Positions 1-64,000 of a DNA stretch of 64,000 nt are shown in pieces (position 1 is the stretch's first letter; every line of letters starts with the position of its first letter). This stretch comes from Planctomycetaceae bacterium (GTDB taxonomy: Bacteria > Planctomycetota > Planctomycetia > Planctomycetales > Planctomycetaceae). Location: assembly GCA_021732415.1 (NCBI GenBank), contig JAKFVC010000136.1, positions 1 to 64,000 of the forward strand, written 5' to 3'. The notes beneath the pieces were generated by a model that was given only the letters and a program-made list of their open reading frames with translations, was not told the DNA's origin and did no database searches. The position numbers and the translations under genes are program-made.

Positions 1-460
1 AGAGAAGGGTGAAGGGTGAAGAAATCAAAGAAGTCGAAGAGTTCAAAGAAGTCGCGTAGGGTGAAGTGGACTTTGTTGGTGAGCGGAATGGCGCTAGCCA
101 CCGGTTCTTGTTGTTCGTCGCAATGCAGAACCGGCGGCTAGCGCCGTGCCGCTCACCGGGACGTTCGAAGAATTCAAAGAATTCAAAGAGTTCAAAGAAG
201 TCAAAGAAGTCAAAGAAGTCAAAGAAGTCAAAGAAGTCAAAGAAGTCAAAGAAGTCAAAGAAGTCGCGTAGGTTGTCGCCGCGTTTCGCCAGAACGCGGG
301 CGAATGACTGACTAGGCCCGCACTCTGGCGAGATGTGGCTACCACGAGGTGCTGCTCAGGAGTGAATTTAAACGGGATAGAAAATTCCAATTACGTTGAG
401 CACGTCTAGCACAGCCTCACCTACCTTGCTTACGAAGACTACCCGACTCGGAGAGTCGGG
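1..460. repeat. Short tandem repeats flanking a REP-like hairpin
   Basis: No credible gene is present. A 9-base unit (AAGAAGTCA) is repeated about nine times at roughly 187-266. A degenerate copy of the same kind of sequence lies at 1-60, and both end in the same GAAGTCGCGTAGG string. Between them is a near-perfect inverted repeat with arms at 78-108 and 127-157 (31 bases, about three mismatches, 18-base loop). Open frames across the repeat would encode only Lys-Ser-rich or Ser-Leu-Thr-rich monotony, so I treat it as non-coding. Confidence 0.8.
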
Positions 461-1183
461 CTACGGGGCTGTCTCGGGAGCCTTGTTCGCGACAGCCGCC
501 TGGAGGCGGTGCAGGGCCTCGACGATCAGGTCGGCACTCTGCTCCACGGAAAAGCGCTCGGTGTTCAGTACCAGATCATAGAGGCTCGGGTCCGTCGTGT
601 CCTTGTTGAAATGCTCCCGCACGAACTGGTCACGCTGCCGGTCGATCGCCGCGACCTTGACGGCAGCTTCTCCCTCACTGATGCCGAGCTTCCGGCTCAT
701 GGCCGCCACGCGCCAGGCGACAGGTGCCACCAGGCGGACGCGCAATGTTGTTTCCACGGGCAAAATGTGGGCGATGCCGCGGCCCACGAGGACGCAGTCG
801 CCATGCGCCACTAGCGACGCGATCGTCTTCATCAGGCGGTGTCTGTATGCAATATCACTAACGACTGGGGCCGAACTGATCGCGCGGGACATGCATTCCT
901 GCAGCCAGCCGACTTTTTTCTCGTCCACCCCTTCCAGACAGCTGGCCTGCAGTTTCATGTCCTGCGCGATCATCTCGACCAGCTCGCGGTCGTATACCGC
1001 CCAGCCCAGTCGTTTACCCACGGCCCGCGCAGTCGTCGTGCCGCGCGCCCCGGACTGTCGACTGATGGCGATCGTGAACGCAGGCTTGGCTGGCTGTGCG
1101 CGGGCCTCCGACTCGCCGCGCTCCTTCCAATGTTGCAGGTATCCGGACAATACGTTCATCGTGCTTTCGGAAGAGTAGGTCAT
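461..1183 (-). CDS. Cytidylate kinase-like family protein
   Basis: A protein of about 240 residues related to the cytidylate kinase-like P-loop family. It begins its kinase fold with TIAISRQSGARGTTTARAVG (a variant P-loop), followed by a YDRELV segment, a central LVGRGIAHIL and an arginine-rich lid region (DRQRDQFVREHFN). The family resembles CMP kinase but is a separate stand-alone group of uncertain substrate, so the nucleotide specificity here is not established. I prefer the ATG at 1183 because GAGGAA lies about 8 bases upstream; the frame stays open to 1234. A good sigma-54 promoter match lies at 1297-1312 on this strand, placing the gene in the proposed stress regulon. Confidence 0.8.
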   Translation of the reverse strand: MTYSSESTMNVLSGYLQHWKERGESEARAQPAKPAFTIAISRQSGARGTTTARAVGKRLGWAVYDRELVEMIAQDMKLQASCLEGVDEKKVGWLQECMSRAISSAPVVSDIAYRHRLMKTIASLVAHGDCVLVGRGIAHILPVETTLRVRLVAPVAWRVAAMSRKLGISEGEAAVKVAAIDRQRDQFVREHFNKDTTDPSLYDLVLNTERFSVEQSADLIVEALHRLQAAVANKAPETAP

Positions 1184-1296
1184 GGTCATTTCCTCATCAT
1201 CGCGGGGTACTTGCAAGTCTTCGGTTTCAAACACGCCATACCTGGTGCTGGCTGCCGGCGTGCGAGCTCAGCCGCTCCCTATGGCATTCGGGCTAT

Positions 1297-1312
1297 TGCA
1301 AATGATATGCCT
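1297..1312 (-). promoter_or_regulatory. Sigma-54 promoter for the cytidylate kinase-like gene
   Basis: Read on the minus strand: AGGCATATCATTTGCA. It has the GG-N10-GC spacing and a perfect TTGCA -12 element. It is 114 bases from the preferred start at 1183, and a GTGCG palindrome lies 70 bases upstream. Match by eye only. Confidence 0.6.
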
Positions 1313-1382
1313 GATGCCTGCACACGCCCTTATTGCACATGTTTTCTGCGGGGTTCTTGCAGTGCGGCTTCTCGGACTGCGT

Positions 1383-1396
1383 GTGCGGACCCGCAC
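1383..1396. promoter_or_regulatory. GTGCG palindrome (putative activator site)
   Basis: GTGCGGACCCGCAC is a perfect 14-base palindrome. It lies 70 bases upstream of the minus-strand sigma-54 promoter. A second related palindrome, GTGCG-N7-CGCAC, follows at 1402-1418. Proposed enhancer sites for an NtrC-type activator; function inferred. Confidence 0.5.
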
Positions 1397-1574
1397 AGCG
1401 TGTGCGGGTTTGGCGCACGCGCCGGAGGATTATCAGAGGGCTTGCCAGACGGATTGCCGGAGGGATTGTCGGGACGGCCTGAATCCCGCAACCGCCTCCT
1501 CGCAGTCGTTTGAAACCACGAGAAACTATGCTGGCATGGGGGTGAGCAAGCAAATTCGTCGATTCCAGAACCGT

Positions 1575-1590
1575 CGGCATCGTCTTTGCT
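1575..1590 (+). promoter_or_regulatory. Sigma-54 promoter for the BON-domain gene
   Basis: CGGCATCGTCTTTGCT fits the sigma-54 consensus with GG-N10-GC spacing and a TTGCT -12 element. It lies 107 bases before the start codon at 1698. Palindromes at 1383-1418 are about 156 bases upstream. Confidence 0.55.
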
Positions 1591-1697
1591 GCAATGACTC
1601 AAGGTCAATTGACATTCGGAATTGGATCGCCTCGACTTCGTTCGTCTGACTATCGCATCAAGCCACCGTAGATTCACCATTTTGTGAGAGGTCAGCG

Positions 1698-1955
1698 ATG
1701 ATCGCCGTTCAAAATTTCTCTGACGTTCCGTCGTCGAAGCCCACGTTTGAAGAACTGCTGACCGAAGCTGTTATCGAAGCGTTGCGAAACACCGGATATC
1801 ACCAGTTGCTCGATCTGCAAGTGCAGGTGGATGGCCACGAAGTCACCTTGCGGGGGCGACTTCCAAGTTACTTTCTGAAACAGATTGCGTACCAAGCCGT
1901 CTCGCATGTGCCAGGCGTGAATGTCATTCTGGATAAAATTGATGTAGTGAATTGA
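1698..1955 (+). CDS. BON-domain protein
   Basis: A small protein of 85 residues that is almost entirely one BON (bacterial OsmY and nodulation) domain. The pattern is seen in LTEAVIEALRNTGYHQLLDL, then a VQVDGHEVTLRGRLPSYFLK segment and a closing VPGVNVILDKIDVV. BON domains are thought to bind phospholipid or associate with membranes and often occur in osmotic or periplasmic stress proteins. No signal peptide is visible, so this copy is probably cytoplasmic. The ATG at 1698 has an upstream GAGAGG ribosome site. The next gene starts 79 bases downstream and could be co-transcribed. Confidence 0.85.
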   Translation: MIAVQNFSDVPSSKPTFEELLTEAVIEALRNTGYHQLLDLQVQVDGHEVTLRGRLPSYFLKQIAYQAVSHVPGVNVILDKIDVVN

Positions 1956-2034
1956 ACCCTCACGGGGATTATTGAGCCAAATACAGGTGTGGAAACTGAG
2001 GGGCCTCGGCACTGATGCTAAGGTGTAGTTCGCA

Positions 2035-3645
2035 ATGAACGTCACGGAACTGATTACCGAACTGTCAGACCCGCGTGCCTATTCTCACGACGTCGAGTCC
2101 GTAGAAATTAAGCAGACCCACATCTCCGTGGTTTTTCTCGCTGGCGAACGGGTCTACAAGATCAGGAAAGCGATCAAACTTCCGTTTCTGGACTTCAGCT
2201 CGTTGGAGCAACGTCGAGTCGACTGTGAACGCGAAGTGGAGCTGAATCAGCGCCTCGCGCCGGATGTCTATTTTGGAACCGTGCCGATCACGGTGCGGGA
2301 TGGCCGCCTGCAGATGGAGGGATCCGGGGAGGTTGTGGAATGGGCCGTCAAAATGCGACGGCTGCCAGATGCGGCGACGCTGAAACAACGATTGCTGCGA
2401 GATGAGGTGACCGTTGAGACCATGGACCTGCTGGGAAGAAGGTTGGCGGAGTTTCATGCCAGTGCGTCATCCGGTCCGCGTATCGCTGCGTTCGCTCGGT
2501 TCGATGCTCTGCGTCACAATGTGATGGACAATTTTCAACTGAAGGGCGCGGACGCCTTTTCACCGCCTGTCATTTTCAAGAGTCTCGTCGAGCTGACTCG
2601 ACAGCGGTTGGAGACGCTGCGTCCCCTGATCGAATGGCGAGCAGAACAGGGCATTCCTCGCGATACTCATGGAGACTTGCGTCTCGATCATGTATACTAC
2701 TTCCCGGATCGCAGTCCACCGGAAGACCTCTGCATTATCGACTGCATCGAATTCAATGATGCGTTGCGATTTGCGGATCCGGTCTCTGACGTGGCCTTTC
2801 TCATCATGGACTTGAAGTTCCAAGGTCGTCCGGACCTGGCTCGTGCGTTGACCAAGGCGTACTTTCATGCGACTGGCGATACCGAGGGTCGGCAGTTGCT
2901 GTCGTTGTATGTCTCATACCGTGCCGCGGTGCGAGCTAAAGTGAATTCGTTAGAGGCCACCGAGCCCGAGATCCCCGAGGGCGACCGCATGCTGGCTGCG
3001 GACCGTGCGCGAGCACATTGGTTGTTGGCACTGAGCGAGTTACAGATTCCGTCAAGTCGTCCGTGTTTGATCGTGGTCAGTGGATTGCCGGGAACGGGCA
3101 AAACCACGTTGGCTCTCGGACTGGCGGCGGAAGCAGCGTGCCATGTCATTCGGACGGATCTGGTGCGTAAGGAGCTCGCCGGAATTCCAGAGCTCTCTTC
3201 CGGCGGAGCGGCGGTTCAAGCCGGAATTTATGCCGACACGTGGACAGAGCGAACCTATGCGGAATGTTTAAGTCGAGCGATCGACTTGTTGCAACGGGGC
3301 CAGCGCGTCATCGTCGATGGCACATTTTCTCGCGAAGTGTATCGACTTCAATTCTTAGAGGCTGCTCGCCACCTGGCCGTTCCGTTTCTCCTGCTGAATT
3401 GCCAGACTGGTTCGCAGCTCATTCGGCAGCGACTGGACGCCAGAAGTGGCGACGCATCGGATGCGGACTGGCGAATTTATCAGGCTGTTGCCGAGAAATG
3501 GGAGAATACGGGAATGGTGACTGCACGCGTCACTCGGATGATTGATACGGACCAGAGTGAACTCGCCGTGACTGTAGCCACTAGTGTTCTCAGGACGGAA
3601 GGGTTGCTCGATCCACTTACATCCGCAACAGGATCGATGCCATGA
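2035..3645 (+). CDS. Two-domain kinase: aminoglycoside phosphotransferase-like plus P-loop kinase
   Basis: A 536-residue fusion. The N-terminal part (about 1-330) resembles COG2187 aminoglycoside phosphotransferase-like proteins, with the catalytic-loop HGDLRLDH and an IIDCIEFNDALRFADPVSD metal-binding segment. The C-terminal part (about 340-520) is a small P-loop kinase beginning VVSGLPGTGKTTLALGLA, with IVDGTF as a likely Walker B region. The same fusion is known in many bacteria, usually near stress or low-oxygen genes, but its substrate is unknown; antibiotic modification should not be assumed. It lies 79 bases after the BON gene and upstream of a universal stress protein. Confidence 0.82.
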   Translation: MNVTELITELSDPRAYSHDVESVEIKQTHISVVFLAGERVYKIRKAIKLPFLDFSSLEQRRVDCEREVELNQRLAPDVYFGTVPITVRDGRLQMEGSGEVVEWAVKMRRLPDAATLKQRLLRDEVTVETMDLLGRRLAEFHASASSGPRIAAFARFDALRHNVMDNFQLKGADAFSPPVIFKSLVELTRQRLETLRPLIEWRAEQGIPRDTHGDLRLDHVYYFPDRSPPEDLCIIDCIEFNDALRFADPVSDVAFLIMDLKFQGRPDLARALTKAYFHATGDTEGRQLLSLYVSYRAAVRAKVNSLEATEPEIPEGDRMLAADRARAHWLLALSELQIPSSRPCLIVVSGLPGTGKTTLALGLAAEAACHVIRTDLVRKELAGIPELSSGGAAVQAGIYADTWTERTYAECLSRAIDLLQRGQRVIVDGTFSREVYRLQFLEAARHLAVPFLLLNCQTGSQLIRQRLDARSGDASDADWRIYQAVAEKWENTGMVTARVTRMIDTDQSELAVTVATSVLRTEGLLDPLTSATGSMP

Positions 3646-3784
3646 TAGTTTAACGCTTACGAAATCATGGCCTTCGCCCGCGTACTGACTCTGCAAGTGC
3701 CGGTCGCTGCTTGGGCGAGTGGCGTCTATTAGTACCATCGCAATGTTGAAGCAGCTAAATCCAAGTACGATATAGAGAAAAGTT

Positions 3785-4246
3785 ATGGAACAATTCAAAC
3801 GCATTTTATTGGCTACGGACTTCAGTGACGCATCGGCTGGTGCAGTGGACCATGCCGTCCTCATGGCTAAGACGTTCGGTTCGGAATTGCACATCCTGCA
3901 CGTCTTGGAAGTCGAAGTTCCACGCTTGGAGAGCGGCGTGGACTACTTGCCGCTGAAGTACTTCGAGGAATTCGAGAGGCGTGCCGCGGAGTACCTCGCC
4001 GCCGTTATTCCTGCTGGCGATCGGGAACAGCTCAATCCGGTTCCCGTCGTTCGTAAAGGCAACCCGTTCGTAGAGATCATTCGCTATGCTCAAAGTGAGA
4101 AAATCGATTTGATCATCATGGGGACACACGGTCGTAGCGCGTTGGCACACCTGATGATGGGCAATGTCGCCGAGAAAGTTGTGCGGTACGCTTCGTGCGC
4201 TGTCTTAACTGTGCGTGATCCGCGGCATCCGTTCGTCATGCCCTGA
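3785..4246 (+). CDS. Universal stress protein (UspA family)
   Basis: A single USP domain of 153 residues. It opens FKRILLATDFSDASAGAVDH and carries the ATP-binding signature G-2X-G-9X-G in GTHGRSALAHLMMGNVAEK, followed by CAVLTV. The intact glycine motif indicates the ATP-binding class. It is closely similar in layout to the USP genes at 10432 and 10975, which suggests local duplication. A ribosome site is weak (AGAGAAAAGTT). No sigma-54 match is visible in the 140 bases before it. Confidence 0.93.
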   Translation: MEQFKRILLATDFSDASAGAVDHAVLMAKTFGSELHILHVLEVEVPRLESGVDYLPLKYFEEFERRAAEYLAAVIPAGDREQLNPVPVVRKGNPFVEIIRYAQSEKIDLIIMGTHGRSALAHLMMGNVAEKVVRYASCAVLTVRDPRHPFVMP

Positions 4247-4326
4247 AGAACATGGAGCTGCAGTGGGAGGTTAGACTCCTCCTGCGATATGAGTTATTCC
4301 AAGTTATCCGCAACACGAGGTCGTGC

Positions 4327-4332
4327 TATAAT
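4327..4332 (+). promoter_or_regulatory. Extended -10 promoter of the aldolase gene
   Basis: A perfect TATAAT preceded by TGC (an extended -10) lies 81 bases before the aldolase start. The -35 region is weak (TTATCC at 4304-4309, 17-base spacer). This suggests housekeeping-type control, in contrast with the sigma-54-like promoters of neighbouring genes. Confidence 0.6.
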
Positions 4333-4412
4333 GACCGGCAATTGAAAGCGATAGGAACTTATGGACGAATAGTTCGGAACTCGCCATTACCAAACATTGG
4401 AGAACTGCCGCC

Positions 4413-5465
4413 ATGAATGAGACTATCGAACAACTCTTGGGCGCCGAAGGACAGTCGCTCCTGGAATACCACTGCCAGACGATCTCCCGCGATTCGCTAA
4501 ACTTGCCGGGGCCCGACTTTATCGACCGCGTAGTTAGTGCGAGCGATCGCAATCCACGAGTGCTCGTCAATCTCGCTCGGATTCACAGTCATGGACGGCT
4601 GGCGGGTACAGGTTATGTGTCGATCCTGCCTGTCGATCAGGGGGTCGAGCATTCAGCTGGAGCATCATTCGCGCCCAATCCGGCGTACTTCGATCCTGAG
4701 AATATCGTCAAACTGGCGATCGACGGGGGTTGCAATGCCGTCGCTTCAACGTTCGGGGTGCTTGGTATTGTGGCACGCCGTTATGCTTATAAGATTCCGT
4801 TCATCGTAAAGATCAACCACAATGAACTGCTGACTTACCCCAACAAGTACGACCAGATCCTGTTTGGCCGGGTTGACCAGGCCTACGAGATGGGTGCGGC
4901 CGCGGTGGGAGCGACGGTCTATTTTGGTTCCGAGGAATCTCATCGGCAAATCGTCGAAGTGGGGGCTGCATTCGAACGGGCTCATGAACTGGGAATGGCA
5001 ACGGTCCTCTGGTGCTATCTGCGAAATACGGCCTTCAAGGCAGATCAAGACTATCATGTAGCAGGCGATCTCACAGGGCAGGCTAATCATCTCGGTGCGA
5101 CGCTGCAGGCCGATATTGTTAAGCAGAAACTGCCGCAGAACAACGGTGGTTTCACTAAACTTAAGTTCGGTAAGACATCCCCGCTGGTCTACGAAAAGCT
5201 CAGTTCACCGCATCCCATCGATCTCTGCCGGTATCAGGTCGCCAATTGCTATATGGGGCGTGTCGGCCTGATCAATTCCGGCGGCGCCTCGGCCGGTGAA
5301 TCTGATCTGGCTGATGCCGTTCGCACTGCCATCATCAACAAGCGCGCCGGTGGTACAGGACTGATCAGTGGTCGTAAAGCGTTTCAACGCCCGATGTCCG
5401 ACGGCGTGAACCTGTTGCATCACATTCAAGATGTGTACTTGAATCAGGAAATCACAATAGCTTAA
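4413..5465 (+). CDS. fbaB: Class I fructose-bisphosphate aldolase (DhnA/FbaB type)
   Basis: A 350-residue archaeal/bacterial class I aldolase of the DhnA family, which cleaves fructose 1,6-bisphosphate through a lysine Schiff base. Seen: [14 protein letters not shown] near residue 75, [30 protein letters not shown], a [11 protein letters not shown] segment and a C-terminal [12 protein letters not shown] phosphate-binding loop. Length fits the bacterial FbaB group. It has its own extended -10 promoter at 4327-4332 and converges with the PEP synthase gene. Together with that gene it places lower glycolysis/gluconeogenesis in this stress cluster. Confidence 0.9.
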
Positions 5466-5674
5466 GTACAGAACCCGCGATCCAGGACGTCTGTCGAAGG
5501 CAATCTCGCAGGGGCGGCTCAGCAGGTCAGACCTGTGTGGGGGTCGGCAAATCAATGGCGACGAGCGAACGACCCGGCGTTAGCAGTTGCTGAGCATGCA
5601 TCGAATTATCTCCGGGAAACGGCGCACTCATTAATCCGATGCGGCCTCTACGCATGCCCAACCAGGTACACTAA

Positions 5675-8092
5675 TCAGGAGGGGAATGCCAACCGTTGTT
5701 CCATCTCAGCAATCTTCAGCGTCGTCTTCACCAGCGAATCAGGGTTGAGCGAAATGCTGTCGATCCCCTGTTCGACCAGGAACTGGGCAAATTCAGGATA
5801 ATCGCTGGGCGCCTGCCCGCAAATTCCAATTTTACGTCCTTTTGCCCGGGCTCGTTTGATCACGCTCGCAATCATGCTTTTCACGGCGGCGTTACGTTCA
5901 TCGAAGACATGGGCCACAATTTCCGAATCCCGGTCCACGCCCAGGATGAGTTGCGTCAGATCGTTGGAACCAATCGAAAACCCGTCGAAGATATCCGCGA
6001 ATTCCTCGGCCAAGATCACGTTGCTGGGGATCTCGCACATCACATAGACTTCCAAACCATGCTCACCGCGCCGCAGACCGTTCTTCGCCATTTCGGCGAT
6101 GACCTTCTGGCCTTCCTCCACGGTACGACAGAACGGAATCATGATCTTCAGGTTACGCAATCCCATCTCGTCACGCACCTTCTGCATGGCCCGGCACTCC
6201 AGAGCGAATGCGTCACGATAGCGCTCATCGTAATAGCGCGACGCCCCGCGAAATCCCAGCATCGGATTTTCTTCCCAAGGCTCATAAGCCTGGCCGCCGA
6301 TCAGGTTCGCGTATTCGTTGGTCTTAAAATCGCTAAGACGAACAATGACATCCTTGGGATAGAAGGCTGCTGCCAACGTCGCAACTCCCTCCGCCAGCTT
6401 GTCAACGAAGAATTGCGGCTTATCCGCATATCCTACAGTCAGGCGGTCGATGTCCGCTTTCACAGCCGGATCGGTCAAGCGGGCGTAATCGAGCAGGGCC
6501 TTGGGATGAATCTTTATGTACGTATTAATGATGAATTCTTCACGTGCCAGTCCAACTCCGTCATTGGGTAGCGCGGACAAGCGGAACGCTTCTTCCGGAT
6601 TGGCGACGTTCATCATGATCCTGGTTTTAGTACGGGGAAGCTTCTGCAGATCGAATTGCTCGACCGCGAACTTCAACTGACCCGCATAAACATGCCCGAC
6701 ATCCCCTTCGGCACACGATACCGTGACGATCTGTCCGTCTTTCAGGAGTGACGTGGCGTTTTCCGTCCCGACCACGGCAGGCAGCCCCAGTTCCCGGCTG
6801 ACAATTGCCGCGTGACACGTACGACCTCCACGGTTGGTCACAATGGCCGACGCCTTCTTCATTGTCGGCTCCCAGTCGGGATCCGTCTTATCCGTCACCA
6901 GGACGTCGTCCGCTTTAAACTGGTTGAGCTGGCGAGCATCTTCAATCACATGGACGGAGCCGCTGCCAATCCTTTCGCCAACGCTTCGACCGTTGACCAG
7001 AACGTCACCTTTCTCCAACAGTCGATAGGACTCTTGAGTCTGTGTCGACTTCTGTGACTGGACAGTCTCGGGACGCGCCTGGACAATCCACAACTGGCCC
7101 GTGATCCCGTCCTTGGCCCATTCCATGTCCATGGGCGTAAACTGCCCACGCTTTTGGGAATAGTGGTCTTCGATGACACAGGCCCACCGCGCGAGCTGCA
7201 GGGTCTCATCGTCACTCAAGGCAAATCGTGCCCGCTCCAAGGAAGGGACCGGCACGTTATGTGTCATGCGGCCGCCGCCCACGTCATAAATCAGCTTGAA
7301 TTCCTTGCTTCCCAGTCGTTTCTGCAGAATTGGCCGAAATCCCTGCTGCAGTGTAGGCTTGAAGACTAATAGTTCATCGGGGTTCACGGCGCCCTGAACG
7401 ACATTTTCTCCCAGCCCATAGGCCGCGTTGATCAAGACTGCGTCGCGGAAACCGGTTTCGGTGTCAATCGAAAACATCACACCCGAGCATGCCAGATCCG
7501 AGCGGACCATGCGCTGGACTCCGATCGACAGGGCAATCTTAAGATGATCGAAGCCCTTGTGATGCCGATACGAAATGGCCCGGTCGGTAAACAAGGAAGC
7601 GAAGCAGCGTTTGCAAGTATCGAGGAGCTGCTGCGGACCCCGCACATTGAGATACGTTTCCTGCTGGCCGGCAAAGCTGGCATCGGGCAGGTCTTCGGCC
7701 GTGGCACTGCTCCGTACCGCGACGTCCACGCCATGTTCCAACCCTTCGCTTAACTTGTTGTAAGCCTCCACGATTTCCGCTTGCAACGGGGCCGGAAGTT
7801 CGGCCGACAAAATAGTCTGTCGAATCGCACTGCCACATTCCTGCAAACTTTGAATGTCGTCCAGTTTAAGCCGAGCCAGAATCGACACGATTCGGCGATC
7901 GGTTCCCTGGCTGGCGAGGAATTCGCGATAGGCGTCCGCCGTGACTGCGAATCCATTGGGAACCAGAACTCCCTGGCCAGCGAGTTCGCGGAACATTTCC
8001 CCGAGCGATGCGTTCTTCCCGCCAACGATTGGCACGTCGTCGATGGATATGTCATTAAACCAGCGGATGCGGGGTAGCTTAGGAGTGGACAT
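5675..8092 (-). CDS. ppsA: Phosphoenolpyruvate synthase
   Basis: An 805-residue protein of normal length for PpsA (pyruvate, water dikinase), which makes PEP, AMP and phosphate from pyruvate and ATP. The order is typical: N-terminal ATP-grasp domain (GGKNASLGEMFREL, then VRSSATAEDLPDASFAGQQE), the swivelling phosphohistidine domain with GGRTCHAAIVSRELGLPAVV, and a C-terminal PEP/pyruvate barrel ending GICGQAPSDYPEFAQFL. It is read from a GAGG ribosome site. A very good sigma-54 promoter match lies 158 bases upstream (8250-8265, minus strand). It could run in either direction during energy limitation, and feeds or drains the aldolase pathway. Confidence 0.96.
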   Translation of the reverse strand: MSTPKLPRIRWFNDISIDDVPIVGGKNASLGEMFRELAGQGVLVPNGFAVTADAYREFLASQGTDRRIVSILARLKLDDIQSLQECGSAIRQTILSAELPAPLQAEIVEAYNKLSEGLEHGVDVAVRSSATAEDLPDASFAGQQETYLNVRGPQQLLDTCKRCFASLFTDRAISYRHHKGFDHLKIALSIGVQRMVRSDLACSGVMFSIDTETGFRDAVLINAAYGLGENVVQGAVNPDELLVFKPTLQQGFRPILQKRLGSKEFKLIYDVGGGRMTHNVPVPSLERARFALSDDETLQLARWACVIEDHYSQKRGQFTPMDMEWAKDGITGQLWIVQARPETVQSQKSTQTQESYRLLEKGDVLVNGRSVGERIGSGSVHVIEDARQLNQFKADDVLVTDKTDPDWEPTMKKASAIVTNRGGRTCHAAIVSRELGLPAVVGTENATSLLKDGQIVTVSCAEGDVGHVYAGQLKFAVEQFDLQKLPRTKTRIMMNVANPEEAFRLSALPNDGVGLAREEFIINTYIKIHPKALLDYARLTDPAVKADIDRLTVGYADKPQFFVDKLAEGVATLAAAFYPKDVIVRLSDFKTNEYANLIGGQAYEPWEENPMLGFRGASRYYDERYRDAFALECRAMQKVRDEMGLRNLKIMIPFCRTVEEGQKVIAEMAKNGLRRGEHGLEVYVMCEIPSNVILAEEFADIFDGFSIGSNDLTQLILGVDRDSEIVAHVFDERNAAVKSMIASVIKRARAKGRKIGICGQAPSDYPEFAQFLVEQGIDSISLNPDSLVKTTLKIAEMEQRLAFPS

Positions 8093-8249
8093 GAAGACCT
8101 CAAGTAAGAGAGCTCGTAACCGGTCGTAACCACACCTTCAAAGAGGCGCGCCTGTCAAACAGGAATCCCTCGGTCGATTAGAGGCCTGTCGAGCAAGGTG
8201 GACGCCTTAGACGGCAAACCTGTCGCGCCTTGGTTTAGAAGAGAAGTGA

Positions 8250-8265
8250 AGCAAGTGGCATGCCA
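8250..8265 (-). promoter_or_regulatory. Sigma-54 promoter for ppsA
   Basis: On the minus strand: TGGCATGCCACTTGCT, an almost ideal -24/-12 element (TGGCA, GG-N10-GC spacing, TTGCT). It lies 158 bases before the ppsA start. Palindromes at 8407-8437 are about 141 bases upstream. Confidence 0.72.
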
Positions 8266-8406
8266 GGCGCAGTTTGACTCAACGGTCCCATGACCTCCGA
8301 GGTATCCGCGCAATTCTCAATGTGACGAGATCGGAATTCTGGTCAGATCGAATATCATCGGCACAAAATTCCGCCGCATGGGCAGATCCGAACGAAGACC
8401 GCTGTA

Positions 8407-8437
8407 ATGCGACTTCGCACAGTGCGCGGGATCGCAC
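8407..8437. promoter_or_regulatory. Paired GTGCG palindromes
   Basis: Two adjacent inverted repeats, ATGCGACTTCGCAC (8407-8420) and GTGCGCGGGATCGCAC (8422-8437). Both lie between divergent sigma-54 promoters and are suited to serve as shared activator sites. A decayed copy of the pair is at 8495-8528. Confidence 0.45.
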
Positions 8438-8760
8438 ACCGTAACTTGGAAGGGCGGAACTCGTAACGCGACTGTTCTCAAGAGTGCTCCCAGCATGCGT
8501 CTTCGCTCGCTGCGCGCGGAATCGCTCACTCCTTAGGGCGATGGAACCGAGGTCCAATTATCAAAACGAATATGACTCCGGCGAGCATTCGGGATAAGGG
8601 GCGAGCGGTGTGGCGAGCATATTCCTCGGAATACGGCTATCCAACCGGCCTAACGTGTGCCGCCGCATCGTCCCGGGAGTCGAACTTGGGCCAGGCTTTC
8701 ATCGGAAACGTGGACTGCAAAAAGACAGGCTCCTCAGCTCAAAGTGCTATTCTCACGAAC

Positions 8761-8776
8761 TGGCATGAACCTTGCC
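8761..8776 (+). promoter_or_regulatory. Sigma-54 promoter for the first C-terminal-haem cytochrome
   Basis: TGGCATGAACCTTGCC matches the sigma-54 consensus at both the -24 (TGGCA) and -12 (TTGC) elements with the required GG-N10-GC spacing. It lies 105 bases before the start codon at 8881. Confidence 0.72.
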
Positions 8777-8880
8777 TATTCAAAGTGACGGCCGTGACAA
8801 ACTGGGAATTGGCGGTCATCCCCAGCAACAGGCGTGGCAACTTCTTTCGACCGTAGACACTCGGTTTAGGAGCGTGAAAC

Positions 8881-9327
8881 ATGATTATTCGTAGTCGGAA
8901 ATGTTGGCTCGTGGTGTTGGGTTTAGTCGTCACGGCGCAGATGATAATCGGCGGATTGAGCGCGACGGCCCAGACCGCTAAGGACGCCAAACCCGCGGAA
9001 AAGGCCGAGCCGAAAAAAACGACTCGACAAAGTTTTATGGAAGGCAAATTGACAATCTCGCAGGAAATCCTGCAGGGAGTTGTGTTGAGCGATTTTAAGC
9101 TGATCGAAAAAGGCGGGATCGGCCTGAATCTGTTGACGCTGGGGGAAGAGTGGGTGCTGAACGATAGCAAGGAGTACAACCGGATGAGCGAAGACCTGCG
9201 CCGGATCAGCAAGCAATTAGTTAAGGCGGCGCGGGACAAGAACGGCGAGGCTGCCACACTTGCTTACCAGCGGATGACGCTCAACTGTGTTGAGTGTCAT
9301 CAGGCCCTACGCGATGGTCTGAAATAA
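8881..9327 (+). CDS. Small exported c-type cytochrome, C-terminal haem motif
   Basis: A 148-residue protein with a signal peptide (about residues 1-31, ending around LSATAQTA) and one haem c motif, CVECH, close to the C-terminus (residues 136-140). The rest is predicted helical. A haem motif in the last helix of a four-helix protein recalls cytochrome c', which often binds NO or handles redox stress, but I cannot prove that fold. A second relative is encoded at 9535, with shared patterns such as LSRDALKG/ISQEILQG, an EYN-HMSE/RMSE stretch and LNCVECH/MSCVECH. It has a strong sigma-54 promoter match and is followed by a terminator hairpin. Confidence 0.8.
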   Translation: MIIRSRKCWLVVLGLVVTAQMIIGGLSATAQTAKDAKPAEKAEPKKTTRQSFMEGKLTISQEILQGVVLSDFKLIEKGGIGLNLLTLGEEWVLNDSKEYNRMSEDLRRISKQLVKAARDKNGEAATLAYQRMTLNCVECHQALRDGLK

Positions 9328-9399
9328 CTCAGTGTGACGGCTTTCAGGCGGTTCGCGGTCGGGCCATCCGCATTGGGACGTTGCCGAGTATGGGAAGGC

Positions 9400-9433
9400 G
9401 TGCTGAGCGAGTAGCGGATTCGCTCAGCACTTT
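9400..9433 (+). terminator. Rho-independent-type hairpin
   Basis: A perfect 11-base inverted repeat (GTGCTGAGCGA at 9400-9410 and its complement at 9420-9430) with a 9-base loop is followed by TTT. It lies 73 bases after the first cytochrome gene. The T run is short. Confidence 0.6.
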
Positions 9434-9447
9434 GTGCGGTATCGCAC
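9434..9447. promoter_or_regulatory. GTGCG palindrome
   Basis: GTGCGGTATCGCAC immediately follows the terminator and lies 88 bases before the second cytochrome gene. A poor sigma-54-like sequence abuts it (GGGCACTCGACTGACT, 9448-9463; the -12 GC is lost), so its role here is less clear than at other copies. Confidence 0.4.
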
Positions 9448-9534
9448 GGGCACTCGACTGACTCATTCTATTCGATAATTTCACGAGAGCACCGTCGATG
9501 ATGACGAGGTAGGCTCTCCTCAGGAGTTACTTCA

Positions 9535-9972
9535 ATGAAGTTGTCTTTCAGCTTATTGGCTTTCGTGACCTTGGTTTTTGCGGCGCTGGTTCACTCGCCC
9601 TTCGCGGCAGAACCTGTTCAGGATGTTCCGAAGGAAGTTCGTCCCATCGACGTATTTATGCGTCGTAAGCTTGATCTATCTCGCGATGCCTTGAAGGGTA
9701 TCGTCACCGAGGACTTTGCTCTGATCAAGCGGACGGCTGAGGGCATGGAGAAAATGAGCAGGCAGGCGGAATGGGAGGTCTTCCGGCTGGATGAATACAA
9801 CCATATGAGCGCCGAGTTTCGGCGTATTGCCAGGTCATTAGCGCACCAGGCCGAGAAGAAGAACATCGATGCGGCAGCACTGGCGTACGTGCAGCTCACT
9901 ATGAGTTGCGTCGAATGCCACAAGTACACGCGTGGTGTCAGAATGGCCAATGATGTGCCGGCGAAAAAGTGA
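9535..9972 (+). CDS. Second small exported c-type cytochrome, C-terminal haem motif
   Basis: A 145-residue relative of the protein at 8881, with a signal peptide (about residues 1-24, ending SPFAA) and a single haem motif CVECH at residues 125-129. Shared features with its neighbour include the helical core (RKLDLSRDALKGIVTEDFAL) and the pattern EYNHMSAEFRRIARSL before the haem. A strong AGGAG ribosome site lies 9 bases before the ATG. Cytochrome c'-like function is possible but inferred. The duplication next to an NtrC-type regulator suggests periplasmic redox or NO handling under low oxygen. Confidence 0.8.
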   Translation: MKLSFSLLAFVTLVFAALVHSPFAAEPVQDVPKEVRPIDVFMRRKLDLSRDALKGIVTEDFALIKRTAEGMEKMSRQAEWEVFRLDEYNHMSAEFRRIARSLAHQAEKKNIDAAALAYVQLTMSCVECHKYTRGVRMANDVPAKK

Positions 9973-10431
9973 CGCAGTGCGAGTTTATCGCGTCATCGAT
10001 GACATATGCGAATCGTGTTAGCGACTCTTCACGCCGCAGATTCAAGTCGAAGTTGAGGCTGCGGAAATCGGAAGTAACCCCTAACTGAGGCCCATCAAAT
10101 GTTAAGCATCGGTTTGTTCTTTTTCCTCCGCTCTTTGCACTCCACTGCCTGGGAACAACTTCAGGGTTGGCTCACGTACTGGTGCGGACAGTGGGTTGTT
10201 CGCCTGGCATGGTAACAGAACCAGGACGGCTGTGAATTGAAGTCAATCTCCCAGGGCCGACAAGCTAGTGGACGTCTTAATCCGGACGAGATCGAAATGC
10301 CGCCCGGGGCGTGTGCAGAGTCGACTCCACAACTCTCGCCCAAGTGTGAGTTGCACTGCGGTTGCGATTGCACAGAGTAGTCACGCGCGTCGGATGGGGA
10401 GTGCACAAGAGTCACTGACAGGGGTAATGCG
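9973..10431. other. Gene-free stretch
   Basis: About 460 bases before the second USP gene. I scanned for GG-N10-GC promoters and found no convincing one. No palindromes of the GTGCG family and no credible coding frame are seen. Confidence 0.5.
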
Positions 10432-10884
10432 ATGGCCGGAATACAGAAGATCCTGGTTGCGACGGACTTTAGTAAGACCAGTGAGCGTGCCCTTCATCAG
10501 GCAGCGGAACTCGCGGAGATTTTCCACGCTCGCCTGACTGTCTTGCACGTCGTGGAAGAGCCCTTTGGTTATGTTGGCGAAATGCATGCCTATCTGCCAG
10601 AGGTCGACGCGTTTCGTAAAACCCTGAATGATGCGGCTCGGAAACAGTTGGACAAGGTGTTGACGACCGAAGAGGTCGCACGGTGGCAGGCCGACCGATT
10701 GCTGCGAACCGGCACGCCGTATGCCGAGATTGTTCGATGTGCCAAGGATCAAGAGACGGACTTAATCGTCATTGGCACACACGGTCGTGGGCTATTAACG
10801 CACCTGATGTTGGGGAGCGTGGCAGAGAAGGTCGTGCGATATGCCAGCTGCCCTGTGCTTACTGTGCCGCGAGTGACGGCATAG
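10432..10884 (+). CDS. Universal stress protein (UspA family)
   Basis: A single USP domain of 150 residues. It begins IQKILVATDFSKTSERALHQ and has the ATP-binding motif GTHGRGLLTHLMLGSVAEK, then CPVLTV at the C-terminus. The complete glycine pattern indicates the nucleotide-binding class. It is followed after 90 bases by another USP gene, and then by the sigma-54 activator gene, suggesting one transcription unit. Confidence 0.93.
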   Translation: MAGIQKILVATDFSKTSERALHQAAELAEIFHARLTVLHVVEEPFGYVGEMHAYLPEVDAFRKTLNDAARKQLDKVLTTEEVARWQADRLLRTGTPYAEIVRCAKDQETDLIVIGTHGRGLLTHLMLGSVAEKVVRYASCPVLTVPRVTA

Positions 10885-10974
10885 CCAATCAGGCCTGCAG
10901 AGAGCAATTCCAAATTCTCAAGTGAAGCATCCAACTTTCAGCACCGAGTTTCATCGGCGGCAAGGAGAGAGATC

Positions 10975-11439
10975 ATGGCCCAGTTTAAACGAATCTTGTT
11001 CGCGACTGACTTTAGCGAAACATCCGCTTACGCTGTCGAGCATGCGTTACTCATGGCAAGGACATTCGGTGGCGACTTGCACGTCTTGACTGTGTTGGAG
11101 ACGGAAAGTCCCATCATGATGGACGGGGTGAGCTATCTGCCGCCCAATTATTTCGAAGAAATTGAAAAAATCACGGCCGAAAGATTGGAGAGTGTCATCG
11201 CACGCGAAGATCGCGACAAGCTGTCGGTGACGCTGGTGATGCGACGTGGCGCACCGTTTTCGGAGATTGTTCGCTATGCTCACGACCAGAAAATGGATCT
11301 AATTGTCTTGGGCACGCACGGCCGGGGTGCCTTGGCCCATGTCTTCCTGGGCAATATTGCCGAGAAAGTCGTTCGGCAGGCGCCGTGCCCGGTGTTGACC
11401 GTTCGCCATCCAAAGCATGAATTTGTCTCACCGTTCTAG
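10975..11439 (+). CDS. Universal stress protein (UspA family)
   Basis: A 154-residue USP domain opening FKRILFATDFSETSAYAVEH with GTHGRGALAHVFLGNIAEK as the ATP-binding loop and CPVLTVRHPKHEF at the end. The C-terminal RHPKHEF/RDPRHPF likeness and the PPNYFEEIEK/PLKYFEEFER stretch show it is closest to the USP at 3785. A strong GGAGAG ribosome site precedes the ATG. The next gene begins close downstream, so the USP and the response regulator may be co-transcribed. Confidence 0.93.
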   Translation: MAQFKRILFATDFSETSAYAVEHALLMARTFGGDLHVLTVLETESPIMMDGVSYLPPNYFEEIEKITAERLESVIAREDRDKLSVTLVMRRGAPFSEIVRYAHDQKMDLIVLGTHGRGALAHVFLGNIAEKVVRQAPCPVLTVRHPKHEFVSPF

Positions 11440-11479
11440 CAGATCGTGCCGCTTGGGCCGACGGGCAGATCAGGACTTA

Positions 11480-12856
11480 ATGTTCGGGACGAGAGGTATT
11501 GCGGTGATCAATCCGGAAAACATCGATCTGCTGATCGTGGAAGACGAAGAGGACTATCGCAAGACAGTCGTCCGCTGGTTCCTGCGGCGCGGATATCGGG
11601 TGCAGGATGCTCCCTCAGCGGAGGATGCGATCGAGCGTTGCCAGAGACAACAGTTCCATGTCGGCGTCTTTGATCTGCGCATGCCTGGAAAGTCCGGTCT
11701 GGAATTACTGGAACAAATCAAGGCATCCAGTCCCGAGACGGAAGTGATCCTGCTCACGGGAGAGGGCACGATTGAAACCGCTGTCGATGCCATGAAGCTC
11801 GGTGCGATCGATTATTTGCTGAAGCCTTTCGCACTTGCCGATTTGGAAGCAGTGGTGCAGCGTGCGGCTGAGACCAGCACGTTGCGAAAAGAAAACCGAC
11901 AGTTGAAGGCGCTCCTGCAGAGATCGCAGGGGCAGCTGGACATGATTGGTCGCTCGGCGGCGATGCGGGAAGTCTTCCGTCTGATTGAACGTGCGGGGCC
12001 CACTGACAAGGCGATCTTGATCCAAGGTGAGAGTGGGACCGGCAAGGAATTGGTAGCCCAGGCCCTGCAGAAGGTCAGCCTGCGTGCAGACAAACCGTTC
12101 GTCGTCATTAACTGTGCTGCGCTGCCGGAAAACCTGCTCGAAAGCGAGTTGTTCGGTCATGAAAAAGGGGCCTTCACGGGGGCCGTGACAGAAAAACAGG
12201 GGCTCTTCGAAGTGGCCGACGGCGGCACGTTGTTCATCGATGAGATTGGTGAACTTGCGGCATCATTGCAGGCCAAGTTGTTGCGCGTGCTGCAAGATGG
12301 TTCCATGCGACGCGTAGGGTCGCTCAAGGAACGTCGAGTGAACGTCAGAATCCTGGCGGCAACCAATCGAAAACTTGGCGACGAGGTGAAAGCAGGGCGT
12401 TTTCGAGAAGATCTCTATTATCGAATCAATGTCCTCTCGCTGGAATTGCCACCGTTGCGGGAGCGGGCTGACGACGTGTTGTTATTGGTCGACCAGTTTC
12501 TGGGGCCTGATTGGAAAATCCATCCCGAAGCGTTGCTGGCAATCAGGAAATACTCGTGGCCTGGAAATATACGGCAGCTCATTAATGCGATCGATCGGGG
12601 CAAGATCCTGGCCGACGACAATCTCATTCGTTTGGACGATTTGCCGCATGACGTGGGAGACGCGTCGCTGGTAGCTTCGTCTCGAGTTGCCCAGTCAGAA
12701 GACGATCTGGCTTCGATCGAGCGAGCCCATGTCGTGGATATTCTGAAACGTGAGCGCGGAAACAAATCGTGCGCGGCCCGCGCACTGGGCGTCAATCGTC
12801 GGTCCTTGTACCGTCTCCTGGAGAAGTACAAAATCGATCCAGAGAACCCGAACTGA
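11480..12856 (+). CDS. NtrC-family sigma-54 response regulator
   Basis: About 458 residues in three domains. A receiver ([15 protein letters not shown], phospho-Asp in [18 protein letters not shown]) is followed by a sigma-54 AAA+ domain with Walker A GESGTGKE, the sigma-54 contact loop GAFTGA and Walker [14 protein letters not shown]-terminal Fis-type helix-turn-helix ([20 protein letters not shown]) completes it. The frame is open from an ATG at 11417 inside the USP gene; I prefer the ATG at 11480 (a GTG at 11504 is also possible). It is the obvious candidate activator for the sigma-54 promoters seen across the window. Its kinase may be one of those at 13025 or 20680. Confidence 0.93.
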
Positions 12857-12932
12857 TCGTCGACGACGGGGCTGATACAATTGAGCGCGTCGCAATCGGG
12901 GATGCCGATTGTTAGCGCAGTTCCAGAATCTC

Positions 12933-13007
12933 TGTAGCGGAATCTCGTGAGAGTTCCGCGATTGTCTCTAGACTTTGGGGGCGGAACTCTTACGAGATTC
13001 CGCTACA
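12933..13007. repeat. Large inverted repeat between convergent genes
   Basis: Arms at 12933-12959 and 12981-13007 (27 bases, one mismatch, 21-base loop), each beginning or ending with the TGTAGCGGAA type of sequence. It sits between the convergent activator and kinase genes, so it may act as a two-way terminator, or be a copy of a dispersed palindromic repeat. Confidence 0.75.
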
Positions 13008-13024
13008 CCAATCTTGGAAACGCT

Positions 13025-14476
13025 CTAATTGCCGGCGCGCGGTAAAATCAGAATGATTTCGGCCCCTGGGCCGGTTCGCTGCCCCACACTAATGTGACCT
13101 CCATGGGCTTCGACAATCCGCTTGACGATGGCCATCCCTAAACCCGTGCCTTGAGTCTTTGTCGTAAAAAAGGGCTCAAAGATGCGCGTGGCTTGAGTCG
13201 CATCCAGTCCGGGGCCGCTATCACAGATGCGAACTTCGAGAGAATCGCGGCCGGCGAAGTTCGAATCACCAACGCGAATCAAGACTTCATCGCCTGATCG
13301 GCTGACGTACATCGCGTTCTCAAATATATTGCGGAAGACCTGTTCCAACGCGTTGGGGTCGGCGAGGCATTCGAAATTGTCCGTGTTGAGATCCTCTCCC
13401 AGATTCAACAATTTGTCGGCGCGCGCCACCCCCAGGTTATTCCAAGTTTCGCGCCAGATGCGATCGATGGAACACGATTCCCGGTGCAGTGCAATCGGGG
13501 CCGCATAACTACGAACTTCTTCGTACAGATGATGCAGGTGTTTTTGAGCGCGCTGGATTCGCTCGATGATTTCCAAGGCATCAGGTTGATTCTGAAATTC
13601 GTCCTGCAGCAACTCCAATCCCGCCTGGCTCCGTTGCAGCGCATTTCGACTTTCGTGAGCGAGCCCCGTAACCATCTGGCCGATGGCCGCAAGTCGTTCT
13701 GCCTGCATCGTGCGATGTTCCAGGCGACGGCGTTCTGTCACATCGTGTCCAGCGCAGAGAACCACAGGCGATCCTTCGAAATCCTTCAGCAATCGCGCGT
13801 TCCACACAATCCACCGCTCGTCCCCATTCGGATGTCGAATCGGAAGTTCCTGTTCGGTTGCAGCTTTGCCGTGATGGATCTGTTCAAGCTGGCGTCGTAG
13901 TTTTGAGGCCGATTCGCCGTGTACCAGTTCAAAAATCGATTTACCGGGCAGGTCGATTGCAGGTCGACCAGTCATTTCTGCGGCGAACCGATTGGCGTAG
14001 ATGATCTTGTGGTCATGGCCAAGAATGACGACCGCCAGATCGACGGCTTCGATGAGCTCACGAAAGTTCGCTTCACTACGTTCCTTGGCGTGACGTAGTT
14101 CGATTTGCTTTGCAGTTCGCGTCAAGCTGGCGCGCAGGACATCAGCATTGATGGGTTTAATGATGTAGTCAGCTGCGCCCCGTTTCAGAGCGAGGATCGC
14201 ACTTTCGACGTCAGCGTGGCCCGTGACGACGATGATATCCGCTCCCGGCATCACTTGCTTCAAGCGAGGAATGAACTCTTCGGCATTCCCATCCGGCAAG
14301 CGGCGATCAGTCACGATAACGGAAATTGTCCCCAGATCGTTCCTTGCCAAGGCTTCGTTGACCGATGCCGCCGTGACGACAGCGTGGGAATCCAGCTCCA
14401 ATATGTCTTGCAAATTGGCTTGTGTATCTTCGTCGTCCTCAATCACCAGGACTTTGAGACTGTTAGTATCAGGCAT
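13025..14476 (-). CDS. REC-PAS-histidine kinase
   Basis: A 483-residue hybrid protein. An N-terminal receiver (KVLVIEDDEDTQANL, phospho-Asp in VIVTDRRLPDG, IIKPI) is followed by a PAS domain at about 140-255 (ELIEAVDLAVVILGHDHKII). The transmitter has H-box GLAHESRNALQRSQ, N-box FRNIFENAMYVS and G-boxes DSGPGLD and GTGLGMAIVKRIVEAHGG. There is no membrane segment, so it is cytoplasmic and probably receives a phosphate as well as sensing a ligand through PAS. It converges with the NtrC-type gene and lies 55 bases downstream of a double-receiver gene, forming a local phosphorelay. Confidence 0.92.
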   Translation of the reverse strand: MPDTNSLKVLVIEDDEDTQANLQDILELDSHAVVTAASVNEALARNDLGTISVIVTDRRLPDGNAEEFIPRLKQVMPGADIIVVTGHADVESAILALKRGAADYIIKPINADVLRASLTRTAKQIELRHAKERSEANFRELIEAVDLAVVILGHDHKIIYANRFAAEMTGRPAIDLPGKSIFELVHGESASKLRRQLEQIHHGKAATEQELPIRHPNGDERWIVWNARLLKDFEGSPVVLCAGHDVTERRRLEHRTMQAERLAAIGQMVTGLAHESRNALQRSQAGLELLQDEFQNQPDALEIIERIQRAQKHLHHLYEEVRSYAAPIALHRESCSIDRIWRETWNNLGVARADKLLNLGEDLNTDNFECLADPNALEQVFRNIFENAMYVSRSGDEVLIRVGDSNFAGRDSLEVRICDSGPGLDATQATRIFEPFFTTKTQGTGLGMAIVKRIVEAHGGHISVGQRTGPGAEIILILPRAGN

Positions 14477-14531
14477 CCACTATGAGCCTTTGGGCGTGCG
14501 GCCCGCTTGATGAGTTCGGCAAGACGCTTCG

Positions 14532-15284
14532 TCACGCAGAGTCGGGTGGTAAAGATGTGGTCAGGCGCTGCAAAGTTGTCAGCAGTTCGGCCATCTGAAA
14601 TGGCTTGTAGCAAACGGCGTCGGCGCCAGCCCCGAGGGCGCTCTGGATTCGTTGTTCCATTTCCTGGCGGTGGCCCGTAGAGAGTACGACTCGGACCTGG
14701 TCAGAAATTCCACGCACCTTCGCGCAAACTTCGTCGCCAAATCCGCCAGGCAACCGCATATCAATCAGCACGACTTGAAATTCCGACCCACGCACGCAGC
14801 GGAGCGCTTCATCGATCTCGGTCGCAAAATGAACGCGATAACCTTGATCTTGCAACAGGTCCGTCAAGGAATAACAGAGGTCCTCGTCATCCTCAATCAG
14901 TAGTACCAGTGGCTGCCGGGACGCTTCGGACAGACTGGGAATGACATGCTGCAAATCAAGAGGTTTGGAAAAGACCCGCCAAATGCCGTCTCGCTGAGCA
15001 GTGGCCAGCGTGTCTTGATTTGCGTAAGCGGTGGTCAGGATCAAGATTGTCGAACATCGCTGTTCTTTGAGCTTGCGAGCCAGCGTCAGGCCGTCCATGC
15101 CCGGCATTTTCAGATCGAGTAAGGCAATGTCATAGTTCTTCTCCTGTGCCATTTTCAATGCGACGAGGGGATCGGTCGCAATGTCGACCTGATAACCCAG
15201 ATCGGTCAAAATATCGCCCAGATTTTGTCCGGCATCGTGGTCGTCATCGACAACCAAGATCGAGTGCCCGCTGTTTTTCACCAT
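14532..15284 (-). CDS. Tandem double-receiver protein
   Basis: A 250-residue protein made of two receiver domains and nothing else. The first has SILVVDDDHDAG, phospho-Asp in IALLDLKMPGMDG and VFSKPL. The second has VLLIEDDEDLCYSL, phospho-Asp in VVLIDMRLPGGFG and VCYKPF. Both keep the acidic pair, the acceptor aspartate and the lysine. With no output domain it is best explained as a phosphate shuttle or sink between kinases and regulators encoded nearby. It lies just upstream of the REC-PAS-kinase on the same strand and probably shares its transcript. Confidence 0.9.
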   Translation of the reverse strand: MVKNSGHSILVVDDDHDAGQNLGDILTDLGYQVDIATDPLVALKMAQEKNYDIALLDLKMPGMDGLTLARKLKEQRCSTILILTTAYANQDTLATAQRDGIWRVFSKPLDLQHVIPSLSEASRQPLVLLIEDDEDLCYSLTDLLQDQGYRVHFATEIDEALRCVRGSEFQVVLIDMRLPGGFGDEVCAKVRGISDQVRVVLSTGHRQEMEQRIQSALGAGADAVCYKPFQMAELLTTLQRLTTSLPPDSA

Positions 15285-15901
15285 TTACACATGCTCCACC
15301 CGGAAACGTATCGGTGAAAGTATTTGTCACCAATTGGCCGACGTCTCCAGCCAATCCATTGCGACTATGATGATTACGATGGTGGCAAAGAGCAATCGCA
15401 CTCGTATTCTTCGGCACGAGCCATCACTATTGGCGATCCGCCATCTCAAATCACGCGGGTTGAAAGCTGCTCTCTGCACGTAATGCACGCAGCAGGTTCA
15501 AGATAACGGCAGTACGCATTTAATCTCCTGGTCTGCCTGTCCGGTTGTCGGTGTCTTGTTGTAACACAGTGCAGGTAAATAAGTTGTGTTGCGATGAGGG
15601 TTGGCCAGTGGACGTCACTGCCGCGGCCTATGGAGTTCGAAAGTGGCTCCTCGGCCTGGCTGCTGGCAGTCAACTTTCTCAGACTGCGTTCGACGATGGA
15701 AGCTGAGATCGCAAGCGTCAAACCGTGGTCGTGAGCGAGGAATGCATGATCGGGACCTAGAGATCTGTGAGCTCCGATGCCCGTGATCGTAAACATCAGT
15801 GTTGTGATCGACGTCTGGCAGCCCTCGTTACCAAAGATCGAATGCGTCCGCCGTAGGATTTAGGAATCGATCGCCGTCGAGCGGCAATTCCTCGCGGCCT
15901 G
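15285..15901. other. Gene-poor stretch with a kinase remnant
   Basis: About 617 bases with no intact gene. It contains a decayed histidine kinase 3' end (15615-15745, listed separately). Elsewhere I see no motif I would name. Confidence 0.5.
15615..15745 (-). pseudogene. Degraded remnant of a histidine kinase C-terminus
   Basis: On the minus strand, residues LAISASIVERSLRKLTASS align with LAISRSIVERNRGKLTATS near the C-terminus of the globin-coupled kinase at 20680. A 16-base stretch (15632-15647) is identical to 20724-20739 in that gene. The reading frame is shifted after this point and no upstream kinase domains remain. It is most simply the leftover of a duplicated, decayed kinase gene. 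Confidence 0.7.
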
Positions 15902-16315
15902 TCAACCGTTCTCCGGAAAGCGGCGATTTAAATCACTGATAAAGCGCTTAATCTGGCCGACACCCTCGCGATGAATCCCGGGGAACCACTTGGCGAACGA
16001 CCGTTCCAATGGACTGAAGGTTTTGGGCCAGATCACGAGTGCTCCGGCAATCAGCATTGGTGCGTCGACCGGCCCCGGCAGAAGAATGCCTGCGATGCCC
16101 AGTGCCATTAACATCGTGCCAATTTCAGTTGGCAGCTTTCCGAGCATTTCGATGTAGTGCTCTTCTTCTTGTTCCGGGGTTTCGGCACCATCGTCCGAGC
16201 AGGTCTCGGAGGGGACAACGGGGGCAAGGAGCGCGCCAGTTGCATCGGAAGCGGGCGCTACACAGCAGGGAGTATCCTGGGTACTGACGATCATGTTATC
16301 CTTCGCTAGGCTCAT
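15902..16315 (-). CDS. Small membrane protein, PGPGW-like
   Basis: A 137-residue protein with an acidic, low-complexity N-terminus (about 1-60) and a hydrophobic helical pair around MLMALGIAGILLPGPVDAPM and IAGALVIWPKTFSPLERSFA. The LLPGP turn and the LxWPKxFxxLExxFAKW end resemble the PGPGW putative transmembrane family, of unknown function. It is the last gene of the minus-strand run headed by the P-type ATPase-like gene, 27 bases after the 70-residue gene. Assignment is tentative. Confidence 0.65.
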   Translation of the reverse strand: MSLAKDNMIVSTQDTPCCVAPASDATGALLAPVVPSETCSDDGAETPEQEEEHYIEMLGKLPTEIGTMLMALGIAGILLPGPVDAPMLIAGALVIWPKTFSPLERSFAKWFPGIHREGVGQIKRFISDLNRRFPENG

Positions 16316-16342
16316 TGAGGTCAGCCTTTTGAATCAGGACCT

Positions 16343-16555
16343 CTAGGCCGACGGAGCCGCCGCTGGTTCGTAGGATGACAACAAACCACTATCTGCCAGG
16401 CTGCACAAATAGGCCATGTCAAAAGAATGTTCTTGATCGATGATACCCACAATTTTTCTCAGCCGTTCGCGGTCCTGACGTACCTTGAAACCAAGATATG
16501 TCACTGCGACCACAGCCACGAGACCAAACAACGCCGTGCTAAATGATTCATTCAT
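16343..16555 (-). CDS. Small single-span membrane protein
   Basis: A 70-residue protein with one N-terminal membrane helix (TALFGLVAVVAVTYLGFKV) followed by a charged stretch and an alanine/proline-rich end. I do not recognise a family. It is supported by its operon position: 55 bases after the 164-residue gene and 27 bases before the PGPGW-like gene. It may be an accessory subunit of the neighbouring ATPase-like membrane protein. Confidence 0.6.
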   Translation of the reverse strand: MNESFSTALFGLVAVVAVTYLGFKVRQDRERLRKIVGIIDQEHSFDMAYLCSLADSGLLSSYEPAAAPSA

Positions 16556-16610
16556 GTTTCTACTCCATGTGGAATTTTCAAATCAGATCCCGCCGTCCCG
16601 CCGTCCCGCG

Positions 16611-17105
16611 TCACGCGGCCCCGAACTCGACGAGATGTGCTGTGCCCTCGCCAATCAGATCGATCAGTCCTTCGAATGTTTCGCGATGACCGCTTTCTCG
16701 CACAGCCTTCGTCATCAATTCAGCACGCGACATCAGCGCCATCTGCACGCCCCATTTCAGCAACGCCACCGCCGTTTCGGGGTCTTTAACGACACCAAAA
16801 CAGAGGCGAAAACCGAAACCTGCCGCCAGGTTCCGCTGGGCTGCGCCGCGATCAATTACGACCATGATGGGAACTGCCGCAACCAGGCTGTAATGCAGCT
16901 TCAAGTAATCGTGTGCCTGATCTTCGTTCAATACGTAGAACCGATGATCGCGCAGCAGCGAGGCGACAACTGGCAGATTGCTTTCAATCGCTTTGCTTAC
17001 CGCCGATTGCCATCCGGCGCGAATGTAAAACACATCCAGTACGCGTTGGGGCGGATTGGATTCCAGCAGCGGGGTCGCAGTTGCATCACTCATGATGATT
17101 CTCAA
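16611..17105 (-). CDS. Hypothetical protein in the ATPase-like operon
   Basis: A 164-residue protein not assigned to a family. It has no signal peptide; a moderately hydrophobic stretch (LHYSLVAAVPIMVVIDRGAA) and a GFGFRLCFGVV segment are seen, with a helical C-terminal half. ATG at 17105; a second ATG at 17093 is equally possible. It starts only 15 bases after the P-type ATPase-like gene, so the two are surely co-expressed. Its function is open; a physical partner of the ATPase-like protein is the simplest guess. Confidence 0.7.
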   Translation of the reverse strand: MRIIMSDATATPLLESNPPQRVLDVFYIRAGWQSAVSKAIESNLPVVASLLRDHRFYVLNEDQAHDYLKLHYSLVAAVPIMVVIDRGAAQRNLAAGFGFRLCFGVVKDPETAVALLKWGVQMALMSRAELMTKAVRESGHRETFEGLIDLIGEGTAHLVEFGAA

Positions 17106-17120
17106 TCAGAGGTTTCATTG

Positions 17121-19502
17121 TTAAACGCCGATTGCCGCCGGAGCTGATACCGGATCAGCACCGGCACCTAGGAATTGACTCATCGCGCGAGTCAGTTCCA
17201 GTTGGGCTTCTTTCTTGGCCTGTTCATTCAGCATCCGATAGAGCGGCAACATGCCATTCGCCAGTGCCCCTAACGCGGCCACATTATTGGTCAGAACTGA
17301 TGCCATGATCCCAAAGCCCATCGTGAACGCCCCCAGAATACAGAACGCGTTCGGGGCGAGGATCATGTACCAGCTGCGTCGGACGTTGCGATCGAGGTCG
17401 CTGGCGATGTCACGCAGTTCACACAGGCGGTGCAGGCTCGCCTCCATAAACACGATTTGTGCCGTGTCGGTCGCAATCGAAGACGCACCCCGCAGGGAGA
17501 TCGACACATTCGCCTTTTTCAGCGCAATCGAATCATTGATACCATCGCCGACAAAGCAGACCTTACGCCCCTGCTTCTGCAAGCGCTCCACATAGTCGGC
17601 CTTGTCGCCTGGCAGCACTCCCGCAAAGTATTCGTCCATCTGCAAGCTTTCCGCAAGCTTCCGGGTCGGGCCTTCGTGATCGCCGGAGATGATGGCAATG
17701 TGTTTGATGCCTCGTGCCCGCAGTCCCTTGATGATCTCGACAACCTCCGGCCGCTGCGGAATCAGCGTGCTGGTCTTATCGAATAGCACCGTATCAATAT
17801 CGTGCATCAATTCCAGAGCACGGCCATCCTTCACCAGAATCCCCTTGCTGGCACACAGGGCGAGCGACGTTAACATCGCCAGCGGGGCCGCCATGCGGAT
17901 CCCCGTACCAAAGTCGCGGTTCAACACTGCCACGGCACCTTGCGGCCCCAGCGTCGCCAGTCCCAGTGCAGACAAAGCCAACGTAGGAACAACCGCCCGA
18001 TCGGCCATCTTTTCGCCTTTGTACTGGCTGCCCAGCTTGTAACCTGCCGAGTCTTTCAGGATCTGGGCAATCTTGGCAGAGGCGGTGTCGGTTCCCGCTT
18101 TCTCCACTTCGACAAACACTTTGCCGGCCACCGTTAGCGTACTGGCGAACACTCGGTCGCCGGCGGCTTTCTCCGTGGGAGTCGACTCCCCAGTCAATGC
18201 GTGCTGGTCGACCATCGCCAGACCTTCTTTGACGAGGCCATCGACGGGGACAGACTCCCCCGTATGGACAACGATGACATCACCCGGATGCAAGTCTTCC
18301 AACGAGATCTCGACTTCGTGACCATCTTTCCAAAGTTTGACGAATTGCGATTGCTTGCCGAAGGCCTGGATCAGCAGGCGTTTCGAGTCGTCCTGGGTCT
18401 TCGCGACCAGCATCCTCCCGAAGCTCAAACACAAGCCGAGCACCGACCCCGCGAAAATCTGCCCCGTGATTACGCAGCCCGTCACGACGATCGCGTCCAG
18501 GATATCCACGCCGAGGCGCCATTCATGGACCGCGACGTGGAAGGCACTTTTGAAGGTCGTGATCGACGTAAATAAGTAGAGCGCGCCAGCCACCGGCAGT
18601 AGCACAGGGAACATGAACTGTGTCAGGGCCGCCAGGGGAACCGACGTGACTGCGAGCGGGAAATCCAAGTCGAGCGGGTCCAATTCCGGCGGGATCTCGG
18701 TTTTCGCGAGGGCCCGCTCGATGATCGTCAGCACCTGGTCTCGGCGTAGGGCGCGAGTGTTGTACTTCAGGACCAGAGTACCCCGGCCGGGGTGCATGTG
18801 ATACGAATCGATCCCCAGGACGCTCATCAATTCGCGTTCAATTGCCTGACAGACGCTTTTCCGCCGATACAGAAACGGATGCTTGAGCTTCATGCGGCCA
18901 GGAACTTCCTGCAGCATCTGCCACGGCTGATGCTGGATCTGGGCCAGTTGCGACGCACGGCTGGCCGAGCGACTCGGCGGCGTTGAAACAGTGGGCTCGA
19001 TGGTCGGCAGCAATGCCTCGAAGTCGGGTTCACGCCGCGCCGGTAATCGGTTCCGTGCGTTGTGACCGTGAGCCCCATTTCCATTCCCGTTTCCATCGGA
19101 ACCTCGAGTTCCAGAGGCCGTTCTGGGGGCGATGAGGGCCGCAGTCGTTGGACCAGGGGATCCGAAGTTACCATCGATCCCAGCACTCAGATTGAGCGAC
19201 TGCTTCGCATTCTCGCGAGATCGAGCAAGCGGGGCGGCCTCGACTCCGTTGATCTTTCGCAGCCGGCTGGACACAGCGCGCAGGAATGCCACTGCCGAAG
19301 TCCCCGAGTGCCGTATCTCGGCGACATGCGGCGCGTCGGCGGTTGTTCCGAGTATCACTGAGACTTGAGCCCGTGGATCAGCGTCGAGCACACACGCCAA
19401 GAAGGCATTCGTCGTGGAACCTTTCAGGTCACCAAACAACGTTCTGCTCTGGATCCGCAGTCGGCCCGCTCCTGGACAAGTAATCGCAACGTCGTTCATC
19501 AC
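17121..19502 (-). CDS. P-type ATPase-like membrane protein lacking the N domain
   Basis: A 793-residue protein built like a heavy-metal P1B ATPase but altered. Two HMA-like domains are visible (around residues 10-90 and 195-265, the second starting VPGRMKLKHPF), separated by a Gly/Asn-rich linker. Membrane helices start near 285. An actuator domain carries ALTGES (436-441). The phosphorylation site reads FDKTSTL (574-580) instead of DKTGTL. Only about 30 residues later comes ISGDHEGPT (605-613), so the nucleotide-binding domain, normally over 100 residues at this point, is absent. GDGIND (652-657) is kept. The usual Cys-Pro-Cys metal site is replaced by a RMAAPLAML stretch without cysteine. 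ATP-driven transport is therefore doubtful; a chaperone, sensor or phosphatase role is possible. It leads an operon of small unknown proteins. Confidence 0.85.
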   Translation of the reverse strand: MMNDVAITCPGAGRLRIQSRTLFGDLKGSTTNAFLACVLDADPRAQVSVILGTTADAPHVAEIRHSGTSAVAFLRAVSSRLRKINGVEAAPLARSRENAKQSLNLSAGIDGNFGSPGPTTAALIAPRTASGTRGSDGNGNGNGAHGHNARNRLPARREPDFEALLPTIEPTVSTPPSRSASRASQLAQIQHQPWQMLQEVPGRMKLKHPFLYRRKSVCQAIERELMSVLGIDSYHMHPGRGTLVLKYNTRALRRDQVLTIIERALAKTEIPPELDPLDLDFPLAVTSVPLAALTQFMFPVLLPVAGALYLFTSITTFKSAFHVAVHEWRLGVDILDAIVVTGCVITGQIFAGSVLGLCLSFGRMLVAKTQDDSKRLLIQAFGKQSQFVKLWKDGHEVEISLEDLHPGDVIVVHTGESVPVDGLVKEGLAMVDQHALTGESTPTEKAAGDRVFASTLTVAGKVFVEVEKAGTDTASAKIAQILKDSAGYKLGSQYKGEKMADRAVVPTLALSALGLATLGPQGAVAVLNRDFGTGIRMAAPLAMLTSLALCASKGILVKDGRALELMHDIDTVLFDKTSTLIPQRPEVVEIIKGLRARGIKHIAIISGDHEGPTRKLAESLQMDEYFAGVLPGDKADYVERLQKQGRKVCFVGDGINDSIALKKANVSISLRGASSIATDTAQIVFMEASLHRLCELRDIASDLDRNVRRSWYMILAPNAFCILGAFTMGFGIMASVLTNNVAALGALANGMLPLYRMLNEQAKKEAQLELTRAMSQFLGAGADPVSAPAAIGV

Positions 19503-19745
19503 ATGGCCCCGGTGGGTGGTTCCAACTCAAATCAGTTGGCGGCGCTGCCTATTGCGACAACCAGTCACAATAGAGCAACGATGTCAGCGCGATCATGGAA
19601 GCGCCCGTGCCGTTCATTCCCACATCGCATCCACAAATTTCCGCAGTCGACTTTGCAAGACGCGGTTCAGAGTGCGGATGAAGCGCCGGAACAGCGCGTT
19701 TGCTGCCGACGCCCGCTCTAATCAACACAATTGAATGCCGCGATC

Positions 19746-20156
19746 CTAAGTGGGGGCCAATGCCACTGCACCAGTTTCGGCGACCAGCAGATCTTCCGGC
19801 GATTTGGTGGCCGCGGGATTGGTTGTGATGGTCCGTGTGAACCAGGCATCGACCTTGGACGACGCGTCGGAGCTGCCGGCGATCAATCCACGTACGACGG
19901 GATTGTTTTTTGGGATGTAATGACAGACGAAAAAGACCGGAAAACAAACGCCAAACGACAGCGTATAACCAGTCGCGTAGACGAACTTCTCGGCGAATTT
20001 GACTGGTCCGGAGACTCCACAGGACACCCACGCGGTAAGAACCCGGCCATTGGTCTGCCCGTTTGCCGAGCTATTCAAATGATCGGCCGTGGCGTCCATC
20101 TGGTCTGCACCTTCTGTCAGGAAGTCCGAGATGGGCTGTGCGTTTTCCGTTTCCAT
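19746..20156 (-). CDS. Hypothetical protein with a hydrophobic centre
   Basis: A 136-residue protein of unknown family. The N-terminal 40 residues are polar, the centre (FVYATGYTLSFGVCFPVFFV) could be one membrane helix, and the C-terminus is Ala/Thr-rich. It lies 243 bases upstream of the ATPase-like gene on the same strand and may belong to that group. The start at 20156 is the only good ATG. Coding status is likely but not certain. Confidence 0.55.
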   Translation of the reverse strand: METENAQPISDFLTEGADQMDATADHLNSSANGQTNGRVLTAWVSCGVSGPVKFAEKFVYATGYTLSFGVCFPVFFVCHYIPKNNPVVRGLIAGSSDASSKVDAWFTRTITTNPAATKSPEDLLVAETGAVALAPT

Positions 20157-20679
20157 GTCAAATGTTCCAAAAAATTGTGAGTAATTCGCAGCTCCATCCG
20201 CCGGGAATATCCGTTTTCAAAGTCGTCTAACGGGGCTCACTATAGGTCGAGCTTCTGCGATTACCGCGGGACAAACGATGCTCTCCGGCGGTGGAAAATC
20301 CAGAATGTACAGGTCCTCGATCAACAGAAACTTTGTAAGGCTGATAGACGACCCTTCAGTAGAGAATGCAGGTTGCATGCCGAATTGTCAGAATGAATTG
20401 CTTCGAGTCAAATCCGTTCGGTTGCGTCGAATATTCTGCGTATTCATGAGCGCCCCGCCAGTTGTCGCCGGCAGATCTGTGCTGCAATGCGCAATGGACG
20501 AGCCGAAGTGAGCGTTTCTGTCACAGGGGGGCTGTTGCGGATATAAGACGCGAAATCCAACTTGTCCACGGTCTTGTGCAAGACGGTATCGATGGTTGAA
20601 CGCTAGATAGATTATTAGCGCGTTCAACTGCAAGGGGTGCTGCGATTTACTTTAACGCATAACTATAAAACGGCTTGCG
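20157..20679. other. Gene-free stretch
   Basis: About 520 bases between the 136-residue gene and the globin-coupled kinase. Small open frames exist on both strands but show no recognisable domain, and no ribosome site supports them. No promoter match of the sigma-54 type was found facing the minus-strand genes. Confidence 0.5.
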
Positions 20680-21945
20680 TTAGTGGGCCGGTGGGCTGAC
20701 GGGGGGCACTGCGGCGGGCAACCGGAGTTCGAAAGTGGCACCTTGGCCGGGGGGGCTGGTGGCGGTTAACTTTCCCCGATTCCGTTCCACAATCGAGCGT
20801 GAAATCGCGAGTCCCAGGCCAATTCCCCGCGCCTTGGTCGTGAAGAAGGGCTCCATGACCTGGTGCAGAAGTTCTGGCGGAATTCCGTGCCCCGTATCGG
20901 TGACCTGGAAATTCACATGCCCATTCACCTGGCTGAGCGTGATCGACAATACGCCACCATTCGGCATCGCGTCGCGGGCATTGTGAATCAGATTGGCGAT
21001 GACGATCCGAATCTGATCTTCGTCCCCTTGGGCGTGTGGCAGATCGGGGGAACACACCAATTGTACTTGAATCGAGGGGGGGAGTGCGGCATCTTCGACT
21101 GCCCGTCCGATGCAGGCTTCGGGAGAAAATGTTTGCAAATTCGGGTTCGGAAGTTTCGTGAAGCTGGAGAGTGCTGCAATCACATTGTCGGCGACTTCGA
21201 CTTGTTTCCCGATGCGTTTCAAGTGCTCAGCCAGTTTCTCTGGTGTGACCAGACGCGCATTCTGCAGGAAGTACACCGAGGTCTTGATGACATTCAGCGG
21301 ATTTCGCATTTCATGAGCGATGCCGCCTGTGACTTGCCCTAAGGCTGCAAAACGCTCGGAACGCTGTAACTTGGCGAGGTATTCAGACTGATACGCACTC
21401 GTAATGATCGCAAATTCGAGGTCGAGTAGCTTGCGCAGCGAGGCTAACGTTTTTCGCAAATCCTCCTGGGTTCCCGTCCAGTTCTGCTCCAGCAATTCGA
21501 CCAGCCGGCCGCGCATGCGAGATAACGCGGCGTCGGCATAGAGTTGATCGAGTCCGATCTCGACATGGCGATAACCGACCTTCCAGCGTCGTAGAATGTA
21601 CTCCTGCTCGTAGGGTCCGCTCAGCAGCTCACGCACCCAGGCGTGTAATGTCCGCTTCAACCGTTCGATCTGTGCTGTCCCGCCGGTGATGACCTTTACA
21701 GCTTCCGGAAACTGCTCGATTGTGGAATAGAAGTCTTCGATCACGGGCCCGAGATGGGGCAGCAGGACCGTCTCAGCGGCCCTGACGTGGGACGCATCGT
21801 CCTCCTGCCAGCCGATGTATCGCTGCAATGTCTTGTATCGTTCAACGATCAGAGCCGTGTCCACGTGTGTTGCTTTCTTGGTCAGGTCGGGCAGAGTCTG
21901 GATCTGCTTTAAGTGAGCTTGCAGATCTCGATGACGCTCGGGCAA
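20680..21945 (-). CDS. Globin-coupled sensor histidine kinase
   Basis: A 421-residue soluble kinase. Residues about 25-185 form a protoglobin-type sensor: YIGWQEDDASHVRAAE, VIEDFYSTIEQFPEAV and WVRELLSGPYEQEYILRR, then VGYRHVEIGLDQLY, whose histidine is the expected proximal haem ligand. The kinase follows with H-box GGIAHEMRNPLNVIKTS, N-box LIHNARDAMPNGG, DTGHGIPPE and GIGLGLAISRSIVERN. Globin-coupled kinases sense oxygen (or NO/CO) through haem. Here it is the most direct oxygen sensor in the window and is a good partner for the NtrC-type regulator or the double receiver. A decayed copy of its 3' end lies at 15615-15745. Confidence 0.9.
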   Translation of the reverse strand: MPERHRDLQAHLKQIQTLPDLTKKATHVDTALIVERYKTLQRYIGWQEDDASHVRAAETVLLPHLGPVIEDFYSTIEQFPEAVKVITGGTAQIERLKRTLHAWVRELLSGPYEQEYILRRWKVGYRHVEIGLDQLYADAALSRMRGRLVELLEQNWTGTQEDLRKTLASLRKLLDLEFAIITSAYQSEYLAKLQRSERFAALGQVTGGIAHEMRNPLNVIKTSVYFLQNARLVTPEKLAEHLKRIGKQVEVADNVIAALSSFTKLPNPNLQTFSPEACIGRAVEDAALPPSIQVQLVCSPDLPHAQGDEDQIRIVIANLIHNARDAMPNGGVLSITLSQVNGHVNFQVTDTGHGIPPELLHQVMEPFFTTKARGIGLGLAISRSIVERNRGKLTATSPPGQGATFELRLPAAVPPVSPPAH

Positions 21946-22490
21946 ATACTACTCGGAGTCTCGGCTTCAGGCCGCATTCAATCGCTCGCCTCCGCGTTGA
22001 TGGACGTGCTTGATCAACTTTGTAACTCAAGTTGCGTACCACACCGCTGAATTATGGTGACATCAGCCGCGGGGAATCAATCTCGTCACGATTTCAGCCT
22101 GTTGCCCCCTGCTTTGGCTGTAGTTAAGCCTGATTTCTGGGTGGAATCGACTCCCTGCCCGATCCAACTGACTGAAGACGTCAGCGTGGAATTGAATGGC
22201 CTTGTTGTGGCAGTTCGGCGCGCTTGGAGTCGAGAACTGCGCTGAATCGCACACCGAGGATATCCCTGCGTCAGCGATTTCGCGGTGAACTACGGTCGAT
22301 TCGGTTCACTTTCTCAGCGAATGGTCCGTCAATGAAATATTTTCAAACTCCGGCATACAAGCTGCATTTTATGCCGGTCAATGAGCTGACGGCGTTCGCC
22401 ACGAACAAGGAGGGCACTCTCAGCGAAACGCGACCGCGGGCCAATGCCCCCGTCGCACTCTCACTTGCGAGTTTCAGGGAGGATTGTGCC
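21946..22490. other. Gene-free stretch with a csrA leader hairpin
   Basis: About 545 bases. A short hairpin (arms 22350-22357 and 22370-22377, CCGGCATA and its complement) lies 114 bases before csrA. A sequence like the GTGCG palindromes (CTGCGCTGAATCGCAC) is at about 22237-22252. A longer frame that would extend csrA upstream to 22224 has no family support. Confidence 0.45.
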
Positions 22491-22703
22491 ATGTTAGTAC
22501 TCAGCCGGAAGTTGAACGAGGAAATCGTCATTGCAGGCAATGTGCGGGTCAAGGTTCTGGAGATTAACGGCAGCTCGATTCGCCTGGGGATCGAAGCTCC
22601 GGCCCAAGTGCCCGTTCTCCGTAGCGAACTTGAATTGCGTGGCAATCAGTCTGTGCATGCGACTCGCCATTCCTTCGACCGTCAGCTGGTCGCCGCGAAA
22701 TAG
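22491..22703 (+). CDS. csrA: Carbon storage regulator CsrA
   Basis: A 70-residue CsrA/RsmA RNA-binding protein. It begins with the diagnostic MLVLSRKLNEEIVIAGNVRV and continues VLEINGSSIRLGIEAP, with a variable C-terminus. CsrA dimers bind GGA motifs in mRNA leaders and alter translation of carbon and motility genes. The start is fixed by family alignment and by GGGAGGA 8 bases upstream. That ribosome site itself contains GGA, so self-control is possible. It lies upstream of the hydrogenase operon but is separated from it by about 310 bases. Confidence 0.95.
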   Translation: MLVLSRKLNEEIVIAGNVRVKVLEINGSSIRLGIEAPAQVPVLRSELELRGNQSVHATRHSFDRQLVAAK

Positions 22704-23013
22704 ACGGGGGAAAATCAAGGCGCGAGAGGAAGATAAGAAGTCACGTACGGCAACGCTCCAGGACCACGGAATCCCCAGTTGATTGGCACCGTTGATTGAC
22801 ACCATAGTGCGGGCCCACGCCTGGGGTGCCTCCGTCAAGACTCTGAGGAGTGGCTTGACGGAGAGCCCCGGGCGTGTCTGTTGAAGGACTACCGCATTAC
22901 GATCCGCCGCGACATCTTCCCGGCCGGTTCTCGTAACTTTGCTTGACAGATCATGTACGCTGTGCAACAACCAATCTAGATCGATCGCATCTCTCTTTAC
23001 GGCAGTCGTCGAT
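22704..23013. other. Region upstream of the hydrogenase operon
   Basis: About 310 bases. A TTGACA hexamer at 22943-22948 has no acceptable -10 at 16-18 bases. No convincing sigma-54 site is present, so the promoter of the hydrogenase operon is unknown. Confidence 0.4.
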
Positions 23014-23520
23014 ATGAGTGTTCCAGACCCGTTACTGGTAGAAGAACTTTCCACGTCGCCGTTTGCTGCCGGTTGGCCGCATCGAATCGTCAGTGAGGTC
23101 GTTCCTATCTCCAGACAGGTGCTGTACCCGGCCGGTTCGATCATCTTCGAACAGAATGCCGTCAACCGAGATCTCTTTCTCATCTGCTCTGGGCTGGTGG
23201 GGCTCGATATGCGTGTCCCCGCACGGGGCAATGTCCGAATTCTGACATTAGCGGGCGGTGAATTGTTGGCGTGGTCCGCCCTTTTAGGTGATGGCCAGAT
23301 GACGGCGACGGCGACCGCTCTCGAACCGGTCCGAGCAATTGCCATTGATGGCTCTCGATTGTCGGACCTCTGCCAGCACCGCCCGGACATCGGTTTTCAC
23401 GTCATGACCCGGCTGGCTGAGTCCCTCTCTCACCGACTGACCGCCACGCGGTTACAATTGCTCGATTTATACTCCCATACGACGCCTCATGTATTAACAT
23501 TCGGAGCACGTGAGCATTAA
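23014..23520 (+). CDS. Cyclic nucleotide-binding domain protein of the hydrogenase operon
   Basis: A 168-residue protein with a Crp/Fnr-type cyclic nucleotide-binding beta-barrel (LYPAGSIIFEQNAVNRDLFL, then LTLAGGELLAWSALLGDGQM and ATALEPVRAIAIDGSRLSDL) and a following helix. It ends there, so the DNA-binding helix-turn-helix of true Crp/Fnr proteins is missing. It therefore is unlikely to be a transcription factor and more likely regulates the enzyme. The start at 23014 is preferred over 22939. Its stop codon is directly followed by the ATG of hydB, showing strong coupling. Similar proteins precede group 3b hydrogenase genes elsewhere, from memory. Confidence 0.85.
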   Translation: MSVPDPLLVEELSTSPFAAGWPHRIVSEVVPISRQVLYPAGSIIFEQNAVNRDLFLICSGLVGLDMRVPARGNVRILTLAGGELLAWSALLGDGQMTATATALEPVRAIAIDGSRLSDLCQHRPDIGFHVMTRLAESLSHRLTATRLQLLDLYSHTTPHVLTFGAREH

Positions 23521-24633
23521 ATGTCTACCTCTGCAGCCACGGAATTGTTCCTCGCTAAGCCCCATCTGCAGCAGCTTCTGAATGCATTGTCAGCGCGTGG
23601 CTATTGCATCATCGGACCAACGATCGATCAGTCGGCGATCGTTTATGCCGAAATCCGCACTGTAGATGAGTTGCCGCAAGGTTGGACCGATCAACAAGAA
23701 CCCGCGACGTATCGCCTGGTCCGCCGTGAAGACAATGCCTGGTTCGGGTATGCCGTGGGGCCGCACTCCTGGAAACGCTATCTGTTCCCGCCGTTCGCGA
23801 CCGTGGCCGTTGCCGACCGGACTGCTGCTGGCTGGCAGATGAGCACGCCCCACGAACCGGTGCCCAAATACGCATTCTTGGGTGTTCGGGCCTGCGAACT
23901 GGCGGCAATCAAAATTCAGGACAAGGTATTTCTCGAAGGGGCGTACGTCGATCCGATTTACCGTGCCCGCCGCGAGCAGGCCTTCGTGATCGCGGTGAAT
24001 TGTACGTCGGCGGGGGCGAATTGTTTCTGTACGTCGATGAACACCGGCCCGCGTTGTACCACGGGCTTCGACTTGGCACTGACCGAGCTGCCTGACGCAT
24101 TTCTGGTCGAAGTGGGCTCGGATTCAGGCGGCGAAGTTCTTGCCGAACTCCAGACACGTGTCGCTGATGTGGAAGAGCAGGCAGCGGCAGAGCGGGCGCG
24201 TCAGCAGGCTGTATCGCAGATCACTAAGCGGCTCGATACCACTGATATCCGGAATCTGCTGTTGACGAATTTGGAACATCCGCGCTGGGCGGAAGTCGCG
24301 ACCCGGTGTTTGTCGTGTACGAACTGCACGATGGTCTGTCCGACTTGTTTCTGTGCCTCGGTCAATGAAGTGAGTGATCTGCAGGGGGATCATGTCGAGC
24401 GACAGCGTCAATGGGATTCCTGTTTCAATCTGGACTTCAGCTACATGAACGGTGGCCATATTCGAAACGATATTCGATCACGCTATCGCCAATGGATGAC
24501 ACACAAACTGGCCTCCTGGATCGATCAGTTTGGAAGCTCAGGTTGCGTGGGCTGCGGGCGTTGCATCACGTGGTGTCCCGTCGGAATTGATCTCACTGAG
24601 GAAGTCGCCGCGATTCGTGGAGAGACGCCATGA
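23521..24633 (+). CDS. hydB: Group 3b [NiFe] hydrogenase, beta subunit (iron-sulfur)
   Basis: A 370-residue electron-transfer subunit related to the sulfhydrogenase beta subunit and anaerobic sulfite reductase subunit A. Its C-terminal half has two ferredoxin-like clusters: CLSCTNCTMVCPTCFC (around 262) and CVGCGRCITWCPVG (around 342). An extra cysteine group (CTSAGANCFC) occurs near 165. In this enzyme class it carries electrons between the NAD(P)-binding gamma subunit and the hydrogenase module. Its start directly abuts the upstream stop codon, and its end overlaps hydG by four bases (ATGA). Confidence 0.92.
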   Translation: MSTSAATELFLAKPHLQQLLNALSARGYCIIGPTIDQSAIVYAEIRTVDELPQGWTDQQEPATYRLVRREDNAWFGYAVGPHSWKRYLFPPFATVAVADRTAAGWQMSTPHEPVPKYAFLGVRACELAAIKIQDKVFLEGAYVDPIYRARREQAFVIAVNCTSAGANCFCTSMNTGPRCTTGFDLALTELPDAFLVEVGSDSGGEVLAELQTRVADVEEQAAAERARQQAVSQITKRLDTTDIRNLLLTNLEHPRWAEVATRCLSCTNCTMVCPTCFCASVNEVSDLQGDHVERQRQWDSCFNLDFSYMNGGHIRNDIRSRYRQWMTHKLASWIDQFGSSGCVGCGRCITWCPVGIDLTEEVAAIRGETP

Positions 24634-25505
24634 ACTCGTCGCCAGTGACCGCTCCCGCTCGGCCTCCGGTCCCGGAGAATCCGTGGCTTTCGCACACGGT
24701 CCGCATCGAGCAGATCGTGCCTGAGATCGCTGAAGTGGCTACGTACGAACTGGCCTTCGTCGATTCCACGATCGCAGCGACGTATCAATTCCAGCCGGGG
24801 CAGTTCAACATGCTGTATCTGCCCGGGGTCGGTGAGGTCGCGATCTCAATTAGCGCTGATCCTCGCTCGCGAGAACGATGGGCCCACACGATTCGAGTTG
24901 CGGGGAGTGTCACGCAATCACTGGCCAGACTCCAACCGGGAGCCACACTGGGGCTGCGAGGACCGTATGGTAACCCGTGGCCTGTGGCGGCGTGCGAGGG
25001 ACGTGATGTGATCCTGGTCGCCGGGGGAATCGGACTGGCCCCGCTACGCCCGGTCATCTATGAGCTGCTGGCCAACCGCAATCGGTATCGCAAAGTCACC
25101 GTGTTGGTCGGCGCACGGACGCCTGAAGGACTACTCTATCCCGGCCAATATGCTGATTGGAAAGCGGCGGGTATTGATCTGCAGACGACGGTCGACCGTG
25201 CTTCACCGGGCTGGTTGGGAAATGTGGGCGTGGTCCCGCAGTTGTTGGATCGCATGGCGTTGCCTGCGCCACAGGAAACGGTGCTGCTCGTGTGTGGTCC
25301 TGAAGTCATGATGCACTTCACCGTGAAGAGTGCCCAGCGGCGCGGTGTGCCGGTCGAAAACATCTGGTTGTCGTCCGAACGGAATATGCAATGTGCGGTC
25401 CGGCTCTGCGGGCACTGCCAACTGGGGCCGACATTTGTGTGTAAGGATGGTCCCGTATATCGCTTCGATCAGATTGCGCCGTTTTTGAAAGTGGAGGGCC
25501 TGTAA
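24630..25505 (+). CDS. hydG: Group 3b [NiFe] hydrogenase, gamma subunit (FAD/NAD(P)-binding)
   Basis: A 291-residue ferredoxin-NADP reductase-like subunit. An FAD-binding barrel (QFQPGQFNMLYLPGVGEVAI) is followed by the NAD(P)-binding fold (VILVAGGIGLAPLRPVIYEL) and a C-terminal [2Fe-2S] site with cysteines in MQCAVRLCGHCQLGPTFVCK. It exchanges hydride with NAD(P)H and passes electrons to HydB. It overlaps hydB by ATGA and is immediately followed by hydD with no gap, indicating a translationally coupled operon. Confidence 0.93.
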   Translation: MNSSPVTAPARPPVPENPWLSHTVRIEQIVPEIAEVATYELAFVDSTIAATYQFQPGQFNMLYLPGVGEVAISISADPRSRERWAHTIRVAGSVTQSLARLQPGATLGLRGPYGNPWPVAACEGRDVILVAGGIGLAPLRPVIYELLANRNRYRKVTVLVGARTPEGLLYPGQYADWKAAGIDLQTTVDRASPGWLGNVGVVPQLLDRMALPAPQETVLLVCGPEVMMHFTVKSAQRRGVPVENIWLSSERNMQCAVRLCGHCQLGPTFVCKDGPVYRFDQIAPFLKVEGL

Positions 25506-26294
25506 ATGTCGACCCGCCCGACACTCGCGGTGTTTAAATTCGCGTCGTGTGATGGCTGCCAGTTATCGCTGCTGGACGCGGAAGACGAGTTGCTGGCCGT
25601 GGCCGGAGCTGTCGATATCGCGTTCTTCCCCGAGGCTTCCAGTCGCATGTTGCCGGGTCCGTACGATATTGCGCTGGTCGAAGGATCGATTACCACGTCG
25701 CATGATGCCGAGCGAATTCAGGAAGTGCGTAAACAGTCACGTTTCCTGATGACGATTGGTGCGTGCGCGACGGCCGGTGGCATTCAGGCACTCCGCAACT
25801 GGGGCGACACGGCGGAATTTCTGCAGGCCGTGTATGCTCGGCCGGAATACATTTCGACGTTGGCCACATCTACGGCCATCGCCGATCATGTGACCGTCGA
25901 TTTCGAATTGCGTGGCTGTCCCATCAATCACCATCAACTCGTCGAAGTGCTGTCCTCCCTGATTGCTGGACGCCGGCCGCGCACGCCAACCCATAGTGTC
26001 TGTTTGGACTGTAAACGTCGCGGCACCGTATGTGTCACCGTTGCGCAGGGCATCCCGTGTCTCGGACCGGTCACGCAAGCCGGCTGCGGTGCGATCTGCC
26101 CGGCCTACGACCGTGGTTGCTACGGTTGTTATGGCCCTGTCAAACAGTGCAATTCGGAAAGCCTCGGGGATCACTTCATCGCCACGGGCAGTACACCAGG
26201 CGAACTCGTGCCTCTGTTCCGCAACTTCAATGGGTATGCACCCGAGTTCCGCGCCGAAAGTGATCGACTGGCCCGACGAGCAGAAGGAGTCTGA
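25506..26294 (+). CDS. hydD: Group 3b [NiFe] hydrogenase, delta (small) subunit
   Basis: A 262-residue small subunit of a cytoplasmic [NiFe] hydrogenase. It begins with the proximal cluster motif [13 protein letters not shown] and continues with [15 protein letters not shown], then [10 protein letters not shown]. Further cysteine groups follow in [26 protein letters not shown] and CYGCYGPV. No signal peptide or twin-arginine motif is present, which fits a cytoplasmic bidirectional enzyme rather than a membrane uptake hydrogenase. Its ATG directly follows the hydG stop codon. Confidence 0.93.
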
Positions 26295-26299
26295 CGCCG

Positions 26300-27616
26300 A
26301 TGACCGAGGCGCGCACGATACGTGTCGAAGCAATCAGCCGAGTGGAAGGCGAAGGGGCCCTTCACATCCGCTTGCAGGATGGCCAGCTGGCTGAGGTCCA
26401 GCTGAATATCTATGAGCCGCCCCGTTTGTTTGAAGCGTTACTCCGTGGGCGTGCCCTGGAAGAAGTCCCTGATATCACGGCACGGATCTGTGGCATCTGC
26501 CCCGTCGCCTATCAGATGACCGCGGTCCACGCCCTGGAAGCGGCACTGGGAGTCAGCATCTCTCCCGAGATCCGCCGCTTGCGACGGTTGCTCTATTGCG
26601 GCGAATGGATTGAAAGTCATGCGTTGCACATTCATCTGCTGCATGCCCCTGACTTCCTGGGTTATGACAGCGGACTCGACATGGCCGCCGATTTTCCGCA
26701 AGAAGTCAACCGTGGACTGCAACTGAAGAAACACGGCAACCGGCTGTTGGAAGTTCTGGGAGGCCGTGCGATCCATCCGATTAATATTGCCGTCGGCGGC
26801 TTTTATCGAGCTCCCCGGCGCGAAGAGCTTGCTGCTCTCATTCCCGATTTTGAATGGGGTCTGCAGGCCGCAATTGAGACCGCTCGGTGGGTCGCGACAT
26901 TCACGTTTCCAGACTTCACTCCACCTTATGAGATGGTGGCGCTGGTCCATCCAGACGAGTATCCCTTCAACGCAGGGGACCTGAAATCGACCGACGGTCG
27001 CACGGTCAAAATGGAAGATTACGAGCGCGAGTTCGAAGAAGTTCACGTCGCTCACTCCACGGCGTTGCAGTCCGTTCGAACAGCAGGTCGAACGAGTTAT
27101 TTCGTGGGACCACTCGCCCGGATCAACCTGGCGCGGGCTCAACTCTCACCCACGGCATTGCGACTGGCAGACGAGCTGGGCCTCGAGCAACCCTGCTGCA
27201 ATCCTTATAAGAGTATCATCGCGCGGGCCCTGGAAGTCGTACATGTGTACGAAGAAGCATTAGACATCTTGCGAGACTATCAATCATTTCGACCGTCCCG
27301 CATCGGCTATCAGTATCGGGCGGGCGCTGGCTCCTGGGCGACCGAAGCACCGCGCGGATTGATCTTTCATCGTTACTCGGTTGATGAGCACGGCAAAGTT
27401 GTCACGGCGAAGATTGTGCCCCCCACGTCTCAAAATCAACTGCAAATCGAGAACGACCTCAGCACAATGCTGCCCTCAATTCTGCATGAGCCTGATGATC
27501 AGGTGGCCCTCAAGTGCGAAAAGCTCATCAGGAGCTATGACCCGTGCATCAGTTGCTCAACTCATTTCTTAAAGATCCACCGCGAGGAGATACCATGTCG
27601 TCCTCCAGGTGTGTGA
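26300..27616 (+). CDS. hydA: Group 3b [NiFe] hydrogenase, alpha (large, catalytic) subunit
   Basis: A 438-residue catalytic subunit. The nickel-iron site is formed by the N-terminal RICGICPVAYQMTAVHALE and the C-terminal DPCISCSTH. About 16 residues follow that histidine (FLKIHREEIPCRPPGV), as expected for the extension removed by a maturation protease, whose gene overlaps this one by 22 bases. The first motif is the L1 type of group 3 enzymes. Together with HydB and HydG this gives an NAD(P)-linked bidirectional enzyme; some members also reduce sulfur. The likely role is redox balancing or hydrogen use under low oxygen. Confidence 0.95.
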   Translation: MTEARTIRVEAISRVEGEGALHIRLQDGQLAEVQLNIYEPPRLFEALLRGRALEEVPDITARICGICPVAYQMTAVHALEAALGVSISPEIRRLRRLLYCGEWIESHALHIHLLHAPDFLGYDSGLDMAADFPQEVNRGLQLKKHGNRLLEVLGGRAIHPINIAVGGFYRAPRREELAALIPDFEWGLQAAIETARWVATFTFPDFTPPYEMVALVHPDEYPFNAGDLKSTDGRTVKMEDYEREFEEVHVAHSTALQSVRTAGRTSYFVGPLARINLARAQLSPTALRLADELGLEQPCCNPYKSIIARALEVVHVYEEALDILRDYQSFRPSRIGYQYRAGAGSWATEAPRGLIFHRYSVDEHGKVVTAKIVPPTSQNQLQIENDLSTMLPSILHEPDDQVALKCEKLIRSYDPCISCSTHFLKIHREEIPCRPPGV

Positions 27617-28050
27617 TCGGAGTGGGAAGTCCTCACGGCGATGATCAGTTAGGCTGGTTGATTGCGGACCGCCTGTCGAATCAAGACGGCCAGCGATTCA
27701 AAGTCGAAAAGGTCGTGACCCCGTTGGAGATTCTGGATCGCCTGGAGAACGTGGATTGGCTCGGGATCTGCGACGCCTGCCACGGATCTGGGAAGTCCGG
27801 CACGTGGAATCGCTGGACGTGGCCCGATGTCGAGATCATTCAACAGAGTTTCGCCGGCAGCCATGATTTCAGCCTGACGGCGGTTCTCAATCTCGCGGCA
27901 CGCCTCGGCCGACTGCCACGCACCGTTGTGATCTGGGGCGTTGAAGTCGAGAACTGCCAGCCTAGTGCGGCGATGTCTGCGACGGCCCTGGCAAGTATCG
28001 AACCCGTTGCGGACGCGATCATGCAAGAACTGAACAACGACTGCGATTGA
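27595..28050 (+). CDS. Hydrogenase maturation protease
   Basis: A 151-residue HyaD/HycI-family endopeptidase, which cuts the C-terminal extension of the large subunit after nickel is inserted. Seen: CVIGVGSPHGDDQLGWLIAD at the start, with the metal-binding acidic residue in the GDDQLG segment, then DACHGSGKSGTW and a GVEVENCQPS segment typical of the family. The ATG at 27595 has a good GAGGAG site 5 bases upstream and lies inside the end of hydA, so translation is coupled. It is followed by hypA after 3 bases. Confidence 0.9.
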   Translation: MSSSRCVIGVGSPHGDDQLGWLIADRLSNQDGQRFKVEKVVTPLEILDRLENVDWLGICDACHGSGKSGTWNRWTWPDVEIIQQSFAGSHDFSLTAVLNLAARLGRLPRTVVIWGVEVENCQPSAAMSATALASIEPVADAIMQELNNDCD

Positions 28051-28053
28051 CTC

Positions 28054-28422
28054 ATGCACGAAGCCTCACTCGTTCGCACGTTGCTCCACAAGGTGTCCGA
28101 TCTGTTGACCGAACATCAGGGAGACTGCGTCGAGACCATCACCGTCGAACTGGGTCCCCTGTCGGGAGTCGAACCGTTGCTCGTGCAGTCGGCGTTCGAG
28201 CAGCTCGCACCGCAATCTCCGGTTGCCGGAGCTCAATTGGTGATCAATGAAGTCGCGCTGGGGGCTAAATGTCGACAGTGTCATGTGGACTTTGAAGTAC
28301 AGCGGTTTAAGTTTTTATGCCCGACGTGTGGCTCGAACGACGTCCAAGTCGTGCGCGGTGACGAATTTCGATTATTGAGCATTACAATCAAGCAGTCTCT
28401 TACGGATCAGGCAAGAGTATGA
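28054..28422 (+). CDS. hypA: Hydrogenase nickel incorporation protein HypA
   Basis: A 122-residue nickel chaperone. The N-terminal MHEASLV contains the nickel-binding histidine at position 2, and the zinc site has cysteines in CRQCHVDFEVQRFKFLCPTC. HypA works with HypB to deliver nickel to the hydrogenase large subunit. It overlaps hypB by four bases (ATGA). Confidence 0.95.
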   Translation: MHEASLVRTLLHKVSDLLTEHQGDCVETITVELGPLSGVEPLLVQSAFEQLAPQSPVAGAQLVINEVALGAKCRQCHVDFEVQRFKFLCPTCGSNDVQVVRGDEFRLLSITIKQSLTDQARV

Positions 28423-29093
28423 GCACCCAGACCATTCCCGTCGGTCAGGACATTTTGAGTCCTGCGAAGCAGGCCGCCCAGGAACTGCGCGCCGAGTTCA
28501 CCCGTCGCGGTATCTTTATCGTCAACATTGTGTCGTCACCGGGGGCGGGTAAAACCAGCTTGCTGGAAGCCACGGCTCGACATTGGGTGAACCAGAATAA
28601 GATGTCGGTCCTCGTCGGTGACCTGGCGACCGACCGCGACGCCCAGCGACTGTCGCCTCTGGCTCCGACCGTGCAACTCACCACGGGAGGGGCCTGTCAC
28701 CTGGAAATGCCGTTGATCAAGAAAGGGCTTGGCGAACTCGGAGAGATAGAGACCAACTTCTTGTTTATCGAGAACATTGGAAATCTGGTGTGTCCGGCAT
28801 CGCACGATCTGGGAGAGCACCTTCGGGTTGTAGTACTGAGTACGACAGAGGGAGATGACAAGCCCGGGAAGTATCCCAAGATGTTTCGCACGAGCCAGGT
28901 CCTGGTGATCACTAAGTCAGATCTTTTGCCGTATGTGCCGTTCTCAGTGGAAGCGGCGGTCGCCGATGCCCGACTGATCCAGCCCAACTTGCAGGCAGTG
29001 ACGGTGTGTGCCCGGTCGGGAGAGGGAATTCCGGAATGGTGTCGCCTGTTGGATAACGCACGAGAACAGATGTTGGCAACCCGCGACGCCTGA
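28419..29093 (+). CDS. hypB: Hydrogenase nickel GTPase HypB
   Basis: A 224-residue SIMIBI-class GTPase. P-loop SSPGAGKTSLLEAT is followed by VGDLATDRDAQRL and the metal-site GGACHLEM, then the base-recognition ITKSDLLPY. It has no N-terminal histidine-rich nickel store, so it is the short form. With HypA it loads nickel into the hydrogenase precursor. Spacing to hypF is 19 bases. Confidence 0.95.
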   Translation: MSTQTIPVGQDILSPAKQAAQELRAEFTRRGIFIVNIVSSPGAGKTSLLEATARHWVNQNKMSVLVGDLATDRDAQRLSPLAPTVQLTTGGACHLEMPLIKKGLGELGEIETNFLFIENIGNLVCPASHDLGEHLRVVVLSTTEGDDKPGKYPKMFRTSQVLVITKSDLLPYVPFSVEAAVADARLIQPNLQAVTVCARSGEGIPEWCRLLDNAREQMLATRDA

Positions 29094-29112
29094 GTGACGG
29101 AAGAAGGACGAC

Positions 29113-31380
29113 GTGCCTGTTTGCATTGCTTATCACATTGAACTCTCCGGGTCGGTCCAGGGAATTGGCCTGCGGCCCGCTGTCGCACGGCTGGCTGTTG
29201 CGCATGATCTCGCGGGCTGGGTGACCAACGGATTGGACGGGGTATGCATTCAGATTCAAGGTCCCCAGGGAAACGTCGACGAGTTTCTACGCTGCCTGCC
29301 CGAGAGTCTCCCCAGCGGCGCGGCGTTGCAGGGTATTAGTATACGGGAGGCTGCGGTAGAGAATCGTGATCGATTCGAAATCAGGTCGCACGCTGCGGGG
29401 GACGGCAGGCCGAGCACGCTCGTTCCTCGAGATGTCGTTGTCTGCGAGGAATGTTTGACAGAAGTTGCAGACCAGGAAGATCGGAGGGCGGGCTACCCCT
29501 TTACGAGTTGTACCACGTGTGGTCCGCGGTTCTCGATTGTCACGACGATGCCATTTGAACGGTCGCAAACCGAAATGGCTCGTTTTCCAATGTGTCCTCA
29601 ATGCCTTGCCGAATACAGCGATCCTGCGGACCGACGCTTTCACGCACAAACCATCGCCTGTCCCGAATGTGGTCCCCAGGTCTGGGCGACTGGACCTGAT
29701 GGGCAGATTGTCGCGCGACGCGATTCAGCGATTGCCGCAGCAGTGAACTGCTTGCGAGACGGGGGAATCGTTGCGCTTCGCGGAATTGGCGGCTATCAAT
29801 TGCTGTGCGACGCCACCCACGAGCAGGCTGTCGCCAATTTGAGAGCTTTCAAACGCCGCCGCTCTAAACCGTTGGCCGTCATGGTGAGAACTCTCGAAGC
29901 AGCGGAAAGACTCGCCACGATTGACCTCGCCGGACAGACGGCGCTGACCAGCGACGCGAACCCGATTGTGTTAATGCCTGCGAAGGCCGGAAGTGGGTTG
30001 GCGACTGAAGTTCATCCAGGATTGACGACGATCGGCGTGCTGTTACCTACCTCACCGTTGCATAGGCTGCTGGTGCTTTATAGCGACAGACCACTAATCT
30101 GTACGAGCGGCAACAGTCAGGGAAGGCCGCTGGAGTTGACTCCAGACTCAGCCCAGATCGAATTGACCGGCATTGCCGACTTATGGCTGCATCACGATCG
30201 TCCGATTCGCCAGATGCTGGACGATAGTGTGGTGCGGGTGATCGCCGGCCGGCCAGTTACATTACGAGCGGGTCGTGGTTTCGCGCCTCTGTCCTTGGCG
30301 CTGACTTCAGCGACTGGACGGCACGTCTTTGCCGCTGGCGGACATCAGAAATCGGCCTTTGCCTGTTTCAACGGGAGGCAAGCAGTGCAGGGCCCTCATA
30401 TCGGAGATCTGGACGGGCTGGAGACTCGCGAACGATACGACCAGCAGGCACGTCAGTTCCTTTCCCTGTATGGTGTGCAGCCGGAGTTATGGGTACACGA
30501 TCTGCATCCTGAATACTTTACGACCCGCTGGAGTCAGTCGCAGCCGGGACGACATCTGGCTGTGCAGCACCATCACGCACACATCGTCGCCGGAATGCTG
30601 GAGCATGGCTGGCTGGATCGCGAGGTACTCGGGGTCGCCTGCGACGGAACGGGCTATGGACCAGATGGCACGATCTGGGGTGGCGAATTCTTGCGGGCGA
30701 CGGCAGTCGATTTCCAGCGAGTGGCACACTTCCGTACCTTCCCGCTCGTCGGCGGTGATCTGGCTGTTCGCGAACCCTTGCGCGTCGCGATCGCCCTGAT
30801 GCATCAGTCAATACCCGGCGATTGTTCCGAGTTCCGTTTACGCCCCGACGAGCTGCAAGCGGTCGCGAAGTTCCGACCTCTATTGGACAATCGGCGATTA
30901 TCCATCCACACTTCGAGTGTCGGACGATTGTTCGACGGGGTTGCCGCATTAGTCGCCGGTGTGACACATGCCGACTTCGAGGGACAACCGGCTCAGATTC
31001 TGGAATCGATCAGCGATTTGACTGAGACGCAGAGTTACTCGTTCGTCCTGGATCGCAGCAGTGTGCAACAGATTGACTGGCGACCGGTTGTGCGTCAGAT
31101 TCTTGTTGATCGCGCTGCTGGAGTAACTCCGGGATCGATGGCCATGCGTTTTCATCGGGGATTGGCACAGGTCATCGCGAAGGTATGCGGACAATTCCGG
31201 GATCTGCCCATCGTTCTCGGGGGTGGGGTGTTTCAAAATCGGTTGCTGGTAGAATTGCTGGTTGAATACCTTGCTCCCCAATCGCAACCCCTTGGCCTTC
31301 CCGGCATCATTCCTCCGAACGACGGCGGTTTGGCTGCCGGACAACTGGCGATTGGAATGGCTCAAAGCAATCAGAATTAG
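29113..31380 (+). CDS. hypF: Carbamoyltransferase HypF
   Basis: A 755-residue HypF, normal in length, which makes the thiocyanate precursor of the active-site cyanide ligands from carbamoyl phosphate. The order is complete: acylphosphatase domain (GSVQGIGLRPAVARLAVAHD, a variant of the usual GVGFRP), two zinc-finger pairs (CEECLTEV...CTTCGPRF and CPQCLAEY...CPECGPQV), a YrdC-like domain, and the Kae1-like domain with VQHHHAHIVAGMLEHGW and VACDGTGYGPDGTIWGGE. The start is GTG at 29113 behind GAAGGA. Part of the continuous hyd-hyp operon. Confidence 0.95.
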   Translation: MPVCIAYHIELSGSVQGIGLRPAVARLAVAHDLAGWVTNGLDGVCIQIQGPQGNVDEFLRCLPESLPSGAALQGISIREAAVENRDRFEIRSHAAGDGRPSTLVPRDVVVCEECLTEVADQEDRRAGYPFTSCTTCGPRFSIVTTMPFERSQTEMARFPMCPQCLAEYSDPADRRFHAQTIACPECGPQVWATGPDGQIVARRDSAIAAAVNCLRDGGIVALRGIGGYQLLCDATHEQAVANLRAFKRRRSKPLAVMVRTLEAAERLATIDLAGQTALTSDANPIVLMPAKAGSGLATEVHPGLTTIGVLLPTSPLHRLLVLYSDRPLICTSGNSQGRPLELTPDSAQIELTGIADLWLHHDRPIRQMLDDSVVRVIAGRPVTLRAGRGFAPLSLALTSATGRHVFAAGGHQKSAFACFNGRQAVQGPHIGDLDGLETRERYDQQARQFLSLYGVQPELWVHDLHPEYFTTRWSQSQPGRHLAVQHHHAHIVAGMLEHGWLDREVLGVACDGTGYGPDGTIWGGEFLRATAVDFQRVAHFRTFPLVGGDLAVREPLRVAIALMHQSIPGDCSEFRLRPDELQAVAKFRPLLDNRRLSIHTSSVGRLFDGVAALVAGVTHADFEGQPAQILESISDLTETQSYSFVLDRSSVQQIDWRPVVRQILVDRAAGVTPGSMAMRFHRGLAQVIAKVCGQFRDLPIVLGGGVFQNRLLVELLVEYLAPQSQPLGLPGIIPPNDGGLAAGQLAIGMAQSNQN

Positions 31381-31390
31381 AGAGATTTCA

Positions 31391-31639
31391 ATGTGCCTCG
31401 CTGTGCCGGGAAAGATAGTCCGCTGGCTGGATCACGATCCCACGTTTGGCCGTGCCGAAGTGGAATTTGCCGGTATTCGGCGGATTTGTCACATGGCGTG
31501 CGTGCCTGATGCGGCAGAGGGTGACTATGTCCTGGTACATGCTGGAATTGCCATCACGCAAATTGATGCCGTGGAGGCCCAACGAGTCTTAGAGGATCTG
31601 GCCATTCTGAATGATGTCGACGAGGAGCATGCCCTATGA
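31391..31639 (+). CDS. hypC: Hydrogenase assembly chaperone HypC
   Basis: An 82-residue HypC, beginning MCLAVPGKIV with the essential cysteine at position 2. It carries the Fe(CN)2CO unit with HypD to the large subunit. The ATG at 31391 is fixed by that motif; a longer frame from 31262 is only the overlapping end of hypF. It overlaps hypD by ATGA. Confidence 0.95.
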   Translation: MCLAVPGKIVRWLDHDPTFGRAEVEFAGIRRICHMACVPDAAEGDYVLVHAGIAITQIDAVEAQRVLEDLAILNDVDEEHAL

Positions 31640-32763
31640 AGTATGTCGATGAGTATCGCGATCCTCGCCTGGCAAGAAGTCTGCTTCATGAGATCCGTCA
31701 GACAGCGACTCAGTGCTGGGTGCTCATGGAGGTGTGTGGTGGGCAAACGCACGGCTTGCTGAAGAGTGGCATTATTCAGGAACTCGAAGGAGTCGTGGAA
31801 CTGATTCACGGCCCGGGTTGTCCGGTTTGTGTGACCCCTGCGGAGGCGATCGATTTCGCCCAGGAATTGGCGCTGCGGCCGGGAGTGTTGTTAACGACGT
31901 TTGGCGATATGCTGCGGGTTCCAGGCAGTCGCGAATCATTGCTGACCGTACGCGCGCGTGGGGGAAATGTCAGATTAGTGTACTCGCCATTAGATGCTGT
32001 CGAACTGGCTCGCCAGAACCCGTCACAGCAGGTCGTCTTCTTTGCTGTGGGTTTTGAAACGACGGCGCCGGCCACTGCCCTGTCTGTCTTGCAGGCGGCC
32101 CAGTTAGGGCTCGACAATTTCAGTCTGCTGGTGGCCCATGTGCGCGTGCAACCGGCTATGGAAGCGATCCTGCAGTCGGCCGAGTGTCGAGTGCAGGGAT
32201 TCCTCGCTGCGGGTCATGTCTGCACGATTTCCGGCGTCACTTCTTATGAGGAATTGTCGGCACGATACGGCGTTCCGATTGTGGTGACCGGTTTTGAGCC
32301 AGTCGATCTCCTCTTGGGAATTCAGGACTGTGTCGCGCAATTGGAATCCGGAACTGCCAGCGTCAGCAATCAGTATCAACGGAACGTACGCGACGCCGGA
32401 AATCGACATGCCATGCACATCATGTCAGACGTCTACGCCACTGCCGATCGGCCATGGCGGGGGTTAGGGACGATCCCTTCCGGAGGGCTGGTCTTGCGAC
32501 CGGAATGGCGTCAGTTTGATGCGGAGTACCGTTTCCAGCGTCCCACGCCCACCCTGCTAATTGAGTGTGCCGATTGCCGTAGTGGGGATGTACTCGCGGG
32601 CCGCATTAAGCCGCCCGCTTGCGAGAGTTTCGGGACGCGTTGTACGCCGGAATCGCCGTTGGGTGCTCCGATGGTGTCCTCTGAAGGAGCCTGCGCCGCT
32701 TACTATCGGCATGCACCGAAGTCAGGCCCGCACGCCGTTTCAATAACGAACACAGGACGATGA
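31636..32763 (+). CDS. hypD: Hydrogenase maturation protein HypD
   Basis: A 375-residue iron-sulfur scaffold protein on which the Fe(CN)2CO cofactor is assembled. Motifs seen: MEVCGGQTHGLLKSG, LIHGPGCPVCVTP, FFAVGFETTAPATA and the C-terminal cluster cysteines in CADCRSGDVLAGRIKPPAC. Length is normal. It is coupled to hypC upstream and hypE downstream through four-base overlaps. Confidence 0.95.
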   Translation: MKYVDEYRDPRLARSLLHEIRQTATQCWVLMEVCGGQTHGLLKSGIIQELEGVVELIHGPGCPVCVTPAEAIDFAQELALRPGVLLTTFGDMLRVPGSRESLLTVRARGGNVRLVYSPLDAVELARQNPSQQVVFFAVGFETTAPATALSVLQAAQLGLDNFSLLVAHVRVQPAMEAILQSAECRVQGFLAAGHVCTISGVTSYEELSARYGVPIVVTGFEPVDLLLGIQDCVAQLESGTASVSNQYQRNVRDAGNRHAMHIMSDVYATADRPWRGLGTIPSGGLVLRPEWRQFDAEYRFQRPTPTLLIECADCRSGDVLAGRIKPPACESFGTRCTPESPLGAPMVSSEGACAAYYRHAPKSGPHAVSITNTGR

Positions 32764-33815
32764 TGACTGCTGCGGGAAACCAGTACTCGTGCCCCATTCC
32801 GGAAGCGGCGGGCGAACGTGTCACGCTGGCCCATGGTGAAGGGGGCAGGTTGACTCGCAAGCTCATCGCCGAACATCTGCTGCCGGCGTTGGGCAACCAG
32901 ATACTGTCCTCGTTGGGGGATGCTGCGGCGCTGCCGAATGTGGCTGGTCCCCTGGCTTTTACGACCGACAGTTTTGTGGTGTCGCCGCTGTTCTTCCCGG
33001 GCGGTGATATCGGCACATTAGCCGTCTATGGAACTATCAACGATCTGGCTGTCAGCGGTGCCCGTCCGCGGTGGATCAGTCTGTCGCTCATCATTGAGGA
33101 GGGCCTTCCGCTCGCGGTCCTGGATCGAATCCTGCAGAGCATCGCCATGGCGGCCAAAGTGGCGCAGGTCGAGGTCGTCACAGGCGATACGAAAGTCGTT
33201 CCGCAAGGTGCGGTCGACAAGTTGTTCATTAATACCGCCGGCATCGGTGAAATTGTTGCTCCCGCTCCGCCCGGGCCTGCGTCGCTCGAAGTCGGCGACG
33301 AATTAATCGTGACGGGACCGCTGGGCCGACACGGGATCGCGATTCTGGCCAGTCGCGAGAACATGGGTTTCGAACCACCCCCGCACAGTGATTGTGCTCC
33401 GCTGACGCCGGCCGTCTCAATCCTGCGTGAGGCCAAGTACCCGATCCGTGCCATGCGCGATGCCACGCGTGGCGGAGTGGCCGCCGTCTTGCACGAGTGG
33501 GCCTCCCAAGCGCCGGTGACGATGCAGATTGATGAGGCGATGCTGCCGGTGACCGCCGAGGTCCGCGGAGTCTGTGAACTGCTGGGGCTCGACCCTTTGC
33601 ATATCGCGAATGAAGGCGTCATGGTCATTGCGGTCCCGGCGGGTTGGGGACGACAGGTAGTGTCGCTGCTCCGCACGCTGGAGGTGGCCGCTCAAGCAGC
33701 CGTTATCGGCCAAGTCATTTCTCAAAAAATCGCGCCCGTGGTCGTCCGCCGAGCTCTCGGTACGGACCAACCCCTCGACGAACCTTTAGGGGCACCGCTG
33801 CCACGGATTTGTTGA
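32760..33815 (+). CDS. hypE: Hydrogenase expression/formation protein HypE
   Basis: A 351-residue AIR synthase-like protein that dehydrates the thiocarboxamide on its C-terminal cysteine to thiocyanate. The C-terminus is PLPRIC, with the reactive cysteine as the last residue. ATP-binding features include LAHGEGGRLTRKLI, FTTDSFVVSPLFFPGGDIG and MRDATRGGVAAVLHEWA. It is the last gene of the hyd-hyp operon. Two adjacent ATGs (32760, 32763) are possible starts. Confidence 0.95.
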   Translation: MMTAAGNQYSCPIPEAAGERVTLAHGEGGRLTRKLIAEHLLPALGNQILSSLGDAAALPNVAGPLAFTTDSFVVSPLFFPGGDIGTLAVYGTINDLAVSGARPRWISLSLIIEEGLPLAVLDRILQSIAMAAKVAQVEVVTGDTKVVPQGAVDKLFINTAGIGEIVAPAPPGPASLEVGDELIVTGPLGRHGIAILASRENMGFEPPPHSDCAPLTPAVSILREAKYPIRAMRDATRGGVAAVLHEWASQAPVTMQIDEAMLPVTAEVRGVCELLGLDPLHIANEGVMVIAVPAGWGRQVVSLLRTLEVAAQAAVIGQVISQKIAPVVVRRALGTDQPLDEPLGAPLPRIC

Positions 33816-33840
33816 TCGGCGTCTGAAAAGATTCCCTGTC

Positions 33841-33854
33841 GTGCCAAGTCGCAC
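33841..33854. promoter_or_regulatory. GTGCG palindrome upstream of the acyl-CoA synthetase
   Basis: GTGCCAAGTCGCAC, one mismatch from the GTGCG-N4-CGCAC pattern. It lies 77 bases upstream of the sigma-54 match at 33932. Confidence 0.45.
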
Positions 33855-33931
33855 ATCGCGCGCGCCATTCGGCACACTGCGTCCTGCCATACGGGACGTG
33901 ATTATTGACCTTGAGAGCGTGCCATCTGCTG

Positions 33932-33947
33932 CGGAATGCGGTTTGCA
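33932..33947 (+). promoter_or_regulatory. Sigma-54 promoter for the ADP-forming acyl-CoA synthetase
   Basis: CGGAATGCGGTTTGCA has GG-N10-GC spacing and a perfect TTGCA -12 element. Because it overlaps the most upstream in-frame ATG (33936), the true start must be further downstream, supporting 34008 or 34020. Confidence 0.6.
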
Positions 33948-34019
33948 TTAGCCTCTCCTTCTAAGCATGGTGTCCAGGATTCCGAGATAGGTTTTATCCC
34001 GGCGCGCATGCTCGTTGTA

Positions 34020-36608
34020 ATGAGAGCTGAGCCAACTGTGATTGATTTTGAGAGCTTAGATTCGATCTTTCGACCGCGAAGCATTGCCGTGATCGGAGCC
34101 AGCAATCAGCCGGGATCGGTTGGTCATGCGGTGTACGCGAACCTCAAAGCGGCTGGGTTCGCGGGGCGGATCGTGCCCATCAACCAGAAGCACGATGTTG
34201 TTCAAGGCGACGTCGCCTGGCGTTCGTTGAATGACCTGATTCACGTGCCTGATCTGGTCGTCGTCTGCACGCCAGCCGCGACCGTTTCTGCGATTGCCCG
34301 CTGTTGTGGCGAGCGCAATGTCGGCGGAATGATCGTCATTTCTGCGGGATTTCGCGAGAGCGGCGAGGCCGGCCGGAGACTGGAAGCCGAACTGCGCGCG
34401 GTCCTGGATGACTACCCCCGATTGAGATTAATCGGCCCAAATTGTTTAGGTGTGCTGGCGCCTCATCGGAGATTAAATGCCAGCTTTTCCACGACACTGC
34501 CGCGAGCTGGAAATCTCGCAGTGATCTCACAGTCAGGAGCTTTGTGTACCGCCATTCTGGATTGGTCGCTCGAACGTGACGTGGGGTTCTCAGGTCTCGT
34601 GTCGGTCGGCAATATGGTCGATGTCAGCATGGGGGACTTGATCGACTATTTTGCCGCCGACGAACAAACCTCGGCCATCGTCATGTATCTCGAATCGCTC
34701 ACTGACCCGCGACACTTTATGGCCGCAGCCCGGGCCTGTACTCGAAGTAAGCCGATCATCGCCCTCAAAGCGGGGCGTTTCGCGGAATCCAGCCAGGCGG
34801 CGTTGTCGCACACGGGTGCAATTGCAGGTGTTGATGCGGTGTATGACGCGGCGTTTCGCCGGGCGGGAATCGAACGCGTGTTCTCGTTTGATGATCTGTT
34901 TGACTGCGCCAAGCTGTTGCAAGGGCAGGGGGGCAGTGTCGGTCCGCGACTGGCGATTGTGACCAATGCCGGCGGGCCGGGGATCATGGCGAGCGATGCC
35001 TGGCTGGCCCAGCGAGGTCAATTGGCACACTTGTCTTCATCAACTGTGGAGGCCTTGAATCAAGTGCTGCCTCCGCAGTGGTCGCACGGAAATCCGGTGG
35101 ACGTTCTCGGTGACGCCCACGCCGACCGCTATGCCGCGGCATTAAGAATCGTGAGTGCTGATCCGGGTGTCGACTCTGTCCTGGCGATTCTGACGCCGCA
35201 ATCGATGACTGACCCGGTGGCCATCGCGAGCGCTGTTACGGCCGTTCCGATGCCACCGGAAAAACGTTTGTTAACGGTCTGGATGGGCGGACCGTCAGTC
35301 CGGCGGGGCCGGCAAATCTTGGACGCTGCGCACATTCCTGTCTACACGACACCCGAGCAGGCCGTGAACGCGCTCGCACATCTGGTTTCGGCCGGTCGGT
35401 TGCGGGAACAATCTGCTCCTCTGTCTCTACTGCCTGCCGCGACATGGTCTGCTAACGGAGATGAGGAGCTGCAGTCCACTCATTCGTCCGCTGCCGAACG
35501 GGATACGAAGTGGCGGTCGATCCTAGCACAAACAAGTGGCCTGTTGGGCGAAGTCGCGGCCAAGCAATTGCTGGCCGACTATCAAATTCCTGTCGTGCCC
35601 ACAGCCATCGCCACTTCCGCCCTGCAGGCTGGAGAATTCGCAGTTCAGTGTGGCTTTCCGGTCGTGTTGAAGATCATTTCACCCGACATCTCCCATAAGA
35701 CCGACGTGGGTGGAGTGGAACTGAATCTTGCCGATGTGCCGGCGGTGATTTCTGCGTACGATCGAATCCTGGCTGCGGTTGCCCGGAAGCAGCCGGAAGC
35801 TCGAATCGATGGGGTCACCGTTCAGCCGATGATTGCCGCGTCGCGGGGCATCGAACTCCTGCTCGGTGCCACTTGCGACAAGATTTTCGGACCAGTCGTG
35901 ATGGTTGGCAGTGGAGGAGTGACCGCCGAGATCCAGCGCGATGCGGCGATGCAGTTGCCTCCGTTAAGCGAGCGCCGGATTGCCGCCATGCTCCGTGACC
36001 TGCGGATCGCGCCGATTCTGGAAGGCTATCGCGGACGCCCCGGAGCCAACCTGCCCAAACTGACCGCGACGATCCTGGCGTTCTCGCAACTCGTTGAAGA
36101 TCGCCCAGAACTGCAGGCCATCGAAATCAACCCGTTGCTCGTCACCGCCGACGCCGTGATTGCGCTCGATGCGCGAGTGATTGTGGGGCCACATCGTGAA
36201 TGGGCCGCAAGCCGTTACTCACATCTGGCGGTTTGCCCCTACCCGGGTGCCAGAATCCGGAGCGTGACCTTGGCGAACGGCGTGCCGATTCGGCTGCGTC
36301 CGATTCGACTGGACGATGAGGCCCGCTGGCAGCAGTGGTTGCGAGAATATCCCTCTACCTGGCCGCAATTGAGGCGGTTTCCAGCACGAGCCTGCTCGTT
36401 GGACTACGACTCAGAAATGATGTTCGTCGCGGAAGACGCCCAACAAAAATGGTTGGGCCTGGTGTTGATTCAGCGACAGCTCCGAGGAGTGCCCGAGACG
36501 GTAACGATCAACGTCCCAGAGTCACCTGACACCTCAGATTTGCGAAGTATCCTGTCAACAACGGCGGCTGAATTCCTGCGTGAGTGGGACGCAAACACCC
36601 GACTTTGA
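34020..36608 (+). CDS. ADP-forming acyl-CoA (acetyl-CoA) synthetase with GNAT-like tail
   Basis: A protein of about 862 residues in the single-chain ADP-forming family, which makes ATP from acetyl-CoA (or related acyl-CoA), ADP and phosphate. CoA-binding domain: IFRPRSIAVIGASNQPGS. CoA-ligase domain: LAVISQSGALCTAILDWS, and the phosphohistidine region in ALSHTGAIAGVDAVYDAA. ATP-grasp part: FPVVLKIISPDISHKTDVGG, then EINPLLV. The last 110 residues (LRPIRLDDEARWQQWLRE and onward) recall the GNAT acetyltransferase that is fused to protein-lysine acetylating relatives, but they are shortened and may be inactive. ATG at 34020 fits the family start; 34008 is also possible. A sigma-54 match precedes it. 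Role: substrate-level ATP under oxygen limitation. Confidence 0.88.
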   Translation: MRAEPTVIDFESLDSIFRPRSIAVIGASNQPGSVGHAVYANLKAAGFAGRIVPINQKHDVVQGDVAWRSLNDLIHVPDLVVVCTPAATVSAIARCCGERNVGGMIVISAGFRESGEAGRRLEAELRAVLDDYPRLRLIGPNCLGVLAPHRRLNASFSTTLPRAGNLAVISQSGALCTAILDWSLERDVGFSGLVSVGNMVDVSMGDLIDYFAADEQTSAIVMYLESLTDPRHFMAAARACTRSKPIIALKAGRFAESSQAALSHTGAIAGVDAVYDAAFRRAGIERVFSFDDLFDCAKLLQGQGGSVGPRLAIVTNAGGPGIMASDAWLAQRGQLAHLSSSTVEALNQVLPPQWSHGNPVDVLGDAHADRYAAALRIVSADPGVDSVLAILTPQSMTDPVAIASAVTAVPMPPEKRLLTVWMGGPSVRRGRQILDAAHIPVYTTPEQAVNALAHLVSAGRLREQSAPLSLLPAATWSANGDEELQSTHSSAAERDTKWRSILAQTSGLLGEVAAKQLLADYQIPVVPTAIATSALQAGEFAVQCGFPVVLKIISPDISHKTDVGGVELNLADVPAVISAYDRILAAVARKQPEARIDGVTVQPMIAASRGIELLLGATCDKIFGPVVMVGSGGVTAEIQRDAAMQLPPLSERRIAAMLRDLRIAPILEGYRGRPGANLPKLTATILAFSQLVEDRPELQAIEINPLLVTADAVIALDARVIVGPHREWAASRYSHLAVCPYPGARIRSVTLANGVPIRLRPIRLDDEARWQQWLREYPSTWPQLRRFPARACSLDYDSEMMFVAEDAQQKWLGLVLIQRQLRGVPETVTINVPESPDTSDLRSILSTTAAEFLREWDANTRL

Positions 36609-36929
36609 ACATGCTCCTTCGCTGTGCGTTCCTGTCACACACGTTGCTCGCACAGTGTGGCAATTCCGCTCACTTCAGACCGCGCGTTCCGCTGGGTGAC
36701 ATCTACAAACGCGGCTGCGTGTGAAAATATGACTCGAGATCATTCGGCTTTGGCCCATATTCCGTGTGATGATTCCGGCTCCCCTGAGAAGACTTTTGCT
36801 TGCTCCGCAGTACGGTCCGGAAATTGCGTTTCTGGTTTTGACTGAGCGTTGGACGTCGCCAATTTCCCATGAACTTGCTGCAACGCATTCAACGCGTGCT
36901 GGATCTGGAAACTTTGCGGAAGTGTGCTC
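36609..36929. other. Control region of the P2-type ATPase gene
   Basis: About 320 bases without a gene. It has inverted half-sites CTGTGCG (36622-36628) and CGCACAG (36649-36655), related to the GTGCG palindromes, and a sigma-54 match at 36813-36828. Confidence 0.5.
36813..36828 (+). promoter_or_regulatory. Sigma-54 promoter for the P2-type ATPase
   Basis: CGGTCCGGAAATTGCG keeps GG-N10-GC and TTGC but has a poorer -24 element. It lies 102 bases before the start codon at 36930. Confidence 0.45.
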
Positions 36930-39626
36930 ATGTCGTCACCGTCGCCTCAACTGCCTTGGCATGCCGAAACAACCAGTGCCGCCATGGCGGCGCTGAACAC
37001 ATCGCACGACGGGCTGTCTGACGATGAAGCGGCCGCGAGACTGGCGCTGCACGGCCTGAACCGCTTGCCCGAGTCGCCCCCCACGCCGCTCTGGCGGATT
37101 GTGCTGCGGCAGTTCTTGAGCCCAGTGATCTACATACTCGTCGTAGCGGCCGTTGTGTCCGCGGTGATCGGCGATCCTCAAGATGCAGGTTTCATCGCGG
37201 CCGTCCTGATCATCAATGCGGTGATTGGCAGTTACCAGGAATGGCATGCCGAGCGTTCCAGTCAGGCGTTGCGGAAATTATTGAGTTTCAATGCACGGGT
37301 CACCAGGGGAGGTGCCGTTCGGGAAATTCCGGCTGAGCACGTTGTTCCCGGTGACGTTGTCTGGCTGGAATCAGGGAATCGCGTCCCGGGAGACATGCGA
37401 ATTCTCCACGCTCAAGGGCTCGAAGTTGACGAGTCGATGCTGACGGGTGAATCGCGCGCTGTGGCCAAAGACCACACCTGGCAGGGGGAACATTCAACGC
37501 CAGTGTCTGACCGATTGAACATGACACTCGCTGGTTCCATGGTGATGCGTGGCCGCAGCCAGGGACTGGTCGTGGCGACTGGCCTGCAGACGAATATCGG
37601 CCAGCTGGCCCAAGACGTCGCGGCTGCTACCGGCGGCCAACCCCCACTCGTCGAGCGCATGCAGCGGTTCACTAACTTTGTGGCAGTCGGCACGTTGGGG
37701 CTCTCCATATTTATTGGTAGCCTGGCGATGCTGGTATCGCATTATTCCTTGTTGGAGACCTTCTTTTTGGTTGTGGCATTAGCAGTCTCTGCCATACCGG
37801 AAGGGTTACCAGTGGCGATGACGGTCGCCTTGTCGGTTGCCACCATCCGCATGGCCAAAAGGAACGTCATCGTACGACGATTGACCGCCGTAGAAGGTTT
37901 GGGAAGCTGCACTTTCATTGCGACGGATAAGACGGGCACGCTGACTTGCAATGAGATGACCGTGTGTGAGATGCGGCTGGCCGATTGCGCCAGGGTGGAG
38001 ATCACGGGTGAGGGCTTCACGCCACACGGTGAGGCCTTTCTCGACGCTCAGCATCAGGATGCTGCGAGTCGACAATTGTTGGAATCGGCGGTGCGAACGG
38101 GTGTGCTTTGCAATGAAGCGGATCTGCATCAAAGGTCGGATGGTGAATGGGGCTATCATGGGGACGCAGTCGATGTCGCACTACTGTGCCTGGGACACAA
38201 GCTCGATTTGATTCGCCAATGCCTGCTGGAAACGCATCCTCAAGTCGCCCAGATTCCATTCGAGCCCGAACATCAATATGCCGCCTCCTATCACCGCGAC
38301 GGGGGACACATTGCCATTCACGTCAAAGGCAGTCCGGAACGGGTGCTGGCGATGTGTGATACGGCGGTGCCTCCAGAAGGTCGCCACGTACTGGACGAAC
38401 TTGTCGCAAGTATGACACGCAAAGGATTGCGAGTATTGGCACTGGCGACTGGCGAATTGTCCGGCGAGTTGAATCCGAGTCATACGCTGCCGCCACCGTC
38501 CCATCTGAGATTCCTCGGATTCGTCGGGTTGATTGATCCATTACGTCCTGGGGCCAAGGAGGCCGTGCGACATTGCCGCGACGCTGGCGTCACTGTCGCG
38601 ATGGTGACCGGTGACCATCGCGAGACTGCTACCGCGATAGCACGTGAACTGGGACTTGTTGAGACTGACGACCAGGTGATGACGGGGCCAGAACTAGAGA
38701 AGTTGTCCGAGGATCAGTTCCTGCAACAGGTCCGCTCGGTGCGGGTCTATGCGCGAGTCTCACCGCGGCAGAAGCTGGAAATTGTCAATGCCCTGCGTCG
38801 CGCCGGCCACTATGTCGCCGTTACGGGTGATGGAGTCAATGATGCACCGGCTCTGCGCGCAGCGAATATTGGCGTCGCCATGGGGCGGATGGGAACGGAT
38901 GTCGCACGGGAGGCGGCCGACCTGGTCATCAGCGACGACAACTTCGCATCCATCGTGGCGGGGATTGATGAAGGTCGGATTGCGTACGACAACATTCGTA
39001 AGGTGGTGTTTCTGTTGACGTCCATGGGCGCCGCAGAGTTGCTGATGGTGCTGCTGGCCGTCGCGACAGGTACCCCCATGCCACTGTTACCGGTCCAATT
39101 GTTGTGGCTGAATCTCGTTACGGACGGCATTCAAGGTGTCGCCCTCGCTTTCGAGCCCGGGGAAGGTGACACCTTGCGTCGATCGCCACGGTCTCCACGC
39201 GAATCGATATTTGACCGACTCATGGTCGAACGAATGGCTGTATCGGTTTGTGTCGTGGGCATCGGCGGTTTCCTGACGTTCTTCAGTGCGTTGCAGCTCG
39301 GTTTCTCGACTGACGAGGCACGCAATTTACTCCTGCTGGTGTTGGTGCTGTTCGAAAATATTCATGTGGGAAACTGCCGCTCGGAGACCAAGTCGGCATT
39401 TGTACTATCGCCGTTCCGCAGCCCTATTCTGTTAATTGGCACATTAGCTGCATTATTGATGCACGTTGCCGGAATGCACGTCCCGCTCCTGCAGCATGTC
39501 CTGCACACGAACCCGGTAAATACCGCCGTGTGGTGTGTCGCGTTGTTAATCGCACTCACGATCGTGCCCGCGATGGAGCTGCATAAGTGGATCTGGTCGC
39601 GTCGCAAGGATGCGATTCGATCGTAG
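36930..39626 (+). CDS. P2-type cation-transporting ATPase
   Basis: An 898-residue P-type ATPase of the calcium/sodium (P2A-like) class. It has the N-terminal cation-ATPase domain (LSDDEAAARLALHGLNRLPE), actuator motif MLTGES, membrane helix motif VSAIPEGLPVAMTVAL, phosphorylation site DKTGTLTCNEMTV, an intact nucleotide-binding domain, TGDHRETA and GDGVNDAPALRAANIGVAMG, then four or more C-terminal helices. All catalytic residues are present, unlike the ATPase-like protein at 17121. Mycobacterial CtpF of the DosR regulon is a comparable hypoxia-linked pump. I prefer the ATG at 36930 with GGAAG upstream over the GTG at 36924. Followed by USP genes. Confidence 0.93.
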   Translation: MSSPSPQLPWHAETTSAAMAALNTSHDGLSDDEAAARLALHGLNRLPESPPTPLWRIVLRQFLSPVIYILVVAAVVSAVIGDPQDAGFIAAVLIINAVIGSYQEWHAERSSQALRKLLSFNARVTRGGAVREIPAEHVVPGDVVWLESGNRVPGDMRILHAQGLEVDESMLTGESRAVAKDHTWQGEHSTPVSDRLNMTLAGSMVMRGRSQGLVVATGLQTNIGQLAQDVAAATGGQPPLVERMQRFTNFVAVGTLGLSIFIGSLAMLVSHYSLLETFFLVVALAVSAIPEGLPVAMTVALSVATIRMAKRNVIVRRLTAVEGLGSCTFIATDKTGTLTCNEMTVCEMRLADCARVEITGEGFTPHGEAFLDAQHQDAASRQLLESAVRTGVLCNEADLHQRSDGEWGYHGDAVDVALLCLGHKLDLIRQCLLETHPQVAQIPFEPEHQYAASYHRDGGHIAIHVKGSPERVLAMCDTAVPPEGRHVLDELVASMTRKGLRVLALATGELSGELNPSHTLPPPSHLRFLGFVGLIDPLRPGAKEAVRHCRDAGVTVAMVTGDHRETATAIARELGLVETDDQVMTGPELEKLSEDQFLQQVRSVRVYARVSPRQKLEIVNALRRAGHYVAVTGDGVNDAPALRAANIGVAMGRMGTDVAREAADLVISDDNFASIVAGIDEGRIAYDNIRKVVFLLTSMGAAELLMVLLAVATGTPMPLLPVQLLWLNLVTDGIQGVALAFEPGEGDTLRRSPRSPRESIFDRLMVERMAVSVCVVGIGGFLTFFSALQLGFSTDEARNLLLLVLVLFENIHVGNCRSETKSAFVLSPFRSPILLIGTLAALLMHVAGMHVPLLQHVLHTNPVNTAVWCVALLIALTIVPAMELHKWIWSRRKDAIRS

Positions 39627-39716
39627 TTAGTGGCCGAAATGGAAGCTTCGCTCGACTGAAGTCTAGTCCTTAACTTGCCCGCTCTGAAATCTAATAAACT
39701 TGAAGAGGAATGTGCC

Positions 39717-40682
39717 ATGACGAATACCCAAATCAAAAAAATTCTGGTCGCCACTGATTTCTTGCCACACTCGGAAGCTGCATTGAAGCAGGCAATCTGG
39801 CTGGCACGATGCTCGCCAGCGAAGATCGTTCTCGCCCATGTACTCCCTGACTTCAGTAAAGCCGTGTTGTCGGCATCCCGGGATGCGCAATATGACATGA
39901 TCTATGGCGACGGAGAGAAGTTACAGAAAGAGATCCGCGAAGAGTCGAGTGCGCGGATGAAATTCCTGATTACCAAGCTCGAAGCTGACGACTTGGGAAT
40001 CCGTTGCGAAACTCTCCTGGGAGATCCGGCAGTGGCGATCGTTCAGGCCGTGCTTCACGAGGGATACGATCTGGTGCTCGTCGGAACCAGGGGGCAAGCT
40101 GCGTGGGAACGATTCGTTATGGGGAGCACGGCAAAGCGGCTCATTCGACTCTGCCCGTCCCCTGTGTGGACCGTTAAGACGAAGCTGGAAGCCCTGTCGA
40201 AGATCGTCCTGGCTGCAACCGACTTCTCGGAAACGAGTCGCGGGGCGGTCTCGATGGGACGTGCAATTGCTGCCCAGTCGGGTGCGGAATTCCATCTACT
40301 GCATGTCATCGATTCGAGCGAGATTCCCGCGCGGATACTCGAGCGAGTCACGGAACATACCTTCCAGGAACAGGTCAAGGCCGAGGTGAATGATCGCCTG
40401 GAAGAATTTATCGCCTCATTGGACGGCGAGGGACCGATCACATCCCATCTGAGTCTGGGAATTGCTCCCACGGAGATCGCTCGGACCGCGGACGATCTGA
40501 AGGTGGATTTGCTCGTGATGGGGACGATTGGACGCAGCGGGATTAAGGGCGTCTTAATAGGTAACACGGCTGAAAAGGTTCTGGACAACTGCGATTGCAG
40601 TATCTTGACCGTCAAGCCCGGGGATTACGTATCACCCATCGATCCACCATTCTGGCCGCTTCATCCAAATGCGAAGACATAG
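39717..40682 (+). CDS. Tandem-domain universal stress protein
   Basis: A 321-residue protein with two USP domains. The first (about 1-150) begins IKKILVATDFLPHSEAALKQ with GTRGQAAWERFVMGSTAKR. The second (about 155-310) begins LSKIVLAATDFSETSRGAVS with GTIGRSGIKGVLIGNTAEK. Both keep a G-2X-G-9X-G type motif. The ATG at 39717 is preferred, because a GAAGAGGAA ribosome site precedes it. It lies 90 bases after the ATPase gene and probably shares its transcript. Confidence 0.92.
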   Translation: MTNTQIKKILVATDFLPHSEAALKQAIWLARCSPAKIVLAHVLPDFSKAVLSASRDAQYDMIYGDGEKLQKEIREESSARMKFLITKLEADDLGIRCETLLGDPAVAIVQAVLHEGYDLVLVGTRGQAAWERFVMGSTAKRLIRLCPSPVWTVKTKLEALSKIVLAATDFSETSRGAVSMGRAIAAQSGAEFHLLHVIDSSEIPARILERVTEHTFQEQVKAEVNDRLEEFIASLDGEGPITSHLSLGIAPTEIARTADDLKVDLLVMGTIGRSGIKGVLIGNTAEKVLDNCDCSILTVKPGDYVSPIDPPFWPLHPNAKT

Positions 40683-40746
40683 CGGACAGTTTTCCCTGTG
40701 CTCTGTGCGAGATTCGGCCCCACGTTTGTCATTAAAGGTAATGATC

Positions 40747-41541
40747 ATGGCTGAGATATGCTCTGCCCCAGGTGAGTATCGAGTGGCAATCTATTCCAGA
40801 ATAGACAATCCCTACGAGCTCAGTGACGTCTTACAACGTGAGCTAAAGTTGCATCCCAGCGACGCGCTAATCTGGGCCCATCACCTGCCCGGCATCTTGA
40901 ATAAGACCTTTTCGGCAGAGCAAGCGCGGGCTCTGGTCGCGGCGCTGGATGAAATCGGTATTCGCGGCAGCGTGATCCCTGCTGTTGATATTCCTGACCT
41001 GCATCGCGCGACCGTGGTGCATCACGCTTGCTGCACCGAGAAGGGTTTGGAGATCGTTCAACTGCACAGCGATGAAGACATCCTCGTGCCGTGGTCGGCA
41101 ATCGAACTGATCTGCGTTGGCGAAGTGCCTGTCGATACGAGCCGTCATTATTCCACGGGAATGTGGTCTGGCGTCTCGGCTGGACATCACTATCAACTGC
41201 CGGGAATCAGTGTGCCCGGCGCGCCCAGTCTGGAAGTGTGGATCGCCTGTCGCCCACCACTTCCAATCTTTGTAATTGATCACGGGCGAATGAACTATGA
41301 GTATCTCGGAGCGCGCCGAGTCGACTCAGCAACCGCCAACTTCAAACAGTTCATCGCGGACCTTACCGAGCACGCGATGAATGCGACGTTGACTGAGTCG
41401 ACGACGGCCTACATTGGCCACGTCCATCCAGAACGTTATCGATTTCAGAGCAGGGACGACTTCGTGCATCATGTCACCTTGCAGACGTTGATGACGCGGC
41501 AGCCAGTCCTCCCGACCGTTGTGGGTGACGTGAAACCTTAA
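40747..41541 (+). CDS. Hypothetical protein between USP genes
   Basis: A soluble protein of about 264 residues that I cannot assign. It has no signal peptide or membrane helix. The N-terminal 80 residues (VAIYSRIDNPYELSDVLQRE, then ALIWAHHLPGILNKTFSAEQ) recall in a general way the ribosomal L7/L12-like or HPF-like alpha/beta segments used to pick peptides, but this is weak. The middle includes EIVQLHSDEDILVPWSAIEL. The start at 40747 has AAAGGTA upstream; 40741 and 40669 are alternatives. Its position suggests a stress role. Confidence 0.7.
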   Translation: MAEICSAPGEYRVAIYSRIDNPYELSDVLQRELKLHPSDALIWAHHLPGILNKTFSAEQARALVAALDEIGIRGSVIPAVDIPDLHRATVVHHACCTEKGLEIVQLHSDEDILVPWSAIELICVGEVPVDTSRHYSTGMWSGVSAGHHYQLPGISVPGAPSLEVWIACRPPLPIFVIDHGRMNYEYLGARRVDSATANFKQFIADLTEHAMNATLTESTTAYIGHVHPERYRFQSRDDFVHHVTLQTLMTRQPVLPTVVGDVKP

Positions 41542-41612
41542 CACGACATTCTGCTATCGGACCAAACAGAACGATCGACTCACTGCTAGCGTTGCGCCAT
41601 AAGAGGTCATTA

Positions 41613-43286
41613 ATGGCAATTCAGTCACCAATCGTCGTGGCAATTGACTTTAGTCCAGCCAGCCCTGCATTGATCGCCTATGCCTGGTCCTTGGCGGAGC
41701 TGGAGGGCCGTGAAGTCCACTTTTTGCACGTCGTACCGCGTGCAAAGTGGGCTCAGGATACCTCGGCGCAGTCGCAGGCGGATGTGGTCCAGGCTCTGCA
41801 ATCACTGACCGGCTTGCCTCCGGGAGACGGAGGCAGGCTCGTCACATTCACTCACCAAGTGCGGATTGGATCACCCGCCCGGGAAATCATCACTTACGCC
41901 AAGGAGTGTTCTGCCGGTACGATTCTGATCGGTACTCGGGGACGCAGCCGGCTGGTCAATATGGTCCTGGGAAGCGTCGCCCAAGCGACTCTGCGGGACG
42001 CCCCGTGTCCGGTCCTGGTGGTGCCCGATTCATGTCTGGTAGGTCCCGCGGCGGATGGATTTAGCCCGCCATCTGAAGCAGTCGACCCGGCCGAGGAGTC
42101 ATTTGCGATTGAAGGACACAGTGGTTCAGGCCCAGATGCGAATCGCGTGATCGAGTTACTCCGGCGAGCCATTCAGTGGCGGGCGACTGACGTGCATATC
42201 GATACGGTCGGGGCGGATCGCGTGTGGATTCGATTCCGCGTCGATGGAAAGCTTCAAACCTTTTGCCATCTCGATCAGAATCTCGCGGCTCCGCTCTTAA
42301 TGCAATTAAAGCTGATGGCCGATCTCGACACGACCCAGACATTTGAGCCACTCGAAGCTCGACTCAAGCTGCCACCGGCACTGGGGGGTATCGAGGTTCG
42401 CGTGACAATCGTTCCGGCGTGTGAGGGAGATGCAGTCGCCTTACGTCTGTTGAAGCACGAAGCAATTCCGCGTCCTTTGGGGACATTAGGAATGTCGGAA
42501 GCCACTCTGTCCTCGGTCGAAACGATGCTGCATCATCGTCCGGGGTTGGTGTTAGTGACCGGACCGACAGGTACTGGCAAAACCACGACGGTGTATGCGA
42601 TGCTGCAAGCCTTGGGGGCAGGGGACCATAACATCGTGTCGATTGAAGACCCCGTCGAATACCGCGTCCCCGGAATTCGGCAGCTCAGTGTCAATGCACG
42701 CCATAACATGACTCTGACTCGCGGCTTGAAAACACTCTTACGGATGGATCCCGACGTCGTCTTTATTGGCGAGATCCGTGACGTTGAGGCCCTCGAAATT
42801 GCGGTGCGGGCCAGCAGCTCAGGGCGGTACGTGTTCAGCACGCTTCATACGCGAGATGTGGCGTCCACGGTCACCGTGTTGCGTGATCTGCACGCGGATA
42901 ACTATTCGCTCGCCGCGAATCTCACAGGCATCGTCAGTCAGCGGCTGATCCGGTGTCTTTGTCGAAACTGCCGTGTTGCCGCACCAATCACCCCGGATGA
43001 GCAAGCCGTCTTCCACGCCGAAGACCTGGAGCCACCCGTCGAGCTATTCCAGCCGCGTGGTTGCAGTGCATGCAAACAATCTGGTTTCCATGATCGAGTT
43101 GGGCTCTTCGAGGCCGTTGTCGCCAACAGTGAATTTGTCGCTGCCATTCAAAGGGGAGCGGCGGAAGACGAGTTACGCCAGGTGATTCGTGCCACTCAAT
43201 TTCGCAGCATCCATTATGACGCGCTGACAAAGGTACGTGACGGTATTACCAGTCTCAGCGAAGTCGATGTTCTCAGTTGGATGTAA
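41613..43286 (+). CDS. Universal stress domain fused to a GspE/PilB-type ATPase
   Basis: A 557-residue fusion. Residues 1-145 are a USP domain (IVVAIDFSPASPALIAYAWS, then GTRGRSRLVNMVLGSVAQ and CPVLVV). After a short linker, about 175-557 form a type II secretion/type IV pilus assembly ATPase: RRAIQWRATDVHID, Walker A GPTGTGKTTTVY, Asp box IEDPVEY, Walker B VVFIGEIRD, His box FSTLHTRDVAST. A four-cysteine zinc motif has CLCRNC and CSACKQSGFHDRVGLFE. The usual N-terminal GspE/PilB docking domains are replaced by the USP domain. No other pilus or secretion genes are nearby. Start chosen at the ATG at 41613 behind AAGAGG. Confidence 0.9.
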   Translation: MAIQSPIVVAIDFSPASPALIAYAWSLAELEGREVHFLHVVPRAKWAQDTSAQSQADVVQALQSLTGLPPGDGGRLVTFTHQVRIGSPAREIITYAKECSAGTILIGTRGRSRLVNMVLGSVAQATLRDAPCPVLVVPDSCLVGPAADGFSPPSEAVDPAEESFAIEGHSGSGPDANRVIELLRRAIQWRATDVHIDTVGADRVWIRFRVDGKLQTFCHLDQNLAAPLLMQLKLMADLDTTQTFEPLEARLKLPPALGGIEVRVTIVPACEGDAVALRLLKHEAIPRPLGTLGMSEATLSSVETMLHHRPGLVLVTGPTGTGKTTTVYAMLQALGAGDHNIVSIEDPVEYRVPGIRQLSVNARHNMTLTRGLKTLLRMDPDVVFIGEIRDVEALEIAVRASSSGRYVFSTLHTRDVASTVTVLRDLHADNYSLAANLTGIVSQRLIRCLCRNCRVAAPITPDEQAVFHAEDLEPPVELFQPRGCSACKQSGFHDRVGLFEAVVANSEFVAAIQRGAAEDELRQVIRATQFRSIHYDALTKVRDGITSLSEVDVLSWM

Positions 43287-43359
43287 GTGGCGATTCGTGC
43301 GGTGATTGCCCCTGAATTCGCCGCAGTCGTAAAGAACTGTGACAATCCGCGACAAGCCT

Positions 43360-43373
43360 GTGCGGTATGGCAC
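43360..43373. promoter_or_regulatory. GTGCG palindrome upstream of the ABC exporter operon
   Basis: GTGCGGTATGGCAC, one mismatch from GTGCG-N4-CGCAC. It is 95 bases upstream of the sigma-54 match at 43469, almost the same distance as at the cbb3 operon (97). Confidence 0.5.
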
Positions 43374-43468
43374 GCTGGCGGTCACAAATCGCACAGCTCT
43401 TGTTTGACGGCTCTTGAATTCCGCGGTGCCAGTTGCGGAATTGTGAGAATTTAGGTCGATTTCCCATC

Positions 43469-43484
43469 CGGTACGCAATCTGCA
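43469..43484 (+). promoter_or_regulatory. Sigma-54 promoter for the ABC exporter operon
   Basis: CGGTACGCAATCTGCA fits GG-N10-GC with a CTGCA -12 element and TACG in the -24 region. It lies 87 bases before the start codon at 43571. Confidence 0.6.
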
Positions 43485-43570
43485 TTAGCCAGCTGACAAA
43501 TCAATGGAGGCCCCAATCGCTCGTTCCGGCCCGTCTGTACCCGGCTCCTTTGTATCAATTGAAACACATT

Positions 43571-44518
43571 ATGGTCGCACTGGAAGCTACGCACCTGAAA
43601 AAGAACTACGACGGCGTCACCGCCGTTGATGATCTAAGCTTTCAGGTGGACGAGGGCGAAGTTTACGGACTGGTTGGCCCGAATGGAGCGGGCAAGACTA
43701 CGACCATGATGATGATTACCGGCCTCCTGAAACCGGACGCGGGGGAGATCTACCTGGAAGGGAAACTCTTCGATCCGCGAGACCGACAGATGCGGTCGAA
43801 GTTGGGTATCGTACCCCAGGACATCGCGCTCTATCCCGATTTGACTTCAGTGCAGAATCTCAGGTTCTTTGGAAGGCTCTATGGCCTGCGCGGCCGGCGC
43901 CTGGAGGAGCGTGTCGATTATATTCTGCAGCTCACTGGGCTCCAGGAAAACGCCGATCATCGTTCGGCGACATTCTCTGGCGGCATGAAACGCAGGTTGA
44001 ATTTCGGAATTGCACTATTACATGAACCGAAATTTGTTGTGCTCGATGAGCCCACCGTCGGTATCGACCCGCAATCCCGTTCTCACCTTCTCGACGGTGT
44101 CCGCGAACTTAGTCGACAGGGCGTCGGCGTCATCTACGCGACGCATTACATGGAAGAGATTGAGGCTGTTTGCCAACGGGTAGCCATCATCGACCGTGGG
44201 CGCTTGCTCCGACAAGGAACGCTGGACGAACTCCTCGATCGAGGCAGTGGTAGTGTGCGCATCAAAGTGCCACGATCCACGTCAAGATTGACTGAAGATT
44301 TCCGGCGCATTGCCGAAGTCGTCGTTGAACCGGACGGAGGGCTGACCCTGTTTATTAAGAATGGAAACCTTCCGTCGGACCTGAAACGGGCGTCGTCGCT
44401 ACGCCGTGTGCTCGATCTGCTGGACGATGCGGGAATCCCGCTGGCTGCCATTGAGACTCAAGAGCCGAGTCTGGAAATGCTGTTCCTGCAACTGACGGGA
44501 AGGAGCTTGCGAGATTAA
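43571..44518 (+). CDS. ABC transporter ATP-binding protein
   Basis: A 315-residue ATPase of the ABC-2 (drug/polysaccharide exporter) type. Walker A GPNGAGKTTTMMMITGLL, Q-loop VPQDIALYPDLT, signature FSGGMKRRLNFGIALL, Walker B KFVVLDEPTVGIDP and switch histidine ATHYMEE. The ATG at 43571 is fixed by family alignment; the frame extends upstream without homology. The stop codon is directly followed by the permease start, so the two form one exporter. A sigma-54 promoter match lies 87 bases upstream. Confidence 0.93.
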   Translation: MVALEATHLKKNYDGVTAVDDLSFQVDEGEVYGLVGPNGAGKTTTMMMITGLLKPDAGEIYLEGKLFDPRDRQMRSKLGIVPQDIALYPDLTSVQNLRFFGRLYGLRGRRLEERVDYILQLTGLQENADHRSATFSGGMKRRLNFGIALLHEPKFVVLDEPTVGIDPQSRSHLLDGVRELSRQGVGVIYATHYMEEIEAVCQRVAIIDRGRLLRQGTLDELLDRGSGSVRIKVPRSTSRLTEDFRRIAEVVVEPDGGLTLFIKNGNLPSDLKRASSLRRVLDLLDDAGIPLAAIETQEPSLEMLFLQLTGRSLRD

Positions 44519-45742
44519 ATGGGCGCCTGGGAAATTACCAAGAAGGATCTTTATCTGATCCTCAGAGACAAAGGAGCGTTGTACACATTGCTCGTGTTGC
44601 CTCTGGTGTTCGTGACGATTCTCGGTGCATCAACCGGGAAGCTGATGACCACGGAGGATGAAACCAAACTGGTGAAGCTGGGGATCGTCGATGAGAACAA
44701 TAGCGACCTTTCCCAACAGGTTGTACAGGCATTGATTGGCGTGGGCGGGTTGAAAGCGGAAACCGCCGAGAATCGTGATGAAGCACGCCTGCGCTTGCAG
44801 GATGGACGCTACAACCTTGTCGTCAGTATTGGCCGTGCGTTTGATGAGCAGGTTGACTCACTAGAACTCTTCGACGTGCTGGATACCGAGCACGGGAAGC
44901 TGACTGAAGGCCTGAAATATCTGCGGCTGCAGGTCGAGTGTGGTTCAGCATTCGTTAATGTCGGCGAACTCGTGGAATATGTCGTGCTCGCCGCGGCATT
45001 GAAATCAATTGTTCCTCAAGTGGCGAAAAAGAACAAATTAGTCGCCATGCAAATCGAGAGAGCGTTGCGGCGACATCAGGAGCAATACGGGTCGGAGACC
45101 GCTATCGCACTTCCCTCGCCCAAAGCGGTCGAGAGCGGGCCGAACTATATCTATCAGATCCTGGTTCCAGCCTATACGGTCATGTTCTCATTTTTCCTGA
45201 TCAACATCATGGCGAACTCGTTCATCACCGAGCGAAACCTGGGTACACTCCGCCGTCTGCAGGCCGCTCCGATTCGCCCCATTGAGCTGTTGCTAGGAAA
45301 GACCATTCCGTTCTTCTTCGTTTCACTGGTGCAGAGCGCGCTGCTGTTTCTGTCGGGAAAGGTGCTGTTCGGAATGTCCTGGGGGACGTACCCGTTTCTG
45401 CTGCTGCCGGTGATCATCAGCACCTCGGTCTCGGCCACAGCGCTCGGGCTGACGTTGGCCACGTTCGTTCGCACTCAGTCGCAGGTCGCTGCGTATGCCA
45501 ATTTCTTAGTGATCACACTGGCGGGGATCAGCGGCTGCTATATGCCGCGGGACTGGTTGCCGCAGTTCATGCAGAACGTCAGCCTGGCTACGCCTCACGC
45601 CTGGGCTCTGATCGCCTATCAGCAATTGCTGACTCAGGACCACCCAAATGTACTTGTTGTCTGGCAGTGTTGCGGAGCTCTAGTAAGCTTCGGAACCCTG
45701 TACTTCGCTATCGGCTGTCTCCGCTTTCGGAACATCGGATGA
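44519..45742 (+). CDS. ABC-2 type transporter permease
   Basis: A 407-residue permease with one N-terminal membrane helix (LYTLLVLPLVFVTILGASTG), a soluble extracytoplasmic domain of about 160 residues, and five C-terminal helices. Family signature: FITERNLGTLRRLQAAPIRP, then LSGKVLFGMSWG. This layout matches the ABC2_membrane_3/YhgE-type exporters. The substrate cannot be told from sequence. It is translationally coupled to the ATPase gene and followed after 144 bases by a secreted protein gene. Confidence 0.9.
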   Translation: MGAWEITKKDLYLILRDKGALYTLLVLPLVFVTILGASTGKLMTTEDETKLVKLGIVDENNSDLSQQVVQALIGVGGLKAETAENRDEARLRLQDGRYNLVVSIGRAFDEQVDSLELFDVLDTEHGKLTEGLKYLRLQVECGSAFVNVGELVEYVVLAAALKSIVPQVAKKNKLVAMQIERALRRHQEQYGSETAIALPSPKAVESGPNYIYQILVPAYTVMFSFFLINIMANSFITERNLGTLRRLQAAPIRPIELLLGKTIPFFFVSLVQSALLFLSGKVLFGMSWGTYPFLLLPVIISTSVSATALGLTLATFVRTQSQVAAYANFLVITLAGISGCYMPRDWLPQFMQNVSLATPHAWALIAYQQLLTQDHPNVLVVWQCCGALVSFGTLYFAIGCLRFRNIG

Positions 45743-45886
45743 GTTCAATCTTCCCCTGGGGCGGTACACCTGGGTCGGATGAGGTCATGACAGAATACTC
45801 CGTCTGCGACTCAAACAAAAATGCATGGTGTCGAAAGCGGTTAAATTCGCACGGCTCGGCAACCGTAAGTAAAAGGAGCTGCAGCA

Positions 45887-47707
45887 ATGGCCTCATCACA
45901 AGTGTACCGGCGACTGCCGACTAGAACTGCGCCACGACTTAGCGCGATCGTCGGATGCTTAGGTGTGTTGCTATGTGACGGTCATCTACGGGCAGAGTCG
46001 CCGTTGACAGCTACTCCCCCGACACGTCCCACTGCCGTCGTGGAACTCGCTGCAATTGAGCGTGCTTATGCTGACATCAAACTGGGATTTGATCTGGCCG
46101 GCGATGAGAACGGATATGCAATCCTGAAGGACACGATCGATCTCTTTCTGGGTGGGGTCGATCAGACAAAGCCTTGTGAATATCGAGTCTTTGCCACGAT
46201 GGACGGGTTGCAAACGGTCGTGTCGGTTCCAGTGAATACGGCTTCGGATTTCAGCAAATTCCTGCAGTATTTATGGGATGTCGATGTTAAGACGGCTCCC
46301 GTTCCCAAGCCGGGGTCGATCGGTCACGTCCCTGCCGCGGTTCGTACCAGGCTGCAGTCCCTCAAGCTGCAGCCGGGTGAACGCATTGTGTTCAGTCTGA
46401 TGGATGGGTTTATGCGGCACGACGCAGGCTACGTCCATTTGGGAGAAGTGTTGGATGCGATTCGACTGGCAGGGGGCAGGACCGGGATCTGCTCTAACGG
46501 TGCAACTCTGGCGCTGCGCATTGAAGGAGACGCCACCACATCGGAACACCGTAGAGCAGCATTTCAGAAATCGAGCCAGAAGACGCTGGCGGAGCTGACA
46601 CGCGACGATGGCGTCAGTGAGGCAGGATTTGGTTTGCAGAAGGCGCTGCTCGAAACTCAGTTTGCCGGAATGGAAGTTCTGTTCTCCGAGTCGTCACTGG
46701 CGCAGTTGGATGTCACAACTTCGCAAAAACTGAAACAGTTGAAGGTCCATGCGGAGCTGACTTCTCTGACGGGGACAGCATTGGCCGGCAATGTGCAACG
46801 CATCGGGAAATCAGTCGATGCGTTTGCCGGAGTATCCCGATTGGGGGCCGCGCTGTCGTGCTCGTTCAACTTACCTGCCAATCCGAGAATGGGTAAATCG
46901 CTGAAAAATGTAGTCCAATGTGCCAGGAGTGCGCTGCGCGCGAACCTTGAACAGGCATCGGACAAAGGCAGCGACCACAAAGCCGCGGATACAGAATTTG
47001 GCGACTTCCTGTTGGACGTCGCTGACACAGTCGCGTCCCTGACCGACTACAACGGACTGATACGCATTTGGCCGAATGGTGATGGTACTCTGACAACCGT
47101 GGCCGCGATTCGGATCGACGACGATACACGATTTCAAAAACGCCTTCAGACTATGAAGAATCAGTCCGTGGTCACGAGAACGAACGCCGATTCGAAAGTG
47201 CCGATTCACAAGATTCCTGTCTACCATTGGAGTCGGGAATATGCGGAATTGTTCGACCAGGAAGGGACTGTATTGGTGGCCATCGAACAGGATCGCGTTT
47301 GGTGCGCTGTGGGTAACGCCGCCGTTGACCGCTTGCAGCAAGCGCTGCATGAAGCAGGAGTCAAGGTTGGAGGACCTTCGGAGATTGCCCTCGATTCCCA
47401 CGCCCAATTGCAACCCTTGAGCGAAGTGTGGAACAAGATCCACTCACGACGTGCCGGTACGGGGAAGAAGAATGCGAAGAAGACAACGGAAAAAGTGAAG
47501 CCATCTGTCGCCAATTGGGCCGCGATTATTGCCGATCTCAACCTTCCGAAGATTGCCTCAGTGGCTTTTGAGAAAGGCCATGATGCGATCTCAATCACTT
47601 TAAAACGCGAAGGGGACAAGGCAACGGTCGTCGCACTATTCGAAGAGGGGACCTTACGTTTCATCGGTAAGGCATTATCCAAGTTCGTGGCAAATAATCT
47701 CAATTGA
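45887..47707 (+). CDS. Large secreted protein of unknown function
   Basis: A 606-residue protein with a probable signal peptide (hydrophobic core around LSAIVGCLGVLLCDGHLRAE). I recognise no domain. The rest is a mixed alpha/beta protein with two similar-looking sections; it has an ALRIEGDATTSEHRRAAF stretch and a lysine-rich insert (about 525-545, GTGKKNAKKTTEKVK). It resembles planctomycete-specific exported proteins in style. A GGAG ribosome site precedes the ATG. It may be served by the ABC exporter just upstream or simply share regulation with it. Confidence 0.75.
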   Translation: MASSQVYRRLPTRTAPRLSAIVGCLGVLLCDGHLRAESPLTATPPTRPTAVVELAAIERAYADIKLGFDLAGDENGYAILKDTIDLFLGGVDQTKPCEYRVFATMDGLQTVVSVPVNTASDFSKFLQYLWDVDVKTAPVPKPGSIGHVPAAVRTRLQSLKLQPGERIVFSLMDGFMRHDAGYVHLGEVLDAIRLAGGRTGICSNGATLALRIEGDATTSEHRRAAFQKSSQKTLAELTRDDGVSEAGFGLQKALLETQFAGMEVLFSESSLAQLDVTTSQKLKQLKVHAELTSLTGTALAGNVQRIGKSVDAFAGVSRLGAALSCSFNLPANPRMGKSLKNVVQCARSALRANLEQASDKGSDHKAADTEFGDFLLDVADTVASLTDYNGLIRIWPNGDGTLTTVAAIRIDDDTRFQKRLQTMKNQSVVTRTNADSKVPIHKIPVYHWSREYAELFDQEGTVLVAIEQDRVWCAVGNAAVDRLQQALHEAGVKVGGPSEIALDSHAQLQPLSEVWNKIHSRRAGTGKKNAKKTTEKVKPSVANWAAIIADLNLPKIASVAFEKGHDAISITLKREGDKATVVALFEEGTLRFIGKALSKFVANNLN

Positions 47708-47808
47708 CATCTGGCAAGAGTCGTCACCCGCTCGATGACGTGGTGTTCGGCGGTGGCGGCAGAGACCGATCCGCAGGTCTATCCGGATGTGTCAATTCCG
47801 CTCAGCCT

Positions 47809-47822
47809 GTGCGAGGTCGCAC
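47809..47822. promoter_or_regulatory. GTGCG palindrome upstream of the cbb3 operon
   Basis: GTGCGAGGTCGCAC, a perfect GTGCG-N4-CGCAC palindrome, 97 bases upstream of the -24 element at 47920. Proposed enhancer site. Confidence 0.5.
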
Positions 47823-47919
47823 AGTCGCTGACTTGGAGTGGATGCAGAAACGGAATGTGATGTATCTCAGATTCGTGCAATTTCCTGCCTATCGTGCGGA
47901 TTGCCAAAAAGGATGACGC

Positions 47920-47935
47920 TGGCACTCTTAATGCG
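47920..47935 (+). promoter_or_regulatory. Sigma-54 promoter for the cbb3 operon
   Basis: TGGCACTCTTAATGCG has a perfect TGGCAC -24 element, GG-N10-GC spacing and ATGC at -12. It lies 75 bases before the cytochrome start at 48010. Confidence 0.7.
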
Positions 47936-48009
47936 TATGCGAATGCCGCGTAACGGTGTGCGTTAACTGTCAGAGCAAATGTTATTTCCTGCAGAGGGAT
48001 CTTCTCCAG

Positions 48010-49038
48010 ATGTCGCGAGATTGGATGTTGCTGGCGGTCTGCCTATTAGGATTCAGTGGCTGCCACCGAGCTCCAGAACCGGAGTTTACGAACAGTGCCG
48101 AACTGCAGGCCCTGAAGCCCGAATTGCAGGCCCCGGTGCTTAAGGCGCTCGGCGAGCAATGTGCCACACCATCGCACCCGAAGATGCTATGGCGTCCTGC
48201 ATTTGACACCGCTCACTTACAGCGCGGCCTGGCTGTCTATCGTAAGCGCTGTGTCCAATGCCATGGTGATTCCGGCGACGGCAATGGTCCGGTCGCAGGC
48301 AGCTTGTATCCCCGGCCGCGAGACTACCGCAAAGGGATCTTCAAGTTCGCTTCAACTCCCTATGGAGCCAAGCCGCTGCGAACGGATCTGATTCGCACAG
48401 TCTCGCGTGGAATCTCGGGGACATCGATGCCCGCGTTCCATTTGCTGCCAAACGCGGATATCGAGGCCGTCGTCGACTACGTGCTGGCATTGACCCATCG
48501 CGGGGAGCTCGAGAGTCAATTGGTACTTGAGGTGGGCAGTGCGGATGCTTACGAAGAGGATGTTCTCACTGAGACGATTGACACAATCAAAGGCCGCTGG
48601 GAACAGGCTGCACAACAGGTCTATTATCCGCTGACCATAGAACCGGTCTTCACTGCTGAGCATATTATTGCCGGAAAGGCGGCCTTTCTGAGCAAAGGCT
48701 GTGCTCAGTGCCATGGTGCTGATGGTCGTGGACAAACGCCGGAGAATCTGAAGGGTGACCGCAAGGATGCCTGGGGATATTCGACCCGTGCGGCGGATCT
48801 GACGTCGGGCATGCTACGAGGCGGTGGGAGGCCGATTGACCTGTATCGCAGAATCTATTCCGGCATTAACGGAACACCGATGCCCGCCTTCAACAATGTC
48901 TTGAAAGACGAGCCGGACACGATTTGGAATCTTGTGGCCTATGTCCTGCATGTCTCCGGGCGCCGGAGGACAGGGGAGATACTTCCCACGGGAGATATCG
49001 CACCTTATATCACCGGCGTGGTTCCGGCCGCGAAATAG
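48010..49038 (+). CDS. Dihaem cytochrome c lipoprotein of the cbb3 operon
   Basis: A 342-residue dihaem cytochrome c. Its signal peptide ends in a lipobox (LLAVCLLGFSGC), so it is probably anchored by lipid to the outer face of the cytoplasmic membrane. Two haem motifs, CVQCHGDSGDGNG (around 86) and CAQCHGADGRG (around 235), each start a cytochrome c domain with a GTSMPAF/GTPMPAF methionine-ligand region. It most likely replaces CcoP as the electron entry subunit of the oxidase encoded downstream, although it lacks CcoP's membrane helix. Start at 48010 is set by the signal peptide. A sigma-54 promoter match lies 75 bases upstream. Confidence 0.9.
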   Translation: MSRDWMLLAVCLLGFSGCHRAPEPEFTNSAELQALKPELQAPVLKALGEQCATPSHPKMLWRPAFDTAHLQRGLAVYRKRCVQCHGDSGDGNGPVAGSLYPRPRDYRKGIFKFASTPYGAKPLRTDLIRTVSRGISGTSMPAFHLLPNADIEAVVDYVLALTHRGELESQLVLEVGSADAYEEDVLTETIDTIKGRWEQAAQQVYYPLTIEPVFTAEHIIAGKAAFLSKGCAQCHGADGRGQTPENLKGDRKDAWGYSTRAADLTSGMLRGGGRPIDLYRRIYSGINGTPMPAFNNVLKDEPDTIWNLVAYVLHVSGRRRTGEILPTGDIAPYITGVVPAAK

Positions 49039-49076
49039 CTGGTCTGTCGTTTCTGCACTTTTTAGGTGGAGCTACC

Positions 49077-49733
49077 GTGCATAGCGTTCCGTCGAAACAA
49101 CAAGAATTTGACGCACTTCAGCAGCGCGTGGCCGAACTGGAACGCGAGCTTGCTGCGGCACAGGTTGATGATTCGTGGCGCTTGTCCGCGGGCTTTTATC
49201 CAGCGTATGCCGCGACAACGGGGTTTCTCCTCGGTGGCGTCGCGGCCGTCGTGGCGCTGACTGTCAACATCGTCGGGGCCATGCTGGTCGGTCGCCACCC
49301 GTTCGAGCTCATTCGTGTGTATCTCACTTTCCCTTTGGGCGAACATGCACTCGTTCTGACGTCTGCTCCAGCGGGGCCAACTGCCATTGATGACCGCATG
49401 ATTCTGCTGATGGGAATCTGTCTGTACATAGGGACCGGCATGCTGATTGGCAGCCTATTTCAGCTCATCTTGTCGTACTGGACCCGAGGTCGATCACTGG
49501 GAGTGCGTCTGGTCTGTGCCAGTTTGACCGCCCTGGCAATCTGGCTGGTGAATTTTTATGGCATCTTAATCTGGCTGCAGCCGCTCGTGTGCGGTGGCAA
49601 TTGGATTGTAAATCCCCAGTACCATCCCATCTGGGTGGCTGCGGGAACACATCTCGTATTTGGCTGCACAATGGGACTTCTCTCGCCGCTGGGAGAATTC
49701 CAGCCAGTCTTGAAATCTATGGAGCATTCATGA
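49077..49733 (+). CDS. Four-helix membrane protein of the cbb3 operon
   Basis: A 218-residue membrane protein that I cannot name. A short N-terminal coiled coil (EFDALQQRVAELERELAAAQ) is followed by four membrane helices, for example LLGGVAAVVALTVNIVGAML and LLMGICLYIGTGMLIGSLF. It starts at a GTG behind AGGTGGAG and overlaps ccoN by ATGA, so it is a consistent part of the oxidase operon. It may be an assembly factor or an extra subunit. Confidence 0.8.
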   Translation: MHSVPSKQQEFDALQQRVAELERELAAAQVDDSWRLSAGFYPAYAATTGFLLGGVAAVVALTVNIVGAMLVGRHPFELIRVYLTFPLGEHALVLTSAPAGPTAIDDRMILLMGICLYIGTGMLIGSLFQLILSYWTRGRSLGVRLVCASLTALAIWLVNFYGILIWLQPLVCGGNWIVNPQYHPIWVAAGTHLVFGCTMGLLSPLGEFQPVLKSMEHS

Positions 49734-51127
49734 GCACCGAGGCAGTTCCGCAACAGCTACCGGAACACAAGGATCTAGTGATTGAGCAATTAGTGATCTG
49801 GTACTTTCTGGCCGCATTGGCCTACTTGATCATCTCGATGCTCGGCGGATTTCTGATGGCGTTGCAACTCGTCGACCATAATCCACTCCGCGGGATAGAA
49901 GTGCTGTCGCCAGGACGTTGGAGAATGATCCATACCAATGCGATTGCTTATGGCTTTTTGGCAAATGCATTTCTGGGAGCCCTGCATTGGGTGGTGCCTC
50001 GGTTGACCTTGCGCCAGGTTGCCAGTCGTGCGCTGTCGTACTTCACGTTTGCGGCCTGGCAGGTCGTGGTGCTGTCGACTGCCGTGGGCATCATGCTGGG
50101 GGAAGCCCAAGGATTGGAATGGGGCGAAACCCCGACTTGGATCGATCCCCTGGCTCAACTGGGCCTGTTGCTGGTCGCGATCAACTTTCTAACTCCCATC
50201 GTGCAGACTCGAGGCCCGATGTATGTGACGTTGTGGTATTTCACCGCGGCCTTTATCTGGACCTTTCTGACCTATGCCATGGGCAACTTCGTCCCGGAGT
50301 ATTTCGTCTCGGGCACAAGCGCCGGTGCCGTTGGTGGCTTGTTCATTCACGACCTGGTCGGGTTGTTCGTCACACCACTGGGCTGGGGATTGATGTACTT
50401 CTTCGTCCCCATCTTGTTGCAGAAGCCCATCTGGAGTCACGGGTTGTCTCTGGTCGGATTCTGGGGGCTGGCATTCTTTTATCCACTAACAGGTATTCAT
50501 CACTTCTTATACACGCCGATCCCCATGTTTCTGCAACACGGAGCGGTGATCTCGACCATTGCCGTCGAAATGGTCGTGCTGACGGTCATCATCAATTTCT
50601 TCGGTACCCTGGTCGGCACGGGCCAGGCCTTTATGAAGAATCTGCCGATCCGGTGGTTCTATACGGGAATGGTCTACTACTTTCTGACGTGCCTGCAATG
50701 CGCCATGCAGACGACGATGACGTTTCAAGCATTGATTCATTTTTCCGATTGGGTTGTCGGCCATGCCCATCTCGTGATGTTCGGGGTCTTTTCCATGTGG
50801 CTGCAAGGCATTATGACTTACCTGTTTCCGCGGTTGTTCAAGCACGAATGGTATAGCAAGACGTTGTGCGAGTGGCATTACTGGTTGTCAGCGATCGGTT
50901 TGCTGGTAATGGCAACCGATCTGACACTGGCGGGAGTCTTTCAGGGCTATTGGTGGGCATCGCTGCAACCTTGGGAAGTGTCGACCGAAGGATCATTCCC
51001 ATTCTGGATGGTCCGCATTTATGCCGGACTGGCGATGTTCATTGGTCAGATCATTTTCGTCTACAACATTTGTATGACGTGGCAATTGTCGCGAAGGGCA
51101 GCAGTGCCGGCGACGATCGCGGCCTGA
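49730..51127 (+). CDS. ccoN: cbb3-type cytochrome c oxidase subunit I
   Basis: A 465-residue haem-copper oxidase catalytic subunit with about 12 membrane helices. Histidine ligands are visible in RMIHTNAIAYGFLANAFLG, IHDLVGLFVTPLGWG, LTGIHHFLYTPIP and WVVGHAHLVMFGVFSMWLQG, the last being characteristic of CcoN. It reduces oxygen to water with high affinity, which suits micro-oxic life. Overlap with the preceding gene and a 71-base gap to ccoO show one operon. Confidence 0.95.
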   Translation: MSTEAVPQQLPEHKDLVIEQLVIWYFLAALAYLIISMLGGFLMALQLVDHNPLRGIEVLSPGRWRMIHTNAIAYGFLANAFLGALHWVVPRLTLRQVASRALSYFTFAAWQVVVLSTAVGIMLGEAQGLEWGETPTWIDPLAQLGLLLVAINFLTPIVQTRGPMYVTLWYFTAAFIWTFLTYAMGNFVPEYFVSGTSAGAVGGLFIHDLVGLFVTPLGWGLMYFFVPILLQKPIWSHGLSLVGFWGLAFFYPLTGIHHFLYTPIPMFLQHGAVISTIAVEMVVLTVIINFFGTLVGTGQAFMKNLPIRWFYTGMVYYFLTCLQCAMQTTMTFQALIHFSDWVVGHAHLVMFGVFSMWLQGIMTYLFPRLFKHEWYSKTLCEWHYWLSAIGLLVMATDLTLAGVFQGYWWASLQPWEVSTEGSFPFWMVRIYAGLAMFIGQIIFVYNICMTWQLSRRAAVPATIAA

Positions 51128-51198
51128 TAGTTCCCGTCAAAGCAACTGGTTACTCAGTTCTTATTAAGAAAAATGAAGCGTGAGAGGTTTCGACAGCC

Positions 51199-51891
51199 AT
51201 GTTCGAAAGTAAGTCGGGAGTATTGCTGATCGCGGGCTTGTTCTTTTTTGCACTGGCATTTGTCTCGAATGCCGTAGTGCCGATGGTCATGTATCGCCAT
51301 CTTCCAGAAAAGACGGCACTGCAGGTCGTCAATGGGAATGTGCGATACCAATTTGAGGATCTCGCGCGGCGTTATCCCGAGCCATTCAAACAGGCGTTTG
51401 GCAGTCCACCCGCTGGCGAAGCCGAGGAGCAAGCGTGGTGGAACGAAAAGTGTGCTGAAGCCCTGAAGGTGGGACGAAAGGTGTATGTCGGCGAAGGCTG
51501 CTGGCATTGCCACAGCCAGTTTATTCGTCCGGTCTCCAACGAGGATCGTCGGTGGGGGCCGGTGTCGAGAACAGAAGAGTATCAGAATGAACTGCAGCGT
51601 CCCGTTATGTTTGGAACGCGGCGGGTGGGCCCCGATCTGTGTCGCGAAGGGGGGCGACGTTCAAACGACTGGCACGCCGTCCATTTCTTCGAGCCGAAGC
51701 GACTGTCCGTGGGCTCGCCGATGCCTGAGTACCCCTGGCTGTTCGAAGGCTCGCCAGAGAAGCCGAATCTGAAGGGACTCGCACTCATGACGTATGTGCA
51801 ATGGCTCGGTTCGTGGTTGGAATGCTACCCCGATCATGAGCAATACGAAGAGTCTCCGACTAAGGCTCTGACCCTCACCGAAGCGAAGTGA
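51199..51891 (+). CDS. ccoO: cbb3-type cytochrome c oxidase subunit II
   Basis: A 230-residue monohaem cytochrome subunit with an N-terminal membrane anchor (LLIAGLFFFALAFVSNAVVP) and the haem motif CWHCHSQFIRPV around residue 101, with methionine candidates in GSPMPEYPWLF. It is the standard partner of CcoN that passes electrons to the binuclear centre. GAGAGG ribosome site. Confidence 0.94.
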   Translation: MFESKSGVLLIAGLFFFALAFVSNAVVPMVMYRHLPEKTALQVVNGNVRYQFEDLARRYPEPFKQAFGSPPAGEAEEQAWWNEKCAEALKVGRKVYVGEGCWHCHSQFIRPVSNEDRRWGPVSRTEEYQNELQRPVMFGTRRVGPDLCREGGRRSNDWHAVHFFEPKRLSVGSPMPEYPWLFEGSPEKPNLKGLALMTYVQWLGSWLECYPDHEQYEESPTKALTLTEAK

Positions 51892-51920
51892 TGATCTATC
51901 TGTAGAAATGAAGTGCGAAA

Positions 51921-52271
51921 ATGCCAGATCCCATCAAACCTGTCGATATCGAAGCGACACCGCGAAGCCAGAATCGCCGTAGTTTATGGGCGACTTCGGG
52001 GTTTGCGTTAGTCATTCTGATCCCCAGCCTGTATGGCTTCGGGGGGAAGTTTATCGAGTTCGTCCAACTATACCGCGGTGACGTCGACGGAGTGTTCGCC
52101 ATCTCCCCCATACTTAACTATCTCCTGGCCAGCATGGGCTTTTTCTGCCTCTTCTGTTGGGCCGTGACGCAGGGGATGTTTCAAGACATCGAGCGTCCTA
52201 AGCGGGCCATGCTGGACCTTCAAAATCAGCTCGACTACAACGCGTCATCGCAATCAGGAGTCGCGAAATGA
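51921..52271 (+). CDS. Two-helix membrane protein of the cbb3 operon
   Basis: A 116-residue protein with two membrane helices (FALVILIPSLYGFGGKF and YLLASMGFFCLFCWAVTQGM) and charged ends. I do not recognise a family. Position between ccoO and ccoI and a four-base overlap with the next small gene support it as an oxidase accessory protein, perhaps in the place of CcoH or CcoQ. Confidence 0.75.
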   Translation: MPDPIKPVDIEATPRSQNRRSLWATSGFALVILIPSLYGFGGKFIEFVQLYRGDVDGVFAISPILNYLLASMGFFCLFCWAVTQGMFQDIERPKRAMLDLQNQLDYNASSQSGVAK

Positions 52272-52465
52272 ATCAACAGGTTGAGACCCCAGCCAGCGCA
52301 GATCCTGACAGTCCCACGGCGGAAGGGCGGTTCCACTCCTACCGTACGAACGTGATTCCACTGGCAGTCTATCTAATTTGGATCCTGTTCTGGATTGGTG
52401 CAGTCTACTACTTAGTGAACTATATGCTGCCGGCATTGCGAGTCGAGTTGGTCACGCCACCATGA
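52268..52465 (+). CDS. Small single-helix membrane protein of the cbb3 operon
   Basis: A 65-residue protein with one central membrane helix (AVYLIWILFWIGAVYYLV). Its size and place suggest a CcoQ/CcoS-like accessory subunit, but the sequence alone does not show which. It overlaps both neighbours by four bases (ATGA), which is strong evidence that it is translated. Confidence 0.72.
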   Translation: MNQQVETPASADPDSPTAEGRFHSYRTNVIPLAVYLIWILFWIGAVYYLVNYMLPALRVELVTPP

Positions 52466-54810
52466 TCACGGCTAAGTGCGAATTTTGTGGTCTGCCGGTC
52501 TCCGCCCCGCGCGGAGCGGTTGCGGAAGGGAAGCCGCAACCTGTCTTTTGCTGCTTTGGCTGCGAGTTTGCCTCCGAGGTGACTCGGTCATCGGGACCAG
52601 AGGGGGCGAGTCGAATCCTGTTGCTGAGGATTGGGCTCGCTGCATTCTGCACCATGAACGTGCTGGCATTCACGATGGTCCTGTGGACTCACGATGTCTA
52701 TCCGGGGACGCGCGATGCGCGTGCAATACTGCTGGATGACGTCCTGCGGTATCTCGGATTGTTGTTCAGCCTGCCCGTGTGGTTTGTCCTGGGGCAACCG
52801 TTGCTGCTGAGTGCCGTCAGTCGCCTGCGCCGCGGGTTTCCAGCGACCGACTTATTGGTGTGCCTGGGGGTCATCGCGGCCTATGGGTTCTCGATCGCTT
52901 CGACCTGGCGTGGATCGGGGGCTGTATACTACGAAGTGGCGTGTGTGATCCTGGTGTTGATCACCCTGGGACGGTGGCTAGAGTCCCAGGGCAAGCTGCA
53001 AGCGACTTCGGCATTAGATGATCTAGGGCGGCTGCTACCGGAAATGGTACGCGTGCGGTTCATCGATCCGGAGCGTTTGATTCCTCTATCAGAGGTGCGC
53101 GTTGGCGATCACCTTCTGCTGAACCCCGGAGACTGCATTGGCGTGGATGGCGTCATTGCAGCCGGCCGCGCTCTTATTGATCAACGTCTGCTGACGGGAG
53201 AAAGCTGCCCGGTCGAAATGCGGGTCGGCGATGCTGTTCGCGCGGGGGCATTCAATCTCGACGGACATCTGGAACTCACCGCGAGTTCTACGGCCGAAGA
53301 CGGAAGCTTAGGGCGACTGGTTCGCAGCCTGCGTGAGGCGCGCCAGCACCGTGGTGCTTACGAGCGACTCGCCGAGAACGCAGCGATGTGGTTTCTGCCG
53401 GCGATCATCGTGGTGGCCCTTGCGACTATCGGTTGGCACGGTTGGTACTTTGGTTTCGAAACAGGGGTCATGACTGGCTTATCAGTGTTATTGATTGCCT
53501 GCCCTTGCGCCTTGGGCCTGGCCACGCCGTTGGCGGTCTGGACGGCGTTTGGCTGTGCGGTTCGACATCAGGTATTGTTTCGTAGCGGCGAGGCCATCGA
53601 ACGCCTGGCCGGAATCAAGGCTCTGGCCTGGGACAAGACCGGAACTTTGACCACTTCTGAACCGTCGATCGAGACGGTCGTCTGGTCGAGTGAGCCGGTG
53701 CCTGCCAACTTTCTATCCGATCTGCTGACTTTGGCCAGGCGGTCTAATCATCCATTCTCACACGCTGTAGTGAATTCATGGGGGCGATCGATCGCATCAA
53801 CTGAAGATCTGCTCGAAGTGAACGAGCACCCGGGCCGCGGAATGGTCGGACAATGTTGGAACGGAAAATTGATCTGTCTTGGCGGCCAACAATTGATCGA
53901 CGACCTGGGGATCTGCTGGCCGGGACACTTGCGTGCCACGTGGCGGCAGCTTGTCGCCGATTGCAAATCGGTCGTGATCGGGGCGAGCGATGGGGTTGTG
54001 CAGTGCATCATCGTCATTGCAGAATCGTTGCGGCCGGGTGCCGCCGATACCGTCTACCAATTACAAACCCTGGGAATCCACCAGCAGCTGCTGACCGGGG
54101 ATCATGTCCCGCGAGCCGCCAGACTGTTGGAGCAAGTGTTTGCCACGCGCCAGGCTGGCCGCTACCAGAAGTCGATGAGTCATCGGCATTCGCATCCTGA
54201 TCTGCTGGGATCATTCACCTTTCGGGCCGAACTTTCGCCATCGCAAAAAGCAGGAGCGATCTGTGCATTAAGACTGCAGCACGGGCCAGTGGCGATGGTC
54301 GGTGACGGCGTCAATGATGCTCTGGCGTTGACCGAGTCGGATGTTGGCATTGCCCTGCAATCGGGTGCCGATATCTCACGTGATTCCGCGGCCGTGTGCC
54401 TATTTGGTGATGACCTTCGCCGCGTGCCGTGGGCGATTGAGTATGCTCAATTCACGGTGCGAATTATTCGACAGAATCTGGCCTGGGCATTCGGCTACAA
54501 CGCGATCGGAGTGGCTTTGGCCGCCGCCGGGTATCTCAATCCGAGTCTGGCCGCGGTGCTGATGGTGGGGAGCAGCGGCTTCGTCATTGCGAACACATGG
54601 CGTCTCCATCGAGGAACCTCCGATTCAATCGATGAATCTTCTGCGACTGCCAGTTTTACTCCGCAGTTAGATTCTCATGTTCTGGACTCATGCATTCGGC
54701 CTTCACCATTGCTGGATGGGGCTATGAGTCAATCGTTAGCGGGTATTGATTCAATCAACGAACTTAGTGTTGATACGACTCGTGTACCGGAACAATCCAG
54801 TGTCGCTTGA
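52462..54810 (+). CDS. ccoI: Copper-transporting P1B-type ATPase, CcoI-like
   Basis: A 782-residue copper ATPase used to supply copper to cbb3 oxidase. The N-terminus has cysteine pairs (CEFCGLP and CCFGCEF) typical of CcoI. Other motifs: actuator LLTGESCPVE, metal site LIACPCALGLATPLAV, DKTGTLTTSEP, a full nucleotide-binding domain with the SNHPFSHAVVNS histidine motif, and VGDGVNDALALTESDVGIAL. A long C-terminal tail of about 65 polar residues follows the last helix. It starts inside the stop codon of the 65-residue gene. Confidence 0.93.
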   Translation: MITAKCEFCGLPVSAPRGAVAEGKPQPVFCCFGCEFASEVTRSSGPEGASRILLLRIGLAAFCTMNVLAFTMVLWTHDVYPGTRDARAILLDDVLRYLGLLFSLPVWFVLGQPLLLSAVSRLRRGFPATDLLVCLGVIAAYGFSIASTWRGSGAVYYEVACVILVLITLGRWLESQGKLQATSALDDLGRLLPEMVRVRFIDPERLIPLSEVRVGDHLLLNPGDCIGVDGVIAAGRALIDQRLLTGESCPVEMRVGDAVRAGAFNLDGHLELTASSTAEDGSLGRLVRSLREARQHRGAYERLAENAAMWFLPAIIVVALATIGWHGWYFGFETGVMTGLSVLLIACPCALGLATPLAVWTAFGCAVRHQVLFRSGEAIERLAGIKALAWDKTGTLTTSEPSIETVVWSSEPVPANFLSDLLTLARRSNHPFSHAVVNSWGRSIASTEDLLEVNEHPGRGMVGQCWNGKLICLGGQQLIDDLGICWPGHLRATWRQLVADCKSVVIGASDGVVQCIIVIAESLRPGAADTVYQLQTLGIHQQLLTGDHVPRAARLLEQVFATRQAGRYQKSMSHRHSHPDLLGSFTFRAELSPSQKAGAICALRLQHGPVAMVGDGVNDALALTESDVGIALQSGADISRDSAAVCLFGDDLRRVPWAIEYAQFTVRIIRQNLAWAFGYNAIGVALAAAGYLNPSLAAVLMVGSSGFVIANTWRLHRGTSDSIDESSATASFTPQLDSHVLDSCIRPSPLLDGAMSQSLAGIDSINELSVDTTRVPEQSSVA

Positions 54811-54824
54811 AGTAGAAAGAGACT

Positions 54825-55535
54825 ATGGGGGACCTCGCACTGGCGTTTTGTGGAGGCATGCTGGGATCCGCCCACTGCGTCGGGATGTGCGGCGCATTTG
54901 CGCTGGCGATCGGAGGTAGTGGGCTCGGATGGCTCGATAATGCCCGCCGGCAGTGTGTTTATACTCTCGGTCGAATGTTTACCTATGGTTGCGCGGGAAT
55001 GACCGCCGCATTTTTAGGAAGTCAACTCCAGCACCGGCTGCCGCAATGGATTCCGGCGCAGTCGTTACTCAGTATCTTTGCGGGTATTGTGCTGGTGACC
55101 CAGGGGCTGGCAATTCTGGGGCTGCCCGTCATACGCTGGCTTCCCACAATGGGGCGCATGGGATGTCAGGCCGCAACCGCATTTCGGGCGATGATGACGG
55201 CCCCGAATCTGATTGCCGTGTTTTTCGCTGGCGTGGCCACAGGTTTTCTCCCGTGTGCCTTGATCTATGCTTACCTGGCACTAGCCGCACGGTCTGGAGA
55301 TCTACTCATTGGGGCGTTGCTGATGGTCGCCATGGCGGCGGGAACTGCACCCCTGATGATTCTCACTGGCTTGGGGACGTCTAGCCTGCGACTGAGAACG
55401 CGACAGCAGATTCTGAAGGTGGCTGCAGTCCTGGTACTCGGCACGGGTATCGCGTCGTTAGTTCGAGGTTCCAGCTACTACTTTGCCGAACGCGACACGA
55501 TCCCGCAGCAATGTCCGATGTGCCGGGGCCGATGA
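54825..55535 (+). CDS. Sulfite exporter TauE/SafE-like protein (COG2836)
   Basis: A 236-residue membrane protein with six or so helices in two halves. It begins LALAFCGGMLGSAHCVGMCG, with the paired cysteine/histidine signature of the UreH/DsbD-like COG2836 group, and has GVATGFLPCALIYAYLALAA in the second half. Members of this group are frequently next to cbb3 oxidase genes and are thought to help with copper or haem-thiol maturation. It lies 14 bases after ccoI. Confidence 0.86.
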   Translation: MGDLALAFCGGMLGSAHCVGMCGAFALAIGGSGLGWLDNARRQCVYTLGRMFTYGCAGMTAAFLGSQLQHRLPQWIPAQSLLSIFAGIVLVTQGLAILGLPVIRWLPTMGRMGCQAATAFRAMMTAPNLIAVFFAGVATGFLPCALIYAYLALAARSGDLLIGALLMVAMAAGTAPLMILTGLGTSSLRLRTRQQILKVAAVLVLGTGIASLVRGSSYYFAERDTIPQQCPMCRGR

Positions 55536-55743
55536 CCGCGCGTTGACGCGAATGTGTGCGTTTGAGTGCTGTTGCTCAAAGCGCAGTTCACAAGGCACTC
55601 GGAATGAAAAGTGCGTGTATAATTCATCCAAGAGGACGATCAATCAAAGTAAGCCCCGTCGGCCTGGTCCTCTATCTCGAACGGCGATTCGTCGACAATC
55701 GCTAGCTGGCGACCAATTTAGGCAGCCTCAGAAAAAGGGACGC

Positions 55744-56016
55744 ATGATGAGCTTTGTAATCGGTATGGCGACAGGTTATGAAACGCGCAAATTGCAGGAG
55801 GAGCGCAGTTTGCGTCAGCGGATTCTGGCGTATATCGAGTCTGCCGGAATCAGGCTCACCGACAGGACAGGCCGCATGATCTCTCCCGACGAATTCTTCA
55901 GCCAGATACTCGGAGTCCATCCGTCAAGACGAAAGCTGATTATTAGCGCGATCGTCGCAGTTGCTGTTGCCGGGATCGCCGTCACGACCGGCATCGTGCT
56001 CTGGCAAATCATCTGA
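55744..56016 (+). CDS. Small membrane-anchored protein downstream of the cbb3 operon
   Basis: A 90-residue protein with a helical, charged N-terminal part (TGYETRKLQEERSLRQRILA) and a C-terminal membrane helix (LIISAIVAVAVAGIAVTTGI). I do not recognise a family. The ATG at 55744 or 55747 follows AAAAAGGGA. It is separated by about 210 bases from the TauE-like gene, so operon membership is uncertain. Confidence 0.6.
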   Translation: MMSFVIGMATGYETRKLQEERSLRQRILAYIESAGIRLTDRTGRMISPDEFFSQILGVHPSRRKLIISAIVAVAVAGIAVTTGIVLWQII

Positions 56017-56052
56017 TGGATCATGGTGACTGGCAGTCCGGATTGCTCACCT

Positions 56053-56066
56053 GTGCGGTAATGCAC
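56053..56066. repeat. GTGCG palindrome between convergent genes
   Basis: GTGCGGTAATGCAC lies between convergent genes and next to no obvious start codon. This copy argues that at least some members of the family are dispersed repeats or terminators rather than activator sites. Confidence 0.4.
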
Positions 56067-56220
56067 GGAGGCGTCTGGATTGCGCGGTGCGGGTGGGCCG
56101 CAGCTAATCATCTCGATTGCAATAGGCAATGTGCGGCACGGACTGGCGCACCAATGTCGCGAACTCGATCATCAAAAAGAGGGTACGGCGGAGCAGTTAT
56201 ATCGGTCATATTCTGAAGTA

Positions 56221-56712
56221 TTACGCGCCCGGTTCGACGGCTGAAACACCAGGGTGATAAGTCGAGTAGACAAAGATGGGAATTCCCAGGTCACCCAGGT
56301 GCGTTTGAATCAAGGGGCGAATGTCCTTCCAGTCCAAACCGCCGACCCCCGTCGCCAGTCGTGGCAAAGCCAGGCTGCGGATCTTTTCGTGTTCCAGTTC
56401 ATGCCGCAATCGACGCAGGCAATGATTCACGTTGGCAACGGTGGCGCGTCCTGACTTTGCCCCGTGATCAAACGATCCCTCTTGAGTCAGCAGGTTGAAG
56501 ATCCGAATGCCCCCCACTCCGCCCCACGTCCACAGTTCGCCGGCTTTGGGATGAACCCGGTGCGCGTAATGGCGGTAATCCTTGGCGAGGGACGGCCACT
56601 TTTCGCGAAGAGATAATGCCAGGCCCTTCTCGAACTCGTCATTCGGACCAATTCCATGCGCGACTGCCTGAGCAGTGGTCGAGAGAATATCGCCTTCAAC
56701 TTCGTGGATCAT
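56221..56712 (-). CDS. Macro domain (ADP-ribose-binding) protein
   Basis: A 163-residue single macro domain. Features: IHEVEGDILSTTAQAVAHGI at the start (the GDI and N/H-GIG ligand loops), GAVGG-like WGGVGGIRIFNLLTQ, ALPRLATGVGGLDWKDIRPL as the second ligand loop, and IPIFVYST at the end. Such proteins bind or hydrolyse ADP-ribose groups and are common in toxin-antitoxin or phage-defence settings. Start at 56712 rather than 56763, because the first 17 residues are not part of the domain. It opens the accessory region of the window. Confidence 0.88.
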   Translation of the reverse strand: MIHEVEGDILSTTAQAVAHGIGPNDEFEKGLALSLREKWPSLAKDYRHYAHRVHPKAGELWTWGGVGGIRIFNLLTQEGSFDHGAKSGRATVANVNHCLRRLRHELEHEKIRSLALPRLATGVGGLDWKDIRPLIQTHLGDLGIPIFVYSTYHPGVSAVEPGA

Positions 56713-56844
56713 CGGGGTGTCTCTTTTATGTATGAGGTTAGGAAATTGCGGCACTAACACCACGATCGCCGGATTAAGGACATCACGGCGATCGCTTCGA
56801 TTTGGATAGACTGTGCTTGGAGGCTGTTCGTCGACACACCGACT

Positions 56845-57543
56845 TCATTCGGGCCGTCGCATCAACGCATGTTCGAAGTGCTCGATCTGATGCCCGATAG
56901 ACTCGATACCTGTGTTGATTTCATCGACCGCATTTTCAGTTCCATCGACCAACCTTTCGGACAGCAGTCGGGCGTTCTTAATCGCACCCGACGTGGCGAC
57001 CGTGATCTGTGAGCGGGCGCGGAACGCGGCCCGCTCCAGGTTATCAGCAGCGGCACGCAGGTACTGACCTGAGCGTCGGCTGTGTTGCAGTTTCCAGGCG
57101 GCCGCGGCCTTCATCTGGGCGTGTTTCGCCAGGACAGCGAGAGCATGTGCGGATAATGCATCCAGCTCATCAATGGAGTCAGTACTCTTACCACTGAGTA
57201 TCGATTGTGCGAGGGCTTCAAGCTCGCGAGCCGCATGAATCAAGGTCATGTCTGCTCGTTCGTGTCCATTGGACGCCTCGATTCTCATCATAATGGCGGC
57301 CTTCCGCAGCTCGACTGCAGATGTCCGGACATGACCGTTCAGGAACGCATCGCGAGCTCGATCAAAATGCCGGCCGGTCTCATCCATCAAGTGAGTCCAC
57401 AGTTCCTCGTGAACTAACAGATAGCCAGGTGGCGCATGAGGAATATTGGGAACCGGAGCCTGCGGGTCGGCACTCGCCACGGTCGTTACACCACAGGCAA
57501 TCGCCGCGAGGATTAAAACACGAGTTGACAGATTGTGACACAT
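56845..57543 (-). CDS. Secreted helical protein of unknown function
   Basis: A 232-residue exported protein with a signal peptide (about 1-25, VLILAAIACGVTTVASA). The mature part is nearly all helical with many alanines (ELRKAAIMMRIEASNGHERA, then LDALSAHALAVLAKHAQM). It ends in a His/Glu-rich helix. No family recognised. The start at 57543 has a GGAGGA ribosome site; a longer frame upstream has none. Confidence 0.75.
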   Translation of the reverse strand: MCHNLSTRVLILAAIACGVTTVASADPQAPVPNIPHAPPGYLLVHEELWTHLMDETGRHFDRARDAFLNGHVRTSAVELRKAAIMMRIEASNGHERADMTLIHAARELEALAQSILSGKSTDSIDELDALSAHALAVLAKHAQMKAAAAWKLQHSRRSGQYLRAAADNLERAAFRARSQITVATSGAIKNARLLSERLVDGTENAVDEINTGIESIGHQIEHFEHALMRRPE

Positions 57544-57863
57544 GATCGAATTCCTCCATGAAATAGAAGTGTGACGTTTCGGATTCAACCGAAAATCCAG
57601 GACCAAAGGCCGTGTCGGCTGGAACGACGATGATTCATGGCAGTCGCTGGAATCTCTGGTCAGGGCGAGAATGCCAGTCCAACGCAAGCTGCATGAGTCG
57701 AGGGCATCATGAAAGCAACCGTCATGCCAGTCGGCGCGAATCAGTTCGAGATCCGGGGATTGCTTCGACAATGCGACAAATCTCAACGTGTATCAAGCAT
57801 TTGCGAGAGAAGGACTATTCGAGACTCTGCGAGAAAAGAGGATTGCGGCGGAGATACTGTGCG
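57544..57863. other. Gene-free stretch
   Basis: About 320 bases between the secreted protein gene and a truncated gene fragment. No motif, repeat or frame I can support. Confidence 0.45.
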
Positions 57864-58337
57864 TTAATGTCCCTGGCAGTGAGCGATCGAGCGCGCTCCC
57901 GACTGAGCTACCACCGGCACCCGCTCCCCCGCCTCAGTCGCCACGAGCACGGGCGAGATCAAGCACTCATGACTCGTCTCATGAAAGTTCTTGAGATCCA
58001 GAGCATAATCCCAAACCTGATCCACAGCCGCCGCCGGATACCCCGCCTCGCCAACCTTAAACTCCAGCAAAAACACGACGGCCCCCAACAACAGCACAAC
58101 ATCAGCCCGCCGCCCCAGCCGAGGGATCGAGTACTCAAAGTAGACGCGCCCCGGCACCGCAATCGCCCGCAAAGCCCCCTTAAGAACGACAATCTCCCGC
58201 ACCCAGGCATCTCGCTGAGTGACGTCCAAGGCGAAGGCGTTATTCGTCGCCAGCTCACCAACTATCGCCGCCTCGTCCTTGTGCAGGAACGTCGCGATGG
58301 GATCGGAGTAGAAGTAACGCTGCAAGGAATGCTCCAC
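57864..58337 (-). pseudogene. Broken DUF2075-type nuclease/ATPase gene (N-terminal fragment)
   Basis: The 157-codon frame matches the N-terminus of large DUF2075-family proteins: AWVREIVVLKGALRAI, then VYFEYSIPRLGRRADVVLLL, FLLEFKVGEA and QVWDYALDLKNFHETSHE. Full-length relatives are several hundred residues and carry a helicase-like ATPase domain next, which is missing here. The frame ends in unrelated codons. It is thus a truncated remnant, a sign of past mobile or defence-related DNA. Confidence 0.72.
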
Positions 58338-58787
58338 GGTGGCACACAGGGAATACTGAATGTATGCTAATCAGGGACAACTTGTAGAGCAAACGACCCC
58401 TGGGGTGAGAGTCAAACGAATCAGCTATTGAGCTAGGGGGCCCAAAGTTCTTGAACCTGGGAGAGCCCGAAGACTCCGAGGCAATCGCTTCCCGAACATG
58501 CATCATGTAGACCTGATTTGCAAAGCAAACCTGGGCTGCGGAGCGTCCGGACCCCAAACTGCGAGTTGACATGCGATCATACAAGTGTTACTTTGCTCTG
58601 GATCTATTCCTATCTCTCTATTTCTAGCAAGCCGGACGACTTTGATAGGCGTTCTTCATCTGATTTAATTGTCGCTGCAAACGGAAACTGCACTGATCGA
58701 ATGCAGAGTTCGCAATCGGTGCTTTCCAATTGCCCCAGTTCGTAACACATTGCACGCCATGTCTTGTTCCAGCTCCGTTCGTTTGAA
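58338..58787. other. Boundary region of the accessory cassette
   Basis: About 450 bases before the GAF-sensor gene. Short frames occur on both strands but have no family match or ribosome site. A stretch near 58400-58445 looks loosely like part of a tRNA on the minus strand, but no full cloverleaf can be drawn. Confidence 0.4.
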
Positions 58788-61619
58788 ATGGGCTCAGATC
58801 GCGACTTGGCGACGAAGAACCCGTACTGTTTTCCTTCGAACCTCCCGAAATCGAATCCAGCAGAGTGTGCCCGGATGACTCCTGTTGAGGAAGCACTGCA
58901 ACTCGCACTTCTCGTAGCCAATGACGTCGTGAACTTCGAAGCGCACCGCGCTATTTTCTATCGGCCTGATATAAGCGCTGAAGTGATGACTTGGCATTAT
59001 CGCGAGACGTACTGCGCGGCGAATAACCAGAGGCGCGACCTTCGCCGCGTGAAGACCGATCTAAAAGCAGTCGGTAGAAAACTCGTTGCCATTGTATCTG
59101 CTGAGAATGTGTCGGCTGTAATTCGACTCCGGACATCAGATGGTTATGTTGGTCTTTTATACATAAATCGTCCATTTGGCGGACCGGTTTATAGCGCGCA
59201 CGAAATGTGGCTACTTTCTCTGGTGGGGCGCTTGGCGAATGCGGCGATGAAGGACGTCAACGCACTCAAGACGCTACGGTTGTTACATCTGGTAATGATC
59301 GACCGGCGAGTTTTTTCTCGCGACGCGACCCCGGAGCAGATTTTGGCGCACTATGTGGAAATTGCGGGACTCGTCGTTCACCCGCGGCCATTCGACAAGT
59401 TTGCTCCAAACATTCCGTCAAGACCCGCTCCCGCCATTGACGAGAAGATTCGAATTGATGCAAAGTTGCTAAGCCCTAATGCTACTCAGCTCGTCATTGC
59501 GGCAACACTTTCCTCGCCTGATCGCCAATATCGTGATCGAGAACTCAATTCCACCAGGTACGTTCTTGACGAAAGAAACTCTATCGCCGCCCGTGTGTTC
59601 ATGTCGAAGCGTCCATACAGAAGCCTGCAAGTAGACGCTGAGAAACATTCGATTGTTCTGTTTCCAGACAGCGTTTCCCATATGTCAGCCCCGATCGTGT
59701 TCGGTGAAGAACGAGAGCAGGCCGAGATTACAATTCCCCAATGTTTGGGTGTCCTGACGTGCGAAACTACTCGAGCAAATGCATACACCGCATGGGATGA
59801 AGCGGCATTTGCCTTATTGGCTGCCCACGCTGCTTGGCCAGTTGGCCGCGCGTTGATTGAAAGGTTTGCCACACAGCTTGCGACAGAAAGAGATGTTGTC
59901 AAGGAGTGCGGGATCGCACTCGAAAAATGCTCCAGTGAGCAGCAGGTCTTCGCCGAGCTAATCCTGGCATTCAAGAAGCTGCACTATTTGCGCGGGCTAT
60001 TGTGTGAAGTTCACTGGCAGCATGGCACGATTAATGGGCTGGATTCGTGGGGCGATTCTCAAATGGAAAAGGTATGCGCGAGAACCCACCGTGGTTTCGA
60101 AGAGCACAGCCAAGATTGCCAGGTGATTGCGGCAAAATCGGCCAAGCCCGTCATCGTGCGAAACCCTGATTCGGACAAAGGAGTTCATCCCGATGCGCTG
60201 GCCGATGGAAAACTAAAGCACTTTGCCGTTGTTCCACTTGTCTCGTCTCACGGTCACGTGTCGCACACGGTACACGTGGAAAGGCAAGATGAATCACCAA
60301 TCTCTGAGAGAGCGGATATTCCGCTGCTGATCGAATTAAGTCGATTAGGATCGCAAGCGCTCGAACGTGTCCATGCTGCTCGAGTTTACAATGTGTGGTT
60401 CACAAACTGCGTGGGAGACAAGCTGCAAGATTTGCCGTCACTCCTCTATTCCGTTTCCGTAGCGGCCTATCAGGCTGGTGTGTCGACCCGAATTCGGTCC
60501 TTCTTAATCAATGGCCAAGATCAACAGGGGTTGTCGCAGTTTGGTGATCGGCAACTCGAGCGGTTTAAAGGGCGTATGCTTCCTAAGGACGAGACAACAC
60601 TGGGAACCTTGAATGCATTGAAGGAAGGGAAGCGGCCACTCTTGTGTTCAGTCTCTTCGCAGGTTTGGCGGCGGTCGGGTGAGTTTACGACACGTTTTTA
60701 TAAACGAGTCCCCCAGATTAAGCAATTTGACAAAGCTGGCCTTTCGGAATGGGTTGAAGCCCCAATTCTCGACTCAACCGGAAACGTCGTTGCAAAGTTG
60801 GTATTCGACCGGCAGGGCGCAACTGACACTCAATTTACGCAATCGGAAATGCAATGGATCGCCACCATCACGGGCAGTGCATCTCTCGTCGCGGGCACGC
60901 TGGCGTCGCGTCAGCTAACTGCTGCCCTCGCACGAGAAGGACTGGCGGCTGATGTGCTACGGCACGCGATAAGCGATATCGTTACCGGTGCTCTCGAACG
61001 ACTAGACGACAAGTTGGGCTCCAAAAACATTACGGACTTGGCAGAAATCTACCGTCAAGCGAGGAACTCCTTGGGAATTCTTCGCGGATTAGCCACGAAG
61101 GAAAGGGAACCACAGTCAATCGGCAGTGAGCTTCAACTGGTTCAACAACTCGTTGCCCCATTTCTCTACAATATTGGAATTGCGGAGACTATCCGTATTA
61201 GATTTAACCGGTTGGAAGGCTGTGTTCCATTATCTACGCGCAGCGAAACAAGCTGCTGGTCACCCTTTCCTTGGATCATGGTGAAGTTGTTGACCAATGC
61301 AGCAGAAGCCACTCTTAGATCCGCGAAGAGTGGCCGCTGGCTTCACAATCAACTCAAGATTTCGGTTACCTGCAGGGCAACGGTCGGAACTTCGGTCGCG
61401 ATTGTAGTGTCTAACACTGGTGATCAGTTGCCAGAAGCAGTTAAGATGGCGATGAATGACAGCCCTCGTGAGGTAGCGTCTGGAGGATCTGGCGAGGGAC
61501 ACGGGCTTGCGTATGCGCGGATGTTGGCGCTGGATAGTGGTTGGAACTTGACCTTCCTCAACAAAACCGATTCAACGGATTTTGAACTCGCGTTTCCAAC
61601 AAAGCCGGTTGTCGGCTGA
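58788..61619 (+). CDS. Multi-GAF histidine kinase-like sensor
   Basis: About 943 residues. Four GAF-type domains in tandem are suggested by repeated domain endings, such as YVGLLYINRPFGGPVYSAHE, CLGVLTCETTRANAYTAWDE, HFAVVPLVSSHGHVSHTVHV and VVAKLVFDRQGATDTQFTQS, each followed by a helix. The last 220 residues have a kinase-type ATP-binding fold: N-box KLLTNAAEAT, G1 VVSNTGDQLPE and G2 GSGEGHGLAYARMLALDSG. The usual N-box glutamate is lysine, the G1 aspartate is asparagine, and no standard H-box is seen (LRHAISDIV is the nearest). So it could be a pseudo-kinase or ATP-switch. ATG at 58788 is my choice; 58875 and TTG 58764 are possible. It is followed by a receiver-like gene after 35 bases. 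Confidence 0.78.
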   Translation: MGSDRDLATKNPYCFPSNLPKSNPAECARMTPVEEALQLALLVANDVVNFEAHRAIFYRPDISAEVMTWHYRETYCAANNQRRDLRRVKTDLKAVGRKLVAIVSAENVSAVIRLRTSDGYVGLLYINRPFGGPVYSAHEMWLLSLVGRLANAAMKDVNALKTLRLLHLVMIDRRVFSRDATPEQILAHYVEIAGLVVHPRPFDKFAPNIPSRPAPAIDEKIRIDAKLLSPNATQLVIAATLSSPDRQYRDRELNSTRYVLDERNSIAARVFMSKRPYRSLQVDAEKHSIVLFPDSVSHMSAPIVFGEEREQAEITIPQCLGVLTCETTRANAYTAWDEAAFALLAAHAAWPVGRALIERFATQLATERDVVKECGIALEKCSSEQQVFAELILAFKKLHYLRGLLCEVHWQHGTINGLDSWGDSQMEKVCARTHRGFEEHSQDCQVIAAKSAKPVIVRNPDSDKGVHPDALADGKLKHFAVVPLVSSHGHVSHTVHVERQDESPISERADIPLLIELSRLGSQALERVHAARVYNVWFTNCVGDKLQDLPSLLYSVSVAAYQAGVSTRIRSFLINGQDQQGLSQFGDRQLERFKGRMLPKDETTLGTLNALKEGKRPLLCSVSSQVWRRSGEFTTRFYKRVPQIKQFDKAGLSEWVEAPILDSTGNVVAKLVFDRQGATDTQFTQSEMQWIATITGSASLVAGTLASRQLTAALAREGLAADVLRHAISDIVTGALERLDDKLGSKNITDLAEIYRQARNSLGILRGLATKEREPQSIGSELQLVQQLVAPFLYNIGIAETIRIRFNRLEGCVPLSTRSETSCWSPFPWIMVKLLTNAAEATLRSAKSGRWLHNQLKISVTCRATVGTSVAIVVSNTGDQLPEAVKMAMNDSPREVASGGSGEGHGLAYARMLALDSGWNLTFLNKTDSTDFELAFPTKPVVG

Positions 61620-61654
61620 CAGCTTTAAATATTTGACTTCCCTGGAATCTTCGG

Positions 61655-62284
61655 ATGGCAAGAAACGTACTTCCCAAACCTGCAATCGTGATCGCAGACG
61701 ATAACGACGATTCGCTCGATAAACTGTATCGGGACACTCAATCAGTCAGTGACGATTGGGTATTGAAGTCACTTGGCTCAAGCTTGTTAGGTGCGCCTCA
61801 AATCATCCGCTGTTCGACGTTGAGACAGTTGCAAAGGGAAATGAAACGGGCACCCGGTCAATTCGAGCCGTGCCTGTTAATCACGGATAGTGTTGGTATG
61901 GGGTACTTGGACGAACGACATCGTTCAAATCTATTGCCGCTTATGAAGGTCGTTCTGCACACAAACAGCAAGAGTGATTCTGAATTCGTGAAGCTATTTA
62001 AAGACCGCAAGATTAATGTTCCGTTACATAAGGGAGACCCCGAGGCTCTCCGGAAGTGCATGTTCTCGCTCTATGAGGAGTATTGGAATCAATCTGTGCT
62101 CCGGCAATTGAGATATCACATTTCGTTTGGGAGTGAAAATCCAACTCGCAAATGCTACCAGCGCCCAGGCGAGGCTGAGGATTACATGAATCTTTTTGAT
62201 ATCTATCGAGAAGTGCTATCAGGGTCGGAACTTGGCAAGCGACTGGCGTTCCTGTGGAATGAACTAGAAGCAATCCACTGCTGA
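61655..62284 (+). CDS. Receiver-like protein of the GAF-sensor cassette
   Basis: A 209-residue protein. Its first 150 residues read as a divergent receiver: IVIADDNDDSLDKL with acidic residues, LLITDSVGMGYLDE with a possible phospho-aspartate, VVLHTNSKSD and VPLHKGD with the conserved lysine. The C-terminal 60 residues are helical with no known output domain. It is 35 bases after the sensor gene, which makes a sensor-receiver pair likely. Assignment rests on motif order only. Confidence 0.68.
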   Translation: MARNVLPKPAIVIADDNDDSLDKLYRDTQSVSDDWVLKSLGSSLLGAPQIIRCSTLRQLQREMKRAPGQFEPCLLITDSVGMGYLDERHRSNLLPLMKVVLHTNSKSDSEFVKLFKDRKINVPLHKGDPEALRKCMFSLYEEYWNQSVLRQLRYHISFGSENPTRKCYQRPGEAEDYMNLFDIYREVLSGSELGKRLAFLWNELEAIHC

Positions 62285-62447
62285 AAATGCGACCTTGCCT
62301 TAGGGTCGTGCATAAGCAGCGAGGTAGGACTGTGCCAAATCTAACCGCAACAAAGTTATATGCTACGGATGTTCGATCGCGCAGTGGGGCGTGCGGTCAG
62401 ACGACATAATTGTGAAGCAGACTTCGATTGACCGACTGGGGGCGCGG

Positions 62448-63110
62448 ATGGGATCGAAAGTTGTCATTTTTGCCGCGACGAGCCACGACGATCTTACAAG
62501 AGAGATTTCGCGGGCTTGCGCTCTCGTTCCCAGTCTGTTAAAAAAGCAAAATCACACCGTCTACGAATTTCACGGAAACAACGCGAAACGCAGCTCAATC
62601 AACTCGACCCTTAAGAAGCTCGATCAAGAGTTTACTAGAGTTTACGGCTTCTTTGCTTGCCATGGTTCTTCACACGGCCTGTACAACGATCAATTTGCCA
62701 ATGATGAAAAAGTGTTGCTGAACCTAAAGAGCTGTGAGGAGTTCTTCAACGGCGCTCTGATCTGCTGTGCGTGCTTGCGCGACGCGACATTCATTGAATC
62801 CTTAATGAAGTCTGTCAATAAGCCGAGTACGCTCGTAGTGCTGGGGTATTCTCCGAATTTGGGGATATTTCCCAGACGCACTCCCAAGCGACTTAAGGCT
62901 GACGAACGGCAGGCCTTGGCCGCGATGATGCGGGAGCATGCATTTATCTTGTGCGGAGAATTTAAGTTGCAGGATGCCTTGGCTCATCTCCAGAAACAAT
63001 GGCGTTCCATAATCAAGGGCTTGCCAGGTCATGACAAGGAATTTGGTCTTACATGGCTCGAGAACCTGTATGCCCTGAAAGCATGGGGTAACGGAGACCA
63101 GGAGATTTAG
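62448..63110 (+). CDS. Caspase-like (CHAT/C14-type) peptidase homologue
   Basis: About 220 residues. The pattern fits a caspase-fold peptidase: a strand then histidine-glycine in YGFFACHGSSHGLYND (His72-Gly73), and 30-odd residues later a strand ending in the cysteine, FFNGALICCACLRDA (Cys107 or Cys109). The core VVIFAATSHDDLTREIS start and LVVLGYSPN strand also fit. Such peptidases act as effectors in cell-death and defence systems. I prefer ATG 62448; GTG 62391 would add 19 residues. It is 163 bases after the receiver-like gene, on the same strand. Confidence 0.66.
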   Translation: MGSKVVIFAATSHDDLTREISRACALVPSLLKKQNHTVYEFHGNNAKRSSINSTLKKLDQEFTRVYGFFACHGSSHGLYNDQFANDEKVLLNLKSCEEFFNGALICCACLRDATFIESLMKSVNKPSTLVVLGYSPNLGIFPRRTPKRLKADERQALAAMMREHAFILCGEFKLQDALAHLQKQWRSIIKGLPGHDKEFGLTWLENLYALKAWGNGDQEI

Positions 63111-63394
63111 GCTGACGCTGGGCGGGGTAGGCCTGGTTGCTACTGCAACCTGGGTCTACAGGAAGCCTGTTCGTCAACCCGACTTCTTGTTCTTTGTTGC
63201 AGCTGTATTACAGCCAGAAATTGGTCGCGTGCCGACTAGCCGGATTGAATGCCTGATCACCCATTTATGGCAGACGCGGCGTTCGATGTCATGTATGAGT
63301 CGTCGTCATTGGACAGATAAGGGGTCAAGTCTCTTTGATCGTGATCCCTGACGTCTTCTTGAGCGACCTCAACCCCTTATCTGCCTCACGGGGG
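63111..63394. repeat. Intergenic inverted repeat
   Basis: A 12-base inverted repeat, CAGATAAGGGGT at 63314-63325 and its complement at 63372-63383, with a 46-base spacer. There is no T run, and it may be part of a dispersed element or a weak terminator. Nothing else is recognised here. Confidence 0.5.
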
Positions 63395-64000
63395 CTATTC
63401 GAAATCAGCCTTTGTGACTGGCTTTCGATAATCAGTCAGAGTCAGATCAGACACCCATTGCTTTGACCCTCGTTGTATCAACAATTGGATCGATTTGCCT
63501 TCCTCGCAGAACTTTCGTCGCAATGGAACCAGGCGCAGTTTCGAAGCTGCAACAGAGTCAATTGATACGATTACGTCGCCTTTGCGGAGATCGTTCCTGG
63601 CGGCGGGGCTTTGTTGTCGGACCTCAGCTACTAGTACTTCCCTGTTAGGGCGAATCAGCTCTAGCCCGCACTTATCCTTCCAGTCAACTGGAACCCAAGA
63701 TTTGCGGGGCTCAACATAAATCGTCGATTTTGGAAAATCGATCGTCAGCTGGAATCTCAATAGAAACTGTAATGCCAACAAATTCTGAGAATCTGTTCTG
63801 TTCTCGCTAACCCTCAATTGAGCTGGTGTATCGAGCCACATTGCAAATCCGCGAATCTCACCCTTTCGGGGCCGGTAGTTTCCGGAGATGTCTACCGCAG
63901 CAATGCGATCAGCATACATTAAAGTTCCGTCGTTGATGGACTCTTGAAATCGGTCGTGATTCAGGGATATTTCTTGCGGACCCGCCGAGCCGGTATCAAC
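63395..64000 (-). CDS. Retropepsin-like aspartic protease with PDZ domain (partial)
   Basis: The 3' part of a gene that continues beyond the window end. The frame stays open to base 64000, and the first visible residues read VDTGSAGPQEISL, with the DTGS catalytic motif of pepsin/retropepsin-like proteases. A second half-fold follows (LLALQFLLRFQLTIDFPKST), then a PDZ domain (VLVAEVRQQSPAARNDLRKG, DVIVSIDSV). Secreted relatives with this order are common in planctomycetes. An internal ATG at 63919 must not be taken as the start because the catalytic aspartate lies upstream of it. Confidence 0.82.
   Translation of the reverse strand, partial: VDTGSAGPQEISLNHDRFQESINDGTLMYADRIAAVDISGNYRPRKGEIRGFAMWLDTPAQLRVSENRTDSQNLLALQFLLRFQLTIDFPKSTIYVEPRKSWVPVDWKDKCGLELIRPNREVLVAEVRQQSPAARNDLRKGDVIVSIDSVAASKLRLVPLRRKFCEEGKSIQLLIQRGSKQWVSDLTLTDYRKPVTKADFE

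Follow-up and report, generated by a model that had tools for sequence, protein, structure and literature searches.

The P1B-like ATPase homologue A', encoded in the window (the whole stretch of 64,000 nucleotides analyzed here), is probably a recently disabled metal pump, i.e., a young dead-pump allele that is tolerated because the genome still has an intact paralogue, A, on contig C267. In this account A' would descend from a complete P1B-like metal-pump paralogue through one in-frame deletion of 369 nt in the window's lineage, which, as comparison with the syntenic orthologue shows, fused motif I directly to the remaining HAD-type P domain. The product would still be translated and inserted into the membrane with a compact P domain, its loss of function would be tolerated because the C267 paralogue remains, and it would now be drifting or serve at most as a passive or inhibitory membrane subunit. 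Database annotation would call A' a metal-transporting ATPase, which the known mechanism says it cannot be.

The features on which this reading rests are collected in Table 1. The frame of A' contains zero internal stops, as the preliminary description of this DNA had stated; it opens with a GTG at 19502, followed at codon 2 by an ATG, which serves as start in the orthologue of the same-genus genome G003. Motif I reads DKTSTL (residues 575–580) and the SGDH motif follows 31 residues after D575, so the earlier observation of a missing N domain was borne out, with 2 residues left where the orthologue has 125. Of the features expected of a catalytic P-type ATPase, the A-domain TGE(S) and the P-domain GDGxND are present, again as described earlier, whereas DKTGT is altered by G578S (17769–17771) with D575 kept. 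The HAD catalytic set of D575, SGDH, K634, and GDGIND is complete. Pfam detects E1-E2_ATPase in A', and its match to PF00702 (HAD hydrolase) covers profile positions 99–191 only, while the paralogue and orthologue match positions 1–191.

Table 1. Features of the A' gene and its operon, in window coordinates.
Feature	Coordinates	Strand	Basis
A' gene, N-less homologue of P1B-like ATPases	17121..19502	(-)	793 codons
First N-terminal ferredoxin-like (HMA-like) domain, residues 5-85	19248..19490	(-)	AF2, inferred
Second ferredoxin-like domain, residues 195-267	18702..18920	(-)	AF2 and HMA_2 (PF19991), below gathering score
Actuator-domain TGES, residues 437-440	18183..18194	(-)	sequence
TM4 site N528-R-D-F-G-T-G	17901..17921	(-)	alignment with homologues
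Motif I, DKTST replacing DKTGT	17766..17780	(-)	alignment; codon comparison
Deletion junction, I581/P582 and overlapping RPEV repeat	17743..17762	(-)	alignment with orthologue
P-domain SGDH, residues 606-609	17676..17687	(-)	sequence
P-domain GDGIND, residues 652-657	17532..17549	(-)	sequence
g164, conserved operon protein, 164 aa	16611..17105	(-)	AF2, thioredoxin-fold-like without CxxC
g70, small conserved protein of the operon, with one probable TM helix	16343..16555	(-)	comparison with relatives
PGPGW-like small membrane protein, conserved operon member	15902..16315	(-)	PF09656, below gathering score
g136, small protein conserved upstream of the pump gene at most related loci	19746..20156	(-)	locus comparison

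The AF2 model of the whole of A' was built with 22 homologues and is poor overall (mean pLDDT 57.7), so that only its P domain and N-terminal domains are used here. The preliminary description had proposed structure prediction for the P domain, and residues 571–671 are indeed modeled as alternating strands and helices resembling a HAD core, with a pLDDT of ~66–82 over residues 571–650 and lower values beyond; with moderate confidence, the P domain of A' may still fold as a compact HAD core. The HMA-like domains that had been reported to remain hold up as two ferredoxin-like N-terminal domains in the model and less well in Pfam. Residues 5–85 are predicted as E-E-H-E-E-H and return no Pfam match, while residues 199–268 match PF19991 (HMA_2) at 24.3 bits, below the gathering score of 30. 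Neither domain contains CxxC, the mark of CxxC-type metal binding in P1B pumps.

It is the comparison with relatives that defines the deletion. In G003 the syntenic orthologue (on contig C574, also JAQGHS010000472) retains the complete N domain and reads DKTGTL, is 84 and 93% identical to A' across the two sides of the gap (83–96% by segment), and differs from it by a single exact in-frame gap of 369 nt, or 123 codons. BLASTN of A' against G003 likewise returns two pieces (80.9 and 81.4% identity) separated by 369 nt found only in G003 and overlapping at 17743–17758 in the window. The two ends of the orthologue's N domain carry direct repeats, imperfect in sequence, that code for RERPEV and SQRPEV: G003 reads ACG TTG ACT CGA GAG CGA CCT GAG GTC on the 5' side of the missing piece and GCT TCG CAG CGG CCC GAG GTC on its 3' side, while the window's junction reads GAT AAG ACC AGC ACG CTG ATT CCG CAG CGG CCG GAG (I581 at 17760–17762 and P582 at 17757–17759). 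This arrangement suggests that slippage or recombination between the two repeats made the deletion.

When a single genome from each of 84,980 species was scanned, 24 relatives were recovered. All 23 of the other homologues that align over the deletion region keep the N domain and DKTGT, and A' groups with the A-family proteins on the protein tree. The preliminary description had suggested a new class of membrane protein; since the orthologue and every homologue with the region keep both the N domain and DKTGT, the aligned sequences indicate that the N-less A' is a deletion of one lineage and no class. The search for homologues with the same deletion and neighbors gave a divided answer, in that the neighbors are conserved and the deletion recurs in none of the 23 homologues with the region, orthologue included. 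A survey of 392 genomes of the phylum found the family in only 2, a count that is insensitive because 2 candidates were scored per genome. The close paralogue A on contig C267 (L009 3128–5854), which is 55–84% identical to A' by segment, also has the full N domain and DKTGTL. Three window residues are private changes in otherwise invariant columns (A294T, G578S, and T581I), and the junction accounts for two of these; among the 24 aligned sequences G578S is private to the window, as is S529R at the TM4 site.

The metal-site Cys-Pro-Cys is gone as had been noted (A' reads NRDFGTG), although its absence is unlinked to the loss of the N domain, as complete members also do without it. Nearly all complete homologues read N[SC]DFGTG or NCDLGTG at TM4, with one DLGTA (summarized as N[SC]D[FL]GT[GA]), and thus the P1B-type Cys-Pro-x is missing from them as it is from A'. 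Judged from this alignment, lack of the CPC characterizes the family; it predates the loss of the N domain and is unconnected with it.

The gap could also be an artefact of assembly or consensus, with reads misjoined across strains or between the repeats and a real gene that has its N domain, and the preliminary description had itself named a sequencing deletion at 17670–17785 as a concern. The assembly is a draft of 350 contigs and imperfect repeats do flank the gap, which speaks for an artefact, yet the repeats are too short and too diverged for simple collapse: those of the orthologue share only ~7 identical consecutive bases, far below an assembly k-mer. The gap is moreover exactly in frame, G578S and T581I border it, the other P-type ATPases within the window are complete, and neither a second copy nor a leftover fragment of the missing N-domain piece was found elsewhere in the assembly. 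We therefore regard an artefact as improbable. A separate N-domain protein encoded elsewhere, the other circumstance named earlier that would have changed the picture, can be rejected as far as this 98%-complete assembly goes: a genome search that used the N domain of the orthologue gave matches only inside full-size P-type ATPases and revealed no stand-alone N domain that could act in trans.

P-type ATPases use their N domain to hold ATP against the aspartate of the P domain, and ATP-driven phosphorylation is not expected once the N domain is lost. With the N domain gone and DKTGT changed to DKTST, ATP would not be positioned to phosphorylate D575, and we infer from this known mechanism that the A' product cannot run an ATP-driven pump cycle. 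Capless HAD phosphatases exist, and one might therefore imagine A' as a working pump or phosphatase in which another phosphoryl donor (acetyl phosphate or Pi) acts directly at the exposed P domain. The retention of D575, SGDH, K634, and GDGIND would suit such a role, but DKTST and the private S529R at TM4 are absent from complete homologues and there is no sign of selection for a new activity, which makes this the least probable of the explanations we consider.

The substitution record describes a protein that has been under strong past constraint. Pairwise comparison of A' with the G003 orthologue gives a dS of ~0.83 and an omega of 0.094, and the P domain shows 4 non-synonymous vs. 49 synonymous differences. 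When amino-acid changes in the conserved core, beyond about residue 182, are polarized with outgroups, 23 fall on the window branch vs. 6 on the G003 branch, and the protein tree gives the window a branch of 0.16 vs. 0.042 for G003. The C267/C710 paralogue pair is also unequal on that tree (0.03 vs. 0.014), and with this 2:1 ratio as baseline the window-branch excess is not significant (binomial p = 0.17). An author-built codon model, limited by saturation on deep branches, gives a core omega of 0.067 for the window (range ~0.04–0.07) and 0.012 for G003, values that do not differ significantly in a likelihood-ratio test (p = 0.11).

Free drift since the deletion is bounded at no more than ~4% of the branch for the P domain and ~6% for the core. 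As P-domain drift can span so little of the branch, two readings are left, a young deletion or a protein under continuing constraint, and the selection data fit both. Since so brief a drift period would bring ~1 nonsense change, the missing stop is weak evidence. The preliminary description had read the intact frame as speaking against simple decay and had suggested a substrate-binding or signaling derivative of a pump; such a retained function does not follow, as a young deletion also gives an intact frame and a low dN/dS. Taken together, the interpretation of A' as a disabled pump is favored by the N domain of the orthologue and the 23 homologues, the lack of a second copy of the missing piece or a stand-alone N domain in the genome, the private changes, the excess of core changes, the longer window branch, the tight drift bound, and the intact A on C267. 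Against it weigh the open 793-codon frame, the low core omega of the window branch, an acceleration that does not reach significance, and the conservation of g164 and g70 next to A'.

These neighbors bear on a further explanation. The small genes reported as coupled to the pump (15902–17105) do form a conserved operon in relatives: g164, g70, and the PGPGW-like gene stand downstream of A', and g164 and g70 are 87 and 96% identical to their G003 counterparts, so that the window locus as a whole is not decaying. A fold search with g164 returns thioredoxin-like structures, with Z no higher than 7.6 and a best Foldseek E of 0.013; given also that g164 has no CxxC, this is too weak for us to name the protein. 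The Schlesneria-type gene order is g136, A, g164, g70, B, PGPGW, and a 138-aa protein, the last of which is known from related operons but was looked for in the window with no success. In the window's genus this ancestral operon is split, with g164 and g70 but no B at the window locus, and with A and B but neither g164 nor g70 at the C267 locus (L009); g164 and B are each single-copy in both genomes of the genus.

B is a second P-type-ATPase-like protein in tandem with the pump, seen at L009 6064–8412 on C267 and at 16 related loci. None of these 17 members has an intact DKTGT, TGES, or GDGIND, and the N region is lost or shortened in the Planctomycetaceae members. B is nevertheless conserved between the genomes G000 and G003 (omega 0.125), and catalytic A and dead B are paired across several planctomycete families. 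B is a conserved pseudo-P-type ATPase and probably more interesting than the window gene; a complex of A and B, if one forms, would join a P-type ATPase to a pseudo-enzyme from its own superfamily. A partial literature search found no description of such an A/B pump pair.

By analogy with B, the N-less A' might be a retained pseudo-pump subunit, that is, a non-catalytic (heteromeric, metal-binding, or regulatory) partner of the C267 A. Related operons usually pair a catalytic A with a catalytically dead yet conserved B, its presumed partner; the two halves of the split operon (g164 and g70 at the window locus, B at C267) are complementary; the P domain is modeled as a compact HAD core; and omega is low. 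The fact that G003 has the split too, with a complete catalytic A' at the same locus, means that the split needed no N-less protein. A' also keeps most catalytic residues (TGES and GDGIND among them), unlike B and as a young loss predicts, and no relative was seen in which an N-less A' has been kept over time. We consider a retained subunit rather unlikely, though it is the main rival to the disabled pump and deserves more weight than an artefact. Its stronger form, in which the N-less A' is a new pseudo-pump selected as a non-catalytic subunit that completes a split A/B metal-transport system in trans, seems a little more doubtful still; if true, A' would show in progress how the old B pseudo-P-type ATPases came about.

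As the single deletion allele that we take it to be, A' matters little beyond annotation. It is also a clean natural deletion of the N domain only, and hence a ready construct for questions of folding, metal binding, and pump interference.

The surroundings of the operon contain several other genes. A histidine kinase with an N-terminal protoglobin domain (20680–21945) lies just upstream, and a response regulator (14532–15284) and a receiver-PAS-kinase hybrid (13025–14476) lie downstream. The interval 22939–54810, which encodes a Crp-like cNMP-binding protein, HypF, an ADP-forming acyl-CoA synthetase, and COX1, looks like a low-oxygen gene region. Two complete P-type ATPases are encoded in the window at 36924–39626 and 52378–54810, and the gene at 41592–43286 fuses a universal stress protein domain to a type II/IV secretion ATPase domain (PF00582 and PF00437).

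Among known systems, A' is closest to the P1B pumps (CopA, ZntA, and CadA). Its best TIGRFAM is TIGR01525 (heavy-metal P-type ATPase) at 2.6e-89, below the cut-off of that model, and among solved structures in the PDB it matches CopA and other P1B pumps for copper and zinc best. A domain, TM4, P domain, and GDGIND follow one another as in these pumps, whereas A' differs by the absent N domain, by DKTST, and by having neither CPx in TM4 nor CxxC in its HMA-like domains. We found no paper on N-less P-type ATPases in a literature search; the “P6 ATPases” are CtpE-like Ca pumps and are not N-less (PMC10654040).

Mycobacterial PacL proteins act as scaffolds that gather P1B pumps into platforms (PMC9374683), and the P1B6 and P1B6-like systems such as CtpC with PacL1 (PMC9374683) resemble the window locus in that a pump gene stands alongside genes for small membrane proteins. 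A conserved TNN stands at the last TM of A', the putative counterpart of the HN described for TM6 of P1B6 pumps. The small partners here differ in having no Pfam match to DUF1490 or DUF6110, TM4 reads DFGTG, and the window copy is N-less. By analogy the small operon proteins could play a PacL-like scaffold part, although they show no sequence match to PacL-type scaffolds.

The nearest comparison is with the C267 paralogue and the orthologue (L018 1223–3985), which share the architecture, operon context, and FGTG in TM4 of A' and differ in keeping the 123-codon N domain and DKTGT. The B family (L009 6064–8412 and 16 others) resembles A' in its HMA_2-like start, its A-domain fold, a TM4 of D[FY]xTG type in most members, and an N domain that is reduced or absent in the Planctomycetaceae members. 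It is, however, an old conserved lineage in which the catalytic motifs are lost in 17 of 17 members, whereas A' is of the A type and appears to carry a young, private deletion.
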